Source: Marinobacter sp. es.048
GTDB taxonomy: Bacteria; Pseudomonadota; Gammaproteobacteria; Pseudomonadales; Oleiphilaceae
Length of the DNA: 64,000 nt
Direction of reading: 5' to 3'
Assembly (NCBI RefSeq): GCF_900188435.1
Contig: NZ_FYFA01000001.1
Location: forward strand, 1,798,001-1,862,000
Positions 1 to 64,000 of this stretch are shown here, piece by piece; the first letter of the stretch is position 1; every line of letters starts with the position of its first letter. Both the position numbers and the translations under genes were made by a program. Below the pieces are notes generated by a model. It made no database searches. It saw only the letters and a program-made list of their open reading frames with translations, and was not told where the DNA came from.

Positions 1-2
1 TC

Positions 3-479
3 GGCAAGGGGGTTGGTACCAGCGGCGCATTTGTTGCCGGGCCGTCGATGTTGATGGATTATCTGGTTCAGAAGGCCAGGACTTATATTTATACGACGGC
101 GATGCCGCCGGCTCTTGCCATGGCAACTATCTCGAGTCTGGATCTTATTGAGCGGGATCAGGGGCGTCGCGAGCATGTATTGAGCCTGGTTTCCCGGTTC
201 CGGTGGGAGGCCTCGGCCATGGGGTATGCATTGATGCCCTCGCGCACGCCGATCCAGCCGATCATGATTGGCGATAATCATGACGCACTGGCGCTGAGTC
301 AGGCGCTGGAGGAGCGTGGTTTGCTGGTGTCGGCCATTCGCCCGCCGACGGTTCCGGTGGGTGAAGCGCGTCTGCGGGTAACGTTCAGTGCCGCACATTC
401 TCAGGAGAACCTTGATTGTCTGTTGAGCGCACTTTCTGAGTGCCGTCATCTGGTTCAAAAGACGGACATGGCGATATGA
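3..479 (+). CDS. bioF: 8-amino-7-oxononanoate synthase, C-terminal part (5' end outside window)
   Basis: PLP enzyme that condenses pimeloyl-ACP with alanine in biotin synthesis. The frame is open from base 3 and begins within the PLP-lysine region: it reads GKGVGTSGAF, where the lysine (codon at 6-8) corresponds to the Schiff-base lysine of the family. The downstream stretch ARTYIYTTAMPPALA is typical of BioF. About 158 residues of the C-terminal half are present and the N-terminal half lies upstream of the window. Its stop overlaps the next start (ATGA at 476-479), which indicates translational coupling in a bioF-bioH-bioC-bioD operon. Confidence 0.93.
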   Translation, partial: GKGVGTSGAFVAGPSMLMDYLVQKARTYIYTTAMPPALAMATISSLDLIERDQGRREHVLSLVSRFRWEASAMGYALMPSRTPIQPIMIGDNHDALALSQALEERGLLVSAIRPPTVPVGEARLRVTFSAAHSQENLDCLLSALSECRHLVQKTDMAI

Positions 480-1231
480 GTTCCTGTAGGGTCTGTCCGC
501 GTCTGGTGGTGGTTGCTGGCTGGGGCGTTCGTGCAGAGATGCTGTCGGAGCTCTATGGCTACTGGCCCGGGAAAGTTGTGCAGGTATCTCTGGACGATGA
601 GTTGCTGGTCCGTTGCCGTTCCCTTTCAGAAGTAACGGATGAGCTTTTGTCGCTCTATCCGGAACCGTCGGTGTGGATGGGGTGGTCTCTGGGCAGTCAG
701 GTGGTCATGGAGGCTGCCGCGCGTGAGACCGGCGCGGTATCTGTCGCCATAACGCTGGGCGGTTTCCCGAAGTTTGTTGCCGATGGCAGCTGGCCTCATG
801 GGATGCCGGCACGGGATTTCCAGGCGTTCGCCCTTGGTATCCGGCGGGACCCCCAGCGGCATTGGCTGCATTTCCTGTTGTTGATGATCAACGGTGCGGT
901 GGACGAGAAACAGGAGCGACAACGCCTCAAGCCCTGGCGCGAAAAAGGTACCCTGGTTTCTCACGAACATCTCTGCAAGAGCCTCGCGTGGCTGGAAGCC
1001 GGGGACCAGCGGGCGTTGTGGCGTTCGCTAACCACGCCCGCACTTCACATAATAGGAGAGAGGGTTATTGTGGTTCGGTCCCGGGCCGAGGATCTCTCGG
1101 TTCCAGCTTCAAGCAGCCATGTGGTGGTTTCGGGTATGGCGCACTGGCCGGGGGGATGCTCGGCCTCGGATTGCTGGGGTGCAATGCAGACGTTTTTGGC
1201 ATCGCGAAGGGATCTGTCATGGGCGTTATGA
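476..1231 (+). CDS. bioH: BioH-type pimeloyl-ACP methyl ester esterase (alpha/beta hydrolase)
   Basis: Predicted to hydrolyse pimeloyl-ACP methyl ester, releasing pimeloyl-ACP for BioF. The start at 476 overlaps the bioF stop and gives 251 residues, near the usual ~255. The nucleophile elbow is GWSLGS, with Ser at about residue 71, and a C-terminal GMAHWP supplies the histidine at about 223. The position where BioH enzymes carry the catalytic Asp (after the beta strand, context GERxxVV) reads valine (codon GTT at about residue 197); a nearby Asp at about 206 could substitute. Assignment rests on the operon position between bioF and bioC as much as on sequence. It could be a divergent hydrolase of the same role. 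Confidence 0.82.
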   Translation: MSSCRVCPRLVVVAGWGVRAEMLSELYGYWPGKVVQVSLDDELLVRCRSLSEVTDELLSLYPEPSVWMGWSLGSQVVMEAAARETGAVSVAITLGGFPKFVADGSWPHGMPARDFQAFALGIRRDPQRHWLHFLLLMINGAVDEKQERQRLKPWREKGTLVSHEHLCKSLAWLEAGDQRALWRSLTTPALHIIGERVIVVRSRAEDLSVPASSSHVVVSGMAHWPGGCSASDCWGAMQTFLASRRDLSWAL

Positions 1232-2046
1232 GCCGTTCGCCGGGAGCATCGGCTGGCGTTTCTGAAACGCTCAAATCGGATATTGCCCGGGGTTTTGGCA
1301 CTGCCAGTGGCACCTATGAAACTGCTTCCAGACTGCAGCGCTTCATGGGCAATACCATGCTGCAGAAATTTGAGTTCCGGCAAAGCCCGGCTCCCGATTT
1401 AACAGTGCTGGACCTGGGGTGTGGCACCGGTTGGTTTACCCGAAAGTTCGCAGACTTTGAGCAGATTGAGTCGCTGAGCGGGGTTGATCTGTCGCCGGGT
1501 ATGCTGGCGCAGGCTCGGGAGAAGGGCCCTGCGGGAATTAGCTGGATTGTGGGCGATGCCGAACACTTGCCTTTGCCGGATAGAAGCATCGATGTAATTT
1601 TCAGCAATCTCATGATTCAGTGGTGTGGTGACCCCGGTGCGGTGCTCCGGGAATGTCGGCGTATTCTGCGTCCCGGTGGATTTCTCATGGTCTCCACGCT
1701 GCTGGATGGCACGTTGAGAGAGCTGAAAGATGCCTGGCAGGCGGTGGACCCTGATCATCAGCACGTTAATCGCTTCGAGACCGACCTCGCTTTGCAGGCC
1801 AAGGTACGCGCCGAGTTGCCGGGTGCCGTTGTTGAAAACCGCGCCATCAGGCTTTCCTACGATTCTCCGATGGCCCTGGCAGGTGAGCTTCGCCACCTTG
1901 GTGCGGGCTTCCGCGGCGCTGGACGGCGAAGAGTGGTCACGGCTCCCGGCAGAATGCGGGCAATGTGCAAGCAGTACCCTAGAGAGCCAGACGGCACTAT
2001 CATGGCAAGTTATGAATCTGCATGGGTCTACTGGCAGAAACCATAG
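1219..2046 (+). CDS. bioC: malonyl-[ACP] O-methyltransferase BioC
   Basis: SAM-dependent enzyme that methylates malonyl-ACP so that it can enter fatty acid synthesis as the pimelate precursor; BioH later removes the methyl group. The protein opens with the BioC-like segment SDIARGFGTASGTYE, then motif I VLDLGCGTGWFT (about residues 63-74), GVDLSPGML, and the post-motif segment RILRPGGFLMVST. The ATG at 1219 has a Shine-Dalgarno GAAGGG eight bases upstream and overlaps bioH. The ATG at 1228, which forms an ATGA overlap with the bioH stop, is an alternative. Length 275 residues, normal for the family. Very likely co-translated with bioH and bioD. Confidence 0.93.
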   Translation: MGVMSRSPGASAGVSETLKSDIARGFGTASGTYETASRLQRFMGNTMLQKFEFRQSPAPDLTVLDLGCGTGWFTRKFADFEQIESLSGVDLSPGMLAQAREKGPAGISWIVGDAEHLPLPDRSIDVIFSNLMIQWCGDPGAVLRECRRILRPGGFLMVSTLLDGTLRELKDAWQAVDPDHQHVNRFETDLALQAKVRAELPGAVVENRAIRLSYDSPMALAGELRHLGAGFRGAGRRRVVTAPGRMRAMCKQYPREPDGTIMASYESAWVYWQKP

Positions 2047-2068
2047 GACTCGTTAACTGGGAATAATA

Positions 2069-2761
2069 ATGGCCAAGCAATCCTTCTTTGTAACGGGCAC
2101 GGACACGGGGGTTGGAAAAACCCTGGTATCCGCAGCCATTCTTCACGCGGCCAGGGCCATGGGCAAGCACACCCTGGCTATGAAACCCATTGCGTCTGGT
2201 TGCGATAGGACGCCCGAAGGCCTCCGCAACGAAGATGCCCTGATTCTGCAGAACGCCATTACTGAGCCACTGGCCTATGAGTTGATTAACCCGGTAGCGC
2301 TGGAGCCTGCCATTGCACCGCACGTTGCGGCTGAACAGGCCGGGCGATACATCACCTCTGATCGCCTTGTCGGGTTCTGCCGTGGCTTACAGATTCGTCC
2401 GGCAGACCTGCTACTGGTTGAGGGTGCCGGTGGCTGGCGGGTCCCTCTTAACGATAGGGAAACCTACTCGGATTTTCCGCGCCAACTGAACATGCCGGTT
2501 ATTCTGGTAGTTTCACTCCGCCTCGGCTGTATCAACCATGCCCTGCTGACATCAGAAGCCATCAGGGGTGACGGTCTGCAAGTGGCCGGGTGGGTCGCCA
2601 ACCGAACCGAACCTGAGCCCATGAGTTGCGAACAGGACACCCTGAACTATCTGGTAAACCACATGGGCGCGCCCTGCCTGGGTATTCTGCCGTGGCTGGA
2701 GCAGTCTCGGGCTGAAATGCTGGCTGGTTATCTGAATATCGACGGGCTGTTTGAAAATTGA
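2069..2761 (+). CDS. bioD: ATP-dependent dethiobiotin synthetase
   Basis: Closes the ureido ring of dethiobiotin from 7,8-diaminononanoate, CO2 and ATP; it is the penultimate biotin step. The N-terminal P-loop is GTDTGVGKT, followed by MKPIASG, which carries the conserved KP substrate-contact lysine. VEGAGGWRVPL is the family's signature loop. At 230 residues it is a typical single-domain BioD. It lies 22 bases after bioC with no terminator between, as last gene of the bio operon. Confidence 0.95.
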   Translation: MAKQSFFVTGTDTGVGKTLVSAAILHAARAMGKHTLAMKPIASGCDRTPEGLRNEDALILQNAITEPLAYELINPVALEPAIAPHVAAEQAGRYITSDRLVGFCRGLQIRPADLLLVEGAGGWRVPLNDRETYSDFPRQLNMPVILVVSLRLGCINHALLTSEAIRGDGLQVAGWVANRTEPEPMSCEQDTLNYLVNHMGAPCLGILPWLEQSRAEMLAGYLNIDGLFEN

Positions 2762-2812
2762 CCAGGTTTGTGGCTTAATTAAGTCAATAAATGGTCATCG
2801 GGCAGCGCGGTT

Positions 2813-3058
2813 ATGATCAATAACACCCTCTCAGTTGGAATTCAGGGCATTCAGGATGGCATGGTCGGCATGGAAAATGCCGCCCGAAAGATTGCCCGTG
2901 GTGGCGCTGACGGCCCTCAGGGAACCTCAGAAGGCGCGGGCAGCCTCATTGAACCGATTGTTGATCTCAAGATATATGAGCGCAGTGTTGAAGCGTCCGC
3001 GCAGGTGGTAAAAACCGCCGACGAAACACTGGGAACGCTTCTTGATATCATGGCTTGA
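2813..3058 (+). CDS. small flagellar hook/rod-like protein (N- and C-terminal motifs only)
   Basis: An 81-residue protein. Its N-terminus (SVGIQGIQDGMVGMENAARKIA) resembles the first helix of flagellar rod/hook proteins. Its C-terminus (YERSVEASAQVVKTADETL followed by GTLLDIMA) resembles their last helix, but the central domain is missing. The two helices could form the usual hook-type coiled coil. The link between the halves is Gly-rich. Function is unknown; similar short proteins occur in Pseudomonas relatives. It sits 22 bases upstream of the HExxH protein gene and probably shares its transcript. The Shine-Dalgarno is weak (ggcagcg). Confidence 0.75.
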   Translation: MINNTLSVGIQGIQDGMVGMENAARKIARGGADGPQGTSEGAGSLIEPIVDLKIYERSVEASAQVVKTADETLGTLLDIMA

Positions 3059-3080
3059 ATACTGAAAGGGCGCCTGGCTC

Positions 3081-3749
3081 GTGCTTTCATCTCTCCCTCC
3101 TGCTCTCCCACCTTTTTCCGGGACTTCTTTCCAGGGCCAGGTTTCTCCACGCGTCCAGACCCCAGGCTCAGCAGCGGCTGAGCCAGAGCTGCCGACCGCC
3201 GGAGCCAAATCCACTGAGGCTTCGGGCAAAGCCGAGTCTGCACGGGAAAATCCCGAGTCCAAACCCGGTGACAGGGGGGGCGATGATCCTCAGGGGTTGT
3301 CTGAACAAGAGCTGAAACAGCTGACCGAGCTGAAAGCGCGGGACCGTGAAGTCCGTGCACATGAAGCTGCGCACCAGGCGGTTGGAGGCCAGTATGCAGG
3401 CGCCATGTCCTTCACCTATCAGCGTGGGCCGGACGGCGCACAGTATGCGGTAGGTGGGGAAGTCTCTATCGATCTGTCTCCCGTGCAGGGGGATCCCCAG
3501 GGGACCATCGAGAAGATGCGGATTGTCCGGGCGGCGGCGATGGCGCCGGCGGAGCCCTCTGGTCAGGATCGTGCGGTGGCTGCTCAGGCGATGCAGATCA
3601 TGCTTCAGGCCCAATCGGAGCTCGCCGCCGAAACAGGAACTTCATCAAGGGCTGCCAGTGATGCCTATCGTGAGGTCTCCGCCATGGGAGAGTCTGATCA
3701 GAGCGGTGACGAAAACCGTGCTACCTCCTTCGAACCGGTGTCTGCCTGA
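3081..3749 (+). CDS. SprA-related / putative metalloprotease family protein
   Basis: 222 residues with a GTG start. The first ~80 residues are low complexity (Pro, Ala, Gly, Glu) and likely disordered. The core follows with an HEAAH motif at residues 94-98, an HExxH zinc-peptidase-type motif, inside the conserved context RDREVRAHEAAHQAVGG. After it come YQRGPDGAQYAVGGEV and a helix with IRIVRAAA-like sequence (here MRIVRAAAMAP). This matches the SprA-related family (PF12118), whose biochemical activity is not established. No signal peptide is visible. It follows the small hook-like gene by 22 bases, suggesting a two-gene unit. Confidence 0.82.
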   Translation: MLSSLPPALPPFSGTSFQGQVSPRVQTPGSAAAEPELPTAGAKSTEASGKAESARENPESKPGDRGGDDPQGLSEQELKQLTELKARDREVRAHEAAHQAVGGQYAGAMSFTYQRGPDGAQYAVGGEVSIDLSPVQGDPQGTIEKMRIVRAAAMAPAEPSGQDRAVAAQAMQIMLQAQSELAAETGTSSRAASDAYREVSAMGESDQSGDENRATSFEPVSA

Positions 3750-3875
3750 CCGGTTATTTTCCAACTCCCAGGTCCTTCCATAGATATCCGGCACTTATAA
3801 CTGTGATCCGGCTGCATGCACTGTGGTGGCGCGTGATCCGGTGACAGTTCGCAACACAAATTTTGCATCCGGCTA

Positions 3876-3905
3876 TTGACAATTCTGTGTCTGTAAACGT
3901 ATGTT
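3876..3905 (+). promoter_or_regulatory. sigma-70-type promoter upstream of the first acyl-CoA dehydrogenase
   Basis: A perfect -35 TTGACA at 3876-3881 is followed after 18 bases by TATGTT at 3900-3905 (4 of 6 matches to the -10 consensus). It lies about 115 bases before the chosen start codon at 4020. The -10 is covered by the operator-like repeats at 3894-3920. Confidence 0.55.
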
Positions 3906-3920
3906 TCAAACAAGTGTTTA
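3894..3920 (+). promoter_or_regulatory. two tandem PsrA-like operators (AAAC-N4-GTTT)
   Basis: Two adjacent inverted repeats: TAAAC-GTAT-GTTTC (3894-3907) and CAAAC-AAGT-GTTTA (3907-3920), with centres 13 bp apart. The known PsrA recognition sequence in pseudomonads is (G/C)AAAC-N2-4-GTTT(G/C). PsrA is a TetR-family repressor of beta-oxidation genes released by long-chain acyl-CoA or fatty acids. The first repeat covers the -10, so binding would block transcription. The psrA gene is not in the window. Confidence 0.6.
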
Positions 3921-4019
3921 ATTAAGGCTGCAGCGCATTGCGTTGCGGTGTCTGAGCAAACCCAAGGCCAGAAGCTGTCAAACCTGATTCAGCTGAGACC
4001 GAGAACCGAGGTGGATTCC

Positions 4020-5819
4020 ATGCCTGAGTACAAAGCGCCCCTGCGTGACATCAAATTCGTAATGACCGAGCTGCTGAACAGCGAGCAGCACTACGCCAAC
4101 CTGGAAGGTGCCGAAGACGCCACTCCGGATATGGTGGATGCCATTATCGGGGAAGGTGCCAAGTTCTGTGAGCAGGTTCTGTCTCCTCTGAACCAGGTAG
4201 GTGACAAAGAAGGCTGTACCTGGAGCGAAGACGGCGTCAAGACGCCGACTGGCTTCAAGGAAGCCTACAAGCAATACATTGAAGGCGGCTGGCCGTCCAT
4301 GAACGCTGACCCCAACTATGGTGGGCAAGGTCTGCCGGGCTCCCTGGGCCTTGTCATGAGCGAGATGGTTGGTACCGCCAACTGGTCCTTTGGCATGTAC
4401 CCCGGTCTGAGCCACGGTGCAACCAACACCATCGAAGAGCATGGTACCGAAGAGCAGAAGCAGACCTACCTGACCAAGCTGATCAGTGGTGAGTGGACTG
4501 GCACAATGTGTCTGACAGAGCCGCATTGCGGTTCTGATCTCGGCACCCTTCGCACCAAAGCAGAGCCGAATGCCGACGGCACTTACGCCATCACTGGTAC
4601 CAAGATCTTTATCTCTGCTGGTGAGCACGACATGGCCGAGAACATCGTCCATATCGTTCTGGCGCGTTTGCCGGGTGCACCCGAAGGCACCAAGGGGATC
4701 TCTCTGTTCATCGTGCCCAAGTGCCTGCCGAATGAAGATGGCTCTGCCGGCGAGCGCAACGCGGTTTCCTGTGGCTCCATCGAACACAAGATGGGTATCC
4801 ACGGCAACGCCACCTGCGTAATGAATTTCGATGGCGCCAAGGGCTGGCTGATCGGGCCTGAGAACAAAGGCCTGAACTGCATGTTCACTTTCATGAACGT
4901 GGCGAGAATTGGGACCGCAATTCAGGGTCTTGGAGCGGCTGAGCTGGGCTTCCAGGGCTCTCTGGCCTACGCCAAGGAGCGTCTGGCGATGCGTTCCTTG
5001 AGTGGCGCCAAGAATCCGGAGGGTATTGCTGATCCGATTATTGTGCATCCGGACGTGCGTCGCATGTTGCTGACCCAGAAAGCCGTTGCCGAAGGCGCTC
5101 GTGCCCTGATTTATCTGACTGCTCAACAAGCCGATGTTGTAAAAAGCGGAAAAACCGAAGAAGAGCGTCGCGCTGCAGACGAAGCTCTGGGCTTCCTGAC
5201 ACCGATCGCCAAGGCGTTCCTGACCGAGATCGGTTACGAGGCAGCCAACCTGGGTATGCAGGTATTCGGCGGCCACGGCTTCATCTCCGAGTGGGGTATG
5301 GAGCAGAACGTTCGTGACGCCCGCATCGGCATGATCTACGAAGGCACCACCGGTATCCAGGCGCTGGATCTGCTGGGCCGCAAGGTTCTGATGACCCAGG
5401 GCGAATCCCTGAAGGGCTTCACCAAGCAGGTGCACCTGTTCTGCAAGGAAAACGCGGAAGACGAGCAGCTGAAGGAATTCATCGAGCCGCTGGCAGCCAT
5501 GAACAAGGAATGGGGCGAGCTGACCACCAAGATCGGCATGTCTGCCATGAAGAACCGTGAGGAAGTGGGTGCGGCCTCCGTGGACTACCTGATGTATTCC
5601 GGTTACGCCGTGTTCGCCTACCTGTGGGCCCGTATGGCGAAGGTTGCCCTGGACAAGATGGTTGAGGGCACCACCGAGGAAATGTTCTACAACGCCAAGA
5701 TCCAGACCGCGCGCTTCTACTTCAAGCGCATGCTGCCCCGGGCCAAGGGCCACGCAGAAAGCATGCTGGCCGGCGCCGACAGCCTGATGGACATGCCGGA
5801 GGAAGCCTTCGCCATCTAA
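4020..5819 (+). CDS. acyl-CoA dehydrogenase, DmdC/FadE-like large type (paralogue 1)
   Basis: FAD enzyme for the first, alpha-beta dehydrogenation step of an acyl-CoA. Starts MPEYKAPLRD, the hallmark opening of this ~600-residue subfamily. An in-frame GTG at 3948 would add 24 residues, but 4020 has GAGG eight bases upstream and matches the paralogue's start. Visible: TEPHCGSDLG (FAD/substrate loop), FGGHGFISEWG, and IYEGTTGIQALDLLGRK with the catalytic Glu in YEGT. The ~100-residue C-terminal extension is that of the Acyl-CoA_dh_C domain. Family members act on long or medium acyl-CoA or on methylmercaptopropionyl-CoA; the substrate here cannot be read. Upstream PsrA-like sites favour fatty acid catabolism. 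Confidence 0.93.
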   Translation: MPEYKAPLRDIKFVMTELLNSEQHYANLEGAEDATPDMVDAIIGEGAKFCEQVLSPLNQVGDKEGCTWSEDGVKTPTGFKEAYKQYIEGGWPSMNADPNYGGQGLPGSLGLVMSEMVGTANWSFGMYPGLSHGATNTIEEHGTEEQKQTYLTKLISGEWTGTMCLTEPHCGSDLGTLRTKAEPNADGTYAITGTKIFISAGEHDMAENIVHIVLARLPGAPEGTKGISLFIVPKCLPNEDGSAGERNAVSCGSIEHKMGIHGNATCVMNFDGAKGWLIGPENKGLNCMFTFMNVARIGTAIQGLGAAELGFQGSLAYAKERLAMRSLSGAKNPEGIADPIIVHPDVRRMLLTQKAVAEGARALIYLTAQQADVVKSGKTEEERRAADEALGFLTPIAKAFLTEIGYEAANLGMQVFGGHGFISEWGMEQNVRDARIGMIYEGTTGIQALDLLGRKVLMTQGESLKGFTKQVHLFCKENAEDEQLKEFIEPLAAMNKEWGELTTKIGMSAMKNREEVGAASVDYLMYSGYAVFAYLWARMAKVALDKMVEGTTEEMFYNAKIQTARFYFKRMLPRAKGHAESMLAGADSLMDMPEEAFAI

Positions 5820-5853
5820 GGCGCGGGCACCGAAGGACAGTTCCAAGGAACAG

Positions 5854-5885
5854 AAAGCCCGTGCTCCTCGGAGGCGGGCTTTTTT
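5854..5885 (+). terminator. rho-independent terminator after acyl-CoA dehydrogenase 1
   Basis: Stem AAAGCCCG / CGGGCTTT with an inner CTCC-TC-GGAG hairpin, then a run of T at 5880-5885. It separates the two paralogues, so the second needs its own promoter. Confidence 0.85.
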
Positions 5886-6030
5886 CATGAGTTGCGGTCC
5901 GCTTTTAGGGTAGAATAGGTGCCCATAAAAATAATCTTCAGCGGACACATAGCCCGAGCAGGTGTGACCGGCCCAAATCGCGGCCCTTTTGCCACCTGAA
6001 CAGACTGACAGGATTTTTGGAGAGTTTTAG

Positions 6031-7821
6031 ATGGCTGATTATCAGGCACCCCTACGTGACATGCGTTTCGTTCTGAACGAGGTTTTCGATGCCTCCGCCC
6101 TGTGGGCCTCACTGCCCAGGGTTGCTGAGCATGTGGACCCGGAAACCGCAGACGCGATTCTTGAAGAAGCCGGCAAGATCAGCAGTGGTGTGCTTGCGCC
6201 CCTGAACCGCGAGGGCGACGAACAAGGCTGCAAATGGAACGACGGTGAGGTGACCTCGCCGGACGGCTTCAAGGAGGCCTACCAGACCATCGTTGAAGGC
6301 GGCTGGAACGGCCTCGGCGGTAACCCGGACTTTGGCGGCATGGGCATGCCCAAGACCCTGGTGGCTCAGTTTGAGGAAATGATGCAGGGCGCCAACATGG
6401 CGTTTGGGCTGGCCCCTATGCTTACGGCCGGTGCCTGTCTGGCTCTGGACGCCCACGGCAGTGATGAGCTGAAAGAAAAATACCTGCCCAACATGTACTC
6501 CGGCGTCTGGTCCGGTGCCATGGATCTGACAGAGCCCCACGCCGGGACCGATCTGGGTATTATCCGCACCAAGGCCGAGCCCAATGACGACGGCTCATTC
6601 AGCGTCACAGGCACCAAGATCTTCATTACTTGGGGCGAGCACGACATGGCGGAGAACATCGTCCACCTGGTGCTGGCCAAGCTCCCGGACGCACCGAAAG
6701 GTCCCAAGGGCATTTCCATGTTCCTGGTACCCAAATTCCCGGTGAATGAAGACGGCTCTCTGGGCGAGCGCAACAGCTTCAGCTGTGGCTCGCTCGAGAA
6801 GAAAATGGGCATCAAGGGTTCTGCTACCTGCGTGATGAACTTCGATGGCGCCAAAGGCTGGCTGGTCGGCGAAGAGAACAAGGGCCTGGCTGCCATGTTC
6901 ACCATGATGAACTACGAGCGCCTGGGTGTCGGTATCCAGGGTATCGGCGCTGCCGAGGCTTCTCTGCAAAGTGCCCGGGAATACGCCCTGGACCGTATTC
7001 AGAGCCGTGCCCCAACCGGGGCTCAACAGCCTGAGAAGGCCGCAGACCCAATCCTTGTGCACCCGGATGTCCGCCGCATGCTGCTTACCATGAAAGGCTA
7101 TGTTGAAGGCGGTCGTACCTTCTCAACCTACGTGGCCCAGTGGTTGGATATCGCCAAGTACGCAGAAGATGATGAGCGTCGCAAGCACGCTGAGGGCATG
7201 GTGGCGTTGCTGACACCGGTCGCCAAGGCATTCCTGACCGATCGCGGCCTGGATGCCTGTATCATGGGCCAGCAGGTCTTCGGTGGCCATGGTTTCATCC
7301 GGGAGTGGGGTCAGGAGCAACTGGTTCGTGACTGCCGCATTACCCAGATCTACGAAGGGACCAACGGTATTCAGGCGCTGGACCTGATGGGCCGGAAGGT
7401 GGTCGGGACCCAGGGTAAGCTTTACGAACTGTTTGCCCAGGATGTGGCGAACTTCCTCGAGGCGAACAGCGGTGACGAGTACCTGCGCCCGTTTCTCGAG
7501 CCCCTTGCGGCTGCGGTTGAGCGCCTGGATGATGTCACCGAGCATGTCATCAAGCAGGCCGGCGACAATCCGGACGCCGTTGGTGCCGCGTCCGTCGACT
7601 ATCTGGACCTGTTCGGTCTGACGGCTCTGGGTTATATGTGGGCGAAGATCGTCAAAGCAGCGGCACCTCAGGCCGAGGCGGATACTTCTGGCTTCTATAG
7701 CGGTAAACTGAAGACAGCGCGCTTCTACTTTGATCGTCTGTTGCCAAAGACGGTTTCGCTGGCTGAAGGTATTCGCAGTGGCAGTGACTCAATGATGGCG
7801 CTGACTGCAGAAGAATTCTGA
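6031..7821 (+). CDS. acyl-CoA dehydrogenase, DmdC/FadE-like large type (paralogue 2)
   Basis: 596 residues, opening MADYQAPLRDMRFVLNEVFD and colinear with the gene at 4020. It carries TEPHAGTDLG, FGGHGFIREWG and IYEGTNGIQALDLMGRK with the same catalytic Glu, and the same C-terminal domain. A good Shine-Dalgarno (GGAG) precedes the ATG. The two copies are clearly diverged, so this is an old duplication and probably reflects different chain-length ranges. Pseudomonads carry a comparable neighbouring pair (PA0506/PA0508). The PsrA-like boxes seen before paralogue 1 are not repeated in the 5886-6030 gap. Confidence 0.93.
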   Translation: MADYQAPLRDMRFVLNEVFDASALWASLPRVAEHVDPETADAILEEAGKISSGVLAPLNREGDEQGCKWNDGEVTSPDGFKEAYQTIVEGGWNGLGGNPDFGGMGMPKTLVAQFEEMMQGANMAFGLAPMLTAGACLALDAHGSDELKEKYLPNMYSGVWSGAMDLTEPHAGTDLGIIRTKAEPNDDGSFSVTGTKIFITWGEHDMAENIVHLVLAKLPDAPKGPKGISMFLVPKFPVNEDGSLGERNSFSCGSLEKKMGIKGSATCVMNFDGAKGWLVGEENKGLAAMFTMMNYERLGVGIQGIGAAEASLQSAREYALDRIQSRAPTGAQQPEKAADPILVHPDVRRMLLTMKGYVEGGRTFSTYVAQWLDIAKYAEDDERRKHAEGMVALLTPVAKAFLTDRGLDACIMGQQVFGGHGFIREWGQEQLVRDCRITQIYEGTNGIQALDLMGRKVVGTQGKLYELFAQDVANFLEANSGDEYLRPFLEPLAAAVERLDDVTEHVIKQAGDNPDAVGAASVDYLDLFGLTALGYMWAKIVKAAAPQAEADTSGFYSGKLKTARFYFDRLLPKTVSLAEGIRSGSDSMMALTAEEF

Positions 7822-7842
7822 GTCTGAAAGCATTAGTCACGC

Positions 7843-7872
7843 AAAAAAACAGGCCTTCTGGCCTGTTTTTTT
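7843..7872 (+). terminator. bidirectional rho-independent terminator
   Basis: A-run, CAGGCC, loop TTCT, GGCCTG, T-run; it is symmetric, so it can end both the plus-strand acyl-CoA dehydrogenase and the converging minus-strand gene at 7909. Confidence 0.9.
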
Positions 7873-7908
7873 ATTGTTGATGGATAATCAGGCTGGTGCC
7901 TCAAAACC

Positions 7909-8544
7909 TTATAGTCGCTCCATCCGCTCTGGATTGGTGACGAAAGGGTTGTCGTTGCCCTGGATTTCGGCAATGCGCCGGTGACGGGTGAGCTCGCCAT
8001 CATCAGGCGGGTCCAGGCGGTTCCAACCCTTGAAAACCGCAGAGGAGCCCAGCCAGGGCAGGTCATAGGTGTCCACCATATACGCAACGGTGCGCGCAAC
8101 ATCGCCCTTGACCCTGACAGGCGGCTCAAAGAACTGAGCGCTCTGGCGGATGCCACACTCATCCTCACTGACCGACGATCCGAGGTCCTCGTAACGGGCA
8201 TTGCGGCGCCGCATCTCGGTCCGGCTACGCACCGGTACCATGTTATGCATGTCGGACGCGATCTGACGGTAGCGATTGTCCTGTTCACATTCACGTGATG
8301 TGCCGCAGTCGAGTGCGCTGCGAACATCTGCCAATGGGTATACGTAGCCGTCTGTCAGCACGAAACCTTTACTTGTGAAAGCGGTGTTGCAGAAGAAGGA
8401 GTTGCCGCCACTGGCGTATAAGTCGCCCCAGAAATGATCGGAAACAACGGTCTCCGGATCGCTGAACCGGGTATTCTGACCAATAACGAGGGTGGTGGTA
8501 AGCAACAGACAGATTGCTGTGGGTATCAGTAAGAATTTTTTCAT
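7909..8544 (-). CDS. secreted endonuclease I family protein, catalytic motif altered
   Basis: 211 residues with an N-terminal signal peptide (MKKF + hydrophobic ILTTTLV-type core to about residue 22), so periplasmic or secreted. The order of blocks matches the endonuclease I (EndA/Dns) family: DMHNMVPVRS (residues 98-107, family D-L-H-N-L), RGxVART-like segment VARTVAYMVDTYDL, and the C-terminal RRIAEIQGNDNPFV. However, where active members read W/Y-E-H-V-V-P, with the catalytic Glu-His pair, this protein reads DGYVYP (residues 65-70). Both catalytic residues are therefore changed. It may be inactive as a nuclease, or a binding/inhibitor derivative. The gene appears transcribed alone. Confidence 0.75.
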   Translation of the reverse strand: MKKFLLIPTAICLLLTTTLVIGQNTRFSDPETVVSDHFWGDLYASGGNSFFCNTAFTSKGFVLTDGYVYPLADVRSALDCGTSRECEQDNRYRQIASDMHNMVPVRSRTEMRRRNARYEDLGSSVSEDECGIRQSAQFFEPPVRVKGDVARTVAYMVDTYDLPWLGSSAVFKGWNRLDPPDDGELTRHRRIAEIQGNDNPFVTNPERMERL

Positions 8545-8674
8545 ACGCCTTTTATACCTCGCAGTATGCTCAAGCGTCCTGGTAAATCGGGCCCTGTTGA
8601 TCAGGACCGGTCAGGAGTTGATCAAGCGGGTCAAAACTATGACGCTTTGTTCACTGATACTGTGAAGTATGGCA

Positions 8675-8701
8675 CAGAGGCTCCAAACCACGGAGCCTCT
8701 G
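8675..8701 (-). other. strong hairpin 3' of the coiled-coil gene
   Basis: CAGAGGCTCC / GGAGCCTCTG, 10 bp perfect stem with a 7-base loop, 40 bases downstream of the stop of the minus-strand gene at 8742. No T-run follows on either strand, so it is either a weak terminator or an RNA-stabilising 3' hairpin. Confidence 0.5.
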
Positions 8702-8741
8702 GGACAGAAATTTGTGGCGTAGTGTTAGCAGGTTAACAGTT

Positions 8742-9005
8742 TTACTTTAGTTTGTTGCGGATGTTCTGGTAACCGGTTTTCAGATCTTCGCCCAGTTTTG
8801 AGGCAGTTTGGCGCGCTTCCTGGGAAGCATCGTCGGCGTCGTGGAGAACCTCATCGATCTTCGCTCTGAATCGATCCCAGTCCTGCTCAAGGTCGTCCCA
8901 CTCGTCTTTCACGTCTTCCCGGGCGAGATGCATCTGAACGCGCGCCTCATCCCGGTACTGTTTTACCTTTTCCGACAGCTTCTTGAGCTCTTCTTGAAGA
9001 CTCAT
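8742..9005 (-). CDS. small charged coiled-coil protein, unknown function
   Basis: 87 residues, almost entirely alpha-helical and highly charged (repeats of E, K, D, R; for example LKKLSEKVKQYRDEARVQ and DEWDDLEQDWDRFRAKIDE). This suggests a coiled coil. No membrane segment or known catalytic motif is visible. The ATG at 9005 is preceded by an excellent AAGGAGGT eight bases upstream, which decides the start over the in-frame GTG at 9014. A promoter-like sequence lies 33 to 62 bases upstream. It resembles small stress-related helical proteins in general composition only. Confidence 0.7.
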   Translation of the reverse strand: MSLQEELKKLSEKVKQYRDEARVQMHLAREDVKDEWDDLEQDWDRFRAKIDEVLHDADDASQEARQTASKLGEDLKTGYQNIRNKLK

Positions 9006-9037
9006 ATCAAGCACCTCCTTGAATTGTTGGTGTGCTT

Positions 9038-9067
9038 ACAATGCGCCCGATCGTGAAAAACTGTCAA
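9038..9067 (-). promoter_or_regulatory. promoter candidate for the coiled-coil gene
   Basis: On the minus strand TTGACA (complement of 9062-9067) and, 18 bases on, CATTGT (complement of 9038-9043; 3 of 6 matches). The -35 is perfect, the -10 poor. Confidence 0.4.
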
Positions 9068-9116
9068 GGGGGTGGACATGCCAAAAGCGCACTAGGAGAG
9101 CGGAGTTTGATGCAGA

Positions 9117-10124
9117 TCAGGAACGGCCGGCTAGCAGCGCGGACATGTCTCGCAAATAATGCCAGGGTGTCAGGGTGTCGAAGCCTTTGGCGGCCCGATC
9201 AATCTGGCTGCAAAGGGTGATGGCCTCGAGCAGTTGGAAGCGGTTCAGTCGGCGCGCGGCCTGCTCCAGGGCTCGGGCTCTTTGGGGTTGAAATACCCCC
9301 CGCTTTTTCAGAAAGGCGGCGGGATTTTCCGACTGACCGCCTGAAGACTTCAATTCAAGCAGGAGGTTCAGGTCGCGGCTGAGGACGGACAACAGGCCCA
9401 GCGGGTTTTCTCCCTCTTGCTGCAGAACGGTGATCATCTTACCGGCGTGAGGTGCCCGGCCACTGATCAATTCTGTCACCAGTTCAAAGCCATTGAACCG
9501 GGAGCTGTCCTGGACTGCCTGCTCAACGGTTTCCTCGTCGATGGTGTTGCCGTTCGCCAGCAGCGATAGCCTGTCGAGCTCCTGACTGGCGGCAAGCAGA
9601 TTGCCTTCGAGGCGTTCGCTCATGATGGCCAGGGCGCCCCGGGTCAGGCTCAGACCACGGTTGCTGGCTCTCTGCTGGAGCCAGCCCTGGAATTTGTCGG
9701 CATCTACCGGCCAAACCGGTACGTGCACCCCTTTCCCCTGGAGCTCCTTGTACCATTTGCGGCGGGTTTCCGGTGCGTCCAGGCGAGCGCTGATCAGCAG
9801 CAGGATGATATCTTCGGGAGGGTCAGCCAGCACTTGTTCCAGTACTGCGCGGCCGTCACCAAGCTTGCCGGTTGGCAGATGAATCTCAATGCGCCGTTTC
9901 TCAGCGAACAGCGACATGGCACTGAATTCTTCGCCAACGGCATTCCAGTCCAGCTGATGGTCTGCATGGAAGGTCAGGCGGTCGTGGAAGCCTGCTTCTT
10001 TCGCAGTCTTTCGAATCTGATCACAACACTCCTGGACCAGCAGCGGTTCGTCACCGGATATGAGATAGACGGGAGAAAGGCCCTTTTTCAGGAGCTGGGA
10101 TAACTGTCCCGGATTGGTTTTCAT
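9117..10124 (-). CDS. holA: DNA polymerase III subunit delta
   Basis: Clamp-loader delta subunit that opens the beta sliding clamp. 335 residues, close to the 343 of E. coli. Opens MKTNPGQLSQLLKKG and PVYLISGDEPLLVQE, the typical HolA N-terminal block. Later segments LEGNLLAASQELDRL and GENPLGLLSVLSRDL match the helical domain. The start codon overlaps the end of lptE by 4 bases, as in the conserved leuS-lptE-holA operon, so it is translationally coupled. Confidence 0.94.
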   Translation of the reverse strand: MKTNPGQLSQLLKKGLSPVYLISGDEPLLVQECCDQIRKTAKEAGFHDRLTFHADHQLDWNAVGEEFSAMSLFAEKRRIEIHLPTGKLGDGRAVLEQVLADPPEDIILLLISARLDAPETRRKWYKELQGKGVHVPVWPVDADKFQGWLQQRASNRGLSLTRGALAIMSERLEGNLLAASQELDRLSLLANGNTIDEETVEQAVQDSSRFNGFELVTELISGRAPHAGKMITVLQQEGENPLGLLSVLSRDLNLLLELKSSGGQSENPAAFLKKRGVFQPQRARALEQAARRLNRFQLLEAITLCSQIDRAAKGFDTLTPWHYLRDMSALLAGRS

Positions 10125-10708
10125 GGCTGGCCTGTGGCTTGGGCGTCGGCTTCCTGGTTACGCTGGTATTCTGCCCGAATGGCGTCGATTCTCTGTGGGG
10201 TCAAAGGTGCCAGCCGGAATATCACCTGTTGCGCAAGGCGATCGTCCATTTGCTGGCGCAGGGTTTCCTCTTCCCGCTGTCTTGCCAGAACGTTAGTTTC
10301 GTCGTACCGGTAACTTTCGCTGGTGGTCAGGCGTGTTGTGGCTACCATGGGAACCCGGTCTGCGCTGACCACTTCAAGGTCCACGGAGTGACGCAGCGTG
10401 TATTCGGCCGCTGCGGCCTGGGCTGTGATGGCACTTGCCCGACGGTCCCGCTCGAAGTTTTTCAGCCGCAAAATGTAGTCGGCGTCTGCAACTGGCGCGA
10501 CACGGATGTTGCCTAGACTGAGCTGTTCACGTAAGGAACGGCACAGGTTATCGGGCACCTGTGATGAGCAATCGACAGCAAGAGGCTCAAGGGCCGAAGA
10601 AACCGGTGGAGCACCCCGCAACTGGAATCCGCAGCCCGCAAGCAGCACCGCCATAGCAGCGGTCAACATCAGGTGAGCTGAGGATTTCAGAGGGGCGTGC
10701 CGGGGCAT
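10121..10708 (-). CDS. lptE: LPS-assembly lipoprotein LptE
   Basis: Outer-membrane lipoprotein that plugs and chaperones the LptD barrel in LPS export. Signal peptide with lipobox LLAGC at about residues 22-26, directly followed by GFQLRGAP, the LptE signature. 195 residues. It lies 1 base after leuS and overlaps holA. It works together with LptA, LptB and LptC, which are encoded at 47475-49312 in the same window. Confidence 0.94.
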   Translation of the reverse strand: MPRHAPLKSSAHLMLTAAMAVLLAGCGFQLRGAPPVSSALEPLAVDCSSQVPDNLCRSLREQLSLGNIRVAPVADADYILRLKNFERDRRASAITAQAAAAEYTLRHSVDLEVVSADRVPMVATTRLTTSESYRYDETNVLARQREEETLRQQMDDRLAQQVIFRLAPLTPQRIDAIRAEYQRNQEADAQATGQP

Positions 10709-10709
10709 A

Positions 10710-13373
<2,664 letters not shown>

Positions 13374-13495
13374 CTAACGCACACTAGCCTTTACAGGTAG
13401 TCTGCCAATTTTCTGTTCTTGTGCCAGACTTGTAGTATTGGCGGGAGGCGGCTAGCGCGGCTCTTGCACCCAACTGCGGTATTAAAGGAGTCAAT

Positions 13496-14044
13496 ATGAC
13501 AACACCAGAAAGAAGTCATCTCTCAGGAAAGGCACTGGAAGTGTATGACCGTATGCTGGAGCGGGTAAAAACGCGTCTCCATGACCTGCAAGAAACATCG
13601 CTCCAGAACCTTGAGGAAGAGGTCGACAAGGCGGTGGAGTTCGAGTACGAACTGGGGGAAATGACCCGGGATGAAGCAAATCTTCTCGGTGCCTATCTGC
13701 AGCGGGATCTTGAACATCTGCTGCATTTTGTGGAGGAGACCGGCGAGGGCCTGAGTGAATGGTTGCAGCTCGATATCGCGCTGCTGGAACACCAGTTGGC
13801 GGATAGCCTGTTCTCCGTTGCCGATAAAACCGTCGTAGACTTCCTGGAACTCAAGCAGAAACTGGAAAACAAGGAAGTGGGCCAGTATATCTCAGGCGAG
13901 GTGGCCACCGCAGGGATGTTCCAGTGCCTTAACTGCGGGCACATGCGTTGCCTGACGGCCACCAGCCACCTGGAACCCTGCGAAGCCTGCGGCTCCCACT
14001 ACTACGAGCGGGTTACGAGCCGCTGGCCGAAACAGGAGGAATGA
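13496..14044 (+). CDS. DUF1451 zinc-ribbon protein (YbeL-like)
   Basis: 182 residues. A long helical N-terminal part (EEEVDKAVEFEYELGEMTR) is followed by a C-terminal zinc ribbon with CLNCGH and CEACGS, two CxxC pairs about 22 residues apart. This is the DUF1451/YbeL family, found beside leuS in many gammaproteobacteria. Function not established. Strong Shine-Dalgarno AAAGGAG before the ATG. Its last 32 bases overlap the end of the convergent lnt gene. Confidence 0.85.
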   Translation: MTTPERSHLSGKALEVYDRMLERVKTRLHDLQETSLQNLEEEVDKAVEFEYELGEMTRDEANLLGAYLQRDLEHLLHFVEETGEGLSEWLQLDIALLEHQLADSLFSVADKTVVDFLELKQKLENKEVGQYISGEVATAGMFQCLNCGHMRCLTATSHLEPCEACGSHYYERVTSRWPKQEE

Positions 14045-15575
14045 TCCGCTCCCGGACAAAAACGATCAGAATGACAGCCAGGGTCAGGATAGGCCAAGAG
14101 CCAGTCTGCATGTAAGGCGTGCTGCCCGTGGCGGTGAACACCTCGCCGGTCAGGGTGGCGCGCTCGAACTGGGGAATGGTTTCAGTGAGCTCGCCCCGAT
14201 TATTGATAATCGCGGTCACGCCATTGTTGGTGCCGCGGAGCATATAACGGCCAGTCTCCAGTGCCCGCATTCTCGCGATCTGCAAGTGCTGCAGCGGGCC
14301 GATGGAATCCCCGAACCAGCCGTCGTTGCTGATGGTGAGCAACAGGCCCGCGCCCCGGGCGTTGAAGGCGACAAAATCCGGGTAGGCGACCTCGTAGCAG
14401 ATGAACGGCATCACATTGACACCATTTGCCTTGAGTGGGTCCTGCCACGCCGGTCCCCGGCTGAAATCGCTCATGGGCAAATCGAAGAAACCGATCAATC
14501 CCCGCAGCACACTCTGCAGTGGGACATACTCCCCAAATGGCACCAGCTTCTGCTTGTGGTAGATACCTTCGCCGTTGCCGATGGCCATGATGCTGTTGTG
14601 AAACGTGAAATCTTCAATACGGTCGCTGAACCCGTACCAGGGTATTCCGGTAATAAGGGTGCTGTTTTCACCAAGTTCTGCACTGATGTGATCGATGATT
14701 TTGCCGGCCTGATCCTGGGGGATCGGAATGGCGGTTTCCGGCCAGAGGATCAGGTCTGTGTCCCAGTGGTCTTCGGTCATCCCCAGATAGGTGACGATCT
14801 GGTCCTTCAGGAATTCCGGGTCCCATTTGATCTGCTGGGGAATATTGCCCTGCATGGCGGCAAAGGCTGTGGGGTCTTCAGTAAGATCCGTCCAGTCGAG
14901 GCGATTCATGGCTGGCGCAACTAACCAGGGAATCAGGGCCACCACCAGGGTTACGCCAGCAGCAACCGGTTTGAGGTGTTTAAGAAGCCACCAGCCGCCA
15001 TAGAGTGCAGCACCGGTGGCGGTAATCCAGAAAGTAATGCCATGTACCCCGGTCAACGGTGCCAGCCCGGCCAGGGGGCCGTCGGTGTGCGCCGTGCCCA
15101 GATACAGCCAGGGAAAGCCGGTCAGCAGCCAACCCCTTAGCCAGTCGCCAAGAATCCAGATCGCGGGAAACAATATCAGACGCCTGGCCGGGCTCTCCTT
15201 GGCAAGCTTGCCCCAGAACCAGAAAGCCAGACCGTGGAACAGGGCCAGGCCCGCCACGAAAAGGATCGTAAGCAGAATGGCAACGGGAATCGCCGTGTTG
15301 CCGTGTTCGCTGATGCTGATGTAGACCCAGCTGGCGCCACTGCCGAACAGCCCCAGGCCAGTGAGCCATCCGGCGCGGAATAGCTTCTCGGGAGCCAGGG
15401 GCACTGTCACCAGCAGAATGAGCACAACCGAGACCGGTCCCAGCCACCAGAGGTTGAACGGTGAAAAGGTCAGGGTTTGCAGGGCACCGGCGACCACAAG
15501 TGCTGCCGCGCCAAGCCAGGCGTTGGAAGAAAGCGGAGTGTTCAGAGCTCTGGCGTTGGTGGTGTCACTGTTCAC
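14013..15575 (-). CDS. lnt: apolipoprotein N-acyltransferase
   Basis: Inner-membrane enzyme adding the third acyl chain to the N-terminal cysteine of lipoproteins. 520 residues: about six hydrophobic segments in the first ~215 residues, then the periplasmic nitrilase-fold domain. Catalytic triad visible: Glu in LILWPETAIP, Lys in YHKQKLVPFGEYVP, Cys in FICYEVAYPDF. A final hydrophobic segment (WPILTLAVILIVFV) anchors the C-terminus. It overlaps corC by 11 bases upstream and the convergent zinc-ribbon gene by 32 bases downstream. Confidence 0.95.
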   Translation of the reverse strand: MNSDTTNARALNTPLSSNAWLGAAALVVAGALQTLTFSPFNLWWLGPVSVVLILLVTVPLAPEKLFRAGWLTGLGLFGSGASWVYISISEHGNTAIPVAILLTILFVAGLALFHGLAFWFWGKLAKESPARRLILFPAIWILGDWLRGWLLTGFPWLYLGTAHTDGPLAGLAPLTGVHGITFWITATGAALYGGWWLLKHLKPVAAGVTLVVALIPWLVAPAMNRLDWTDLTEDPTAFAAMQGNIPQQIKWDPEFLKDQIVTYLGMTEDHWDTDLILWPETAIPIPQDQAGKIIDHISAELGENSTLITGIPWYGFSDRIEDFTFHNSIMAIGNGEGIYHKQKLVPFGEYVPLQSVLRGLIGFFDLPMSDFSRGPAWQDPLKANGVNVMPFICYEVAYPDFVAFNARGAGLLLTISNDGWFGDSIGPLQHLQIARMRALETGRYMLRGTNNGVTAIINNRGELTETIPQFERATLTGEVFTATGSTPYMQTGSWPILTLAVILIVFVRERIIPPVSASGS

Positions 15576-16410
15576 TTCGGGTTACCTGCAGCAGACGGAT
15601 TACGCGGTTATCGGCGTTGGCAATGGTAAAGCGCAAGCCGCCAAATTCAACCGATTCGCCCCGTCTGGGCAGGTGTCCGAATTCCTTGAGAACCACACCA
15701 CCAATGGTATCGAATTCCTCTTCGTCCATTTCGGTCTCGAAGAACTCATTGAAATCATCAATGGGGGTTACTGCTTTTACGGCGTAGCTGCCATCGCCCC
15801 GGGCCTTGATGTGGGTTTCTTCATCAAAATCGTGCTCGTCTTCAATTTCACCAACAATCTGTTCAAGCACGTCTTCAATGGTGATCAACCCGGCGGTGCC
15901 GCCGTATTCATCCACCACAATGGCCATATGGTTGCGGTTTTCCTTGAACTCCTTGAGCAGCTGGTTAAGGCGTTTGCTCTCGGGCACGAAGGTGGGCGGG
16001 CGCAGTATTTCCCGGATACGGTTCCAGTTCAGATCGTTGTTCAGGGCCAGGGGAAGCAGGTCCTTGGCCAGAAGAACGCCAATCACGTCGTCCTGGCTGT
16101 CCCCGATGACCGGGAACCGGCTGTGTGCAGAATCCATGATTTCGCCCAGGAACTCTTTGGGCTCCTGGGAAGCCTTGACGGTGACCATCTGTGAGCGGGG
16201 AATCATGATCTCATCCACTCGCATGTCGATCACCTGCATGGCACCTTCGATGATGCTCATGGCATCGACATCGATGATGTTCTGGGACTCGGCGTCCCGC
16301 AGGATTTCCAGCACGTCCTCAACGGACTCAGGCCCGCTGGAGAAGGCCTGTGATATACGTTCCAGCCAGGACTTGCCGCCCTGACTGCGACTCGACTGAT
16401 CGTCGCTCAT
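15565..16410 (-). CDS. corC: CorC/HlyC-family CBS-domain transporter accessory protein
   Basis: 281 residues with two CBS domains (RVDEIMIPRSQMVTVKAS and GVLLAKDLLP; then VVDEYGGTAGLITIEDVLEQIVGEIEDE, the diagnostic CorC segment). A C-terminal CorC_HlyC domain (EEFDTIGGVVLKEFGHLPRRGE) follows. There is no membrane domain, so it is the soluble CorC type linked to Mg/Co efflux, or to lipoprotein processing because it always neighbours lnt. It overlaps ybeY by 4 bases and lnt by 11. Confidence 0.92.
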   Translation of the reverse strand: MSDDQSSRSQGGKSWLERISQAFSSGPESVEDVLEILRDAESQNIIDVDAMSIIEGAMQVIDMRVDEIMIPRSQMVTVKASQEPKEFLGEIMDSAHSRFPVIGDSQDDVIGVLLAKDLLPLALNNDLNWNRIREILRPPTFVPESKRLNQLLKEFKENRNHMAIVVDEYGGTAGLITIEDVLEQIVGEIEDEHDFDEETHIKARGDGSYAVKAVTPIDDFNEFFETEMDEEEFDTIGGVVLKEFGHLPRRGESVEFGGLRFTIANADNRVIRLLQVTRSEQ

Positions 16411-16880
16411 GAGTCTTTATCCGTTTCCTCTGCTTCGTAGGGATTGCCAAATCCGAGCTGCGCCAACAGCCGGATTTCGAGGGCTTCCATGACCTCGGCA
16501 TCATCGTCTTCAATATGGTCAAAACCCCGGAGATGCAACATGCCATGCACCACCATGTGAGCCCAATGGGCGTCCAGGGTTTTGTCCTGCTCTGTGGCCT
16601 CTTTCTCGACAACCGGTGCGCAAATCACCAGATCTCCGGCCAATGGCACCGTTATACCGGCTGGCGCCTCAAATGGGAAGGACAACACGTTGGTCGGGTA
16701 GTCCCGGCCCCGGTACTGATGATTCAAGGCTTGGCTTTCTTCGGTTCCGACAATACGGACCGTCACCTCGGACGGATCCTCGCCCTGCCAGGCAAGTTGC
16801 GCCCATTTTCGAACCTTCGTCTCCGAAGGTATCCCCGGCGCCTCGAAAACCTGCTGAAAATCCACTGTCAGCTCGCTCAC
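16407..16880 (-). CDS. ybeY: endoribonuclease YbeY
   Basis: Zinc-dependent single-strand RNase for 16S rRNA 3'-end maturation and ribosome quality control. 157 residues. Metal site HGMLHLRGFDH fits the family H-x3-H-x5-H pattern, and TNVLSFPFE is also conserved. It overlaps phoH (4 bases) upstream and corC (4 bases) downstream. This ybeZ-ybeY pairing is widely conserved and the partners are thought to act together. Confidence 0.95.
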   Translation of the reverse strand: MSELTVDFQQVFEAPGIPSETKVRKWAQLAWQGEDPSEVTVRIVGTEESQALNHQYRGRDYPTNVLSFPFEAPAGITVPLAGDLVICAPVVEKEATEQDKTLDAHWAHMVVHGMLHLRGFDHIEDDDAEVMEALEIRLLAQLGFGNPYEAEETDKDS

Positions 16881-17860
16881 TGGCCGGTCGCACTCCCGTC
16901 ATCAAAGGAATCGTAGGCTTCAACAATCCGCTGAACCAGCGGGTGACGAACAACGTCTTTTGCTTCGAACCGGGTAAACCCGATACCTGGCACCTTGCTC
17001 AGAACTCCGGCTGCGTGAATAAGCCCGGAATTCTGGCCCCGGGGCAGATCCACCTGGGTAGTATCGCCGGTGATCACCGCTGTGGAGCCGAAGCCGATCC
17101 GGGTCAGAAACATCTTCATCTGCTCCCGGGTGGTGTTCTGGCTTTCGTCCAGAATAATGAATGAGTTGTTCAGCGTGCGGCCGCGCATGAACGCCAGCGG
17201 CGCAATCTCGATCACGCTTTTCTCAATCAGCCGGGTAACCTGGTCAAACCCAAGCATTTCATACAGAGCGTCGTACAGCGGACGCAGATAGGGGTCCACC
17301 TTCTGGGCAAGGTCACCTGGGAGGAAGCCAAGCTTCTCACCGGCCTCGACCGCTGGCCGAACCAGCAAAATCCGCTTCACCTGCTCGTCTTTCAGGGCCT
17401 CAACGGCACAGGCCACCGCCAACCAGGTCTTGCCGGTACCCGCCGGGCCGATCCCGAAGTTGATATCGTGGGTGCGGATGTTATGAACATACTTCTGCTG
17501 GTTTGCACCCCGGGGCTTTGCCTGCAGCTTCGGCGTCTTGATAACCGTCACGGCACCGTCGTAGGGCACGTCTTCGGGTAAGCGTTCAAAGCCGGTTTCC
17601 CGGATAAACAGATGCACGGTATCCGGCGCAATATCATCCGTGGCTTCGGTCTCCCGATACAGATGCCGGATAACCTCAACGGCCGCTGCCACGTGCTCGG
17701 TCTCACCCTCAACTCGGAAATGATGGCCGCGCCTGCCGACTTTCACGTGCAGGCGTTTTTCAATCATCTTCAGGTTTTCATCAAACTGGCCACAAAGCGT
17801 CGCCAGCCGACGCTGGTCCACCGGGTGCAGGTCAAATTGTCTGTGATCGTTGGCGTTCAA
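16877..17860 (-). CDS. ybeZ: PhoH-like ATPase (YbeZ)
   Basis: 327-residue P-loop NTPase. Walker A GPAGTGKTWLA, Walker B region SFIILDESQNTT, and RPAVEAGEKLGFLPGD are PhoH hallmarks. The N-terminal ~100 residues form a KH-like domain, consistent with RNA binding. Probably an RNA-related ATPase partnering YbeY. It is separated from the upstream miaB by a 523-base, repeat-filled gap, unusual for this otherwise tightly packed operon. Confidence 0.93.
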   Translation of the reverse strand: MNANDHRQFDLHPVDQRRLATLCGQFDENLKMIEKRLHVKVGRRGHHFRVEGETEHVAAAVEVIRHLYRETEATDDIAPDTVHLFIRETGFERLPEDVPYDGAVTVIKTPKLQAKPRGANQQKYVHNIRTHDINFGIGPAGTGKTWLAVACAVEALKDEQVKRILLVRPAVEAGEKLGFLPGDLAQKVDPYLRPLYDALYEMLGFDQVTRLIEKSVIEIAPLAFMRGRTLNNSFIILDESQNTTREQMKMFLTRIGFGSTAVITGDTTQVDLPRGQNSGLIHAAGVLSKVPGIGFTRFEAKDVVRHPLVQRIVEAYDSFDDGSATGQ

Positions 17861-17931
17861 AAGTGCTCCGTTTTGGTTTACTCCCCCCTGGTTTTTCGTT
17901 TGGGAGTACGTGTTTCTGATGTTCGGTTAAC

Positions 17932-18044
17932 GGGCAAGGGCCGGAGGGGCTTTCCAAAAAACGCCCGTGAATACGTCCCTGTAGGGCTCGGTCGCGCCAT
18001 CCATGGCGCTCCACGTTTTTGGAAAGCCCCTCCGGCCCTTGCCC
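17932..18044 (-). repeat. private-arm twin-GGA element, copy A
   Basis: Arms at 17932-17963 and 18014-18044 are inverted repeats of about 31 bp with one bulged A; the arm sequence is not shared with other copies. The core reads on the minus strand: hairpin GCGCC-ATGGAT-GGCGC and hairpin TAC-AGGGAC-GTA. The two GGA triplets (18002-18000 and 17978-17976) are 24 nt apart. The second loop reads ACAGGGACGT. It lies between miaB and phoH, in sense with them. Confidence 0.85.
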
Positions 18045-18082
18045 TGATAAGTCTATGTGCAGGTCCGAATATGAAAAAACAA

Positions 18083-18170
18083 GTAGGTCGGATTAGCCGG
18101 AGGCGTAATCCGACAGGTTCATTCGTGACAGCCACATTGTTGGATTACGACTTCGTCTAATCCAACCTGC
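18083..18170. repeat. paired REP sequences (REPIN-like), pair 1
   Basis: Two GTCGGATTA-type palindromes in inverted order: 18083-18115 (GTAGGTCGGATTA...TAATCCGACA) and 18138-18170 (complement reads GCAGGTTGGATTA...TAATCCAAC). The CGG/CCG to TGG/CCA change in the second keeps the stem paired. The layout is typical of REP doublets mobilised by RAYT transposases; no RAYT gene is in the window. Confidence 0.85.
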
Positions 18171-18173
18171 AGC

Positions 18174-18203
18174 CCTGTGCATTCCTGTGCATTCCTGTGC
18201 ATT
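18174..18203. repeat. 10-bp tandem repeat x3
   Basis: Three perfect copies of CCTGTGCATT, directly between the REP doublet and element copy B. Probably a slippage product. Confidence 0.85.
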
Positions 18204-18241
18204 GCCTTCTGGTTTTGGCATGCAATGGAGCAATCAGCGGA

Positions 18242-18347
18242 GAGTGGTGGGGCCTTCTTCCCAAAAATGTCGGCGGCCATGGATGGCCGACGCCAAGCGC
18301 ACATGGATGTGCTCGTAGCGGTTTTTGGGAAGAAGGCCCCACCACTC
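18242..18347 (+). repeat. private-arm twin-GGA element, copy B
   Basis: 26-bp perfect arms (18242-18267 and 18322-18347). The core on the plus strand differs from copy F by a single base over 54. First hairpin loop CATGGATG (GGA 18281-18283); second hairpin GCACA-TGGA-TGTGC (GGA 18305-18307), 24 nt apart. It is antisense to the flanking miaB and phoH. Confidence 0.88.
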
Positions 18348-18383
18348 GCCAAACTCCCAAGCCGGACAAATCCCGAATAAGGC

Positions 18384-19730
18384 CTAAAACATCTCTGAGT
18401 TCACGGGCACCCCGCGAAGAGAGTTGGCATAAGCCTCCACAATCTCCACATCAATAAAGTGCCCGACAACCTCCGGATTCTCATGCCGGAAGTTCACAAT
18501 CCGGTTGTTCTCGGTACGCCCCGCATACTCTCCGGGGTCCTTCTTGGACAGGCCGGTCACCAGAATCCGCTGGGTGCTGCCAACCATCTTGCGGCTGATG
18601 TCCATCACATTCTGATTCAGGCGATCCTGCAGGATGCTCAGACGCTGCTTCTTGACGTCCATCGGAGTTTCATCGGGCAGATCGGACGCGGGCGTGCCCG
18701 GACGGGCGCTGTAGACGAAGCTGAAGGACATGTCGAAGCCGATGTCGTTGATCAGCTTCATGGTGTCCTCGAAATCTTTCTCTGTTTCACCCGGGAAGCC
18801 GATAATGAAGTCCGACGAGAAACTGATATTCGGGCGGATCTTGCGCAAGCGGCGGAGTTTGGATTTGTACTCCAATGCCGTGTGGCCACGCTTCATGGCC
18901 GCCAGGATCCGGTCAGAGCCGCTCTGGACCGGCAGGTGCAGGTGGCTGACCAGCTCCGGAACGCGCTCATAGACGTCGATCAGAGCATCCGAGAATTCCA
19001 CCGGATGGGAGGTGGTGTAACGGATGCGGTCGATGCCGTCGATGGTGGCGATCAGTTCGATCAGTTCTGCAAGGTCCATGATGTCGCCGTCGTGGGTTTC
19101 GCCACGGTAGGCGTTCACGTTCTGGCCCAGCAGGTTCACTTCGCGAACGCCCTGGCTGGCCAGATGGGCCACTTCGGCGATTACATCGTCGGCCGGGCGG
19201 CTGACTTCTTCGCCTCGGGTGTAAGGCACTACACAGAAGGTGCAGTACTTGCTGCAGCCTTCCATGATCGAAACAAACGCGGAGGGGCCGTCTGCGCCGG
19301 GTTCGGGCAGGTTGTCGAATTTCTCGATCTCCGGAAAGCTGACGTCCACCACGCCCACACCGTTACCCTTCGCCCGCACTTCGGTAATCATGTCGGGCAG
19401 GCGATGCAGGGTTTGCGGGCCGAAGACCATGTCGACATACGGGGCGCGGTCGAGAATGGCCTGACCTTCCTGGGAAGCCACGCAGCCGCCCACGCCGATA
19501 ATCATCTCGGGTTTTTTGCTTTTCAGCTTTTTCCAGCGGCCAAGCTGGTGGAACACCTTCTCCTGGGCTTTTTCCCGAATGGAGCAGGTGTTTAGCAGCA
19601 GGATGTCGGCGTCATCGGGTGAATCGGTCATTTCGACGGTTTCACCGGTTTTGAGCAGGTCTGCCATGCGGGCAGAGTCATACTCGTTCATCTGACAGCC
19701 GTGGGTTTTGATGTACAGCTTCTTGGCCAT
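18384..19730 (-). CDS. miaB: tRNA-2-methylthio-N6-dimethylallyladenosine synthase
   Basis: Radical-SAM methylthiotransferase acting on i6A37 of tRNAs that read UNN codons. 448 residues from the ATG at 19730 ([20 protein letters not shown], the canonical opening). Longer in-frame starts would add residues with no family match. N-terminal cluster cysteines in [21 protein letters not shown] and [11 protein letters not shown]; radical-SAM CxxxCxxC in [12 protein letters not shown]-terminal TRAM domain. First gene of the miaB-phoH-ybeY-corC-lnt string. RimO (25510) is its paralogue. Confidence 0.96.
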
Positions 19731-19915
19731 GGGTCTCACGTAATCTGATGGATGTTGCGCCGGGAACTGAATGGTCTGAAGGGGCGCCAGCAAAAAGGAA
19801 CTGCGTATTATAACGGGGTGCTTAAACTTCAACCACCTTTGTCTCGGCTAGTTGCTAGTCCGCTTGTGGTATTATTTTTGGTTCTTTAAATCGACAATCA
19901 AGCCCGAAGAAGATC

Positions 19916-20695
19916 ATGACCCCCGAACGCCTCGCCCGAATCAAAGAAACCCTGAACACCCGGCAACCGGACCTGAGCGTCCTAACCGACCAGGTCCACA
20001 AACCGCGGAATCTCTCCGCCATTATCCGATCCTGCGACGCCTTCGGGCTGGCGAACATGCACGTGGTCTGGCCAAAGGAAGGCTTCAGGGCGTTCCGCAA
20101 AACCGCCGGTGGCAGCTACAACTGGGTGACCACCCACACCTATCGAAGTATGGACGAAGCGATTGAAAGTCTGAAAGGGCAGGGCCACAAGCTTTATGCC
20201 GCGCAGCTCTCCAACCGGGCGATTGATTTCCGGGAGGCGGACTACACGGTGCCCTGTACGGTGATTATGGGCAACGAGGTTGACGGCGTCAGCGCCGACG
20301 CCGCGGCCCAGGCCGACGAGCACATCGTGATCCCGATGATGGGGATGGTGGAGTCGCTCAATGTCTCGTCTGCCTGCGCAATCGTCCTGTCGGAAGCCCA
20401 GCGGCAAAGAAAGCTGGCCGGCATGTTCGACCAGCGCCGGTTGCCTGATGACGAATACAACCGTTTACTGTTCCGCTGGTGTCAGCCCACGGTTAAACGC
20501 TACTGTGACGACCGCAACCTGCCGTACCCGCCGATCGACCCGGAAACCGGGGAGCTCATCGATGGCGTAGGCTGGATGCAGGAGGTCAGAAAACTGCGGG
20601 CGAATCGACCACGATGGGACGACGAGCCCATCACTCCTCGCGAGCCTCAAGATACCGCTGAAGCTGTTCCCGCAAAGCCTTGGGAAGCCGGGTAA
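19916..20695 (+). CDS. trmH: tRNA (guanosine-18-2'-O)-methyltransferase
   Basis: SPOUT-class enzyme forming Gm18 in the D-loop of tRNAs. 259 residues, with motif 1 HKPRNLSAIIRSCDAFG, motif 2 VIMGNEVDGVS and motif 3 IPMMGMVESLNVSSACAIVL forming the trefoil-knot SAM site. The C-terminal extension is the TrmH-C tRNA-binding region plus a charged tail. The last 65 bases overlap the convergent yejK gene. Confidence 0.93.
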   Translation: MTPERLARIKETLNTRQPDLSVLTDQVHKPRNLSAIIRSCDAFGLANMHVVWPKEGFRAFRKTAGGSYNWVTTHTYRSMDEAIESLKGQGHKLYAAQLSNRAIDFREADYTVPCTVIMGNEVDGVSADAAAQADEHIVIPMMGMVESLNVSSACAIVLSEAQRQRKLAGMFDQRRLPDDEYNRLLFRWCQPTVKRYCDDRNLPYPPIDPETGELIDGVGWMQEVRKLRANRPRWDDEPITPREPQDTAEAVPAKPWEAG

Positions 20696-21647
20696 TCGTC
20701 AGAGCATCTTTGTCACGGTCATAGTAAACCGCCTGATTCACCAGGTCGGAAGAAAACGACACACTCATTCCGCCACCGGATCCTGCAATACGCACCAGCT
20801 TCTTCACCTTGCGGTGATCCGGGTGCAGCACACCGCTTTCCGGAAGTTCGGCGGTTTTCGAGGCAAACTCCTTGAATCGCTGCGGCTCGCTCTCATCCAG
20901 GTAGCCGGACAGTGCCTCAATTTCCACCGGTTCCCCGAGGGCATGCTGTTCCTTGCAGAACTCATAAGCCTTGTTGCGAACCTCGCAGGCTTTCTCTGGC
21001 TCGGAGGACTTGGCAAAAGCTTCCACCGCATCTAGAAAGGTCATGGTTTCCTTTTCCACATCTACCTGATTGGTAAACCCGCACAAACGGATAAACAGCT
21101 CGCCCGGCTCACCCGTTCCACGGCCATGCACCAGGGTGAGATAGTTCTCTGCCGGGTTGTTGCCCCGCCAGTCGTCCAGCTCAATGCGAACGGCAAGGTT
21201 AAGGCGGGACAGGCTGAGAACGTCGGTCGCATCCAATGATTGCTTGCCATCGAAGCGCATGGCGCTGTCTGTTTCCAGGATAAACAGGTAAACCACCTCG
21301 GCGTCCGCCAGAGCATCGTGGACGATCATTAGATGGCCATCGAACTCTTCCTGGCTGCCGGTGAGCAGTTCCTGCCATTGCCCGAACAGGCGGTCGGTCA
21401 TGGCGCCGAAGGTTTGCTTGTCTTCAAGGTAGTCCTTAAGCCAGGCACTGAACGGGCACTCGCCCAGGTCTTCGGAAAACCGGCCGTATTTCTTGCCGGG
21501 TTTGCTGTTGAACAGGCGCTTCATCTGCTTGTGCAGGCCCTCGTAATCGCCACCGGGCTCCTGCAGGGCCTCACCGGTCACAAGGCGGGCAGGCTGACCC
21601 GGCTGGTACTGGCTGGCGAAGGCAGTGCGGAGGTGTTTGATGGCCAT
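20631..21647 (-). CDS. yejK: nucleoid-associated protein, NdpA/YejK family
   Basis: 338 residues, as usual for YejK. Conserved segments include FNSKPGKKYGRF, FIRLCGFTNQVDVEKE and the C-terminal GGGMSVSFSSDLV. E. coli YejK is nucleoid-associated; the exact role is unclear. Convergent with trmH, overlapping it by 65 bases. Upstream, a 407-base gap holds two inverted copies of a private-arm repeat. Confidence 0.88.
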   Translation of the reverse strand: MAIKHLRTAFASQYQPGQPARLVTGEALQEPGGDYEGLHKQMKRLFNSKPGKKYGRFSEDLGECPFSAWLKDYLEDKQTFGAMTDRLFGQWQELLTGSQEEFDGHLMIVHDALADAEVVYLFILETDSAMRFDGKQSLDATDVLSLSRLNLAVRIELDDWRGNNPAENYLTLVHGRGTGEPGELFIRLCGFTNQVDVEKETMTFLDAVEAFAKSSEPEKACEVRNKAYEFCKEQHALGEPVEIEALSGYLDESEPQRFKEFASKTAELPESGVLHPDHRKVKKLVRIAGSGGGMSVSFSSDLVNQAVYYDRDKDALTITRLPKALREQLQRYLEAREE

Positions 21648-21754
21648 TTTTGGCTCCTGTTCGTTGTTTCGGTTGACTCAGAGGGGCGGGATTCTGCCAT
21701 GTATTGGTGATGGATTCATTCCTGGTCTGCGGGTTCTGGGGTGGGCCGCAGGGC

Positions 21755-21827
21755 AGGTGATTCTTTTTCTTCCGAAAAAACAACTCGCTTCGCTCAGACA
21801 TTTTTTTCTACCGAAAAAGAATCACCT
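21755..21827 (-). repeat. private-arm repeat, second family, copy 1
   Basis: Perfect 15-bp arms AGGTGATTCTTTTTC / GAAAAAGAATCACCT around a conserved core that reads on the minus strand AAAAAAATGTCTGAGCG + AAGCGAGTTG. The core contains the mini-hairpin GCGAAGC. Same core as the copy at 21923, in opposite orientation; outer arm bases differ between the two but remain complementary within each. Confidence 0.8.
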
Positions 21828-21922
21828 ACCCCAGGTCCACGAGCCTTTCAGTGGTCCGCTTAAAAAGGAATGCATGCTTTGCCGTGCTTTTGCTTTGGGG
21901 ATTATCGACAAAGTTTGCCGGC

Positions 21923-22001
21923 GGTGGGGGTATCTTTTTCTGTAGAAAAAAATGTCTGAGCGAAGCGAGTTGCTTTTCACAAAGAAAAAGATATCCCCAC
22001 C
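21923..22001 (+). repeat. private-arm repeat, second family, copy 2
   Basis: 19-bp arms (21923-21941, 21983-22001) ending GGGGGTATC / GATATCCCC, with one G-T mismatch that would be G-U in plus-strand RNA. Core AATGTCTGAGCGAAGCGAG plus TT. It lies just after the cysN stop, on the opposite strand. Confidence 0.8.
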
Positions 22002-22054
22002 CCGGCGCCAGCCACCAAAGCAGGGATATCTCTCGTGTACTCAGAAGTCAGAAA

Positions 22055-23713
22055 TCAAACCCGCTTGCTGCGAATCAACTCCTGCACAAGTTTGTTCACA
22101 GCCTCAGGAATCTCCTGCTCGCTGTCGGCGGTTGTGGCCGCGTTGGCGATGTCAGTGCCGAGGTTAACGGCAATGGCAATCAGACCGTGGGAGGTCAGAA
22201 GCTGGGCAACGCGGCGGCGTTCGTCGGCATCGCCGGCGTTTTCTTCGGTGACCACCACGGCGGTCTTGCCCTGGTCGAACAGCGCACGCTCAACGGCGAG
22301 GGCCAGTGCCGGCGCCTGACGGCCATTACAGGCAATGATGGCCGGTTTCTGGGCCAGTCGGCGCTCGCGTTCTTCTACCGAAACCGGATCGAGAGATTCG
22401 CCGGAATCGGCCAGGCCGGCCACCATGCCTGCACCGATGGTGACGTTGGACAGCCGGTCGATCACGATGAAACTGCCGGTGGCATGGTTGCGCTGGTAGG
22501 CATCAAAGGCAATCGGCTGATTCAGCGTCAGCTCACAAAGGCCAATCTCGTTCAGCTGGAGCTGGCTCGGATTGGCCTGCTGGTCGAGGGTGTTTACATC
22601 GGTCTGGTGGTGGATCTTTTTCACCGTACCGGAGGCAAAGGTTGGTCCCAGCTTGATATCATACAGGCGACCGGTTTCCAGGGGTGCATCGGTCATCCAC
22701 ACGATGTTGGCGTTGAAGCGGTTGCCAACTTCCGGCTCGTCTTCCACTTTAACCAGCATATCGCCGCGACTGATGTCGATTTCATCGGTCAGGGTGAGGG
22801 TAACCGCCTGATCGATATAGGCCTCTTCGAGATTGCCATCGAACGTGACGACTTCTTTGACCGTACTGGTGCGCCGCGAGGGCAGGGCCATCACTTGTTC
22901 GCCCGGGCGGATCACGCCGGAGGCGATGGTGCCGCAGAAGCCCCGGAAATTGAGGTTCGGGCGGGTAACGTACTGAACTGGGAAGCGGAAATGCTCCAGA
23001 TTCTTGTCCCGGCCCACTTCCACGGTTTCCAGAATCTCCATCAGGGGCTGGCCGGTGAACCAGGGCGTGTTCTCGCTTTTGTTTACCACGTTGTCGCCTT
23101 CCAGGGCGGACAGCGGCACAAAGCGAATATCTTTCAGGCCCAGCTTGGCGGCAAAGGCCAGATAATCGTCTTTGATTTCGTTGAAGCGTTCTTCGCTGAA
23201 ATCCACCAGGTCCATCTTGTTAACCGCCACGACAATATGGCGAATGCCCAGCAGAGAGGCGATGTAGGAATGGCGACGGGTCTGGGTCAGTACGCCGTGG
23301 CGGGCGTCGATCATCAGGATCGCGACCTGGGCGGTGGATGCGCCGGTGGCCATGTTCCGGGTGTACTGTTCATGGCCCGGGGTGTCAGCGATGATGAACT
23401 TGCGCTTGTCGGTGGAGAAGTACCGGTAGGCCACATCGATTGTGATGCCCTGTTCGCGCTCGGCCTGCAGGCCGTCTACCAGCAGGGCGAGGTCCAGTTT
23501 CTCGCCCGTGGTGCCCATCTTGGCGCTGTCGGTTTTCAGGCTGGCCATATGATCTTCGTAGATCATCTTGGTGTCATGGAGCAGGCGACCGATCAGGGTG
23601 CTTTTGCCGTCGTCCACGCTGCCACAGGTGAGCAGGCGCAGGAGTTCCTTGTTTTCATGCTGTTTCAGGTAGGCCTGAATATCTTCTGCAATCAGATCAG
23701 ACTGGTGTGACAT
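22055..23713 (-). CDS. cysN: sulfate adenylyltransferase subunit 1 (GTPase) with vestigial APS-kinase-like tail
   Basis: GTPase subunit of ATP sulfurylase, driving APS formation with CysD. G1 [15 protein letters not shown], switch region [16 protein letters not shown]3 [13 protein letters not shown]4 NKMDL, then beta-barrel domains. 552 residues: longer than a plain CysN (~475) and shorter than CysNC fusions (~630). The last ~108 residues (from [16 protein letters not shown]) align by pattern with an APS kinase. Where CysC has its P-loop GLSGAGKST this protein reads [10 protein letters not shown], so the kinase is presumably dead and shortened. It lies 1 base after cysD. Confidence 0.93.
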
Positions 23714-23714
23714 C

Positions 23715-24623
23715 TTAGAAGTACCCTTCCCGCTTTTTTTGTTCCATGGAACCGGCCGAATCGTGATCGATCACCCGGCCCTGACGCTCGGAGCTCTTGG
23801 CCAGCAACATTTCCTGGATGATGTCTGGAAGCGTGTTGGCTTCGGACTCGATGGCGCCCGTAAGCGGGTAGCAGCCCAGGGTCCGGAAGCGGACCGATTT
23901 CATCATCGGTTTCTCGCCTTCCTTCAATGGCATGCGGTCGTCGTCCACCATGATCAGGGTGCCATCGCGTTCAACGACCGGACGCTCGGCGGCGTAGTAG
24001 AGCGGAACGATGTCGATGTTCTCGAGGTAGATGTATTGCCAGATATCCAGCTCTGTCCAGTTGGACAGCGGAAACACACGGATGCTCTCGCCCTTGTTGA
24101 TCTTGCCGTTGTAGATGTTCCACAACTCGGGACGCTGGTTCTTGGGATCCCAGCGATGGTACTCATCCCGGAATGAATACACGCGCTCCTTGGCCCGGGA
24201 TTTCTCCTCGTCGCGGCGGGCACCGCCGAAGGCCGCATCGAACTTGTACTTGTCCAGGGCCTGTTTCAGGGCCTGGGTTTTCATGACATCGGTATGTTTC
24301 GCGCTACCGTGAGTGAACGGCCCGATTCCCTGATCCACGCCTTCCTGGTTGGTGTGCACGATCAGGTCCAGGCCAAATTTTTCAGCGACGTTGTCCCTGA
24401 ACTTGATCATCTCCCGGAATTTCCAGGTGGTATCAATGTGCATCAACGGGAAGGGCGGTTTGCCTGGATAGAAGGCCTTCAGGGCCAAATGGAGCATTAC
24501 CGCGGAATCCTTGCCGATGGAGTACAGCATTACCGGATTGTCGAACTCGGCTGCCACTTCCCGGATGATGTGGATGCTTTCCGCTTCCAGCTGTTTCAGG
24601 TGCGTGAGGTTGTATAAGGTCAT
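23715..24623 (-). CDS. cysD: sulfate adenylyltransferase subunit 2
   Basis: PP-loop ATP pyrophosphatase-type catalytic subunit making adenosine 5'-phosphosulfate from ATP and sulfate. 302 residues. PP-loop [16 protein letters not shown], then [13 protein letters not shown] and [16 protein letters not shown], all standard CysD blocks. Operon cysD-cysN, separated by one base. Upstream, a PilZ gene lies in the same direction after a 160-base gap. Confidence 0.96.
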
Positions 24624-24783
24624 GATAATCCGTTGCCGCCGTGCGGGCCGTTTTGGCTATGCGAATGAATACGGCAACTATATCAGAGGGGGTAAGGGCA
24701 TAAGAAGATGACCAACTAGACATTGGCGTTATAACAATATAGCAGCGGCGGGCTCTCGGCCTCAGGGTATCGGAGGGATAAGC

Positions 24784-25242
24784 TCAGGCCGGATTGCGGG
24801 AGTCGGCCAGTAATTTTGCCACGTAGCGGTCGACGTAATCGAAGCCGTTGCCTTCAAACTCTGCGAACTGGATGCCGAGCTGAAATTCATCCCGTGCGAT
24901 GCGTCGCATGTGAACGATGTTGCCCTCGGCAATAATGGAAACCGGTTGGGTGGCAACGACCGGTACGGCGAATCGTGTCTTCACGGCAATCCAGTTGCCG
25001 GGCGCCGGAGCCTTTTGCTCGGGAATGAGCTCCTTCACCGTTTCCTGGTTACAGGAAATCATCACGCCCGTGCGGGAGAGGTTGGATACCGAACAGGTCA
25101 GGCAGCAGCCGTCCGATTTCTCAATAGTAATGTCGGTGGCTACGTCCACTCGCTGTTGGTTGCGCAAATTCAGTTTGGCGGCGACAGGTTTCATTTTGAC
25201 TCTTCTGGCGTGTCTGGTTGCGAATGATGCTGCCTTTCCCAT
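24784..25242 (-). CDS. PilZ-domain protein (cyclic di-GMP binding)
   Basis: About 152 residues, essentially one PilZ domain. RNQQRVDV supplies the RxxxR arm and NLSRTG the (D/N)xSxxG motif; together these bind c-di-GMP in known PilZ proteins. No output domain, so probably an adaptor. The start is uncertain: ATG 25242 has GGAAGGG upstream, while ATG 25194 (MKPVAAKLNLRNQQR) has GAAGAG five bases upstream and would remove a basic 16-residue leader. It may be autonomous; the relation to the downstream sulfate genes is not evident. Confidence 0.85.
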   Translation of the reverse strand: MGKAASFATRHARRVKMKPVAAKLNLRNQQRVDVATDITIEKSDGCCLTCSVSNLSRTGVMISCNQETVKELIPEQKAPAPGNWIAVKTRFAVPVVATQPVSIIAEGNIVHMRRIARDEFQLGIQFAEFEGNGFDYVDRYVAKLLADSRNPA

Positions 25243-25509
25243 AAATCCCTTCCAGAAAAACACTTAAACGCATGATAAGCGCAAAAAAGTGTAGTTGTTT
25301 ACTTTGTGATCAGCAAGAAGCCTGCCGTCTATAGTGGCAGAATTGTTAAATCTTTCTGAACAAGGTGTCACAAAATTTGATGTCTGTCAGATTATTCCAC
25401 TGGTTTTATTGGTCGGACTTTTGCTGCAGCCGGTCCCGTAGCTGGTGTAAAATGCAGCCCTTCATTCATTTGTGGGCTCATGCCGAGCTCCGGGAATTTC
25501 AAGCCTTTT

Positions 25510-26856
25510 ATGACAGACAACACCCAGAACCCCGCCGCCTCCGGTAACGGCAAAGTCGGCTTCATCAGCCTCGGTTGCCCCAAGGCCCTCGTAGACTCCG
25601 AACGCATCCTCACCCAATTGAGGCTCGACGGTTACGATGTTGTGCCGACTTATAACGACGCTGATGTTGTTGTGGTCAACACCTGCGGCTTTATCGACGC
25701 AGCCAAGCAGGAATCCCTGGACGCCATTGGCGAGGCCATAAGCGAAAACGGCAAGGTCATTGTTACCGGTTGTATGGGTGTTGAAGCCGACAAGATCCGC
25801 GACACCCACCCCGGTGTCTTGGCCGTTTCCGGTCCCCACGCCTACGAGGAAGTGGTTGGTGCTGTCCACCAGTTCGTGCCCCAGACGAAACAGCACGATC
25901 CATTCACCGATCTGGTTCCGCCGCAGGGAATCAAGCTGACCCCGCGGCACTATGCCTACCTCAAGATATCCGAGGGCTGTAACCACCGCTGCACCTTCTG
26001 CATCATTCCCTCCATGCGCGGTGATCTGGTCAGTCGGCCAATTGGTGATGTGATGGACGAAGCCCAGCGCCTGGTGGATGCCGGTGTAAAGGAGCTGTTG
26101 GTCATCTCCCAGGACACCTCGGCCTACGGCGTCGACACCAAATACCGCACCGGCTTCTGGCAGGGGCGACCGCTCAAGACCAAGATGCAGTCACTATGCG
26201 AAGCGCTCGGCGAAATGGGTGTGTGGGTACGCCTGCACTACGTTTATCCCTATCCCCATGTCGACGACATCATTCCCCTGATGGCCGAGGGAAAAATCCT
26301 GCCGTACCTGGACATCCCGTTCCAGCACGCCAGCCCGAAAGTCCTCAAGGCCATGAAACGCCCGGCCCACGACAGCAAAACCCTGGAGCGCATCCGCAAG
26401 TGGCGGGAAATCTGCCCCGAGCTGACCATCCGCTCCACGTTTATTGTCGGCTTCCCGGGCGAAACCGAGGAAGACTTCCAGTACCTGCTGGACTGGCTCG
26501 ACGAGGCTCAGTTGGATCGGGTAGGCGCGTTCAAGTACAGCCCGGTGGAAGGCGCCAGGGCCAACGAACTGGAAGGCGCGGTTTCGGAGGAAGTAAAAGA
26601 AGAGCGTCTGGCCCGCTTCATGGAAAAACAGGCGAAGATCTCCGCAGCTCGTCTGCAGGCCAAGATTGGTCAGACTATCGACGTGCTGATTGATGAGGTT
26701 GACGAGGAAGGTGCGATTGGTCGCTCAAAGGCCGATGCGCCGGAGATCGACGGCATGGTTTACCTCAATGATGAGACCGACCTTGTTCCAGGCGAAATTG
26801 TTCAGGCGGTTGTTGAGCATGCCGATGAGCATGATCTCTGGGCTCGGCTTCTTTAA
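25510..26856 (+). CDS. rimO: ribosomal protein S12 methylthiotransferase
   Basis: Radical-SAM enzyme adding a methylthio group to Asp-89 of ribosomal protein S12. 448 residues from ATG 25510 ([18 protein letters not shown]); an in-frame ATG at 25480 would add ten residues of no family likeness. Cluster cysteines in [23 protein letters not shown] and [10 protein letters not shown]; radical-[20 protein letters not shown]-terminal TRAM domain. No terminator was found, but a REP doublet and element copy C follow. Confidence 0.95.
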
Positions 26857-26930
26857 TGATGATCGAGTTGGCCACCAAGGCCTCAGAATCTTCAGATATC
26901 GGGGATAAACAGGCCGGATGGATCAGATTA

Positions 26931-27015
26931 GTAGGTCGGATTAGGCAAAGCCGTAATCCGACAAAGAAGTGGGTCACTCAGCGATGGCGGATTACGCTTC
27001 GCTAATCCGACCTAC
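26931..27015. repeat. paired REP sequences (REPIN-like), pair 2
   Basis: GTAGGTCGGATTAGGC...TAATCCGAC at 26931 and the inverse GCGGATTACGCTTCGCTAAT...CCTAC ending 27015. Same family as the doublets at 18083 and 61833. Lies between the convergent rimO and gatB. Confidence 0.87.
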
Positions 27016-27051
27016 GGTAGTTTCTTTCATGCGTTTTCCGGAGGGTATCAC

Positions 27052-27159
27052 GCCCTGGCAGGTGACTTCTCCCGAAAATGTCTGTGGCCAAGGATGGCCA
27101 CAGCCAAGCGCACATGGATGTGCTCGTAGCGTTTTTCGGGAGAAGTTACCTGCCGGGGC
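27052..27159 (+). repeat. private-arm twin-GGA element, copy C
   Basis: 27-bp arms (27052-27078, 27133-27159). The only two non-Watson-Crick positions are T-G and G-T, that is G-U pairs in plus-strand RNA. First hairpin CTGTGGCC-AAGGAT-GGCCACAG is a perfect 8 bp. Second hairpin GCACATGGATGTGC. GGA at 27092 and 27116, 24 nt apart. In sense with the upstream rimO, so it could form in its 3' UTR. Confidence 0.87.
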
Positions 27160-27217
27160 TGCCCCCAACCAATCAGGCTAGGGCCGAAACAAGAAGTCCC
27201 GACCCAAGATGGCGGCC

Positions 27218-28669
27218 TTATCCCCCCAGCTTGCGAACAAGAATCTCGTTGAACAGCTTGGGGTTCCCCTGGCCTTTAGAAGCTTTCATCAGAGGCCCCA
27301 TGAAGCCACCAAGCATCTTCTTGCGCTTCTTCGGATCCTCTTCATTCTGATACTGCGCCACCTGATCCGGCATGCCGGTCAGAACCTCATCCACCATCGC
27401 CTCCAGGGCGCCGGTATCAGAAACCTGCTTCAGGCCCTTGGCGTCGATAATTGCGTCGACATTATCGTTCTCGCCAGACCAGAGTGCCTCGAACACCTTC
27501 TTCGCTCCGGCAGACGAGATCGTATTGTCGGCAATCCGCACTACCAGATCACCCAATTGAGCGCCGGTGATCGGCGAGTCGGCCACCGATTTCTCCTCCG
27601 CATTCAGTCGGGCAGAGAATTCGCCCTGGATCCAGTTGGCTACCAGTTTTGCGTCTTTGCCCTGGCTGGCCGCTTCTTCAAAGAAAGTGGCCAGTTTCGA
27701 GTCGCCGCTGAGCAGGCCGGCGTCGTAGTCATTCAGACCGTACTGCTCCATAAAGCGGGCTTTGCGAGCGTCCGGCAGTTCCGGAAGGCTGTTGCGAGCT
27801 TCCTTAATAAAGGAATCATCGATTTCCACCGGCAGCAGGTCCGGGCAGGGGAAGTAGCGGTAGTCGTTGGCTTCTTCTTTGGTGCGCATCGAGCGCGACT
27901 CGTCGCGGTCGCCGTTGTACAGGCGGGTCTCCTGCACAATAGTGCCGCCGTCTTCCAGAATGTCCATCTGCCGCTCGACTTCGTGGGCGATGGCCTGTTC
28001 CATGAACCGGAACGAGTTCAGGTTCTTGGTCTCGGTCCGTGTGCCCAGAGTGTCGGAGCCCTTGGGCTTCAGGGAAATATTGACGTCGAAACGCATGGAG
28101 CCCTGGGACATATCGCCGTCGCAGATGCCCAGGGACGTCACGATGCTGTGCAGCTTCTTGGCAAAGGCAACGGCTTCTTCCGCGTTGTTCATATCCGGTT
28201 CGGTGACCACTTCGATCAGTGGGGTGCCGGCGCGGTTAAGGTCGACGCCAGTCATGCCGTGGAAGTCCTCGTGCAGGGATTTGCCGGCGTCCTCTTCCAG
28301 GTGGGCGTGGTGAATGCGAACGCGCTTGGAGTCACCGTTCGGCAGATCAATGTCCACGAAGCCGGGACCGACAATCGGCCGCTCCAGCTGCGTGGTCTGG
28401 TAGCCCTTGGGCAGGTCCGGGTAGAAGTAGTTCTTCCGCTCGAACATGGAGCGGCGCTCGATCTCCGCATTCACTGCCAGGCCAAACATGACCGCGTAGC
28501 GGAAAGCCTGCTCGTTGGGGACCGGCAGCGTGCCGGGCATGGCCAGGTCAACGGCGTTGGCCTGCGTGTTAGGCTCGGCGCCGTAAGCGGTGCTGGAGCC
28601 TGAAAAAATCTTGGTCTTGGTGGCGAGCTGAACGTGAATTTCCAGCCCGATCACAATGTCCCACTGCAT
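27218..28669 (-). CDS. gatB: aspartyl/glutamyl-tRNA amidotransferase subunit B
   Basis: Kinase/transamidation subunit of GatCAB, which converts Glu-tRNA-Gln and/or Asp-tRNA-Asn to the amides. 483 residues. VIGLEIHVQLATKTKIFSG, YFYPDLPKGYQ and FDVNISLKPKG are signature blocks; the C-terminal YqeY-like tail ends with NPKLFNEILVRKLGG. 21 bases after gatA, last of gatCAB. The presence of GatCAB suggests that the organism makes at least one amide aminoacyl-tRNA indirectly. Confidence 0.97.
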   Translation of the reverse strand: MQWDIVIGLEIHVQLATKTKIFSGSSTAYGAEPNTQANAVDLAMPGTLPVPNEQAFRYAVMFGLAVNAEIERRSMFERKNYFYPDLPKGYQTTQLERPIVGPGFVDIDLPNGDSKRVRIHHAHLEEDAGKSLHEDFHGMTGVDLNRAGTPLIEVVTEPDMNNAEEAVAFAKKLHSIVTSLGICDGDMSQGSMRFDVNISLKPKGSDTLGTRTETKNLNSFRFMEQAIAHEVERQMDILEDGGTIVQETRLYNGDRDESRSMRTKEEANDYRYFPCPDLLPVEIDDSFIKEARNSLPELPDARKARFMEQYGLNDYDAGLLSGDSKLATFFEEAASQGKDAKLVANWIQGEFSARLNAEEKSVADSPITGAQLGDLVVRIADNTISSAGAKKVFEALWSGENDNVDAIIDAKGLKQVSDTGALEAMVDEVLTGMPDQVAQYQNEEDPKKRKKMLGGFMGPLMKASKGQGNPKLFNEILVRKLGG

Positions 28670-28690
28670 AGTCTTTCTCCTGTCCCGGGC

Positions 28691-30148
28691 TTATTGCGGT
28701 TCACGCTGGTGCCAGTCGGTCACCTGCTGGAATTGATGGGCGGCATTCAGCAAACGGGCCTCGGAGAAATAATCCCCGATGATCTGAAGACCCACCGGGA
28801 GACCGTCCACGAAACCGGCCGGTACCGACATGGCCGGAACACCCGCCAGGTTGATGGCGATAGTGAATACGTCTTCCAGGTACATGGTCACAGGATCGCT
28901 GGTCTTCTCGCCCTGGATAAACGCAGGCGAGGGCGTGGTGGGGCTCATCAGCACGTCCACTTCCTTGAAGGCATTGATAAAATCCTGCTGGATCAGCCGC
29001 CGAACCTTCTGGGCCTTGAGATAATAGGCATCGAAATAGCCGGCGGAGAGAGCGTAGGTGCCCACGAGAATCCGACGTTTCACCTCGGCGCCAAAACCCT
29101 CCGCGCGGGAGCGGGTGTAAAGATCCATCAGATCCTTCGGATCTTCACAGCGATAGCCATAACGGACCCCGTCAAAACGGGACAGGTTGGCGGACGCCTC
29201 TGCTGGAGCAATTACATAGTAGGCAGCAATCGCCAGCTTCGCGTTTGGCAGCGACACCTCTTTAACCGTGGCGCCCAGCTTCTCGTATTCCTTTACTGCG
29301 TTGCGAACCTGCTGCTCCATTGCCGGGCTTAGCTGATCGCTGAAATACGCCTTGGGCAGGCCGATCTTCATACCTTTAAGCGGTTCGTTCAGCGTCGCGG
29401 TGTAATCCGGCACCTCCCGGTCAATCGACGTCGAATCCTTCGGATCAAAGCCTGCCATCACATTCAGCATCAGCGCATTATCCTCTGCGCTCCGGGCAAT
29501 CGTACCGCCCTGGTCGAGACTGGAGGCAAAGGCAATCATCCCGTACCGGGACACCCGGCCATAGGTCGGCTTCAGCCCGGTAACACCACACAGCGCCGCC
29601 GGCTGACGGATCGAGCCACCAGTGTCCGTGGCGGTAGCCGCCGGAATCAGTCGAGCGGCAACCGCCGCTGCCGACCCGCCAGAAGACCCGCCTGGCACTC
29701 GCTTATTGCCCTCGCTCAATCCCCATGGGTTAGTCACCGCACCGAAATAACTGTTCTCGTTGGACGACCCCATGGCGAACTCGTCCATGTTGGTCTTGCC
29801 CAGACACACCGCACCCGCCTGGCGGAAATTCGCCGTAACGGTGGCGTCGTAAGGCGGAACAAAGTTCTCCAGCATCTTAGAACCACAAGTGGTCCGAACG
29901 CCGTTGGTACAGAAAATGTCCTTATGCGCGAACGGAACCCCCGTCCACGGCGTCGCATTTCCGGCTGCCCGCTTCTCATCCGCTACCCGGGCATCGGCCA
30001 GAGCCTGCCCTTCGATCACGGTAATAAAGCTGTTGTACTTCGAATCTTCCCGCTTGATGCGGTCGAGGAACTCCTGGGTCAGCTCCACGCTGGACACCTG
30101 GCCGCTCTCCAGGTCCCGGGAAAGCTCTGCTACGGATTTGTTATGCAT
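28691..30148 (-). CDS. gatA: aspartyl/glutamyl-tRNA amidotransferase subunit A
   Basis: Amidase subunit of GatCAB that liberates ammonia from glutamine. 485 residues. The Ser-cisSer-Lys triad is visible: Lys in VPFAHKDIF, cis-Ser in [14 protein letters not shown], nucleophile Ser in [16 protein letters not shown]. Starts [16 protein letters not shown]; the gap to gatC is 71 bases. Confidence 0.97.
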
Positions 30149-30219
30149 GATGAATCCTGAAATCGCTGTTCGTCAGATCGTTCAATTCCCATGAATCATT
30201 CGATGGCTCACCCAAAGGG

Positions 30220-30507
30220 TTATTCGATCACTCTCGGAACCAAATAAAGGCCGTTCTCGGTAGCCGGCGCAATCGCCTGGAACGCCTCCCGCTGATTGGT
30301 CTCGGTTACTTCGTCAGCTCGCAGACGCTGGACTGCATTCAACGGGTGGGCCATAGGCTCAACCGAATCGGTGTCGGCGGCACCCAACTGATCGACCAGA
30401 TCCAGGATGTTGCCCAGATCCTTCTCCAGCGCCGAAACCTGCTCGTCGTCCACACGAATGCGGGCGAGTACAGCGACTTTCTCAATGTCCTCACGGGAAA
30501 TGGTCAC
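30220..30507 (-). CDS. gatC: aspartyl/glutamyl-tRNA amidotransferase subunit C
   Basis: 95-residue belt subunit stabilising GatA-GatB. Sequence ISREDIEKVAVLARI at the N-terminus and EPMAHPLNAVQRLRADEV near the middle-end are typical. The GTG at 30507 is chosen: it has GGGAGG seven bases upstream and gives the usual length. The longer frame would run into the repeat element at 30578. First gene of gatCAB; a divergent mreB lies across a 371-base gap. Confidence 0.93.
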   Translation of the reverse strand: MTISREDIEKVAVLARIRVDDEQVSALEKDLGNILDLVDQLGAADTDSVEPMAHPLNAVQRLRADEVTETNQREAFQAIAPATENGLYLVPRVIE

Positions 30508-30577
30508 GCATTGCCTCCCAGGTAAGTGAAATGTCGGTAATAAATCTTTTGAAAACGCGGGCCAATCCTGAGCTTCG

Positions 30578-30687
30578 GGGCCGTTCGGGGAATCCTTTTT
30601 AAAACTGTAGAGGGCCATGGATGGCCCGAAACAAGCCCACAGGGATGTGCTCGTAGCGTGTTTTGAAAAGGATTCCCCGAATGGCCC
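30578..30687 (+). repeat. private-arm twin-GGA element, copy D
   Basis: 28-bp arms (30578-30605, 30660-30687) with two mismatches, both G-U type in plus-strand RNA. First hairpin GGGCC-ATGGAT-GGCCC; second loop ACAGGGATGT. GGA at 30619 and 30643, 24 nt apart. It sits between divergent gatC and mreB, so it could be in the mreB leader RNA if the promoter is upstream of it. Confidence 0.87.
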
Positions 30688-30779
30688 TTCACCAGGGCCA
30701 GAAAACCAAAGCGAGTATGGTAACAGATTCGAACAATGGCGGGAGGCCCCAGCCCATAAGGTAAATGTGTGAACCGTAA

Positions 30780-31922
<1,143 letters not shown>

Positions 31923-31924
31923 TC

Positions 31925-32848
31925 CTGTGGGGAGGGCTCGCCATTAAAACCATCTTTGTCCAGGGGCCTGTTCCCGGCTTCAGACTCCTCATCGTTCTTC
32001 TCGTATCGGCAGCCCTGGTGGTTGCCGATGCGCGTTTCGACAAGCTCTCAACGGTGCGAAGTACCATTGCAACCGGTCTGGCACCAGTTTACTGGCTGGG
32101 GAACGCGCCCTACGAATTTTCCGACTGGTTCGCTGGATTGTTCGAAAACAAACAGGATCTTCAGGAAGAGAATGAAGATCTTCGGGCCCGTTTGCTTATC
32201 CTCGAGCGTCGCGCCCTGAAATACGCTGCTCTCGCTTCCGAGAACAACGAGCTGCGCCGCCTGATGAACTCGTCTGAAGTGCTGGATGATCGCGTCATCG
32301 TTGGCGAGGTGGTCGGCGTTTCCCCGGATCCTTTCTCCCACGAAATTATCATCAATAAGGGCCGTAGCGATGGCCTGTCGCCGGGTCAGGCCATCCTCGA
32401 TGCCCATGGTCTGATGGGGCAGGTGGTCCAGAGCAGCCAGATCACCTCTCGCGTCTTGCTGGTCTCCGATAGCAGCCACGCCGTACCCGTGGAGGTTGTG
32501 CGCAACGGGTTGCGGGCGATACTGCTGGGTACCGGCGATACCGATACCCTGGATCTCGTTCATGTGCCGGACACGGCGGATATCCGTGAGGGCGATCTGT
32601 TGGTCAGCTCCGGCCTTGGTGGCCGGTTTCCAAGGGGCTATCCGGTCGCCGAGGTCAGCCGCATTTCCAAGGAGCCGGGCGAACCCTTTGTTTCCATTGA
32701 AGCCACGCCCAAGGCTCAGCTGAACCAGAGCCGTCTGGTGCTGGTGGTTTTCCCGCCTGAAAACGCCGACCCGATCGAAGTCGAGACGGATGGGGGCGAG
32801 CCGGTCGTCAATGTTGGGGAAGAGAGCAGTCAGGGAGGGCAGGACTGA
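31925..32848 (+). CDS. mreC: rod shape-determining protein MreC, apparent CTG start
   Basis: Bitopic scaffold linking MreB to peptidoglycan synthases. The reading frame is open right up to the mreB stop but contains no ATG/GTG/TTG before a GTG at 32018. That GTG would cut off most of the membrane segment (GFRLLIVLLVSAALVV, about residues 18-34). A strong AGGAGG at 31913-31918 stands seven bases before CTG 31925, giving LWGGLAIKTIFVQG as N-terminus and 307 residues; ATC 31922 is less well placed. After the membrane helix come a coiled coil (LQEENEDLRARLLILERRAL) and the periplasmic beta domain. Overlaps mreD by 1 base. Confidence 0.93.
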   Translation: MWGGLAIKTIFVQGPVPGFRLLIVLLVSAALVVADARFDKLSTVRSTIATGLAPVYWLGNAPYEFSDWFAGLFENKQDLQEENEDLRARLLILERRALKYAALASENNELRRLMNSSEVLDDRVIVGEVVGVSPDPFSHEIIINKGRSDGLSPGQAILDAHGLMGQVVQSSQITSRVLLVSDSSHAVPVEVVRNGLRAILLGTGDTDTLDLVHVPDTADIREGDLLVSSGLGGRFPRGYPVAEVSRISKEPGEPFVSIEATPKAQLNQSRLVLVVFPPENADPIEVETDGGEPVVNVGEESSQGGQD

Positions 32849-33324
32849 TGTTATCGGTAATCAGCTATCCGGTTTTCGTACTCTCCGTGATCGTTGCCCT
32901 CGTGTTCAGCATCTCCTTGTTTCCGGTGGGCTGGTTCGAGTTCCGCCCTGAGTGGCTGGGCTTGGTGGTTTTCTATTGGACGTTCCGGGCGCCTGCCCAG
33001 TTCGGCATCGTGCTGGCCTGGTGTCTTGGCCTGCTGCTGGATGTGCTGGAAGCCACCCCCCTTGGCGTGAACGCCATGGCCATGGCGCTGATCGCCTTTC
33101 TGGTGTTAACCATCCATCAACGTTTGCGCATGTATCCGATGCCCCAGCAGTGCCTGATGGTGTTCCTGTTGCTGGGCATCAACCAGATGCTGGTGCATTT
33201 CGTGAAGCAGCTGCTGGGTGCCGATGACGCCGGTTTCAGCTATCTCTGGCCGGCCCTGACCAGTGCGCTGGTGTGGCCGGTATTCTGTATCCTGCTGGAC
33301 AACATTAACCGCAAACTGGGTTAG
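32848..33324 (+). CDS. mreD: rod shape-determining protein MreD
   Basis: 158-residue integral membrane protein with five or so hydrophobic segments, from [19 protein letters not shown] to [26 protein letters not shown] is typical of the MreD C-terminus. The start ATG overlaps the mreC stop (TGATG), so it is translationally coupled. Part of the elongasome with MreB and MreC. Confidence 0.94.
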
Positions 33325-33326
33325 CC

Positions 33327-33932
33327 ATGGCATCAATCATTCTCGCTTCGGCTTCGCCACGCCGGGCGGAGCTGTTGCAGCAAATTGGCCTGAATTTTTC
33401 GGTTCGCCCGGCGGACATTGATGAAACACCGGAGCCCGATGAAACCCCGGAACAGTATGTCGAGCGACTGGCTCGGGAGAAGGCGCTGGCTGTGGCCGGG
33501 TCTTCGCCGGAATGTCTGGTTCTGGGGTCAGATACCTCCGTGGTGCTGGACGGCAAGATACTCGGTAAGCCGACAGACCCGGCAGTTGCCCGGGAAACCC
33601 TGGCCCGCCTCTCCGGTGCGACCCACCAGGTCATGACGGCCGTGGCGCTGGCCACTGAAGGGCAATGCGAGTCAGTCCTGGTTATTACCGAGGTCTGTTT
33701 CAGGCTGCTTTCTACCGCCGAGATCGAAGCCTACGTTGCCAGCGGCGAACCCATGGACAAGGCCGGAAGTTATGGAATTCAGGGCCTTGGTGGTATTTTT
33801 GTTAGTGAGCTCCGGGGTAGCTACAGTGCCGTGGTTGGTCTGCCGCTGCAGGAAACCGCCGCATTGCTGGCTGGTGCCGGTTACCCGGTCTGGAAAAACT
33901 GGCCGCGCAGTCTGGAGAGCCAAACATTATGA
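33327..33932 (+). CDS. maf: Maf-family nucleoside triphosphate pyrophosphatase (YhdE type)
   Basis: House-cleaning enzyme; the YhdE subgroup hydrolyses dTTP, UTP and modified forms. 201 residues. [29 protein letters not shown] and [12 protein letters not shown] are the conserved Maf segments. The context between mreD and rng is the classic yhdE place. Overlaps rng by 4 bases (ATGA). Confidence 0.95.
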
Positions 33933-35410
33933 GCGAAGAGATTCTTATCAACGTCACCCCGGTGGAAACGCGGGTGGCCCTGGTTGAAAACGGCATGCTG
34001 CAGGAAGCTTACATAGAACGCACCAGCAGGAAGGGCATTGTCGGTAACATCTATAAGGGCAAAGTGGTGCGTGTTTTGCCAGGCATGGAAGCGGCGTTCG
34101 TCGATATTGGTCTGGAACGGGCTGCATTTATCCATGCCTCCGATGTGGTTCCGAGTCAGTCCAATGGCGATGAGCCTGCAGATACCCCTAAAACCGTTCC
34201 CGATATTCGAAGTCTGCTCCGTGAGGGGCAGTCTTTGGTTGTTCAGGTGACCAAGGACCCAATTGGAACCAAGGGCGCTCGCCTGACCACCCAGCTTTCG
34301 ATTCCGTCCCGGTATCTGGTGTTTATGCCGGGTGTCAGTCACGTTGGTATTTCGCAGCGGATTGAGGACGACACCGAACGGGCGCGCCTGAAAACCCTGG
34401 TTGAAGAGGCCGCAGCGGAGGATAAGGATGTTCAGGGTGGTTATATCATCCGGACGGCCGCGGAAGCCGCTCCCCCTGAGGACCTGATTGGCGATATGGC
34501 CTATCTGCACCGGTTGAGCCAGTCCATCCATGAGCGGATTGCCCGGGTTCAGGCGCCGGCAGTTGTGTACCAGGATCTGCCGCTGTTCATTCGTACCATC
34601 CGTGACCTGATCAGGCCGCAGACCGAAAAGGTACGAATCGACAGCCGAGAGAGCCACCAGAGGGTGATGGAGTTTGTCGAAGAGTTCGTTACGGAATTTG
34701 CCGACAAGGTGGAGTACTACCCGGGCGAACGGCCCATTTTTGACCTTTACTCGGTGGAAGACGAAATCCAGAAAGCCCTTAGCCGAAAGGTTCAGCTCAA
34801 GTCCGGTGGTTATGTGATCATCGACCAGACCGAAGCCATGACCACCATCGATATCAATACCGGGGCGTTCGTCGGGCATCGAAACCTGGAAGAAACCATC
34901 TTCAAGACCAATCTGGAAGCGGCCCGGTCCATCAGTCGTCAGCTGCGCCTGCGAAATCTGGGCGGCATTATCATTATCGATTTTATCGACATGGAAGATC
35001 CGGAGCATCAGCGCCAGGTGCACCGGATGCTGGAAAAGATGCTGGAGCGGGATCACGCCAAGACCAAGATCACCGGGGTGTCCGAGCTGGGCCTGGTGGA
35101 AATGACCCGCAAGCGCACCACCGAGAGTCTTGGCCAGGTGCTTTGCGAACCCTGCCCGATCTGTGACGGACGCGGTTTCCTGAAAACCACCGAAACCGTT
35201 TGCTATGAAGTCTTCCGGGAAATTTTGCGGGTAAATCGCGCCTACGATGCCGAAAGCTATCTTGTGATGGCTTCCCAGAGTGTAGTAGATCGCCTGCTGG
35301 ATGAAGAGTCGGACAATGTGGCCGATCTTGAAACCTTTATCAGCAAGACCATTCGCTTCCAGGTGGAGCCGTTCTACAGCCAGGAGCAGTACGATGTTGT
35401 TCTGCTCTGA
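33929..35410 (+). CDS. rng: ribonuclease G
   Basis: Endoribonuclease for 16S rRNA 5' maturation and some mRNA decay. 493 residues, with the N-terminal RNase E/G opening [20 protein letters not shown], the S1 domain in [21 protein letters not shown], and the DNase-I-like active region [20 protein letters not shown] with catalytic Asp residues. The zinc-link [11 protein letters not shown] gives the inter-subunit cysteines. No long C-terminal scaffold, which separates it from RNase E. Confidence 0.96.
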
Positions 35411-35450
35411 CCCCGGGAACGTGTGCCGGGTACTGGATTAAGGGGCCCGG

Positions 35451-38400
35451 ATGTCCTCTGCTGATCACGAACCGCCGCTTCCGGAGAACCTGCCCGAGAG
35501 TCCTCCCGTTCGGCTATTGGCGCGGCTGGCCAGCCTGATCTGGTGGATGCTGTTGACGCTGCTCGTGTTGCTGGCCCTGTACGCAGGGCTCGGTCGCCAG
35601 TTGACCCAGAACGTGGACAACTTCCGGGAAGATCTGGCGCGCGAGCTTTCAGATCGGCTGGGTCACGATGTCACCATCGGGGGGCTTTCCTCCCAATGGT
35701 ACTGGCTGGATCCCTCGTTCACGGTCAGTGACATCCAGATCAGTCATCCTGATACCGGAATTGTTGTTGCCGACCTTCAGCACCTGAATATCCGCTTTGA
35801 TGCGCTCGCTTCGCTGACGCGCCTGAGAATCGTGTTTGAGGATTTTCAGGCCGACGGCCTGGAACTCACTGTGAATCAGGAGCGCGGCGGCGATGTGGCG
35901 GTCCGGGGTGCTGAGATTCCGGAACCTGTCAGTAACCAGCTTCAAGAATGGCTGGAGCTTGCCGGCAACTGGCTGTCCGACCCCTATGTCAAGATTACCC
36001 GCGTTAATCTGGGTATCCGGGACAATCAGGGCAATCTTCGCCACCTGGACATTCCCCAACTGGATCTGGACTACCGGCGCGGGCTCTTCCATGCCTCAGG
36101 CCGGGCCATGCAGTCCGGTACTACCCAGCAGCTGGCCAGCTTTGCCCTGGTAGGCCGGCACTTTTTCCGGGGCGATTTCACCGGCCAATTGTATCTTGAT
36201 GTGGATTCGGGCCGGCTGTTCGACGGATTGATCGACGAATACCAGTGGCGGACGCTCCGGGTGGAAGGGTTCGATCTTGGCGGTGAGGCCTGGCTAACGT
36301 TTCGCAACGGCCTTCTGCAACAGGTGACCGGAACGGTTCGAACACCTTATCTGCAATTGGGTGTCGGGTATGAATCCCTGGCGCCCCTGGAAGACATCCA
36401 GGCAAGATTTGGCTGGCGTCGCCACGACAGTGTGATGACCGATGAGACCCTGGTCGAGTCCGGCGCATTTGCTCTCGGGGAGTGGCATCTGAAGCAGCTC
36501 CAGTGGACCTGGGACGGCGATGTGGTTTCTCCTTTCAGTCTCCGCCTGGCGCCCTCGGAGGGAGGTATGTCCGTTATTGCCGATGCCCTGCCGCTTGCGC
36601 CCACCCGCCGCCTCGCAGCGCGGCTTCCGTTATTGCCGGAGCGCGCACTCAGGGCTTTGCGAGACTATCGGCCCGGCGGCTATCTGGATCAATTGAACAT
36701 CTTCTTCCCCGAGGGCGCACCGGAGGACTTTGAGCTCTCCGGACGTTTGCGTGAGGTCAGTGTCAGAGCCCACGGCGGCGCACCGGGCGTCACCGCGGTG
36801 AACGGAGACATCTTTCTGGACCGGCAGAAGGGTTATGTTCGGGTTGCGGCCGGAGAGTCGCCTGTCTCTCTCGAGTTTCCCAGGCTTTTCGGTGGCGCCT
36901 GGTCATTCCCGGTGTTCGAGGGCGCGGTGGCCTGGCAGCTGGATGGCGCCATTACCCGGGTGTTTTCAGATGGTGTTCGGATGCGTTACGGCGAGACCAC
37001 AGAACTCGACGGTGCTTTTGATCTGAGGATGGACCGCGAGGGCGAGGATAACCTTGGTCTGAGGGTTTCGGTGAAAAACGGCAACGCCGGAATGCTGGCA
37101 GATTTTGTTCCGGTCAAAGCGGTCAACCAGGGGTTGTATGATTGGCTCACCACGGCCATTCTCGAGGCAGATATCACCTCGGGAACCTTCTTCGGCCACG
37201 GCCAGATAGGCCCGGATGCGCCGAAGGGGGCTTTCGTGACCTCGATGATCTTTGAATTTGATCAGGCATCCGTCCGCTATGATGACGCCTGGCCGGAAGT
37301 CACAGGTGCCCGGGGCAATGTCAGGGTTCATAATGGAAACACCCTGGTCCGTCTCGAGTCAGGCCGGACCGGAGGCCTGGACCTTGGATCCGGAAACGTC
37401 CGTGTTATTCCGTCAGATCAAGGTACCCGGATAAAGGTGGATGCCTCGGCTCTGGTGCCCGGTGAGTCGGTTGGTTACTGGATGGAGAACAGTCCATTGG
37501 GTGACATCGCAGGGACTGAGGCACAGAAACTGCAGTATGACGGTGAGTATCGACTGGATCTGGGTATTGATCTGCCGCTGGGTTCTGAACAGCCGCCTGT
37601 GGTTGAGGCGAGTATTGATGTCGAGAAGGGGGCAGTATCCTATCAGGCTGCAGGGCTAGCCTGGCAATCGGTTCGTGGTGAGCTGACCTATCACAGTGAA
37701 GACGGATTCTCCGGCGGCCCCCTGGCTGCGGAATTTTTCGGTGAGCCGGTAACCATAGCCTTCAGCAAGGCTCGCGCCGGGAATGCGCTCAGCATTCGCC
37801 AGTCCGGCTCGCTCCTCGTGCCCGAGGTTTTCGCCAGGGCTGGGCTGTCAACCGACTCCGGCTTTGGCCTGCAGGGCAAGGTCGCCTATACCGCGGAACT
37901 GGAAGTGGGGGCCCAGTCAACGTCCGGTATCCGTGTGCGCTCCAGTCTCGAGGGTTTGGCAGTTGACTGGCCAGAACCGCTGTCAAAAACAGCGAGTGAG
38001 GCGGCGCCGTTGCGGGCGACCATCAATCCATCCGCCAGTGGCGGCCTTGGGATTGCCGGCGACTGGGCGAACCGGGCCACTTTCGATCTGTTGTGGAAGG
38101 AGACCGGATTTGATTTGCGCCTGGATCGCCTCCATGTCGGTACACAGGTCCTGAACGACATCGATATAAACGCGCTCGATCTTGATGATCGTTGGGTGGT
38201 TAACACCAGTTCGCAACGCGCAGAAGGCCGCTTGGTAATCCCGCAGAACGGCGATACCGTGAAGGCCGATTTTCAGCGGCTTCGGCTTGTTCGCAGCGAG
38301 GCACCCCGTGATGATTCGCCGGAATTACTGACGCTGGAAGAGCAGTTGGAAGCCTTCCGGGCGCTGGATATGGGCAGCTGGCCCGAGATTGATGTGTCGA

Positions 38401-39206
38401 TCGTTGAACTTCAGCTGAATGAGGAATCCCTCGGTCAATGGGCTTTCCGGCTTCGCCCCGAACCCTTCCGGTTGAAAGTGAATGACATAGAAGGTCGCCT
38501 GAATTCCTTGACGCTGTTGGGGGATATGACCTGGAGCATCGTCGGCGACCGTGAAACGAGCCGGTTCAAGGGCTCAATCAGCGGCGGTGCGCTGGCAGAT
38601 CTGAATAAACTGTTAAATACCGAGATGCCGGTCACCAATCAGGGCACCAACATCGAGCTGGATCTGGAGTGGCCCGGCCGTCCGGATGAGTTTTCCATAC
38701 CGGAGCTCAGTGGCTCGGTTAGCCTCAGACTGGATGAGGGTGTGATCCTCGAACGAAACAACACGGCCCAACTGTTCCGGGTCTTCAACCTGCTGAACTC
38801 CGATACACTATGGCGCCGGCTGAAGCTCGACTTTTCCGATCTGTATGAGCGTGGTGTGGCTTTTGACGCGATCTCGGGCAAGGCACAGATTATCAATGGG
38901 TTGCTGACTATGGATCCGGAACTGCAGATTGCGGGGCCGTCAGGGGCCTTCAAGCTCAGTGGCACGACCAATATGGCCAGCGAGGAGCTGGATATGCGGC
39001 TTGTGGTTGTGTTACCGCTGACCCAGAACCTGCCATTGGCGGCACTCCTCATGGGGGCAGGAGCGCCGATTGGTGGTGCTTTGTTTGTGCTGGACAAGAT
39101 TCTGGGTGATCCTTTGAGCAGACTGACCAGCGCAACCTACAGTGTGACCGGCACGTGGGACGAACCGGAAGTGGACCTGCAAAGGGTATTTGACACCGGC
39201 GAATAA
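35451..39206 (+). CDS. yhdP: YhdP-family AsmA-like protein
   Basis: 1251 residues, close to the ~1270 of E. coli YhdP. One N-terminal membrane helix (LIWWMLLTLLVLLALYAGLG, about residues 29-48) precedes a long periplasmic beta-rich repeat region and the AsmA-like C-terminus. The last part (RLTSATYSVTGTWDEPEVDL) is characteristic. The family, with TamB and YdbH, forms bridges that carry phospholipid to the outer membrane. Here it follows rng as in many gammaproteobacteria. Confidence 0.93.
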   Translation: MSSADHEPPLPENLPESPPVRLLARLASLIWWMLLTLLVLLALYAGLGRQLTQNVDNFREDLARELSDRLGHDVTIGGLSSQWYWLDPSFTVSDIQISHPDTGIVVADLQHLNIRFDALASLTRLRIVFEDFQADGLELTVNQERGGDVAVRGAEIPEPVSNQLQEWLELAGNWLSDPYVKITRVNLGIRDNQGNLRHLDIPQLDLDYRRGLFHASGRAMQSGTTQQLASFALVGRHFFRGDFTGQLYLDVDSGRLFDGLIDEYQWRTLRVEGFDLGGEAWLTFRNGLLQQVTGTVRTPYLQLGVGYESLAPLEDIQARFGWRRHDSVMTDETLVESGAFALGEWHLKQLQWTWDGDVVSPFSLRLAPSEGGMSVIADALPLAPTRRLAARLPLLPERALRALRDYRPGGYLDQLNIFFPEGAPEDFELSGRLREVSVRAHGGAPGVTAVNGDIFLDRQKGYVRVAAGESPVSLEFPRLFGGAWSFPVFEGAVAWQLDGAITRVFSDGVRMRYGETTELDGAFDLRMDREGEDNLGLRVSVKNGNAGMLADFVPVKAVNQGLYDWLTTAILEADITSGTFFGHGQIGPDAPKGAFVTSMIFEFDQASVRYDDAWPEVTGARGNVRVHNGNTLVRLESGRTGGLDLGSGNVRVIPSDQGTRIKVDASALVPGESVGYWMENSPLGDIAGTEAQKLQYDGEYRLDLGIDLPLGSEQPPVVEASIDVEKGAVSYQAAGLAWQSVRGELTYHSEDGFSGGPLAAEFFGEPVTIAFSKARAGNALSIRQSGSLLVPEVFARAGLSTDSGFGLQGKVAYTAELEVGAQSTSGIRVRSSLEGLAVDWPEPLSKTASEAAPLRATINPSASGGLGIAGDWANRATFDLLWKETGFDLRLDRLHVGTQVLNDIDINALDLDDRWVVNTSSQRAEGRLVIPQNGDTVKADFQRLRLVRSEAPRDDSPELLTLEEQLEAFRALDMGSWPEIDVSIVELQLNEESLGQWAFRLRPEPFRLKVNDIEGRLNSLTLLGDMTWSIVGDRETSRFKGSISGGALADLNKLLNTEMPVTNQGTNIELDLEWPGRPDEFSIPELSGSVSLRLDEGVILERNNTAQLFRVFNLLNSDTLWRRLKLDFSDLYERGVAFDAISGKAQIINGLLTMDPELQIAGPSGAFKLSGTTNMASEELDMRLVVVLPLTQNLPLAALLMGAGAPIGGALFVLDKILGDPLSRLTSATYSVTGTWDEPEVDLQRVFDTGE

Positions 39207-39235
39207 CTTTTCGTTTGGCAACATCGGAGGCAGTC

Positions 39236-40081
39236 ATGAGCAAGCGTGTTTCCAACCGGGTCGCAGCCATCCAGATGGTCAGCGGTCATGATATCGAAGC
39301 CAACCTGGCGGAAGCACAGCGGTTGCTGGCGGAGGCCGCTGGACAGGGAGCGTCTGTTGCGGTGCTGCCAGAGAATTTCGCGGTATTGGCAACCAGCCAG
39401 ATGATTGAGTGTGGCCGCAAGGAAGCCGGCACAGAACCCGTTATCCGCACATTCCTTGCGGAACAGGCCCGTAAACTGGGTATGTGGATTGTCGGTGGAT
39501 CAATGCCCGTGGCCAAGCGCCCGGACGGTTCGGAGATCGCGGACCGGGTCCGCGCAACCTGCCTGGTGTTTGACGATCAGGGCCGGGAAGTGGCCCGCTA
39601 CGACAAGATTCACCTGTTCGATGCCATGGTAGAAGACGCCCATGGCCAGTACCGGGAATCCGACACCTTTGAGCCCGGCGAGCAGGTGGTCACAGTGGAT
39701 ACGCCGGCGGGGAAGTTGGGTCTGGCTATCTGTTACGATTTGCGCTTCCCGGAAATTTTCCGGTTATTGCGAGAGCAGGAGGTGGACTGGATTTGCCTGC
39801 CAAGTGCCTTCACCTGGCAGACCGGCGATGCCCACTGGTACCCGTTGATCCGGGCACGAGCCATCGAGAATCAGGTTTGGGTGGTGGCACCGGGGCAGGG
39901 CGGCCAGAACAGCACGCGGCGCCGGACCTATGGCCACAGCCTGATCTGTGATCCCTGGGGCCGTGTGGTGACGGAAATGGGAGAAGGCCCGGGGCTGGTT
40001 ACCGCCGAGCTGGACTTGGAGCAGGTGGCCAAGCTGCGCACTCAGATGCCGGTATGGGGGCACCGTCGGCTCAAAGGTTGA
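39236..40081 (+). CDS. carbon-nitrogen hydrolase (nitrilase superfamily, Nit1/YbeM-like)
   Basis: 281 residues. The triad is visible: Glu in AVLPENFAV, Lys in RYDKIHLFD, Cys in LAICYDLRFPE. In this subgroup the likely reaction is removal of the amide from deaminated glutathione or an omega-amide. The ATG at 39236 is chosen because it follows GGAGG by six bases; a start at 39215 lacks that. In pseudomonads this gene is followed by tldD, which is absent here. Confidence 0.9.
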   Translation: MSKRVSNRVAAIQMVSGHDIEANLAEAQRLLAEAAGQGASVAVLPENFAVLATSQMIECGRKEAGTEPVIRTFLAEQARKLGMWIVGGSMPVAKRPDGSEIADRVRATCLVFDDQGREVARYDKIHLFDAMVEDAHGQYRESDTFEPGEQVVTVDTPAGKLGLAICYDLRFPEIFRLLREQEVDWICLPSAFTWQTGDAHWYPLIRARAIENQVWVVAPGQGGQNSTRRRTYGHSLICDPWGRVVTEMGEGPGLVTAELDLEQVAKLRTQMPVWGHRRLKG

Positions 40082-40094
40082 AGGCAGTGGAAGT

Positions 40095-40122
40095 GGGGTT
40101 AGAAGAACGTTTCTTCTGCCCC
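40095..40122. other. hairpin between convergent genes (AGAAGAA/TTCTTCT type)
   Basis: GGGGTTAGAAGAA / TTCTTCTGCCCC around CGT. It resembles the hairpin at 56487-56516. Lies between the nitrilase gene and convergent darP. No T-run, so it is only a possible terminator. Confidence 0.55.
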
Positions 40123-40150
40123 TCTGATTCATGCCCGGTAATTCACAAAT

Positions 40151-40678
40151 TCACGCTGCCTCTGCGTCATCGATGCATTCCCGGAGATAGCGAAACAGTT
40201 TCCGGGCCTGGCCGGTGTTTTTCTGCTTCTCGACATCCTTGCGGGCGTTGCGGGCCAGGTTTCGCAGGTGCTGCATATCGGCACTGGGGCAATAACTGAA
40301 GAACTCGCCAACCACGGAATCGCCATCGGCAATCATCCGGTCCCGCCAGCGCTCCGCCAGATGATGCCGACGGGTATGTTCCTCGCTACCGGCATCAAAA
40401 GCGTCGATGGCTTTCGCCAGGGCTTCTGGATCGTCTTCCTGACGGATCACCTTGCCGATGTATTGCAGGTGCCGGCGCTTGGCCTCGTTCTGGCGGATGC
40501 GCCGGGATTCTTCGATGGCAGCACGAAGAGTGTCGCTGATCGGCAGCGTTTCCAGCTGATCATTGCTCAGATCGAGCATCCGCTTGCCAAGGTCCTGCAG
40601 GGCGTGCATTTCCCGTTTTAGCTGCGATTTGCTGGGGCCGTCGTATTCCGGCGCGTCGTTGTCTTGATGGTCTTTCAT
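40151..40678 (-). CDS. darP: ribosome-associated protein DarP (YjgA, DUF615)
   Basis: 175-residue basic helical protein. SKSQLKREMHALQDLGKRM and FRYLRECIDDAE are typical of YjgA/DarP, a factor that helps late 50S subunit assembly. It starts 15 bases after the mgtE stop, so the two are probably cotranscribed. In related genomes darP sits between tldD and pmbA on the yhdP strand. Here it is inverted and neither partner is near. Confidence 0.92.
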   Translation of the reverse strand: MKDHQDNDAPEYDGPSKSQLKREMHALQDLGKRMLDLSNDQLETLPISDTLRAAIEESRRIRQNEAKRRHLQYIGKVIRQEDDPEALAKAIDAFDAGSEEHTRRHHLAERWRDRMIADGDSVVGEFFSYCPSADMQHLRNLARNARKDVEKQKNTGQARKLFRYLRECIDDAEAA

Positions 40679-40693
40679 AAATCCGAGATCCGC

Positions 40694-42055
40694 TTAAGCG
40701 TAGAAAATCGTGGCAAGGCCAAGAAAGGCCATGAAGCCAACCACATCTGTGACGGTCGTCAAAATCACGCTACCGGCCAGGGCCGGGTCGATATTGCGCG
40801 ATTTGAGAAACAGTGGCAGAACCGTTCCCACAAACGCGGCGGCCACCAGGTTGATCACCAGTGCGGCTGCAATGATGGCACCGATCAGCACGTCCTGGAA
40901 CCAGAGCATGGCGGCGCCTGCCACCACGGCGGCCCAGAGCAGGCCGTTAAGTATCCCGGAAAGGAACTCCCGGTTAAGCAGCCAGCCAACGTTAGCACCG
41001 CTGATCTGACCCACTGCCATGCCCCGGATGACCAGGGTCAGGGTCTGGCTGCCGGCAATACCGCCCATGCTGGCAACAATTGGCATCAGCACTGCAAGCG
41101 CCACCACTTTGGCAATGGTTTCTTCAAACAGACCGATCACGGCGGATGCGGTCAGTGCCGTAATCAGGTTGATGCCAAGCCAGACAGCACGGCGACGGGT
41201 GGTTTTCCACACCGGCGCGAAGGTATCCTCGTCTTCATCCAGGCCGGCCATGCTCATCAATGAATGGTCGGCATCCTCCCGGATAACGTCAACCACGTCA
41301 TCGATGGTGATGCGACCCAGCAGTCGGCCTTCCTCATTCACCACCGGCGCCGAGATCAGGTCGTAGCGTTCAAACAGTGTCGCTACCTTGGTGTCGGAGA
41401 GGCTTACGGGAATAGGCTCGATGTCGGTATCCATCACTTCCCGCACGGTGGAGGCAGGGTTGGATACCAGCATTTTGGTAATGGGCAGCATGCCAATGAA
41501 ATCGTCCCGCCGGCTGACCACGATCAGGCTGTCGGTCATGGGTGGCAGAGTGCGGTGCCGGCGCAGGTAACGCAGCACAACGTCAATGCTGATGTCCGGA
41601 CGCACCGTAATGGTGTCCGTGTTCATCAGACCGCCAGCGGTGTCCTCCGGGTAGGAGAGCACTTCCTCCACCCGTTGACGGTCCTGCTCGTCCATGGTGT
41701 CCAGAACTTCCTGGATCACCGTATCCGGTAGCTGCTGCAGCAAGTCGGCGAGGTCGTCCGACTCGAAATCCTCGATGATATCCGCCAGTTCCTGGGCGTT
41801 CAGCTGGCTCAGGAAGTAACCACGGATATCGTCGCTCAGATACTGGAGAACTTCCCCTTCCAACTGCTTGTCGACGAGGTTCCACAGCAGGGCGCGCTGC
41901 CGGGGCGGGGAGGATTCCAGCAAATGGGCAATATCACTGGGGCTCAGGCCACCGTTCAGGATGCGGGCAACCTGCTTCAGTGCGCCACTGTCCAGGGCTT
42001 CGCTCAGGGAGCGAAGGCGCTGGCGGGCCTGGCTTTTTTCCAGAATATCGGTCAT
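40694..42055 (-). CDS. mgtE: magnesium transporter MgtE
   Basis: 453 residues: an N-terminal superhelical domain (LSPSDIAHLLESSPPRQR), two CBS domains (ISAPVVNEEGRLLGRITIDD), the plug helix, and five transmembrane helices with MPIVASMGGIAGSQTLTLV, the pore signature. A Mg2+-gated channel/transporter of the inner membrane. No M-box-like leader was recognised; a terminator on the same strand ends the preceding operon 95 bases upstream. Confidence 0.95.
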   Translation of the reverse strand: MTDILEKSQARQRLRSLSEALDSGALKQVARILNGGLSPSDIAHLLESSPPRQRALLWNLVDKQLEGEVLQYLSDDIRGYFLSQLNAQELADIIEDFESDDLADLLQQLPDTVIQEVLDTMDEQDRQRVEEVLSYPEDTAGGLMNTDTITVRPDISIDVVLRYLRRHRTLPPMTDSLIVVSRRDDFIGMLPITKMLVSNPASTVREVMDTDIEPIPVSLSDTKVATLFERYDLISAPVVNEEGRLLGRITIDDVVDVIREDADHSLMSMAGLDEDEDTFAPVWKTTRRRAVWLGINLITALTASAVIGLFEETIAKVVALAVLMPIVASMGGIAGSQTLTLVIRGMAVGQISGANVGWLLNREFLSGILNGLLWAAVVAGAAMLWFQDVLIGAIIAAALVINLVAAAFVGTVLPLFLKSRNIDPALAGSVILTTVTDVVGFMAFLGLATIFYA

Positions 42056-42148
42056 GAATCACCCGGCGTCAGAAAACGCCTGTATTATAGCGGAGTTAGG
42101 CGCAATCGGTGAGGCTGTGTTGTAGGTTTTTTTACTCGGGGACAGATG

Positions 42149-42175
42149 AAAAAGGGGTCAGAGTGAACTGGCCCC
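42149..42175 (-). terminator. rho-independent terminator of the rpoN-ptsO operon
   Basis: On the minus strand GGGGCCAG, loop TTCACT, CTGACCCC, then TTTTT. It stands 8 bases past the ptsO stop. Confidence 0.8.
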
Positions 42176-42182
42176 ATCTTAA

Positions 42183-42452
42183 TTATTCGCCTTCGCCGAA
42201 ATAGTCGTTGATCAGTTCCACCAGTGCCTCGATGGCCTGTTCTTCGTCCGGTCCCTCGGCAATCAGCTCCACATCAGTCCCTTTGCTGGCGGCCAGCATC
42301 ATCACCTGCATGATATTCTTGGCGTCGACATCCCGGCCCTTGCCGCTGATTCGCACGGCGCTGTCGAATTCGGATGCCGTGTTGACGAGCTTCGCCGTAG
42401 CACGCGCGTGCAGGCCCAGTTTGTTGATAATTGTAATCGGGCGGCGAATCAT
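42183..42452 (-). CDS. ptsO: HPr-family phosphocarrier protein NPr
   Basis: 89 residues. LGLHARATAK contains the phosphorylated histidine and MLAASKGTDVELIAEG the regulatory-serine region. As part of PTS-Ntr it passes phosphate from EI-Ntr to EIIA-Ntr (PtsN, 44825) and has no sugar substrate. ATG 42452 starts MIRRPITIINKLG. Last gene of the rpoN cluster, seven bases after the rapZ remnant. Confidence 0.94.
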   Translation of the reverse strand: MIRRPITIINKLGLHARATAKLVNTASEFDSAVRISGKGRDVDAKNIMQVMMLAASKGTDVELIAEGPDEEQAIEALVELINDYFGEGE

Positions 42453-42840
42453 GGTTCGATCAGATCTCTTCCCGGGTCTGGAGGTGTGGCAGTTCGGTAT
42501 GGCGAACCTGCACATTACTGTACCGTTGCCGGAAGTATTCACCCAATTGCTCGCATACGTAGACTGACCGGTGCTGGCCGCCGGTACAACCAATGGAAAT
42601 CGTCATATAGCTTCGGTTGCTGTCGGCGAAAGAGGGCAGCCAGGTATCCAGAAATGCCTTCAGGTCTTCGATCATCTTCCGGCTTGCCGGTTCTTTTTCC
42701 AGAAATTCGATCACCGGCTGATCCGTACCGACGTATTTGCGCAGGCTCGTGTCCCAGTAAGGGTTCGGCAGACAGCGGACATCAAAGACGTAGTCGGAAT
42801 CCAGAGGCACCCCGTGTTTAAAGCCAAATGATTGGAACAA

Positions 42841-43050
42841 AAGGGTCTGATTCGACGACGTTGCTACATGTCCGCAGTCGTACATGACATGCGGTGTTAC
42901 ATACAGTCGAAGCTGAGAGCTCAGCATCTCTCGCTGTATGCTCGAGTGAGTCTGTCATCACTACGATGCTTCTGCGGTGCGTGGACGTGCAGAGCGCTGT
43001 CGCGTCAGAAGATGATTCACGATACCGTTCCTGAGCGCGTATCTCCTCGA
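42841..43050. repeat. scrambled direct duplicate of mid-rapZ, left copy
   Basis: Collinear with 44369-44580 from end to end. Exact blocks include 42971-42996 = 44505-44530 (26 bases) and 42862-42878 = 44396-44412 (17 bases). The rest differs almost only by gaps of 1-6 bases. It joins the intact C-terminal rapZ frame at its low-coordinate end. Confidence 0.8.
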
Positions 43051-43080
43051 TGTGTTGCCCCCGCTAAACCAGACACCACC

Positions 43081-43962
43081 TCATTCATTTGATGCCAGTT
43101 CCGCCCGGTATTCCCAGGGCGATTTCATTTTCAGTCCCTTGTGTGGGTGACTGCGGTTATAGTCCTCGATCCATTCCGGCAACTTCGCCATCACAGAGGC
43201 GGCGTCGGGAAGATCGTTCAGGTAAATATAGTCCCTTTTGAACGTCTTCACGAAGGCCTCAGCCATGCCGTTGCTCTGCGGGCTTCTCACAGGCGTAGTG
43301 CACACCACAAAGCCCAGAGAAGATGCGAACGCTCGCGTTTCTTTGGCAATGTAGCAGCTGCCATTGTCCGTCAGCCATTCCAGCGGGTGTGGAACATGCT
43401 CTGACTGGCCGAAGCGGTATTCCAGGCTTTCCAGCAACAGGTCCTGGACCATCTCAGCGGTGACTCCCCCGGTCGTCGCCACATAGCGCATCAGTTCCCG
43501 ATCACAGCAGTCCAGGCTGAAGGCCACGCGAACCACCTCCTTATTCCAACAGCGGATCTCGAAGCCGTCTGAGCACCAACGGAGGTCCGGCTTCAACGTA
43601 ATGACCTGGCCGTTGTGACAACGCTCCTGAGGCCGGCCCGTGTAACGGGGCAACAACAGCCCATCCTGCTTCATCAGCCGGTACACACGCTTGTGGTTCA
43701 CTCGCTCATCGTTGGCTGCAAGCAACCGATTCAAGCGTGCCGTAATCCTTCGATAGCCATTGGCCGCACGGACTTCACACAGCTCTCTGATAACCGGCAA
43801 ATGCCGGTCATCGTCCTGTTTTTTGTATCTGGGACATCTACCTTTCTGGCGGCCGTGAAGGCGATCCAGAAGGTTGGAGCGCGATACCTTCAGTACCTCC
43901 GCTACCCGCTTCAGAGGGTATCGTCCGGTGGCAGCAACGGCATGCGCGAGATCAACTTTTTT
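43081..43962 (-). CDS. IS2-group transposase OrfB (made by -1 frameshift from OrfA)
   Basis: DDE integrase-type catalytic part: first Asp in RWCSDGFEIRCWN, second in EWLTDNGSCYIAKE, Glu in SNGMAEAFVKTFKRD. The frame is open without ATG from the A6G slippery site at 43962-43956 on the minus strand; a -1 shift there joins OrfA to OrfB (KVDLAHAVAATGRYPLKRVA). An internal start at 43800 would give a shorter product. All three acidic residues are intact, so the element could be active. Confidence 0.9.
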   Translation of the reverse strand, partial: KKVDLAHAVAATGRYPLKRVAEVLKVSRSNLLDRLHGRQKGRCPRYKKQDDDRHLPVIRELCEVRAANGYRRITARLNRLLAANDERVNHKRVYRLMKQDGLLLPRYTGRPQERCHNGQVITLKPDLRWCSDGFEIRCWNKEVVRVAFSLDCCDRELMRYVATTGGVTAEMVQDLLLESLEYRFGQSEHVPHPLEWLTDNGSCYIAKETRAFASSLGFVVCTTPVRSPQSNGMAEAFVKTFKRDYIYLNDLPDAASVMAKLPEWIEDYNRSHPHKGLKMKSPWEYRAELASNE

Positions 43963-44297
43963 GACTGAGCCACCTCCAGAGCTTCCCGGAGTATTTCAGC
44001 TTCCATCGTCTTGCGGCCCAACATCCGCTCCAGGTCCCGAACCTTTTTGTTCAGGGCCTTCACCTCGGATGCACTGACAACCTCATCACCGGATTCAATC
44101 GCGGACATGCCACCGTCTTTCATCAGCTTCTTCCAACGGAACAACAGACTTGCTGATATACCATGACGTCGCGCTACAAGCGACACTGACATGCCTGGCC
44201 GCTCACACTCAGCAACCATGAATGCCTTCTCCTGTGCGGAATACCGGCGACGACGTTGCACTCCGGTTATGACTTCGATTCTCTCCACCTTGGACAC
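43911..44297 (-). CDS. IS2-group OrfA (helix-turn-helix)
   Basis: 128 residues. HTH part YSAQEKAFMVAECERPGMSVS and LVARRHGISASLLFRWKKL, followed by a leucine-zipper-like stretch VKALNKKVRDLERMLGRKTM. It binds the IS ends and, fused to OrfB by -1 frameshifting at AAAAAAG (43962-43956), makes the transposase. Confidence 0.9.
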   Translation of the reverse strand: MSKVERIEVITGVQRRRRYSAQEKAFMVAECERPGMSVSLVARRHGISASLLFRWKKLMKDGGMSAIESGDEVVSASEVKALNKKVRDLERMLGRKTMEAEILREALEVAQSKKLISRMPLLPPDDTL

Positions 44298-44368
44298 TCC
44301 TTTGCACTAGGTCTATGCCTAGGCCTTTGCTTCTACCAAGGTGTCCGGTTTAAATGGGGGCTACTACA

Positions 44369-44580
44369 AGGGCAGTCTGATCTTCGACGACGACGTGCTA
44401 CATGTCCGCAGTGTACATGGATGCGGTGGTGTACAGGTCGGAGTGGAGAGGGTCAGCAGATCTCGCTGGTATGGCTCCGGAGTGAGGTCTGTCACTACGG
44501 ATGCTCTGCGGTGCGTGGACGTGCAGAGCGACTGCTCGTCGGGTCAGAGATGATACGGTCCTGAGGCGGTATATCTCCTC
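44369..44580. repeat. scrambled direct duplicate of mid-rapZ, right copy
   Basis: Partner of 42841-43050. Reads into the intact N-terminal rapZ frame at its high-coordinate end (EEIYR at about 44570). Traces of the expected RapZ sequence are visible on the minus strand, for example [10 protein letters not shown] where RapZ proteins have LYLDAxx. Confidence 0.8.
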
Positions 44581-44824
44581 GAAATTGGCCAGCTCCCCGG
44601 ACAGGTTGCGGGCATCGATACTGACCGCCATCTTGCCCAGTCGACCAGGCTTGGTCTGGCTGGCTGCTTCCCGGGTAAGGGGGAAGAGCAGACCAATGGG
44701 AAGATTGTCGATGCAATAGAACCCGAGGTCCTCCAGCACATGAAGTGCGGTACTCTTGCCCGAACCGGACCTGCCACTGACGATAATCAGCTTCATGACC
44801 ACCTTACCTCCACTGCAATGAATA

Positions 44825-45295
44825 TCATCCGCCCGAGGCGGTCATGCGCTGGTACAGCGTACTGGCGTCCTCGCATTGCCGGAGGCGATCACAGAACGAC
44901 CGCTCATTGAACTTCTCGGCCAGTTGGCTGAGCAGCTCCAGATGTTCGCTGGTAGCCTCTTTCGGGACGATCAGGGCAAAAATCAGATCGACCGGCTGAT
45001 TGTCGATTGCATCGAACTCCACGCTTTCTTCAAGCGTCATCAGCACGCCCACCACGTGATCAAGTCCCTCCAGGCGGCAGTGGGGAATGGCGATTCCCTG
45101 TCCAATGCCGGTGCTGCCCAGGCGCTCACGGGAAATCAGGTTGTTGAAGAGCTGGGTCTCGCTGAGCGTGTTGTCCTGATGGTTTATTTGCTCGGCAATA
45201 AACTCCAGGGCCCGTTTCTTGCTGGACGCAGGTACCCTGCAGAGGGTGAGCTCCGGAGCAAGAATGTTGTCTATGGTCAGGGATGTGTCGCTCAT
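44825..45295 (-). CDS. ptsN: nitrogen-PTS EIIA component
   Basis: 156 residues. Active His in [24 protein letters not shown] and [18 protein letters not shown] are family blocks. It receives phosphate from NPr (ptsO, 42183) and regulates potassium transport, sensor kinases and sigma-54-linked functions in other gammaproteobacteria. The start is 21 bases after a terminator that follows hpf, so expression depends on read-through or its own promoter. Confidence 0.95.
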
Positions 45296-45315
45296 GGATC
45301 GACTGCGTTTCCGTT

Positions 45316-45351
45316 AAAAAAAAGGCTGCGACACGTTGCTCATGTCGCAGC
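45316..45351 (-). terminator. rho-independent terminator/attenuator between hpf and ptsN
   Basis: Minus strand GCTGCGACA, loop of 9, TGTCGCAGC, C, then eight T. It lies inside the rpoN-hpf-ptsN string and should reduce ptsN transcription. Confidence 0.85.
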
Positions 45352-45382
45352 TCGATTAGATGACTTGCATGAAAACAACCAG

Positions 45383-45691
45383 TTAGCGAGAGCCGTTTCC
45401 GTGCATCCGGTCTACATTCTTTTCCTTATGCTTGAGGATCTGGCGGTCCAGCTTGTCGATCAGGGAGTCGATGGCCGCATACATATCCTCGTTTTCTGCC
45501 TTTGCGTGAATCTCACCACCAACCACGTGCAACGTGGCTTCCGCAATCTGGCGCACCTTTTCCACTTCCAGGGTTACCTGGCAGTTACTGATGTGGTCAA
45601 AGTGACGCTCGAGCTTCTCGAACTTCTCTGAAACATAATCCTTCAGTGCGGGAGTCAGTTCTACGTGATGGCCTGAAATATTGAGTTGCAT
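45383..45691 (-). CDS. hpf: ribosome hibernation-promoting factor
   Basis: 102 residues, the short HPF form. MQLNISGHHVELTPALKDYV and ATLHVVGGEIHAKAENEDMYAAIDSL are typical. It binds the 30S mRNA/tRNA channel in stationary phase and promotes 100S dimers with RMF. Encoded directly after rpoN, as in most gammaproteobacteria. Confidence 0.94.
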   Translation of the reverse strand: MQLNISGHHVELTPALKDYVSEKFEKLERHFDHISNCQVTLEVEKVRQIAEATLHVVGGEIHAKAENEDMYAAIDSLIDKLDRQILKHKEKNVDRMHGNGSR

Positions 45692-45714
45692 AGGCGTCTC
45701 CTGTTGTCATCATG

Positions 45715-45732
45715 CCGGCTCCCGGGAGCCGG
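45715..45732. other. 18-bp perfect palindrome between rpoN and hpf
   Basis: CCGGCTCCCGGGAGCCGG, without loop spacer or T-run. Could be a short RNA hairpin or a dyad binding site. Confidence 0.5.
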
Positions 45733-45792
45733 TCTGGGTGCTGACGCATTGTGCGCCGGCGAATATGGTATTGCGTCCCGCCCCAGGGGTAT

Positions 45793-47322
45793 TCAGACCA
45801 ATCGCTTGCGCTCGTTAGACGGCGGAATGTGCATGGCCTCCCGATACTTGGCAACGGTGCGTCGCGCAACCTTGATTCCCTGTTCCCCTAGCATGGCTGC
45901 AATTTTACTGTCGCTCAACGGCTTTTTCGGCGTTTCGGCGGCAATCAGCTTCTTGATCATCGCGCGAATGGCCGTGGAAGAGCATTCCCCGCCCTCGTCA
46001 GTGCTGACATGGCTGGAGAAGAAATACTTCAGTTCGAATATGCCCCGGGGGGTATGCATGTATTTCTGGGTCGTTACCCGTGAAATCGTCGACTCATGCA
46101 TTTCTACCGCCTGGGCGATGTCTGAAAGGATCAGCGGCTTCATCGCTTCTTCGCCGTGATCCAGGAATCCCTGCTGGTGCTCGACAATGCGGGTCGCCAC
46201 TTTTAGCAGGGTCTCATTGCGGCTTTGCAGGCTTTTGATAAACCACTTGGCCTCCTGCAACTGATCGCGCAGGTAAGTGTTGTCTGCACTGCTGTCCGCA
46301 CGCCTTATAAGTGAAGCATAGCTGGCATTCACCCGGATGCGCGGAGCAATTTCCGGATTCAGCTCAACACGCCAGCGACCATTGTGCTTGCGAACGATGA
46401 CGTCTGGGATGACGTAGTCGGGTTCGGCGCGGTCAATAACGTCGCCCGGACGCGGATTCAGGCCGGTGATCAGCGCCAGGACCTCCCGCAATTGGTCTTC
46501 TTTCAGGCGGCTGCGGCGCAGCAACTGGGCGTAGTCCCGGTTGCCCAGCAGGTTGATGTAGTGAGTGATCACCAGTCGTGCCTGGGCCAGCCAGGGCGTT
46601 TCCGGTGGTAGCTGGTTAAGCTGGATCAGCAGGCATTCCTGAAGATCCCGGGCGAAAACGCCAGGAGGGTCAAAATGCTGCAGTCGGTGAAGAACCGCTT
46701 CCACTTCATCCAGCTCAAGGGGGTCCTCGTCGTTTTCATCCAGCATCCCGGCATGGATCTCTTCCAGGGCACTTGTCAGATAGCCGCGCTCATCCACCGC
46801 GTCCATCAGGGCATGTGCAATGGCCTGATCCCGTTCACTCAGTGGGGTCAGATTGAGCTGCCATTCCAAGTGATCCTGAAGCGTTTCAGTGGGCGAGTTA
46901 CGGGTTTCGAAATCGTGATCGTTTTCGTCGTCATTGCGGGCTGCAGGAGCAGGGGCGGACTGGTATATGTCGTCCCAGGCAGTGTCTACCGGCAGATCGT
47001 CCGGAATATTGTCCGGAATTTCGTTTTCAGAGGACCAGTCCGGGCCGTTTTCGGATTCGTCCCAGTCTTTGGACGGTTCCGGCGCAGTTTCAGCGGCAGA
47101 CTCGGTGGCGTTGGCTTCGCGCTCGTCATTAGCGGTAGCAGCGTCTGTTGTCTGGTCGTCGTCCTCGGAGGTCTCCAGCATGGGGTTGGATTCCAGTGCC
47201 TGCTGGATTTCCTGTTGGAGGTCGAGGGTAGAGAGCTGGAGAAGCCGGATCGCCTGTTGCAGCTGGGGTGTCATGGTCAGGCTCTGACCCAGCTTTAACT
47301 GTAAGGAGGCTTTCATAACCAT
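45793..47322 (-). CDS. rpoN: RNA polymerase sigma-54 factor
   Basis: 509 residues. Region I is Gln/Leu-rich ([20 protein letters not shown]), region II is acidic (long D/E/N stretch, about residues 50-130), and region III has the core-binding and HTH segments. RpoN box [10 protein letters not shown] precedes the C-terminus. The ATG at 47322 has GGA nine bases upstream; ATG 47316 is the position most homologues use. Controls nitrogen, motility and many carbon-use genes with enhancer-binding activators. Confidence 0.95.
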
Positions 47323-47474
47323 GGTTCAGGATCCGTCACTCATCAGCGCTTTGTGTCATAAGTTGTGAAAAAAATCTTTATATGTCGGTTACTTGCCGTG
47401 ATTTAACTTTACCCTAGCAAGTTCTTTGCCGAGTTTACTTGCTACAGGTCATCAAAACAATGAGCCATTCGGTG

Positions 47475-48200
47475 TCACAGCCTGAATTCGTCGCCCAGGT
47501 AGACTTCCTTGACCTGCTGGTTGGCAAGGATCGCCTCGGCATTGCCGGAGGCGATGATGTGGCCGCCGGACACTATGTAGGCGTTCTCGCAGATGTCCAG
47601 GGTCTCGCGCACGTTATGATCGGTAATCAGCACGCCGATACCCTTGTCCCGCAGGTGCCGGATGATGTGTTTGATGTCACTCACGGATATGGGGTCGACA
47701 CCGGCGAAGGGCTCATCCAGAAGGATGAAGGCCGGCTCCATGGCAAGGGCTCGGGCGATTTCGACCCGTCGGCGTTCGCCGCCGGACAGTGCCATGCCAA
47801 CACTGTCCCGGATATGGGTGATGTGAAACTCCTCCAGCAACTCCTCGAGCTTTTTCTCCCTATCGGCCTTGCTCAGACCCTGGCGGGTTTCGAGGATGGC
47901 CATGATGTTGTCGCGTACCGATAGTTTGCGGAATACCGAGGCTTCCTGGGGCAGGTAACCGATGCCTTGCTGGGCACGGCCGTGCATGGGCAGAGGAGTA
48001 ATATCCCGGCTGTCGATGGTGACCCGGCCACGATCGGCGGGCACCAGCCCCACGATCATGTAGAAGCAGGTGGTTTTGCCGGCGCCGTTGGGGCCAAGCA
48101 GTCCGACGATTTCCCCACTGCGGATCTCCAGGGAGACATCGAGCACCACTTTTTTCTGCTTGTAACTCTTTGCCAGATTACTGGCTCTCAGAACTGCCAT
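47475..48200 (-). CDS. lptB: LPS export ABC transporter ATPase LptB
   Basis: 241 residues. Walker [14 protein letters not shown], signature [15 protein letters not shown], Walker [15 protein letters not shown]-loop ITDHNV. Powers LPS extraction with LptFG (not in window) and LptC. Overlaps lptA by 23 bases. A 152-base gap separates it from rpoN, which may hold an rpoN promoter. Confidence 0.96.
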
Positions 48201-48744
48201 CGGATTCCTGTCTGTCAGAACGTCTGTCGGCGCTGCGTGGCTGAATTACCATCTCTACCCGGCCGCTGCCTTCGCCCGTGTCTGCGCCGCCTTCAGCGGT
48301 CACAACCCGGCCAGCGGTATCATAATGAATGACGTCGCCGCGGAACAGATTGCCATTCTGCTCGATGACCGCTTCCCGTTCAAAGGTCAGCCGGCTGTCG
48401 GTGGCAGACCAGGTAATGTTCAGTGCGCGGGCGTCGGTTTCGCCTTCGCCCTCTCGGGCCGGCTGCCGATATCTCGCCGGAGTGCCGGTGGCCTCGATCC
48501 GGCTGAGGCCGCCCTCTGTCCGGTACAGCACCACCCGTTCTGCGTTCAGGCGGGTATTGCCCTGCTCAAGCTCTACATCCCCGGTGTAAGTGGCAATGCC
48601 CTGGCCGTCGTCCAGGCGGGCGTTGTCGGCTGTGACCTTGATGGGGGTGTCGGAATCAAGGTCGAAAGCGGCCGCCGGGCCGGCCATCGCGACCGTCAGC
48701 AGGGCAGCCAGCAGGCTCCGGTATCGGTTAGTTTCCGGTTTCAT
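48178..48744 (-). CDS. lptA: LPS transport periplasmic protein LptA
   Basis: 188 residues with signal peptide ([17 protein letters not shown], cleavage near residue 26). One OstA-type beta-jellyroll: [20 protein letters not shown] and [14 protein letters not shown]. It forms the periplasmic bridge for LPS. The C-terminal tail is Ser/Arg/Asp-rich. Overlaps lptC by 17 bases and lptB by 23. Confidence 0.95.
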
Positions 48745-49312
48745 AGCGTCCTTCCACCTGGGAGTTCAGTTCCAGAATCCGCTCGTCTATCCACGCCTTC
48801 ATGCCCGTGGCCCGGGTAACACCGGTAACGTCGCGTATTTCTACGGGTGCGTCTGTATATACCATGCCCCGGTCGTTATCCAGGGTCAGGGTTGATGTTG
48901 TCAGGATGGCGTCCCGTTCGCCAATAGTGCGCTGAATCCGGACATTGTCCGTCAGGTACACCAGATTCTGGTTTTGCAGCAGGCTGCCATTCTCGGCTTC
49001 AACAATCCAGGGAAGGGCATCCTCGCCGCCATACAGCTCGGCTCGGGGGGATTCCATGGTGGCCAGATTGCCTTCCTCAAACTGTTCAATGCGGGGGCTG
49101 GAGAACCGGATCTTCAGGTTGCCCGATTCGTCGAAGGATGTGTACCGGCCATTTACCACGAAGCCGTCCGGTTCCGCATCGCCTCGCAGAGCCGCTGCGT
49201 CATCATCAATGACCGGCGGCTCATCGCTTTGCCAGAGCAGAAAGACCGCTGCCACCAGGGTGCCTGCCAGCGCCAGTGTGCGCAGCCAGGGCCGGTCCGA
49301 GGCCCAGTTCAC
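48728..49312 (-). CDS. lptC: LPS export system protein LptC
   Basis: 194 residues. One N-terminal membrane helix (LRTLALAGTLVAAVFLLW) and a periplasmic jellyroll domain (RYTSFDESGNLKIRFSSPRI, MVYTDAPVEI). Receives LPS from LptBFG and passes it to LptA. Start overlaps the kdsC end by 4 bases. Confidence 0.93.
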   Translation of the reverse strand: MNWASDRPWLRTLALAGTLVAAVFLLWQSDEPPVIDDDAAALRGDAEPDGFVVNGRYTSFDESGNLKIRFSSPRIEQFEEGNLATMESPRAELYGGEDALPWIVEAENGSLLQNQNLVYLTDNVRIQRTIGERDAILTTSTLTLDNDRGMVYTDAPVEIRDVTGVTRATGMKAWIDERILELNSQVEGRYETGN

Positions 49313-49857
49313 GCCTCAGGCTCCAGATAGGGCGCGAGCGCTGCGTCCAGCTTGCCATGGGCAGTCAGCAGCAGATCGCAGGCTTCCCGCACTGCGCCTT
49401 CGCCACCGCGGGCCCGGGTGCAGTAATCGGCATGTTGCTGCACCAGCCAATAACCGTTGGGCACGGTGATGCCGAGCCCCGCGAATCTGAGCGCCGGCAG
49501 GTCTGGCAGATCATCGCCCATGTAAGCGATGGCCTCGGGGCTGATATCCATAGTGCTGACCAGTTCCTGCAAGGCCACTTTCTTGTCCTCACGCCCCTGC
49601 ATCAGATGCGGGATGCCCAGATCCCGCATGCGCTTCTCGGTCAACGGCGACTGCCGCCCGGTGATAACGGCCACGGTAATGCCGGCTGCCATGAGTTGCT
49701 TGAGTCCCAGACCATCCAGGATATTGAACGCCTTGAGCTCATCGCCTTTGGCACTGAAATAGAGTTTGCCATCGCTCATGATGCCGTCGACATCCAGGGC
49801 AATCAGGCGGATCTTGGCGGCTTTTGCCAGCAGGGAGTCCGACCATTGGTGCTTCAT
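49309..49857 (-). CDS. kdsC: 3-deoxy-D-manno-octulosonate 8-phosphate phosphatase
   Basis: 182-residue HAD phosphatase without cap, forming a tetramer in known members. Motif I LIALDVDGIMSDGKL, with Asp nucleophile and Ser where many KdsC have Thr; motif II VITGRQS; motif IV YMGDDLPDLPAL. It releases KDO from KDO-8-P for lipid A core assembly. Between kdsD and lptC. Confidence 0.95.
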   Translation of the reverse strand: MKHQWSDSLLAKAAKIRLIALDVDGIMSDGKLYFSAKGDELKAFNILDGLGLKQLMAAGITVAVITGRQSPLTEKRMRDLGIPHLMQGREDKKVALQELVSTMDISPEAIAYMGDDLPDLPALRFAGLGITVPNGYWLVQQHADYCTRARGGEGAVREACDLLLTAHGKLDAALAPYLEPEA

Positions 49858-49881
49858 GTCAAATAGCTCCTCATAGCCCCC

Positions 49882-50862
49882 TCAGATTACGCCGGCTCGC
49901 AGCAGGTCATGCATGTTGATGGCGCCAATGAGAGCACCCTTTTCGTCGGTTACCGGCAGGGCATTGATCTTCATTTCTTCCATGATATTGAGTGCTTCCG
50001 CCGCCAGATGATCGGCCTGAATGGTTTTGCCATTCCGGGTCATCACCTCGTTGATGGGCGTATTATGAATATCCACCGATCGATCCAGAGTCCGACGCAG
50101 GTCACCGTCCGTAAATATCCCGGTGAGAGTGCCTTCCTGATCGACGACGGTTGTCATGCCAAGGCCCTTGCGGGAAATTTCCAGGAGAGCGCCGCTGAGG
50201 GGGGTGCCCTCGTTGACGACCGGAATCTGATCACCGGTGTGCATGATGTCGGATACCCGGAGTAGCAGCCGGCGGCCCAGGCTGCCGCCCGGATGGGAGA
50301 AAGCAAAATCCTCGGCACTGAAGCCGCGGGCCTCGAGCAGGGCAACCGCAAGAGCGTCGCCCATGACCAGGGTGGCCGTTGTAGAAGAAGTGGGTGCCAG
50401 GCCCAGCGGGCAGGCTTCAACCATGACGCTCACGTCCAGGTTGGCGACGGCTTCCCGGGCCAGGGTGGACCCGGCATTGCCGGTCATGCTGATCAGCGGC
50501 GCGCCCATGCGTTTGATCAGCGGCAGAATCGTAACCACCTCGCTGGTGTTGCCACTGTTGGAAATGGCGATAACCACATCCTGAGGCGTGATCATGCCCA
50601 TGTCGCCGTGGCTTGCCTCACCCGGATGAACGAAAAACGAGGGTGTGCCGGTGCTGGCCAGGGTTGCTGCGATCTTGTTGCCGATGTGGCCGGATTTTCC
50701 CATGCCGGTCACAACCACGCGGCCCTTGCAGCCCATGATAACCTCGCAGGCCCGGGTGAACTGGTCGTCAATCCGGCTCTCCAGGGCGTCAATGGCGTCG
50801 CGCTCGATGCGAATGGCGCGGATGGCGGAGGTTCTGAAGTCGCTGGGAGTCTGTTCGGTCAT
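49882..50862 (-). CDS. kdsD: arabinose-5-phosphate isomerase
   Basis: Converts ribulose-5-P to arabinose-5-P, the first KDO step. 326 residues from ATG 50862 ([18 protein letters not shown]); further upstream in-frame codons have no family match. The SIS domain ([28 protein letters not shown]) is followed by two CBS domains. First of the minus cluster kdsD-kdsC-lptCAB-rpoN; divergent from mlaF across 188 bases. Confidence 0.95.
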
Positions 50863-51050
50863 CGGGCTTTGGGCCTGGCTGTCTGGACATTGAAAATGTG
50901 GGGCAGAGTATACCATTTTCATCCGGCAACGATGCCCGGTTAACGAAAGTTCAGTCAAACTGATCATTGCTATCAGTACATTTTGCGCTCTTTGGATTGA
51001 GCTCGGGCGCTCCATGGCATAATGTAGCGCCTCTTTGAAAGGTAGGGACT

Positions 51051-51863
51051 ATGGATTCACCGGCTTACATATCGCTCAAGGATGTCGTGTTCTCCCGCTC
51101 TGGGCGCCGTATCTTCGATGGTGTCAGCCTGGATATTCCCCGCGGGAAAATTACCGCCATCATGGGCCCCAGCGGGACCGGGAAAACCACGCTTCTGCGT
51201 CTTATTGGTGGTCAGCTCAAGCCGGATTCCGGCAGCGTTGTGGTGGACGGCCACGAAGTGCCAAAGCTCAAGCGCAAGGCCCTCTACAGCCTTCGGGAAA
51301 AGATGGGCATGCTGTTCCAGAGCGGAGCTCTGTTCACCGATCTGAGCGTGTTCGAGAACGTCGCCTTCCCGCTTCGGGTACATACAAAGCTGCCGGAAGA
51401 CATGATTCGCGACATTGTTCTGATGAAGCTTGAAGCGGTCGGTTTGCGTGGTGCACGCCACCTGATGCCCTCGGAACTGTCAGGAGGCATGACCCGCCGG
51501 GTTGCTCTTGCCCGCAGTATTGCGCTAGACCCGGAGCTGATCATGTACGACGAGCCATTCGCCGGCCAGGACCCCATTGCCATGGGCGTGCTCGTCAAAC
51601 TGATCCGGGATCTGAACAGCTCCATGGGCCTGACCAGTGTTCTTGTTTCCCACGATGTGCCTGAATCCCTCAGCATCTGCCATTACGCCTGCATCATTTC
51701 GGACGGAAAAGTGATCGGCGCAGGCACACCCGAAGAGCTTCGGGAGCACCCCTCGCAGCAGGTGCAGCAATTCCTGCAGGGGCAGCCGGACGGCCCGGTA
51801 CCCTTTCACTATCCGGCCGAAGGCGCTGCCCAGGATTTCGGGCTTCCCGGGGGTGCGTCTTGA
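51051..51863 (+). CDS. mlaF: phospholipid ABC transporter ATPase MlaF
   Basis: 270 residues. Walker [14 protein letters not shown], signature [16 protein letters not shown], Walker [14 protein letters not shown]. The ATPase of the MlaFEDB inner-membrane complex that maintains outer-membrane lipid asymmetry. It overlaps mlaE by 4 bases. First gene of mlaFEDCB-ibaG-murA-hisGDC. Confidence 0.95.
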
Positions 51864-52642
51864 TCGACAGAATCGCAGCGTTCGGGCGTCTCTGGCTCAA
51901 CATTATCTCATCATTTGGCCGCTCAGGCCGGTTTCTTGCGGGCGTTCTGGGTGGCGTGCCCAGGCCGGCAACCGGATTCCCCCTCCTGATCAAACAGCTT
52001 TACGCCGTTGGCGTTCTTTCCCTGGCCATTATTGTGGTCTCGGGCCTGTTTATCGGCATGGTTCTGGGGCTGCAGGGTTACACGATTCTCAGTGATTACG
52101 GTTCTGAAGCTGCCATAGGCCAGATGATTGCCCTCACTCTGGTGCGCGAGCTCGGCCCGGTTGTGACTGCATTGCTGTTCGCGGGTCGTGCGGGTTCCGC
52201 GCTGACGGCGGAAATCGGCCTGATGAAAGCCACCGAGCAGCTATCCAGTATGGAAATGATGGGCGTGGACCCGCTGCGACGGGTGATTGCCCCGCGCCTC
52301 TGGGCCGGGTTTATCGCCATGCCGGTGCTTGCGGTCATCTTCTCGGTGGTCGGCATCTGGGGCGGCATGTTGGTGGGTGTAGACTGGCTGGGCGTGTTTG
52401 AGGGCTCCTTCTGGGGCAACATGCAATCGTCGGTGGATTTTGTCGATGATGTCCTCAACGGGGTCATCAAAAGCGTCGTTTTCGGCTTCGTCTGCGCCTG
52501 GATTGCGGTTTATCAGGGCTATGACTGTGTGCCGACATCAGCAGGTATCAGTTCGGCGACCACAAAGACTGTGGTGTATTCATCGCTGGCGGTGCTGGGG
52601 CTGGATTTTGTACTGACCGCTGTCATGTTTGGCGATTTCTGA
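51860..52642 (+). CDS. mlaE: phospholipid ABC transporter permease MlaE
   Basis: 260 residues, five or six hydrophobic segments. [19 protein letters not shown] and [20 protein letters not shown] are the MlaE cytoplasmic coupling region. TTG start at 51860 overlapping the mlaF stop (TTGA). Works with MlaF, MlaD and MlaB. Confidence 0.94.
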
Positions 52643-52676
52643 TTCATTGATCAACGAGATAATACCGGAGCCGGAA

Positions 52677-53126
52677 ATGGCACAGAGAACCACTGAAATC
52701 ATTGTTGGCCTGTTCATGATCGCAGGCTGCGCAGCCTTGTTGGTCCTGGCATTGCAGGTAAGCGGCCTGTCGCCGAAATCGGCCGAGAGCACCTACACTA
52801 TTTACGCCAATTTCAACGATACCGGCGGGCTCACGCCACGCGGTCGGGTCTCGATGGCCGGGGTGACTGTTGGCACCATTGAAACCATCAGTCTGAACAA
52901 AGAGACGTTCCAGGCTCGGGTGGAAATGTCGATTCATTCGGACGTCGACAACATCCCTTCGGACAGTTCCGCAGTTATACGTACATCCGGCCTGCTCGGT
53001 GAGCAGTACATTGATATATCGATTGGGGCCGAGATGGATTCGCTGAAAGAAGGCGATACCTTCTATTCAACACAGTCGGCCATGAACCTGGAGCGACTGA
53101 TAAGCAACTTTGCATCGGGCCGTTGA
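52677..53126 (+). CDS. mlaD: MCE-domain lipid carrier MlaD
   Basis: 149 residues from ATG 52677 (MAQRTTEIIVGLFMIAG), six bases after GGAG. One membrane helix (VGLFMIAGCAALLVLAL), then a single MCE domain (YTIYANFNDTGGLTPRGRVS and ASVRxS-like DSSAVIRTSGLLGEQYIDI). It forms the periplasmic hexameric ring. Confidence 0.94.
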   Translation: MAQRTTEIIVGLFMIAGCAALLVLALQVSGLSPKSAESTYTIYANFNDTGGLTPRGRVSMAGVTVGTIETISLNKETFQARVEMSIHSDVDNIPSDSSAVIRTSGLLGEQYIDISIGAEMDSLKEGDTFYSTQSAMNLERLISNFASGR

Positions 53127-53158
53127 TTCGGGCCGGAAAGATTCAACAGGAGATCCTG

Positions 53159-53812
53159 ATGTTTGCACTGAAACACCACATTCTGCTTGGCCTTATGATG
53201 GCCCTGGTTCTGGTTGCGCCGGTACAGGCGAGCGAAGCGGAGGAACTCCGCAAGTATGTGGATGAGAATACCCAACGGTTGGTTGAAAAGCTCAACGAAG
53301 AGCGCGGCCTTTACGAGCGCGACCCGGAAGCTTTTTATGAGAGCATGGATCAGACCCTGACGGACTTCGTGGACTTCCGCCGTATTGCTGCGCGGGTGAT
53401 GGGGCGTTACGCCCGCCAGACGACGCCCGAACAGCGGGACGAGTTTGTGGTGAAGTTCAAGCGCAGCCTGTTTGACAGCTACGCCCAGGCTCTGGTGAGT
53501 GCGGAAAATTTTGAGATCCAGGTCAAGGAGGCAACCATCAATCCACAGAGTGAGGAACGCGCCTCTGTCCAGATGGAAGTGATCAGTGCATCCGGTACCC
53601 GCTACCCGGTAACTTATTCGATGTACAAGAACTCCGACGGCAAATGGTTGATGGAAAATGTCATCGTTGAGGGCGTGAACATCGGTCTGGCCTTTCGGGA
53701 TCGGTTCAGTCAGGAAATGGAAGAAAGCCGCGGACAGATTCAGGCGGTGATCGACGGCTGGAGCGACGCTGTTGAATCCCTGAATCTGGACCAGGAAGTG
53801 GACAAATCATGA
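53159..53812 (+). CDS. mlaC: periplasmic phospholipid-binding protein MlaC
   Basis: 217 residues with signal peptide (HHILLGLMMALVLVAPVQAS, cleavage about residue 22). MlaC fold segments: DFRRIAARVMGRYARQTTPE and NSDGKWLMENVIVEGVNIGL. It carries phospholipid between MlaA and MlaD. ATG 53159 follows CAGGAG by seven bases. Overlaps mlaB by 4 bases. Confidence 0.94.
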   Translation: MFALKHHILLGLMMALVLVAPVQASEAEELRKYVDENTQRLVEKLNEERGLYERDPEAFYESMDQTLTDFVDFRRIAARVMGRYARQTTPEQRDEFVVKFKRSLFDSYAQALVSAENFEIQVKEATINPQSEERASVQMEVISASGTRYPVTYSMYKNSDGKWLMENVIVEGVNIGLAFRDRFSQEMEESRGQIQAVIDGWSDAVESLNLDQEVDKS

Positions 53813-54141
53813 CCACAGCGGTGCCCAGGGTCCAGCTTTCTGACGGAGCTCTTATGGTTTCAGGTGAGGTGACCACAGATACTGTCATCAGCCTGAGAAA
53901 CGAGGGTGAGAAGCTGATCCGTTCGGTATCCGCCGATCTGGTGGTCGACCTGGATGGTCTGGTCACCGCTCACAGCGTGGTGCTTTCCATGCTGCTCTGT
54001 TGGCAACGCCTGGCACATCAGACAGGTATTTCTTTGTCATTCCGGGGTGTCAGTGGTCGCCTGGCCTCTCTGGCGGCCCTGAGCAACCTCGATGACCAGC
54101 TCGCGGGGTTTGGTCCGGAATCGGCCCATCCCGCCCACTGA
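53809..54141 (+). CDS. mlaB: STAS-domain protein MlaB
   Basis: 110 residues. STAS fold, with VVDLDGLVTAHSVVLSMLLC as the core loop; the usual D-S-S-A is less clear. Soluble partner of MlaF needed for ATPase activity. Its small size and position after mlaC make this secure. Confidence 0.88.
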   Translation: MTTAVPRVQLSDGALMVSGEVTTDTVISLRNEGEKLIRSVSADLVVDLDGLVTAHSVVLSMLLCWQRLAHQTGISLSFRGVSGRLASLAALSNLDDQLAGFGPESAHPAH

Positions 54142-54245
54142 CTTTCCCGGCCCCGGTCCCTTTGTTTGCCGGACGGTAAAGCTGACCCGAGCGCCGGAAT
54201 TGGTTACAATCTCGCCCCTGATTTCAAAACACCCGAGGATTTTTT

Positions 54246-55779
<1,534 letters not shown>

Positions 55780-55819
55780 AAGACATCCATCCAGACAATA
55801 CGGGAAACCGGAAGAATCC

Positions 55820-56461
55820 ATGACAGATTCCATAACCATCGCCTTGTCGAAGGGGCGAATTCTGGAAGAAACCCTGCCGCTGTTGGCGGAAGCGGGAATT
55901 GAACTGGTCGACGACGTCAAGAAGTCGCGCAAACTGGTGTTTCCGACAACGGATCCCAATGTCCGGGTGTTGATCATCCGGGCCACAGACGTGCCGACCT
56001 ATGTTCAGTATGGCGGGGCGGACCTTGGCGTCACCGGCAAGGATGTTCTGATGGAGCACGGTGGGGAAGGGCTTTACGAGCCACTGGATCTGAATATTTC
56101 CCGTTGCCGCCTGATGACCGCCGGCCCGAAAGATCAGACTCCGCCACCCGGTCGTATCAAGGTGGCAACAAAATTCGTGAATCTGGCCCGCCGATACTAC
56201 TCGGCCCAGGGACGCCAGGCAGACATCATCAAGCTCTACGGCGCGATGGAACTGGCACCTATTCTGGGTCTGGCTGATGAGATCGTCGACATTGTTGATA
56301 CCGGCAATACACTGAAGGCGAATGGCCTTGAAGCCCGTGAGCTGATTGAGAACATCAGCAGCCGGTTGGTGGTTAATCGCGCGTCCATGAAGATGAAACA
56401 CGAGCGTATTAACCCCATAATTGAAAAGATGTCCGCTGCCGTGGACAAGCGCCGGCTCTGA
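55820..56461 (+). CDS. hisG: ATP phosphoribosyltransferase, short form
   Basis: First histidine step. 213 residues with [18 protein letters not shown] and [17 protein letters not shown] (PRPP site). It lacks the ~80-residue C-terminal regulatory domain of HisG-long, so it should need HisZ (not in the window) for activity and feedback. ATG 55820 after GGAAG. Followed by a strong hairpin before hisD. Confidence 0.95.
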
Positions 56462-56486
56462 GTCAGAGCCGGTCTTCAGTGAAGTA

Positions 56487-56516
56487 GGGGGCAGAAGAAA
56501 GTGTTCTTCTGCCCCC
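56487..56516. other. 13-bp perfect hairpin between hisG and hisD
   Basis: GGGGGCAGAAGAA, loop AGTG, TTCTTCTGCCCCC. No T-run. It could stabilise or partly terminate the hisG message. Similar to the hairpin at 40095. Confidence 0.6.
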
Positions 56517-56541
56517 GGTAACCTAGAGCAGGATATGAGTT

Positions 56542-57846
56542 ATGACCGCCAAGATCACCAGATTGAACGCTTCCCAAAGTAACTTTTATGATGCGTTGGC
56601 CAAACTGCTGGCCTGGGACGACAGCGTTGATCATCAGGTGAACGAGTCGGTGCGTCATATCCTGCATGAGGTGAAAACCCGTGGTGACCAGGCGGTTCTG
56701 GAGTTTACCGAGAAGTTCGATCGCCTGAAGGTTGGCTCTGTCGCCGAGCTGGAAATGGATCAAGGCCGTTTGCAACAGGCTCTGGACGCGATTCCCGAGG
56801 ACCAGCGTGTTGCCCTTGAAAAAGCGGCTGAGCGGATCCGCGATTACCACGAGCGTCAGAACCAGAAGTCCTGGCAGTATGAGGACGAAGACGGAACCGT
56901 GCTTGGCCAGAAAGTAACGCCTCTGGACCGTGCGGGCTTGTACGTGCCCGGCGGCAAAGCCGCTTACCCGTCATCCGTGCTCATGAACGCGATTCCCGCG
57001 AAAGTTGCCGGTGTCAGCGAAGTGGTGATGGTCGTCCCGACACCGGATGGTGTGGTGAATGACATGGTTTTGGCCTCCGCGGCGATTGCGGGCGTCGACC
57101 GTGTATTTACCGTTGGCGGCGCGCAGGCCGTAGGGGCATTGGCCTATGGCACAGAAACCATTCCGGCTGTCGATAAAATCGTCGGGCCCGGCAATATTTT
57201 TGTTGCCACCGCCAAGCGGGAAGTCTTTGGTGTGGTCGGCATCGACATGATCGCCGGCCCCTCGGAAATCCTCGTGATCAGTGATGGCCAAACTGATCCC
57301 GACTGGATTGCCATGGACCTTTTCTCCCAGGCAGAACACGACGAACAGGCCCAGTCCATCCTGGTCAGCCCCGATGCCGAATTCCTGGATGCCGTTGAGG
57401 CCAGTATCAACAAACTGCTGCCAACCATGGAGCGTGCTGACATCATCCGCACCTCCATGACCGACCGCGCCGCATTGATCCAGGTCGCCGATCTTAAACA
57501 AGCCGCCGAAGTGTCCAACCGCATCGCACCGGAACACCTGGAGCTGTCGGTCGAAGACCCGGAGGCCATGCTCGAAGACATCCGCCACGCTGGTGCCATC
57601 TTCATGGGCCGCTACACCGCGGAAGCCCTCGGCGACTACTGCGCCGGCCCGAACCACGTGCTGCCCACCAGTGGCACCGCACGGTTCTCCTCACCGCTGG
57701 GTGTTTACGACTTCCAGAAACGGTCCTCCATCATCGGCTTCAGCGCTGCCGGTGCTGACCGCATGGGGCGAGTGGCATCGGTTCTTGCTCGTGGCGAGGG
57801 CTTAACCGCCCATGCTCGGTCGGCGGAATATCGGATTAAGGACTGA
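56542..57846 (+). CDS. hisD: histidinol dehydrogenase
   Basis: 434 residues, last two steps of histidine synthesis, Zn and NAD dependent. [53 protein letters not shown] and [15 protein letters not shown] are all family signature. ATG 56542 with AGGAT upstream. Three bases before hisC. Confidence 0.96.
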
Positions 57847-57849
57847 TCT

Positions 57850-58902
57850 ATGAGCAAATTCTGGAGTCCTTTGGTAAACGACCTGGTTCCATATGTCCCG
57901 GGCGAACAACCAAAAATGGCCAACCTGGTGAAGCTGAACACCAACGAAAACCCCTTCGGCCCCTCACCAAAAGTCATCGAAGCCATCCAGGCCGAACTGA
58001 ACGACGGCTTGCGTCTCTATCCAGATCCGGAAGGCGAAGGCCTGCGCCAGACCATCGCCGCCTACCACAAGGTAAAGCCGGAACAGATCTTCCTCGGCAA
58101 CGGCTCCGATGAAGTCCTGGCCCACATCTTCTTTGGCCTGTTCCAGCACGGCGAACCGATCCTGTTTCCGGACATCACCTACAGCTTCTACCCGGTGTAC
58201 TGCGGTCTCTACAACATCGAGAGCAGAAAAGTACCGCTGACAGAAAGCTTTGAAATCAACCCGGATGACTTCAAGCAACCCAACGGCGGCGTCATCTTCC
58301 CGAATCCGAATGCGCCAACCGGTCGGTACCTCGAGTTGCAGCATGTGGAAGAAATCCTGGCTGCCAACCCGGATCGCGTTGTTGTGGTGGATGAAGCCTA
58401 CATCGATTTTGGTGGCGAGTCGGCGATTACCCTGGTCGACAAGTACCCCAACCTGCTGGTTTCCCAGACGCTCTCCAAAGCGCGGTCACTAGCCGGTTTG
58501 CGAGTAGGTTTCGCCGTTGGTCATCCGGACCTTATCGAGGCCCTGAACCGAGTCAAGAACAGCTTCAACAGCTACCCGCTGGACCGCCTGGCCCTGGCCG
58601 GTGCGAAGGCGGCCTATGAAGATGAGGCCTGGTTCCGGAAGTGCTGCGATGGCGTGATCTCCGAGCGGGAGCGCGTAACGGCTGCTCTCGAGCGGCTGGG
58701 TTTTGAAGTGTTACCCTCAAAGGCAAACTTTATCTTTGCCCGTCATAAAGGCCAGCCGGGTGAGGCTTTGGCAAAGGGCCTGAGGGAACAGGGAATTATC
58801 GTCCGGCACTTTAACAAGCCCCGGATTAGCGACTTCCTTCGAATTACGATTGGTACTGTCGATCAGAATGATGCGTTGATTGCTGGACTCGAATCACTCT
58901 AG
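57850..58902 (+). CDS. hisC: histidinol-phosphate aminotransferase
   Basis: 350 residues, PLP fold type [15 protein letters not shown] at the N-terminus, [13 protein letters not shown], and PLP lysine in [20 protein letters not shown]. Converts imidazole acetol phosphate to histidinol phosphate. Last gene of the block; element copy E follows 24 bases downstream. Confidence 0.96.
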
Positions 58903-58926
58903 CCTTTGGAGCTAGCGGGCAGCGCA

Positions 58927-59108
58927 AGGCAGGCACCCCTTCCCGGGAACCGCTACGAGCACCCGCAGGCGGGTCCAGCCAGCAATCGCAGATTGCTGTC
59001 GTTCGGCTGTCGCATGAAGCTTAGCTTCATAAACGCTCGGCCTCACCCATCTGCGCTTGACGTCGGCCATCCTTGGCCGCCGACATTCCCGGAAAGGGGT
59101 GCCTGCCT
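58927..59108 (-). repeat. private-arm twin-GGA element, copy E (expanded, partly degenerate)
   Basis: 23-bp arms (58927-58949, 59086-59108) with one mismatch, G-U in minus-strand RNA. Core on the minus strand: first hairpin loop CAAGGATG (GGA at 59072-59070); the position 24 nt on reads GGG, not GGA (59048-59046). About 70 extra bases bring two added hairpins, ATGAAGCTTAGCTTCAT (59014-59030) and AGCAATCGCAGATTGCT (58981-58997). Antisense to hisC and the NIF3 gene. Confidence 0.8.
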
Positions 59109-59149
59109 CGCTCGTCGAACTTCTCAGAAATAGTCCGGAGCGATTACTG

Positions 59150-59893
59150 ATGGCTGAACGAAACGACATCTTGAAGAAAATCAATGAGTGGCTCCAGCCT
59201 GGAGATTTCCAGGACTATTGCCCAAATGGCCTACAGGTTGAAGGCAAATCCGAAATTAATACTGTCATCTCCGGCGTAACTGCCTCAAAAGCGCTCATCG
59301 AAGCCGCCATTGAAGCAAACGCCGATATGATCCTGGTCCACCATGGCTACTTTTGGAAAGGTGAGGACCAGCGCATTCAGGGGATGAAACGAGAACGCTT
59401 GAAACAGCTTCTCGACAACGATATCAATCTGGTCGCCTATCACCTTCCCCTGGATGACCACCCCGAATACGGCAACAATCGTCAGCTGGCGGACGTTCTC
59501 GATATCAGGAATCCACGCCCGCTCGGCGGTCTGGTCTGGGAAGGCGAGCTTGAAGAAGCAATGTCTCCCGAGGATTTCGGTCTTCACATCGCCAGACAGC
59601 TACATCGCGAGCCGCTCTGGGTCGGCGACGGTCCGACTGCGATCAAACGGGTAGGGTGGTGTACCGGTGCTGCACAGGGGTTTATTAACACGGCTCTGGA
59701 TGCCGGCCTCGATGCCTACATAAGCGGTGAAATCTCCGAGCCGACGACACACACGGCAAGGGAGTGCGGCATTCATTACTACGCTGCCGGACATCACGCG
59801 ACCGAACGCTACGGCGTTCAGGCTCTCGGAAAGGCGCTAGTGAAGGAGTTTGGGGTAACCCACAAGTTTATTGACTGTGATAACCCGGTTTAA
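59150..59893 (+). CDS. NIF3/DUF34-family metal-binding protein (YbgI-like)
   Basis: 247 residues. Metal-binding histidines in ILVHHGYFWKGEDQ and in the C-terminal HHATERYGVQAL. Structural homologues are toroidal dimetal hexamers; proposed as a GTP cyclohydrolase type 1-like or metal-delivery protein, not settled. ATG 59150 chosen (GGAG 10 bases upstream); longer frames read into element copy E. Confidence 0.92.
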   Translation: MAERNDILKKINEWLQPGDFQDYCPNGLQVEGKSEINTVISGVTASKALIEAAIEANADMILVHHGYFWKGEDQRIQGMKRERLKQLLDNDINLVAYHLPLDDHPEYGNNRQLADVLDIRNPRPLGGLVWEGELEEAMSPEDFGLHIARQLHREPLWVGDGPTAIKRVGWCTGAAQGFINTALDAGLDAYISGEISEPTTHTARECGIHYYAAGHHATERYGVQALGKALVKEFGVTHKFIDCDNPV

Positions 59894-59970
59894 AGGTTAG
59901 TACGGACTGAGATTGAAGCCTTCATCTGAGCGGTGATTCATTCTCGAAGCGAATTGCACAGAATCTGACT

Positions 59971-59992
59971 GGGCGGGGTGTCCGCCCCGCCC
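59971..59992. other. GC hairpin between convergent genes
   Basis: GGGCGGGG, loop TGTCCG, CCCCGCCC. Very stable but with no T-run. Between the NIF3 gene and convergent zapG. Confidence 0.55.
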
Positions 59993-60056
59993 GTTCACCG
60001 AAACTAGAAGTCTTAAAATGGCCCGAGCGCCAGAGTAAGGTCAGGCCTTCAATAAA

Positions 60057-60497
60057 TCAGGCCTGTTGAGCCTTATCACCCTTCTTGAGCCCAAAGTCCT
60101 CAGCAAGCGTCCCAGAGTCCTTGGGATCCGTCTTCGGCGCATAGTCCCGCGGCGGCTCGGAAGCGTCCTCGCGAACCTCCTCCAGGCGCTTCTTCGAAGT
60201 CTCCTGCGCCAATTCCTCCATCCAGTCTTCGTCATTGCAAAGACGGTTGGCTCCGCGGGCCATGTGCTGGTTCACATCGCGGTAGGCATCGTTGAAGCGG
60301 CGTAGCAAATGGGCCGATTCCATGAAATGTTCATTCACCTGGGCCTGGTAGCGGGTATATTCGCTTCTCAGTTCCTCAATCTGCTGTTCCGCCCGACGCT
60401 GCCGAAGCGACGTTCCCTGACCGGAACGGCCAACAATTACCCCGATGACAATGCCAACAACCAATGCGGCAATCGCTGCCAGAATCAGGTTTGTCAT
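60057..60497 (-). CDS. zapG: DUF1043/YhcB-family protein (ZapG)
   Basis: 146 residues. N-terminal membrane helix (LILAAIAALVVGIVIGVIVG), then a helical coiled-coil region (RRAEQQIEELRSEYTRYQAQ) and an acidic tail. E. coli YhcB/ZapG links envelope growth and division. Divergent from zapE, the usual arrangement. Confidence 0.9.
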   Translation of the reverse strand: MTNLILAAIAALVVGIVIGVIVGRSGQGTSLRQRRAEQQIEELRSEYTRYQAQVNEHFMESAHLLRRFNDAYRDVNQHMARGANRLCNDEDWMEELAQETSKKRLEEVREDASEPPRDYAPKTDPKDSGTLAEDFGLKKGDKAQQA

Positions 60498-60693
60498 ATG
60501 CTGTGTCGTCCTTATTACCTAGAAGTGAGCCAAGCCCCTGTAAGAAGAGTATAACGCCCCAGGCTCCATCATCCCATGATTGTGGCCTGAGCCAATCGTC
60601 GTATTGCTGCCGAGGCGGCCAACGTGGCGAAAAATCGCCAAATGCGAGACAATATGGCGCCCAAATTTACGATCAACTTCCGGGAATACCTTG

Positions 60694-61827
60694 ATGACAG
60701 CTGCGATGTCCTCCGAAACCAGTGCGACCATGACCCCTTGGCAACGTTACCAGAAGGATCTTGAACGCCCGGATTTCCAGAAGGACTCGGCCCAGGAAGA
60801 TGCGGTCAAGCGCCTTCAATCACTGTACGACAAACTGGTGGAAGCCGAAAGGGATCGCAGCAAGCCCAAGGTCAAACTTTTGCGTAAGCTCAAGAAAGGC
60901 AAGGAGGAGCCGGTCAAAGGTCTGTATTTCTGGGGCGGGGTAGGTCGCGGTAAAACCTACCTGATGGATACGTTCTACGAGTCCTTGCCCTTTGATCGCA
61001 AGATGCGGGTTCACTTTCACCGCTTTATGCAGCGTGTCCACAGCGAACTCAAATCCCTCAAGGGCGAGAAAAACCCGCTGGAACTGGTCTCCAGGAAGTT
61101 TGCCGATGAAACCCGGGTTATATGTTTCGACGAGTTTTTCGTGTCTGACATTGGCGACGCCATGATCCTCGCAACCCTCATGGACGGTTTGTTCAGCCGC
61201 GGCGTCACCCTGGTGTGCACCTCCAATATCGTTCCGGATGGTCTTTACAAGGATGGTCTCCAGCGCGCCCGGTTTCTGCCGGCTATCGAATTGGTCAAGA
61301 AGCACACCGATGTGGTCAACGTGGATGGCGGCGTGGACTACCGGTTGAGAACCCTGGAGCAGGCGGAGCTCTTTCACTCGCCATTGGATGAAGACGCGGA
61401 TGTCAGCCTTCGCAAAAGCTTCGATGCCCTCGCGGTTGAGGCCGGTAAACACAGCAAAACCATGGAAATCAACGGCCGTAAAATTCCGGCCCAGGCCCAC
61501 GCAGACGACGTGGTCTGGTTTGATTTCAAAGACGTCTGCGACGGCCCCCGGAGCCAGAACGATTACATCGAAATGGCCCGGCAGTTTCACGCCATCATCG
61601 TCAGCAATGTGCCGGTTCTGGGTAAAGAGAAAGACGACCAGGCTCGCCGATTCATTAACATGATTGACGAATTCTACGACCGTAACGTCAAAGTCATTAT
61701 CTCGGCATCTGCCCCGATTACCGAGCTCTATACCGGCGGTCGCCTTGGCTTCGAATTTGAGCGCACCGAGTCCCGCCTGCTCGAAATGCAGTCCCGGGAA
61801 TATCTCGAAGCACCGCATAAACCGTAG
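60694..61827 (+). CDS. zapE: cell division protein ZapE (AFG1-like ATPase)
   Basis: 377 residues. Walker A YFWGGVGRGKTYLMD, Walker B RVICFDEFFVSDIGDAM, sensor LVCTSNIVPDGLY. Binds FtsZ and acts at late constriction in E. coli. ATG 60694 (MTAAMSSETSATMTPWQRY) gives the usual length; ATGs at 60706 and 60730 are alternatives. Followed by a REP doublet. Confidence 0.93.
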   Translation: MTAAMSSETSATMTPWQRYQKDLERPDFQKDSAQEDAVKRLQSLYDKLVEAERDRSKPKVKLLRKLKKGKEEPVKGLYFWGGVGRGKTYLMDTFYESLPFDRKMRVHFHRFMQRVHSELKSLKGEKNPLELVSRKFADETRVICFDEFFVSDIGDAMILATLMDGLFSRGVTLVCTSNIVPDGLYKDGLQRARFLPAIELVKKHTDVVNVDGGVDYRLRTLEQAELFHSPLDEDADVSLRKSFDALAVEAGKHSKTMEINGRKIPAQAHADDVVWFDFKDVCDGPRSQNDYIEMARQFHAIIVSNVPVLGKEKDDQARRFINMIDEFYDRNVKVIISASAPITELYTGGRLGFEFERTESRLLEMQSREYLEAPHKP

Positions 61828-61832
61828 GTGGC

Positions 61833-61910
61833 GTCGGATTACGCTTCGCTAATCCGACCTACAAGGTTTCACTCAAAGTAGGTCGGGTTAGCGAAGCGTA
61901 ACCCGACAAA
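61833..61910. repeat. paired REP sequences (REPIN-like), pair 3
   Basis: GTCGGATTACGC...CCTAC at 61833-61862 and GTAGGTCGGGTTAGCG...CCCGACAAA at 61878-61910. The order is reversed relative to pairs 1 and 2. In the second unit GGATTA/TAATCC has become GGGTTA/TAACCC, a compensated pair. Confidence 0.87.
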
Positions 61911-61944
61911 AAAACTACCAGACAACCAACAGAGAGATTCAGAA

Positions 61945-63129
61945 ATGAGCACAGACAGCGTCGTAATCGTAAGCGGTGTCCGCACCCCCATGGGTGGATT
62001 TCAGGGTAGCCTGGCCAGTGTCAGCGCCACCGACCTGGGCGCACTCACCATCACCGAAGCCGTAAAACGCGCCGGCCTGCAGCCTGCGGATGTGCAGGAA
62101 GTCATCATGGGCAACGTCCTGCCTGCCGGCCTCAAACAAGGCCCGGCACGCCAGGCCATGCGCAAGGCGGGGCTGCCTGATAACACCGGCGCCACCACCA
62201 TCAACAAACTCTGCGGCTCCGGCATGAAAGCCGCCATGTTTGCTCACGACCTCATCAAAGCGGGCAGCAACGACATCATGGTTGCCGGTGGCATGGAGAG
62301 CATGTCCAACGCACCCTATATCCTGCAGGGCGTCCGTAGCGGCTACCGCATGGGACCGGGCCAGGCACCCCAGGATCACATGTTCCTGGACGGCCTGGAA
62401 GACGCCGAAACCGGTCGCCTGATGGGTGCCTTTGCTCAGGAAATGGCTGACAAGAAAGGCTACACCCGGGAAGAAATGGACGAGTACGCCATCACTTCAC
62501 TCACACGGGCCAAGAAAGCCATTGAAACGGGCCTGTTGAAAGACGAAATCGTCCCGGTAACCGTGAAAGGCCGCAAAGGCGACGTGGTCGTCGAGGACGA
62601 CGAGCAGCCCCACAACGCTAACATCGAAAAGATCCCGAGCCTGCGCCCGGCCTTTGCCAAAGACGGCACCGTTACCGCTGCTAACGCGTCTTCAATCTCC
62701 GACGGCGCCTCCGCGCTGCTCCTGATGCGCGAATCCGAAGCCGAAAAACGCGGCCTCAAACCCCTGGCCCGCATCGTTGGCCATAGTACCCAATCCCAGC
62801 ATCCGTCCGAGTTCACCTGCGCCCCGGTTGGCGCCATCGAAAAGCTGTTCGGCAAAACCGGATGGAGCAAAGACGACGTAGACCTCTTCGAGATTAACGA
62901 AGCCTTCGCCATGGTCGCCATGATGCCCATCCGCGAACTCGGCCTGAACCCCGAGAAAGTCAACATCCACGGCGGCGCCTGTGCCCAGGGTCACCCGGTC
63001 GGTTCCACCGGCTCCCGTCTGCTGGTAACCCTTATGTACGCTCTCCAGCGTTACGGCAAAAAGAAGGGCATTGCAGCCCTTTGCATTGGTGGTGGGGAAG
63101 CTACTGCCATGGCTATTGAGATGCTTTGA
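61945..63129 (+). CDS. thiolase family acetyl-CoA C-acyltransferase
   Basis: 394 residues. Acyl-Cys in INKLCGSGMKAA, NEAFA with catalytic region LFEINEAFAMVAM, His in GGACAQGHPVGSTG, and second Cys in ALCIGGGEATA. Biosynthetic/degradative type II thiolase of the PhaA/AtoB kind; the direction cannot be read from sequence. Preceded by GAGAG. Element copy F follows. Confidence 0.92.
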   Translation: MSTDSVVIVSGVRTPMGGFQGSLASVSATDLGALTITEAVKRAGLQPADVQEVIMGNVLPAGLKQGPARQAMRKAGLPDNTGATTINKLCGSGMKAAMFAHDLIKAGSNDIMVAGGMESMSNAPYILQGVRSGYRMGPGQAPQDHMFLDGLEDAETGRLMGAFAQEMADKKGYTREEMDEYAITSLTRAKKAIETGLLKDEIVPVTVKGRKGDVVVEDDEQPHNANIEKIPSLRPAFAKDGTVTAANASSISDGASALLLMRESEAEKRGLKPLARIVGHSTQSQHPSEFTCAPVGAIEKLFGKTGWSKDDVDLFEINEAFAMVAMMPIRELGLNPEKVNIHGGACAQGHPVGSTGSRLLVTLMYALQRYGKKKGIAALCIGGGEATAMAIEML

Positions 63130-63174
63130 ACTCGGGAGTTTGGAAGGGGTTGAAAGCGAACTCCAAAGCCCGAT

Positions 63175-63284
63175 GCCAAGGTGGCGAGGGTTCCTCCGAG
63201 AATGTCGGCGGCCATGGATGGCCGACGCCAAGCGCACATGGATGTGCTAGTAGCGGTTCTCGGAGGAACCCTCACCACCTTGGC
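63175..63284 (+). repeat. private-arm twin-GGA element, copy F
   Basis: 28-bp arms (63175-63202, 63257-63284) with a single C-A mismatch on the plus strand. Core identical to copy B except one base. GGA at 63216 and 63240, 24 nt apart; loops CATGGATG twice. In sense with the thiolase gene upstream. The remaining 63285-63556 has no gene I can support. Confidence 0.88.
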
Positions 63285-63556
63285 GCTCCCCGCAACTGAC
63301 AGCCGCCGAAAAAAACCACCAAAACCAAAGTGGTTGCATCCAAATTTGTTGTCTATAGTGATTCTGTGCGAAGAAACCCGGCGGCAAACGGCGTTAACAG
63401 AGGGATGATAGCAAAATCATACTTTTGACTGATCAAAGCGCCTGAAGGCGTTAGCTATAGTGCCAACATCACGAGCACTGTGCTTGAAGCCTCCAATACA
63501 TCGTGAACACCAATAATCAGAGCAGCGACTCAGAACAACAATGGAGTAGCCTTCCA

Positions 63557-64000
63557 ATGACAAGAAAAACACATCAATGGCAGCGTTGGACCAAATTACC
63601 GCTGGCCGTGGCAGTTGCCGCCGGCGTATCCGGTCAGGCAACCGCCTATTCGTTCTATGTGGGTGATGTGGAAGCCCAGTTCAACACCACGCTGTCCGCA
63701 GGTGTGGGTTGGCGGGTAGAAGATCGGGACAGCCGCTTGATCGCTCAGGGCAATCTGGGCCCCGAATTTGTTAACACGACTGTTGGGTCATCCACCAACA
63801 ACTATGATGACGGCAACCTCAATTTCGATAAGGGCGATACCTACTCAAAGATCGTCAAGGGTAACAGTGAGCTATATCTCAATTATTATGTCGATAACCC
63901 TTACCTGACGCGGGTTGGAGCTCTCGTCCGAGGTCGCTATTGGTATGACTTTGAGCTGAAGGACGAAAGTCGTGAGCATGTTGAGTTGAATGAAGAGGCC
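63557..64000 (+). CDS. DUF1302 family protein, N-terminal part (3' end outside window)
   Basis: 148 codons visible. Signal peptide (MTRKTHQWQRWTKLPLAVAV then AAGVSGQATA, cleavage about residue 30), followed by the DUF1302 opening FYVGDVEAQFNTTLSAGVGWR and beta-rich sequence DGNLNFDKGDTYSKIVKGNS. The family is thought to be outer-membrane beta-barrels, often near a DUF1329 gene and lipid or hydrocarbon metabolism genes in Marinobacter and Pseudomonas. A regulatory region of about 270 bases precedes it, but I see no clear promoter. Confidence 0.85.
   Translation, partial: MTRKTHQWQRWTKLPLAVAVAAGVSGQATAYSFYVGDVEAQFNTTLSAGVGWRVEDRDSRLIAQGNLGPEFVNTTVGSSTNNYDDGNLNFDKGDTYSKIVKGNSELYLNYYVDNPYLTRVGALVRGRYWYDFELKDESREHVELNEEA

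Follow-up and report, generated by a model that had tools for sequence, protein, structure and literature searches.

The 64,000-nt stretch of the Marinobacter sp. es.048 genome analysed here (the window) contains a real multi-copy structured element of approximately 114 nt, in which long outer arms enclose two hairpins with CANGGA(U/C)G loops and which is represented in the window by five intact copies and one split copy. We consider it somewhat more probable than not, with a probability of about 0.55, that these are dispersed intergenic RNA elements of the TwoAYGGAY/YPAL type that carry CsrA-type loops, with the arms being repaired at the locus and the core being shared among the copies. Judging from the sequence, the predicted docking of CsrA is our best guess for the role of the element.

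Element B (positions 18239-18352, plus strand) is a full TwoAYGGAY-like copy, with 123.8 bits in the search with R1, a model built from 31 copies of this genome, and 39.1 bits for the Rfam family RF01731, under the cut-off of 43. Its left outer arm (18239-18267) pairs with the right one (18322-18350) as an inverted repeat of 29 nt with a gap of 54 nt, and the core between the outer arms, approximately 54 nt in the element generally, carries the two hairpins. Hairpin 1 (18274-18289) exposes GGA at 18281-18283, and in the predicted fold the A-U pair of AUGGAU is closed, leaving the loop UGGA; hairpin 2 (18299-18312), which contains ACAUGGAUGU, has GGA at 18305-18307 in a loop of 4 nt in the minimum-energy fold and of 6 nt (AUGGAU) in the centroid. 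These are the sites that the preliminary description of this DNA had placed within 18268-18321; they lie on the plus strand, 24 nt apart, the loop sequences listed there match those of the window copies, and the spacing of 24 nt reported for the window is present in all five intact copies. The RNA fold of element B has an energy of -78.6 kcal/mol (z -7.61). Element A (17930-18044, minus strand; R1 99.5 bits), which has another core type, folds with a z of -8.64, and none of 200 shuffles was equally stable for either A or B. The remaining intact copies, all on the plus strand, are elements C (27050-27163; 117.7 bits), D (30577-30690; 113.1 bits) and F (63174-63287; 120.4 bits).

The sixth copy, element E (58924-59111, minus strand), represents a long split form, with arms at 58924-58949 and 59086-59111 forming an inverted repeat with a gap of 136 nt, and R1 yields 29.7 bits for 59031-59087. 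A structured piece of approximately 82 nt takes the place of loop 2 after CACATGG or a similar sequence; hence, the GGG previously interpreted as a variant of the second site of this copy is instead the junction of the insertion. A similar insertion is found at the same point in several other copies of this genome; four copies of this form align end to end, and more are split in the alignment. It holds small hairpins and a GGCTGGACC-like stretch and occurs in copies with different arms. The long form was observed at loci L086, L088, L101 and L103 of the genome and in further split copies, as well as at the Marinobacter loci L160, L163 and L225 and the same-genus locus L312.

The R1 search of the complete 4.06-Mb genome (two contigs), with the best 150 of 1722 candidates scored, produced at least 68 hits, antisense ones included, and at least 59 sense-strand places could be aligned; 54 of these are clean, and the loop, spacing and arm counts exclude the other five, which are disrupted or misaligned. 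The first GGA is intact in 49 of the 54 clean copies and the second in all 50 clean copies without the insertion. In these 50 copies, the distance between the two GGA is 24 nt in 29, 23 nt in 13, 25 nt in 7 and 16 nt in a single copy that has lost hairpin 1; thus, the spacing described as fixed at 24 nt is so in the intact copies of the window but not genome-wide, where it is mostly 23-25 nt. The outer arms measure 26-30 bp in 44 of the 54 copies (range 14-39) and are 93% Watson-Crick paired (1236 of 1332 pairs), and at least one compensated two-sided change was found for 29 of the 36 consensus pairs among the 31 copies used for R1. Both here and in the matches from other gammaproteobacteria, the loops read C-A-N-G-G-A, followed mostly by U or C and then by G, with the N base free, and loop 1 keeps CANGGAUG despite changes in the stem. 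As to whether GGA is more conserved than the other core bases, GGA is kept while the stems change but is not unique in this, since AGC and GCG at the junction vary hardly more than GGA does. Homogenisation of the core within the genome could alone hold GGA constant.

The loops and their spacing are compatible with recognition by CsrA. The genome has one csrA match, the 52 matched residues of which pass the CsrA models, indicating an ordinary CsrA. According to passages of PMC7652899, the SELEX consensus of CsrA is RUACARGGAUGU, presented mostly in six-base loops, and a CsrA dimer bridges sites 10-63 nt apart. Loop 2 fits this consensus except for the free R position, GGA lies in a hairpin loop with an ACA-N-GGA-UGU-like sequence, the fold leaving a loop of 4 or 6 nt, and two sites 23-25 nt apart would be close enough for a single dimer, as had been anticipated. 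Across gammaproteobacteria, csrA is present in 313 of 369 genomes. Among those with a completeness of at least 90% and a contamination of at most 5%, it was detected in 64 of 65 genomes with the element versus 216 of 249 without it (Fisher p 0.006), a difference that kinship and genome size confound. Five of the 77 element-bearing genomes lack a csrA match; G196 among them has a completeness of 98%, and that of the other four is below 90%.

Where a stem functions on a single strand, G.U is tolerated there, and the same change appears as A.C on the other strand. In our counts, which score G.U and A.C alike, the wobbles in the arms of 118 elements from 117 fetched loci of named genomes, chosen by the core pattern, are distributed 96:13 in favour of G.U, when read on the GGA strand. 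Identical elements were counted once for this figure, which excludes 17 places, 6 of them at locus edges and 11 with weak arms, the latter including Yersinia, one Pectobacterium, Morganella, Moritella, Rheinheimera, Christensenella and a viral contig. The corresponding ratio is 46:12 in the arms of the 54 copies of this genome and 32:11 in the loci of other gammaproteobacteria, where a tandem array of six contributed a single copy; at the two miaB sites traced across the genus it is 8:3 and 5:5, with numbers that are few and not clearly unequal. The excess of G.U over A.C implies that the GGA strand is the folded one. By itself, this bias fits either RNA or single-stranded DNA, and part of it could stem from mutation linked to transcription.

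The closest described relative is TwoAYGGAY, with which the elements share two GGA-loop hairpins inside an outer stem of poorly conserved sequence; indeed, the outer stem of our elements is unconserved, as in the description of that family. However, matching copies score only 23-39 bits against RF01731: the window copies yielded 39.1 and 32.7 bits at a gathering threshold of 43, the search of the genome returned 14 hits, the best at 37 bits and none over the cut-off, and none was found at the gathering threshold in 18 loci of other genera. In addition, the second loop base is Y only in TwoAYGGAY but any base, often A or G, in our elements, which also differ in having many dispersed copies per genome and long, nearly wobble-free arms. 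Portions of PMC2864571 list TwoAYGGAY for the human gut, gammaproteobacteria and Clostridiales and rate it as probably an RNA and probably not cis-regulatory. In PMC4333381, tandem G-A pairs are noted in one stem, and CsrA binding was proposed for the motif as a Clostridia sRNA, with a call for validation; tandem G-A pairs seem, by eye, to be present in some of our core types. Rfam clan CL00106 groups TwoAYGGAY with RsmY.

A scan with the loop-and-junction pattern retrieved at least 116 stretches of named genomes, mostly of Marinobacter, and one viral contig. Matches with full arms beyond Marinobacter come from Halomonas, Haliea, Microbulbifer, Idiomarina, Saccharospirillum, Alloalcanivorax and Aquisalimonas. 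A match in Christensenella (L164) has no arms and was taken as chance, and blastn against plasmids and phages gave no match, the viral contig being found by pattern only. The matches in Yersinia and Pectobacterium correspond to the YPAL/RU-2 repeat: over the stretch compared by eye, the Yersinia similis copy L167 is one base off the RU-2 sequence given in PMC2759123. YPAL/RU-2 has the same CANGGAUG loops, AGC/GCG junction and core architecture and is likewise intergenic and present in many copies, but in Yersinia and Erwinia it is described, in sections of PMC2229807 and PMC2759123, as approximately 168 bp long, with a weaker stem, and as mobile. YPAL is also stated in PMC2229807, in the section concerned, to be transcribed together with upstream genes, for which the word used in that review is co-translated. 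YPAL and CsrA were not found together in one paper in a search of the open-access literature. The Yersinia sRNA family Ysr224 (RF02770) matches YPAL copies with 129.9 bits (L167) and 73.3 bits (L145) and runs opposite to the GGA-loop strand in the Yersinia and Pectobacterium relatives; several copies are reported as transcribed in Y. ruckeri, with no strand given in the relevant part of PMC12112432.

With a broader model, R2, the element was detected in 77 of 369 gammaproteobacterial genomes, many of which, besides Marinobacter sp. es.048, carry at least 10 copies; the best ten candidates per genome were scored, so that copy numbers are lower bounds. In a sample of the phylum, 33 of 398 genomes have the element, all of them being the present genome or members of the same genus, order or class. 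GGA is retained in both loops in 55 of 57 R2 matches from 44 loci of other gammaproteobacteria, a figure that leans towards GGA because R2 was built from elements chosen by GGA and that includes six matches from one tandem array, whereas stems such as GCGCC, AAAAC or CTTTC swap among these matches and the N base is free. The array, at 1416-2662 of L288 (genome G544), consists of six elements at intervals of approximately 227 bp, with a GTAGGAGCGGCTTCAGCCGCGATAAG palindrome alternating with them. Overall, the elements very likely are a gammaproteobacterial branch of the TwoAYGGAY kind, YPAL included, and the TwoAYGGAY-like elements and YPAL/RU-2 look like one gamma-wide family. The loop type had been predicted earlier; the apparent gamma-wide family, the arms rewritten in compensated blocks at fixed sites and the genome-specific cores are new here.

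According to a simple gene caller of our own, 57 of the 59 copies lie between called genes. There is no bias in orientation relative to the host genes, with 13 copies in sense tandem, 16 in antisense tandem, 19 in convergent and 11 in divergent positions. In 35 of the 59 copies, the downstream neighbour is the 3' end of an oncoming gene, within 60 nt in 28 of the 35. No promoter signal stands out upstream relative to the other side (p 0.85, 175 elements), and an own promoter was accordingly rejected. Together, the orientation and promoter tests lend no support to a fixed place in mRNAs. Of the proposal that the elements are putative CsrA modules, acting as local regulators or as a dispersed sponge, the module itself is consistent with the fit of loops and spacing, the presence of csrA and the strand favoured by the wobbles, but with no preferred orientation and no promoter signal neither of the two roles is supported.

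Elements A and B sit between miaB (18384-19832, minus strand; TIGR01574, 610.3 bits, over the cut-off), the neighbour of B, and a phoH-like gene (16877-17860, minus strand; NF007827, 201.1 bits, cut-off 380), the neighbour of A, with ybeY next. A, which is 69 nt from the phoH-like gene, is sense to both genes and B is against them. This gap was searched in 61 genomes of the genus, of which 59 matched, and 30 loci were read: under a counting rule that took orientation into account, site 1 (element B) is occupied in 20 and site 2 (element A) in 19. L305, at a contig end, was wrongly placed among the 10 loci free of site 1, given that its two elements appear to correspond to sites 1 and 2. At L316, the sole element next to miaB is on the opposite strand and may be site 2, site 1 having been lost, and loss is likely at L290 and L310, which retain a piece of the right arm. 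A Microbulbifer element (L213) groups with element B by its flank and may lie beside miaB in another family, although this could be chance.

Elements at the same place, as grouped by their flanks, mostly differ among genomes in both arms and core, although a few are nearly identical. In most rows of site 1, the outer and inner parts of the arms are alike, and approximately five middle pairs vary by genome with pairing intact. Counted over pairs of sequences, so that the cells are not independent, changes at site 1 comprise 1033 two-sided Watson-Crick, 112 one-sided via G.U and 151 others, and those at site 2 comprise 1512, 72 and 72, respectively; single uncompensated changes were seen by eye in some close pairs of the miaB loci. 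Intermediates as scarce as these would be expected from template-switch copying of one arm from the other, a process treated in passages of PMC8794818, so that the covariation of the arms alone is no proof of selection on RNA. Among 86 Marinobacter elements from 44 genomes, core identity is 0.829 within versus 0.765 between genomes, a difference reached in none of 1000 label shuffles, whereas arm identity is 0.458 versus 0.425 (8 of 1000 shuffles). Thus, the core seems to be homogenised within a genome and the arms to belong to the site.

Several other explanations have to be weighed against the RNA element with CsrA-type loops. The copies could be MITE-like, non-autonomous mobile palindromes, the core of which a recombinase or transposase would read as single-stranded DNA, with the loops serving as the DNA signal. 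Their dispersed, intergenic positions without orientation bias and the genome-specific cores would fit such an origin, the strand-biased wobbles fit a hairpin of a single DNA strand too, and passages of PMC2229807 call YPAL/RU-2 mobile, with target duplications of 3-26 bp. Nevertheless, no Y1 transposase was matched in the genome, the arms vary from site to site without constant ends, site 1 is occupied in 20 of the 30 loci of the genus, and plasmids and phages gave no blastn match, with one viral contig found by pattern, which leads us to regard mobility of this kind as unlikely.

A function at transcript ends appears quite improbable. On this account, the elements would be bidirectional 3'-end or processing hairpins, with the arms stabilising or ending transcripts both ways or being cut by RNase III, and GGA being secondary or bound by another RNA-binding protein. 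The arms, at 93% Watson-Crick pairing, can form on either strand and, as the counts above indicate, often face the 3' end of an oncoming gene; yet, in the copies that were read the outer stem is not followed by a T-run, a hairpin of this type would need neither the ANGGA loops nor the conserved junction bases, and the wobble bias favours one strand. Stand-alone sRNA genes that titrate CsrA, like CsrB or RsmZ, would account for the paired CsrA-type sites found in almost all copies, at no fewer than 59 places, and for the tandem array of six elements in another genome, and these sponge RNAs likewise show GGA in hairpin loops. However, CsrB is a single locus with many sites, as outlined in PMC7652899, whereas our elements have two sites per copy and no promoter signal, and Ysr224 lies on the opposite strand; accordingly, we consider sRNA genes very improbable. 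A search for RsmZ itself (RF00166) gave at best 25.1 bits in this genome, under the cut-off, with 12 of 14 control genomes matching likewise, and was rejected; the place of the best hit looked like a gene end with a terminator.

If the elements are RNA elements with CsrA-type loops, transcription of the GGA strand would allow the outer arms to close a long stem, with a junction and two short hairpins on top, each loop presenting an A-N-GGA site of the CsrA type. One CsrA dimer would then, most likely, bridge the two sites, and the bound CsrA might protect the carrier transcript, hold it back or be titrated by it. At the DNA level, the arms would behave as a locus-bound palindrome, one arm being repaired from the other by template switching, and the core would be shared out among the copies of one genome. 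A more far-reaching version, in which, in place of a single sponge RNA, dozens of intergenic dual-site modules form a chromosome-wide network, found across gammaproteobacteria, that tethers or titrates CsrA on numerous transcripts, with cores kept uniform by conversion, template-switched stems and a covariation made partly by replication, is tentative and less probable than not. Should CsrA bind the copies, easily missed repeats would need to be added to the map of its targets, both in Marinobacter and in many other gammaproteobacteria, and its titration would spread across the chromosome. The element would, furthermore, unite three separate names, TwoAYGGAY, YPAL/RU-2 and Ysr224. CsrA aside, the arms preserve abundant natural examples of compensated changes in blocks at fixed sites, a resource relevant to the use of covariation as proof of selection on RNA.

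REP and REPIN sequences are short dispersed palindromes outside genes, associated with RAYT. Our elements are dispersed palindromes too, but their arms are far longer and differ from site to site; a REP/RAYT origin was rejected, the Y1 transposase domain PF01797 being without a match in the genome. A second, REP-like repeat, GTAGGTCGGATTA...TAATCCGAC, is located at 18083-18169 and 61833-61907 of the window and also upstream of several elements, although the genome lacks that match. In the scan of the window for inverted repeats (script score of at least 32, within 260 nt), six of the nine long repeats are the elements themselves, and insertion of the core into ready-made palindromes was therefore rejected; of the other three, one is a REP-type repeat and two form a nested pair (21751-21977), with arms of 19 and 45 nt. 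As for shared flanks, a GTTTGG...CCAAAC extension was seen by eye, and AGGCTA occurs in 20 of 174 3' flanks, 12-23 nt past the right arm and often as AGGCTAGG, at loci that are not all orthologous.
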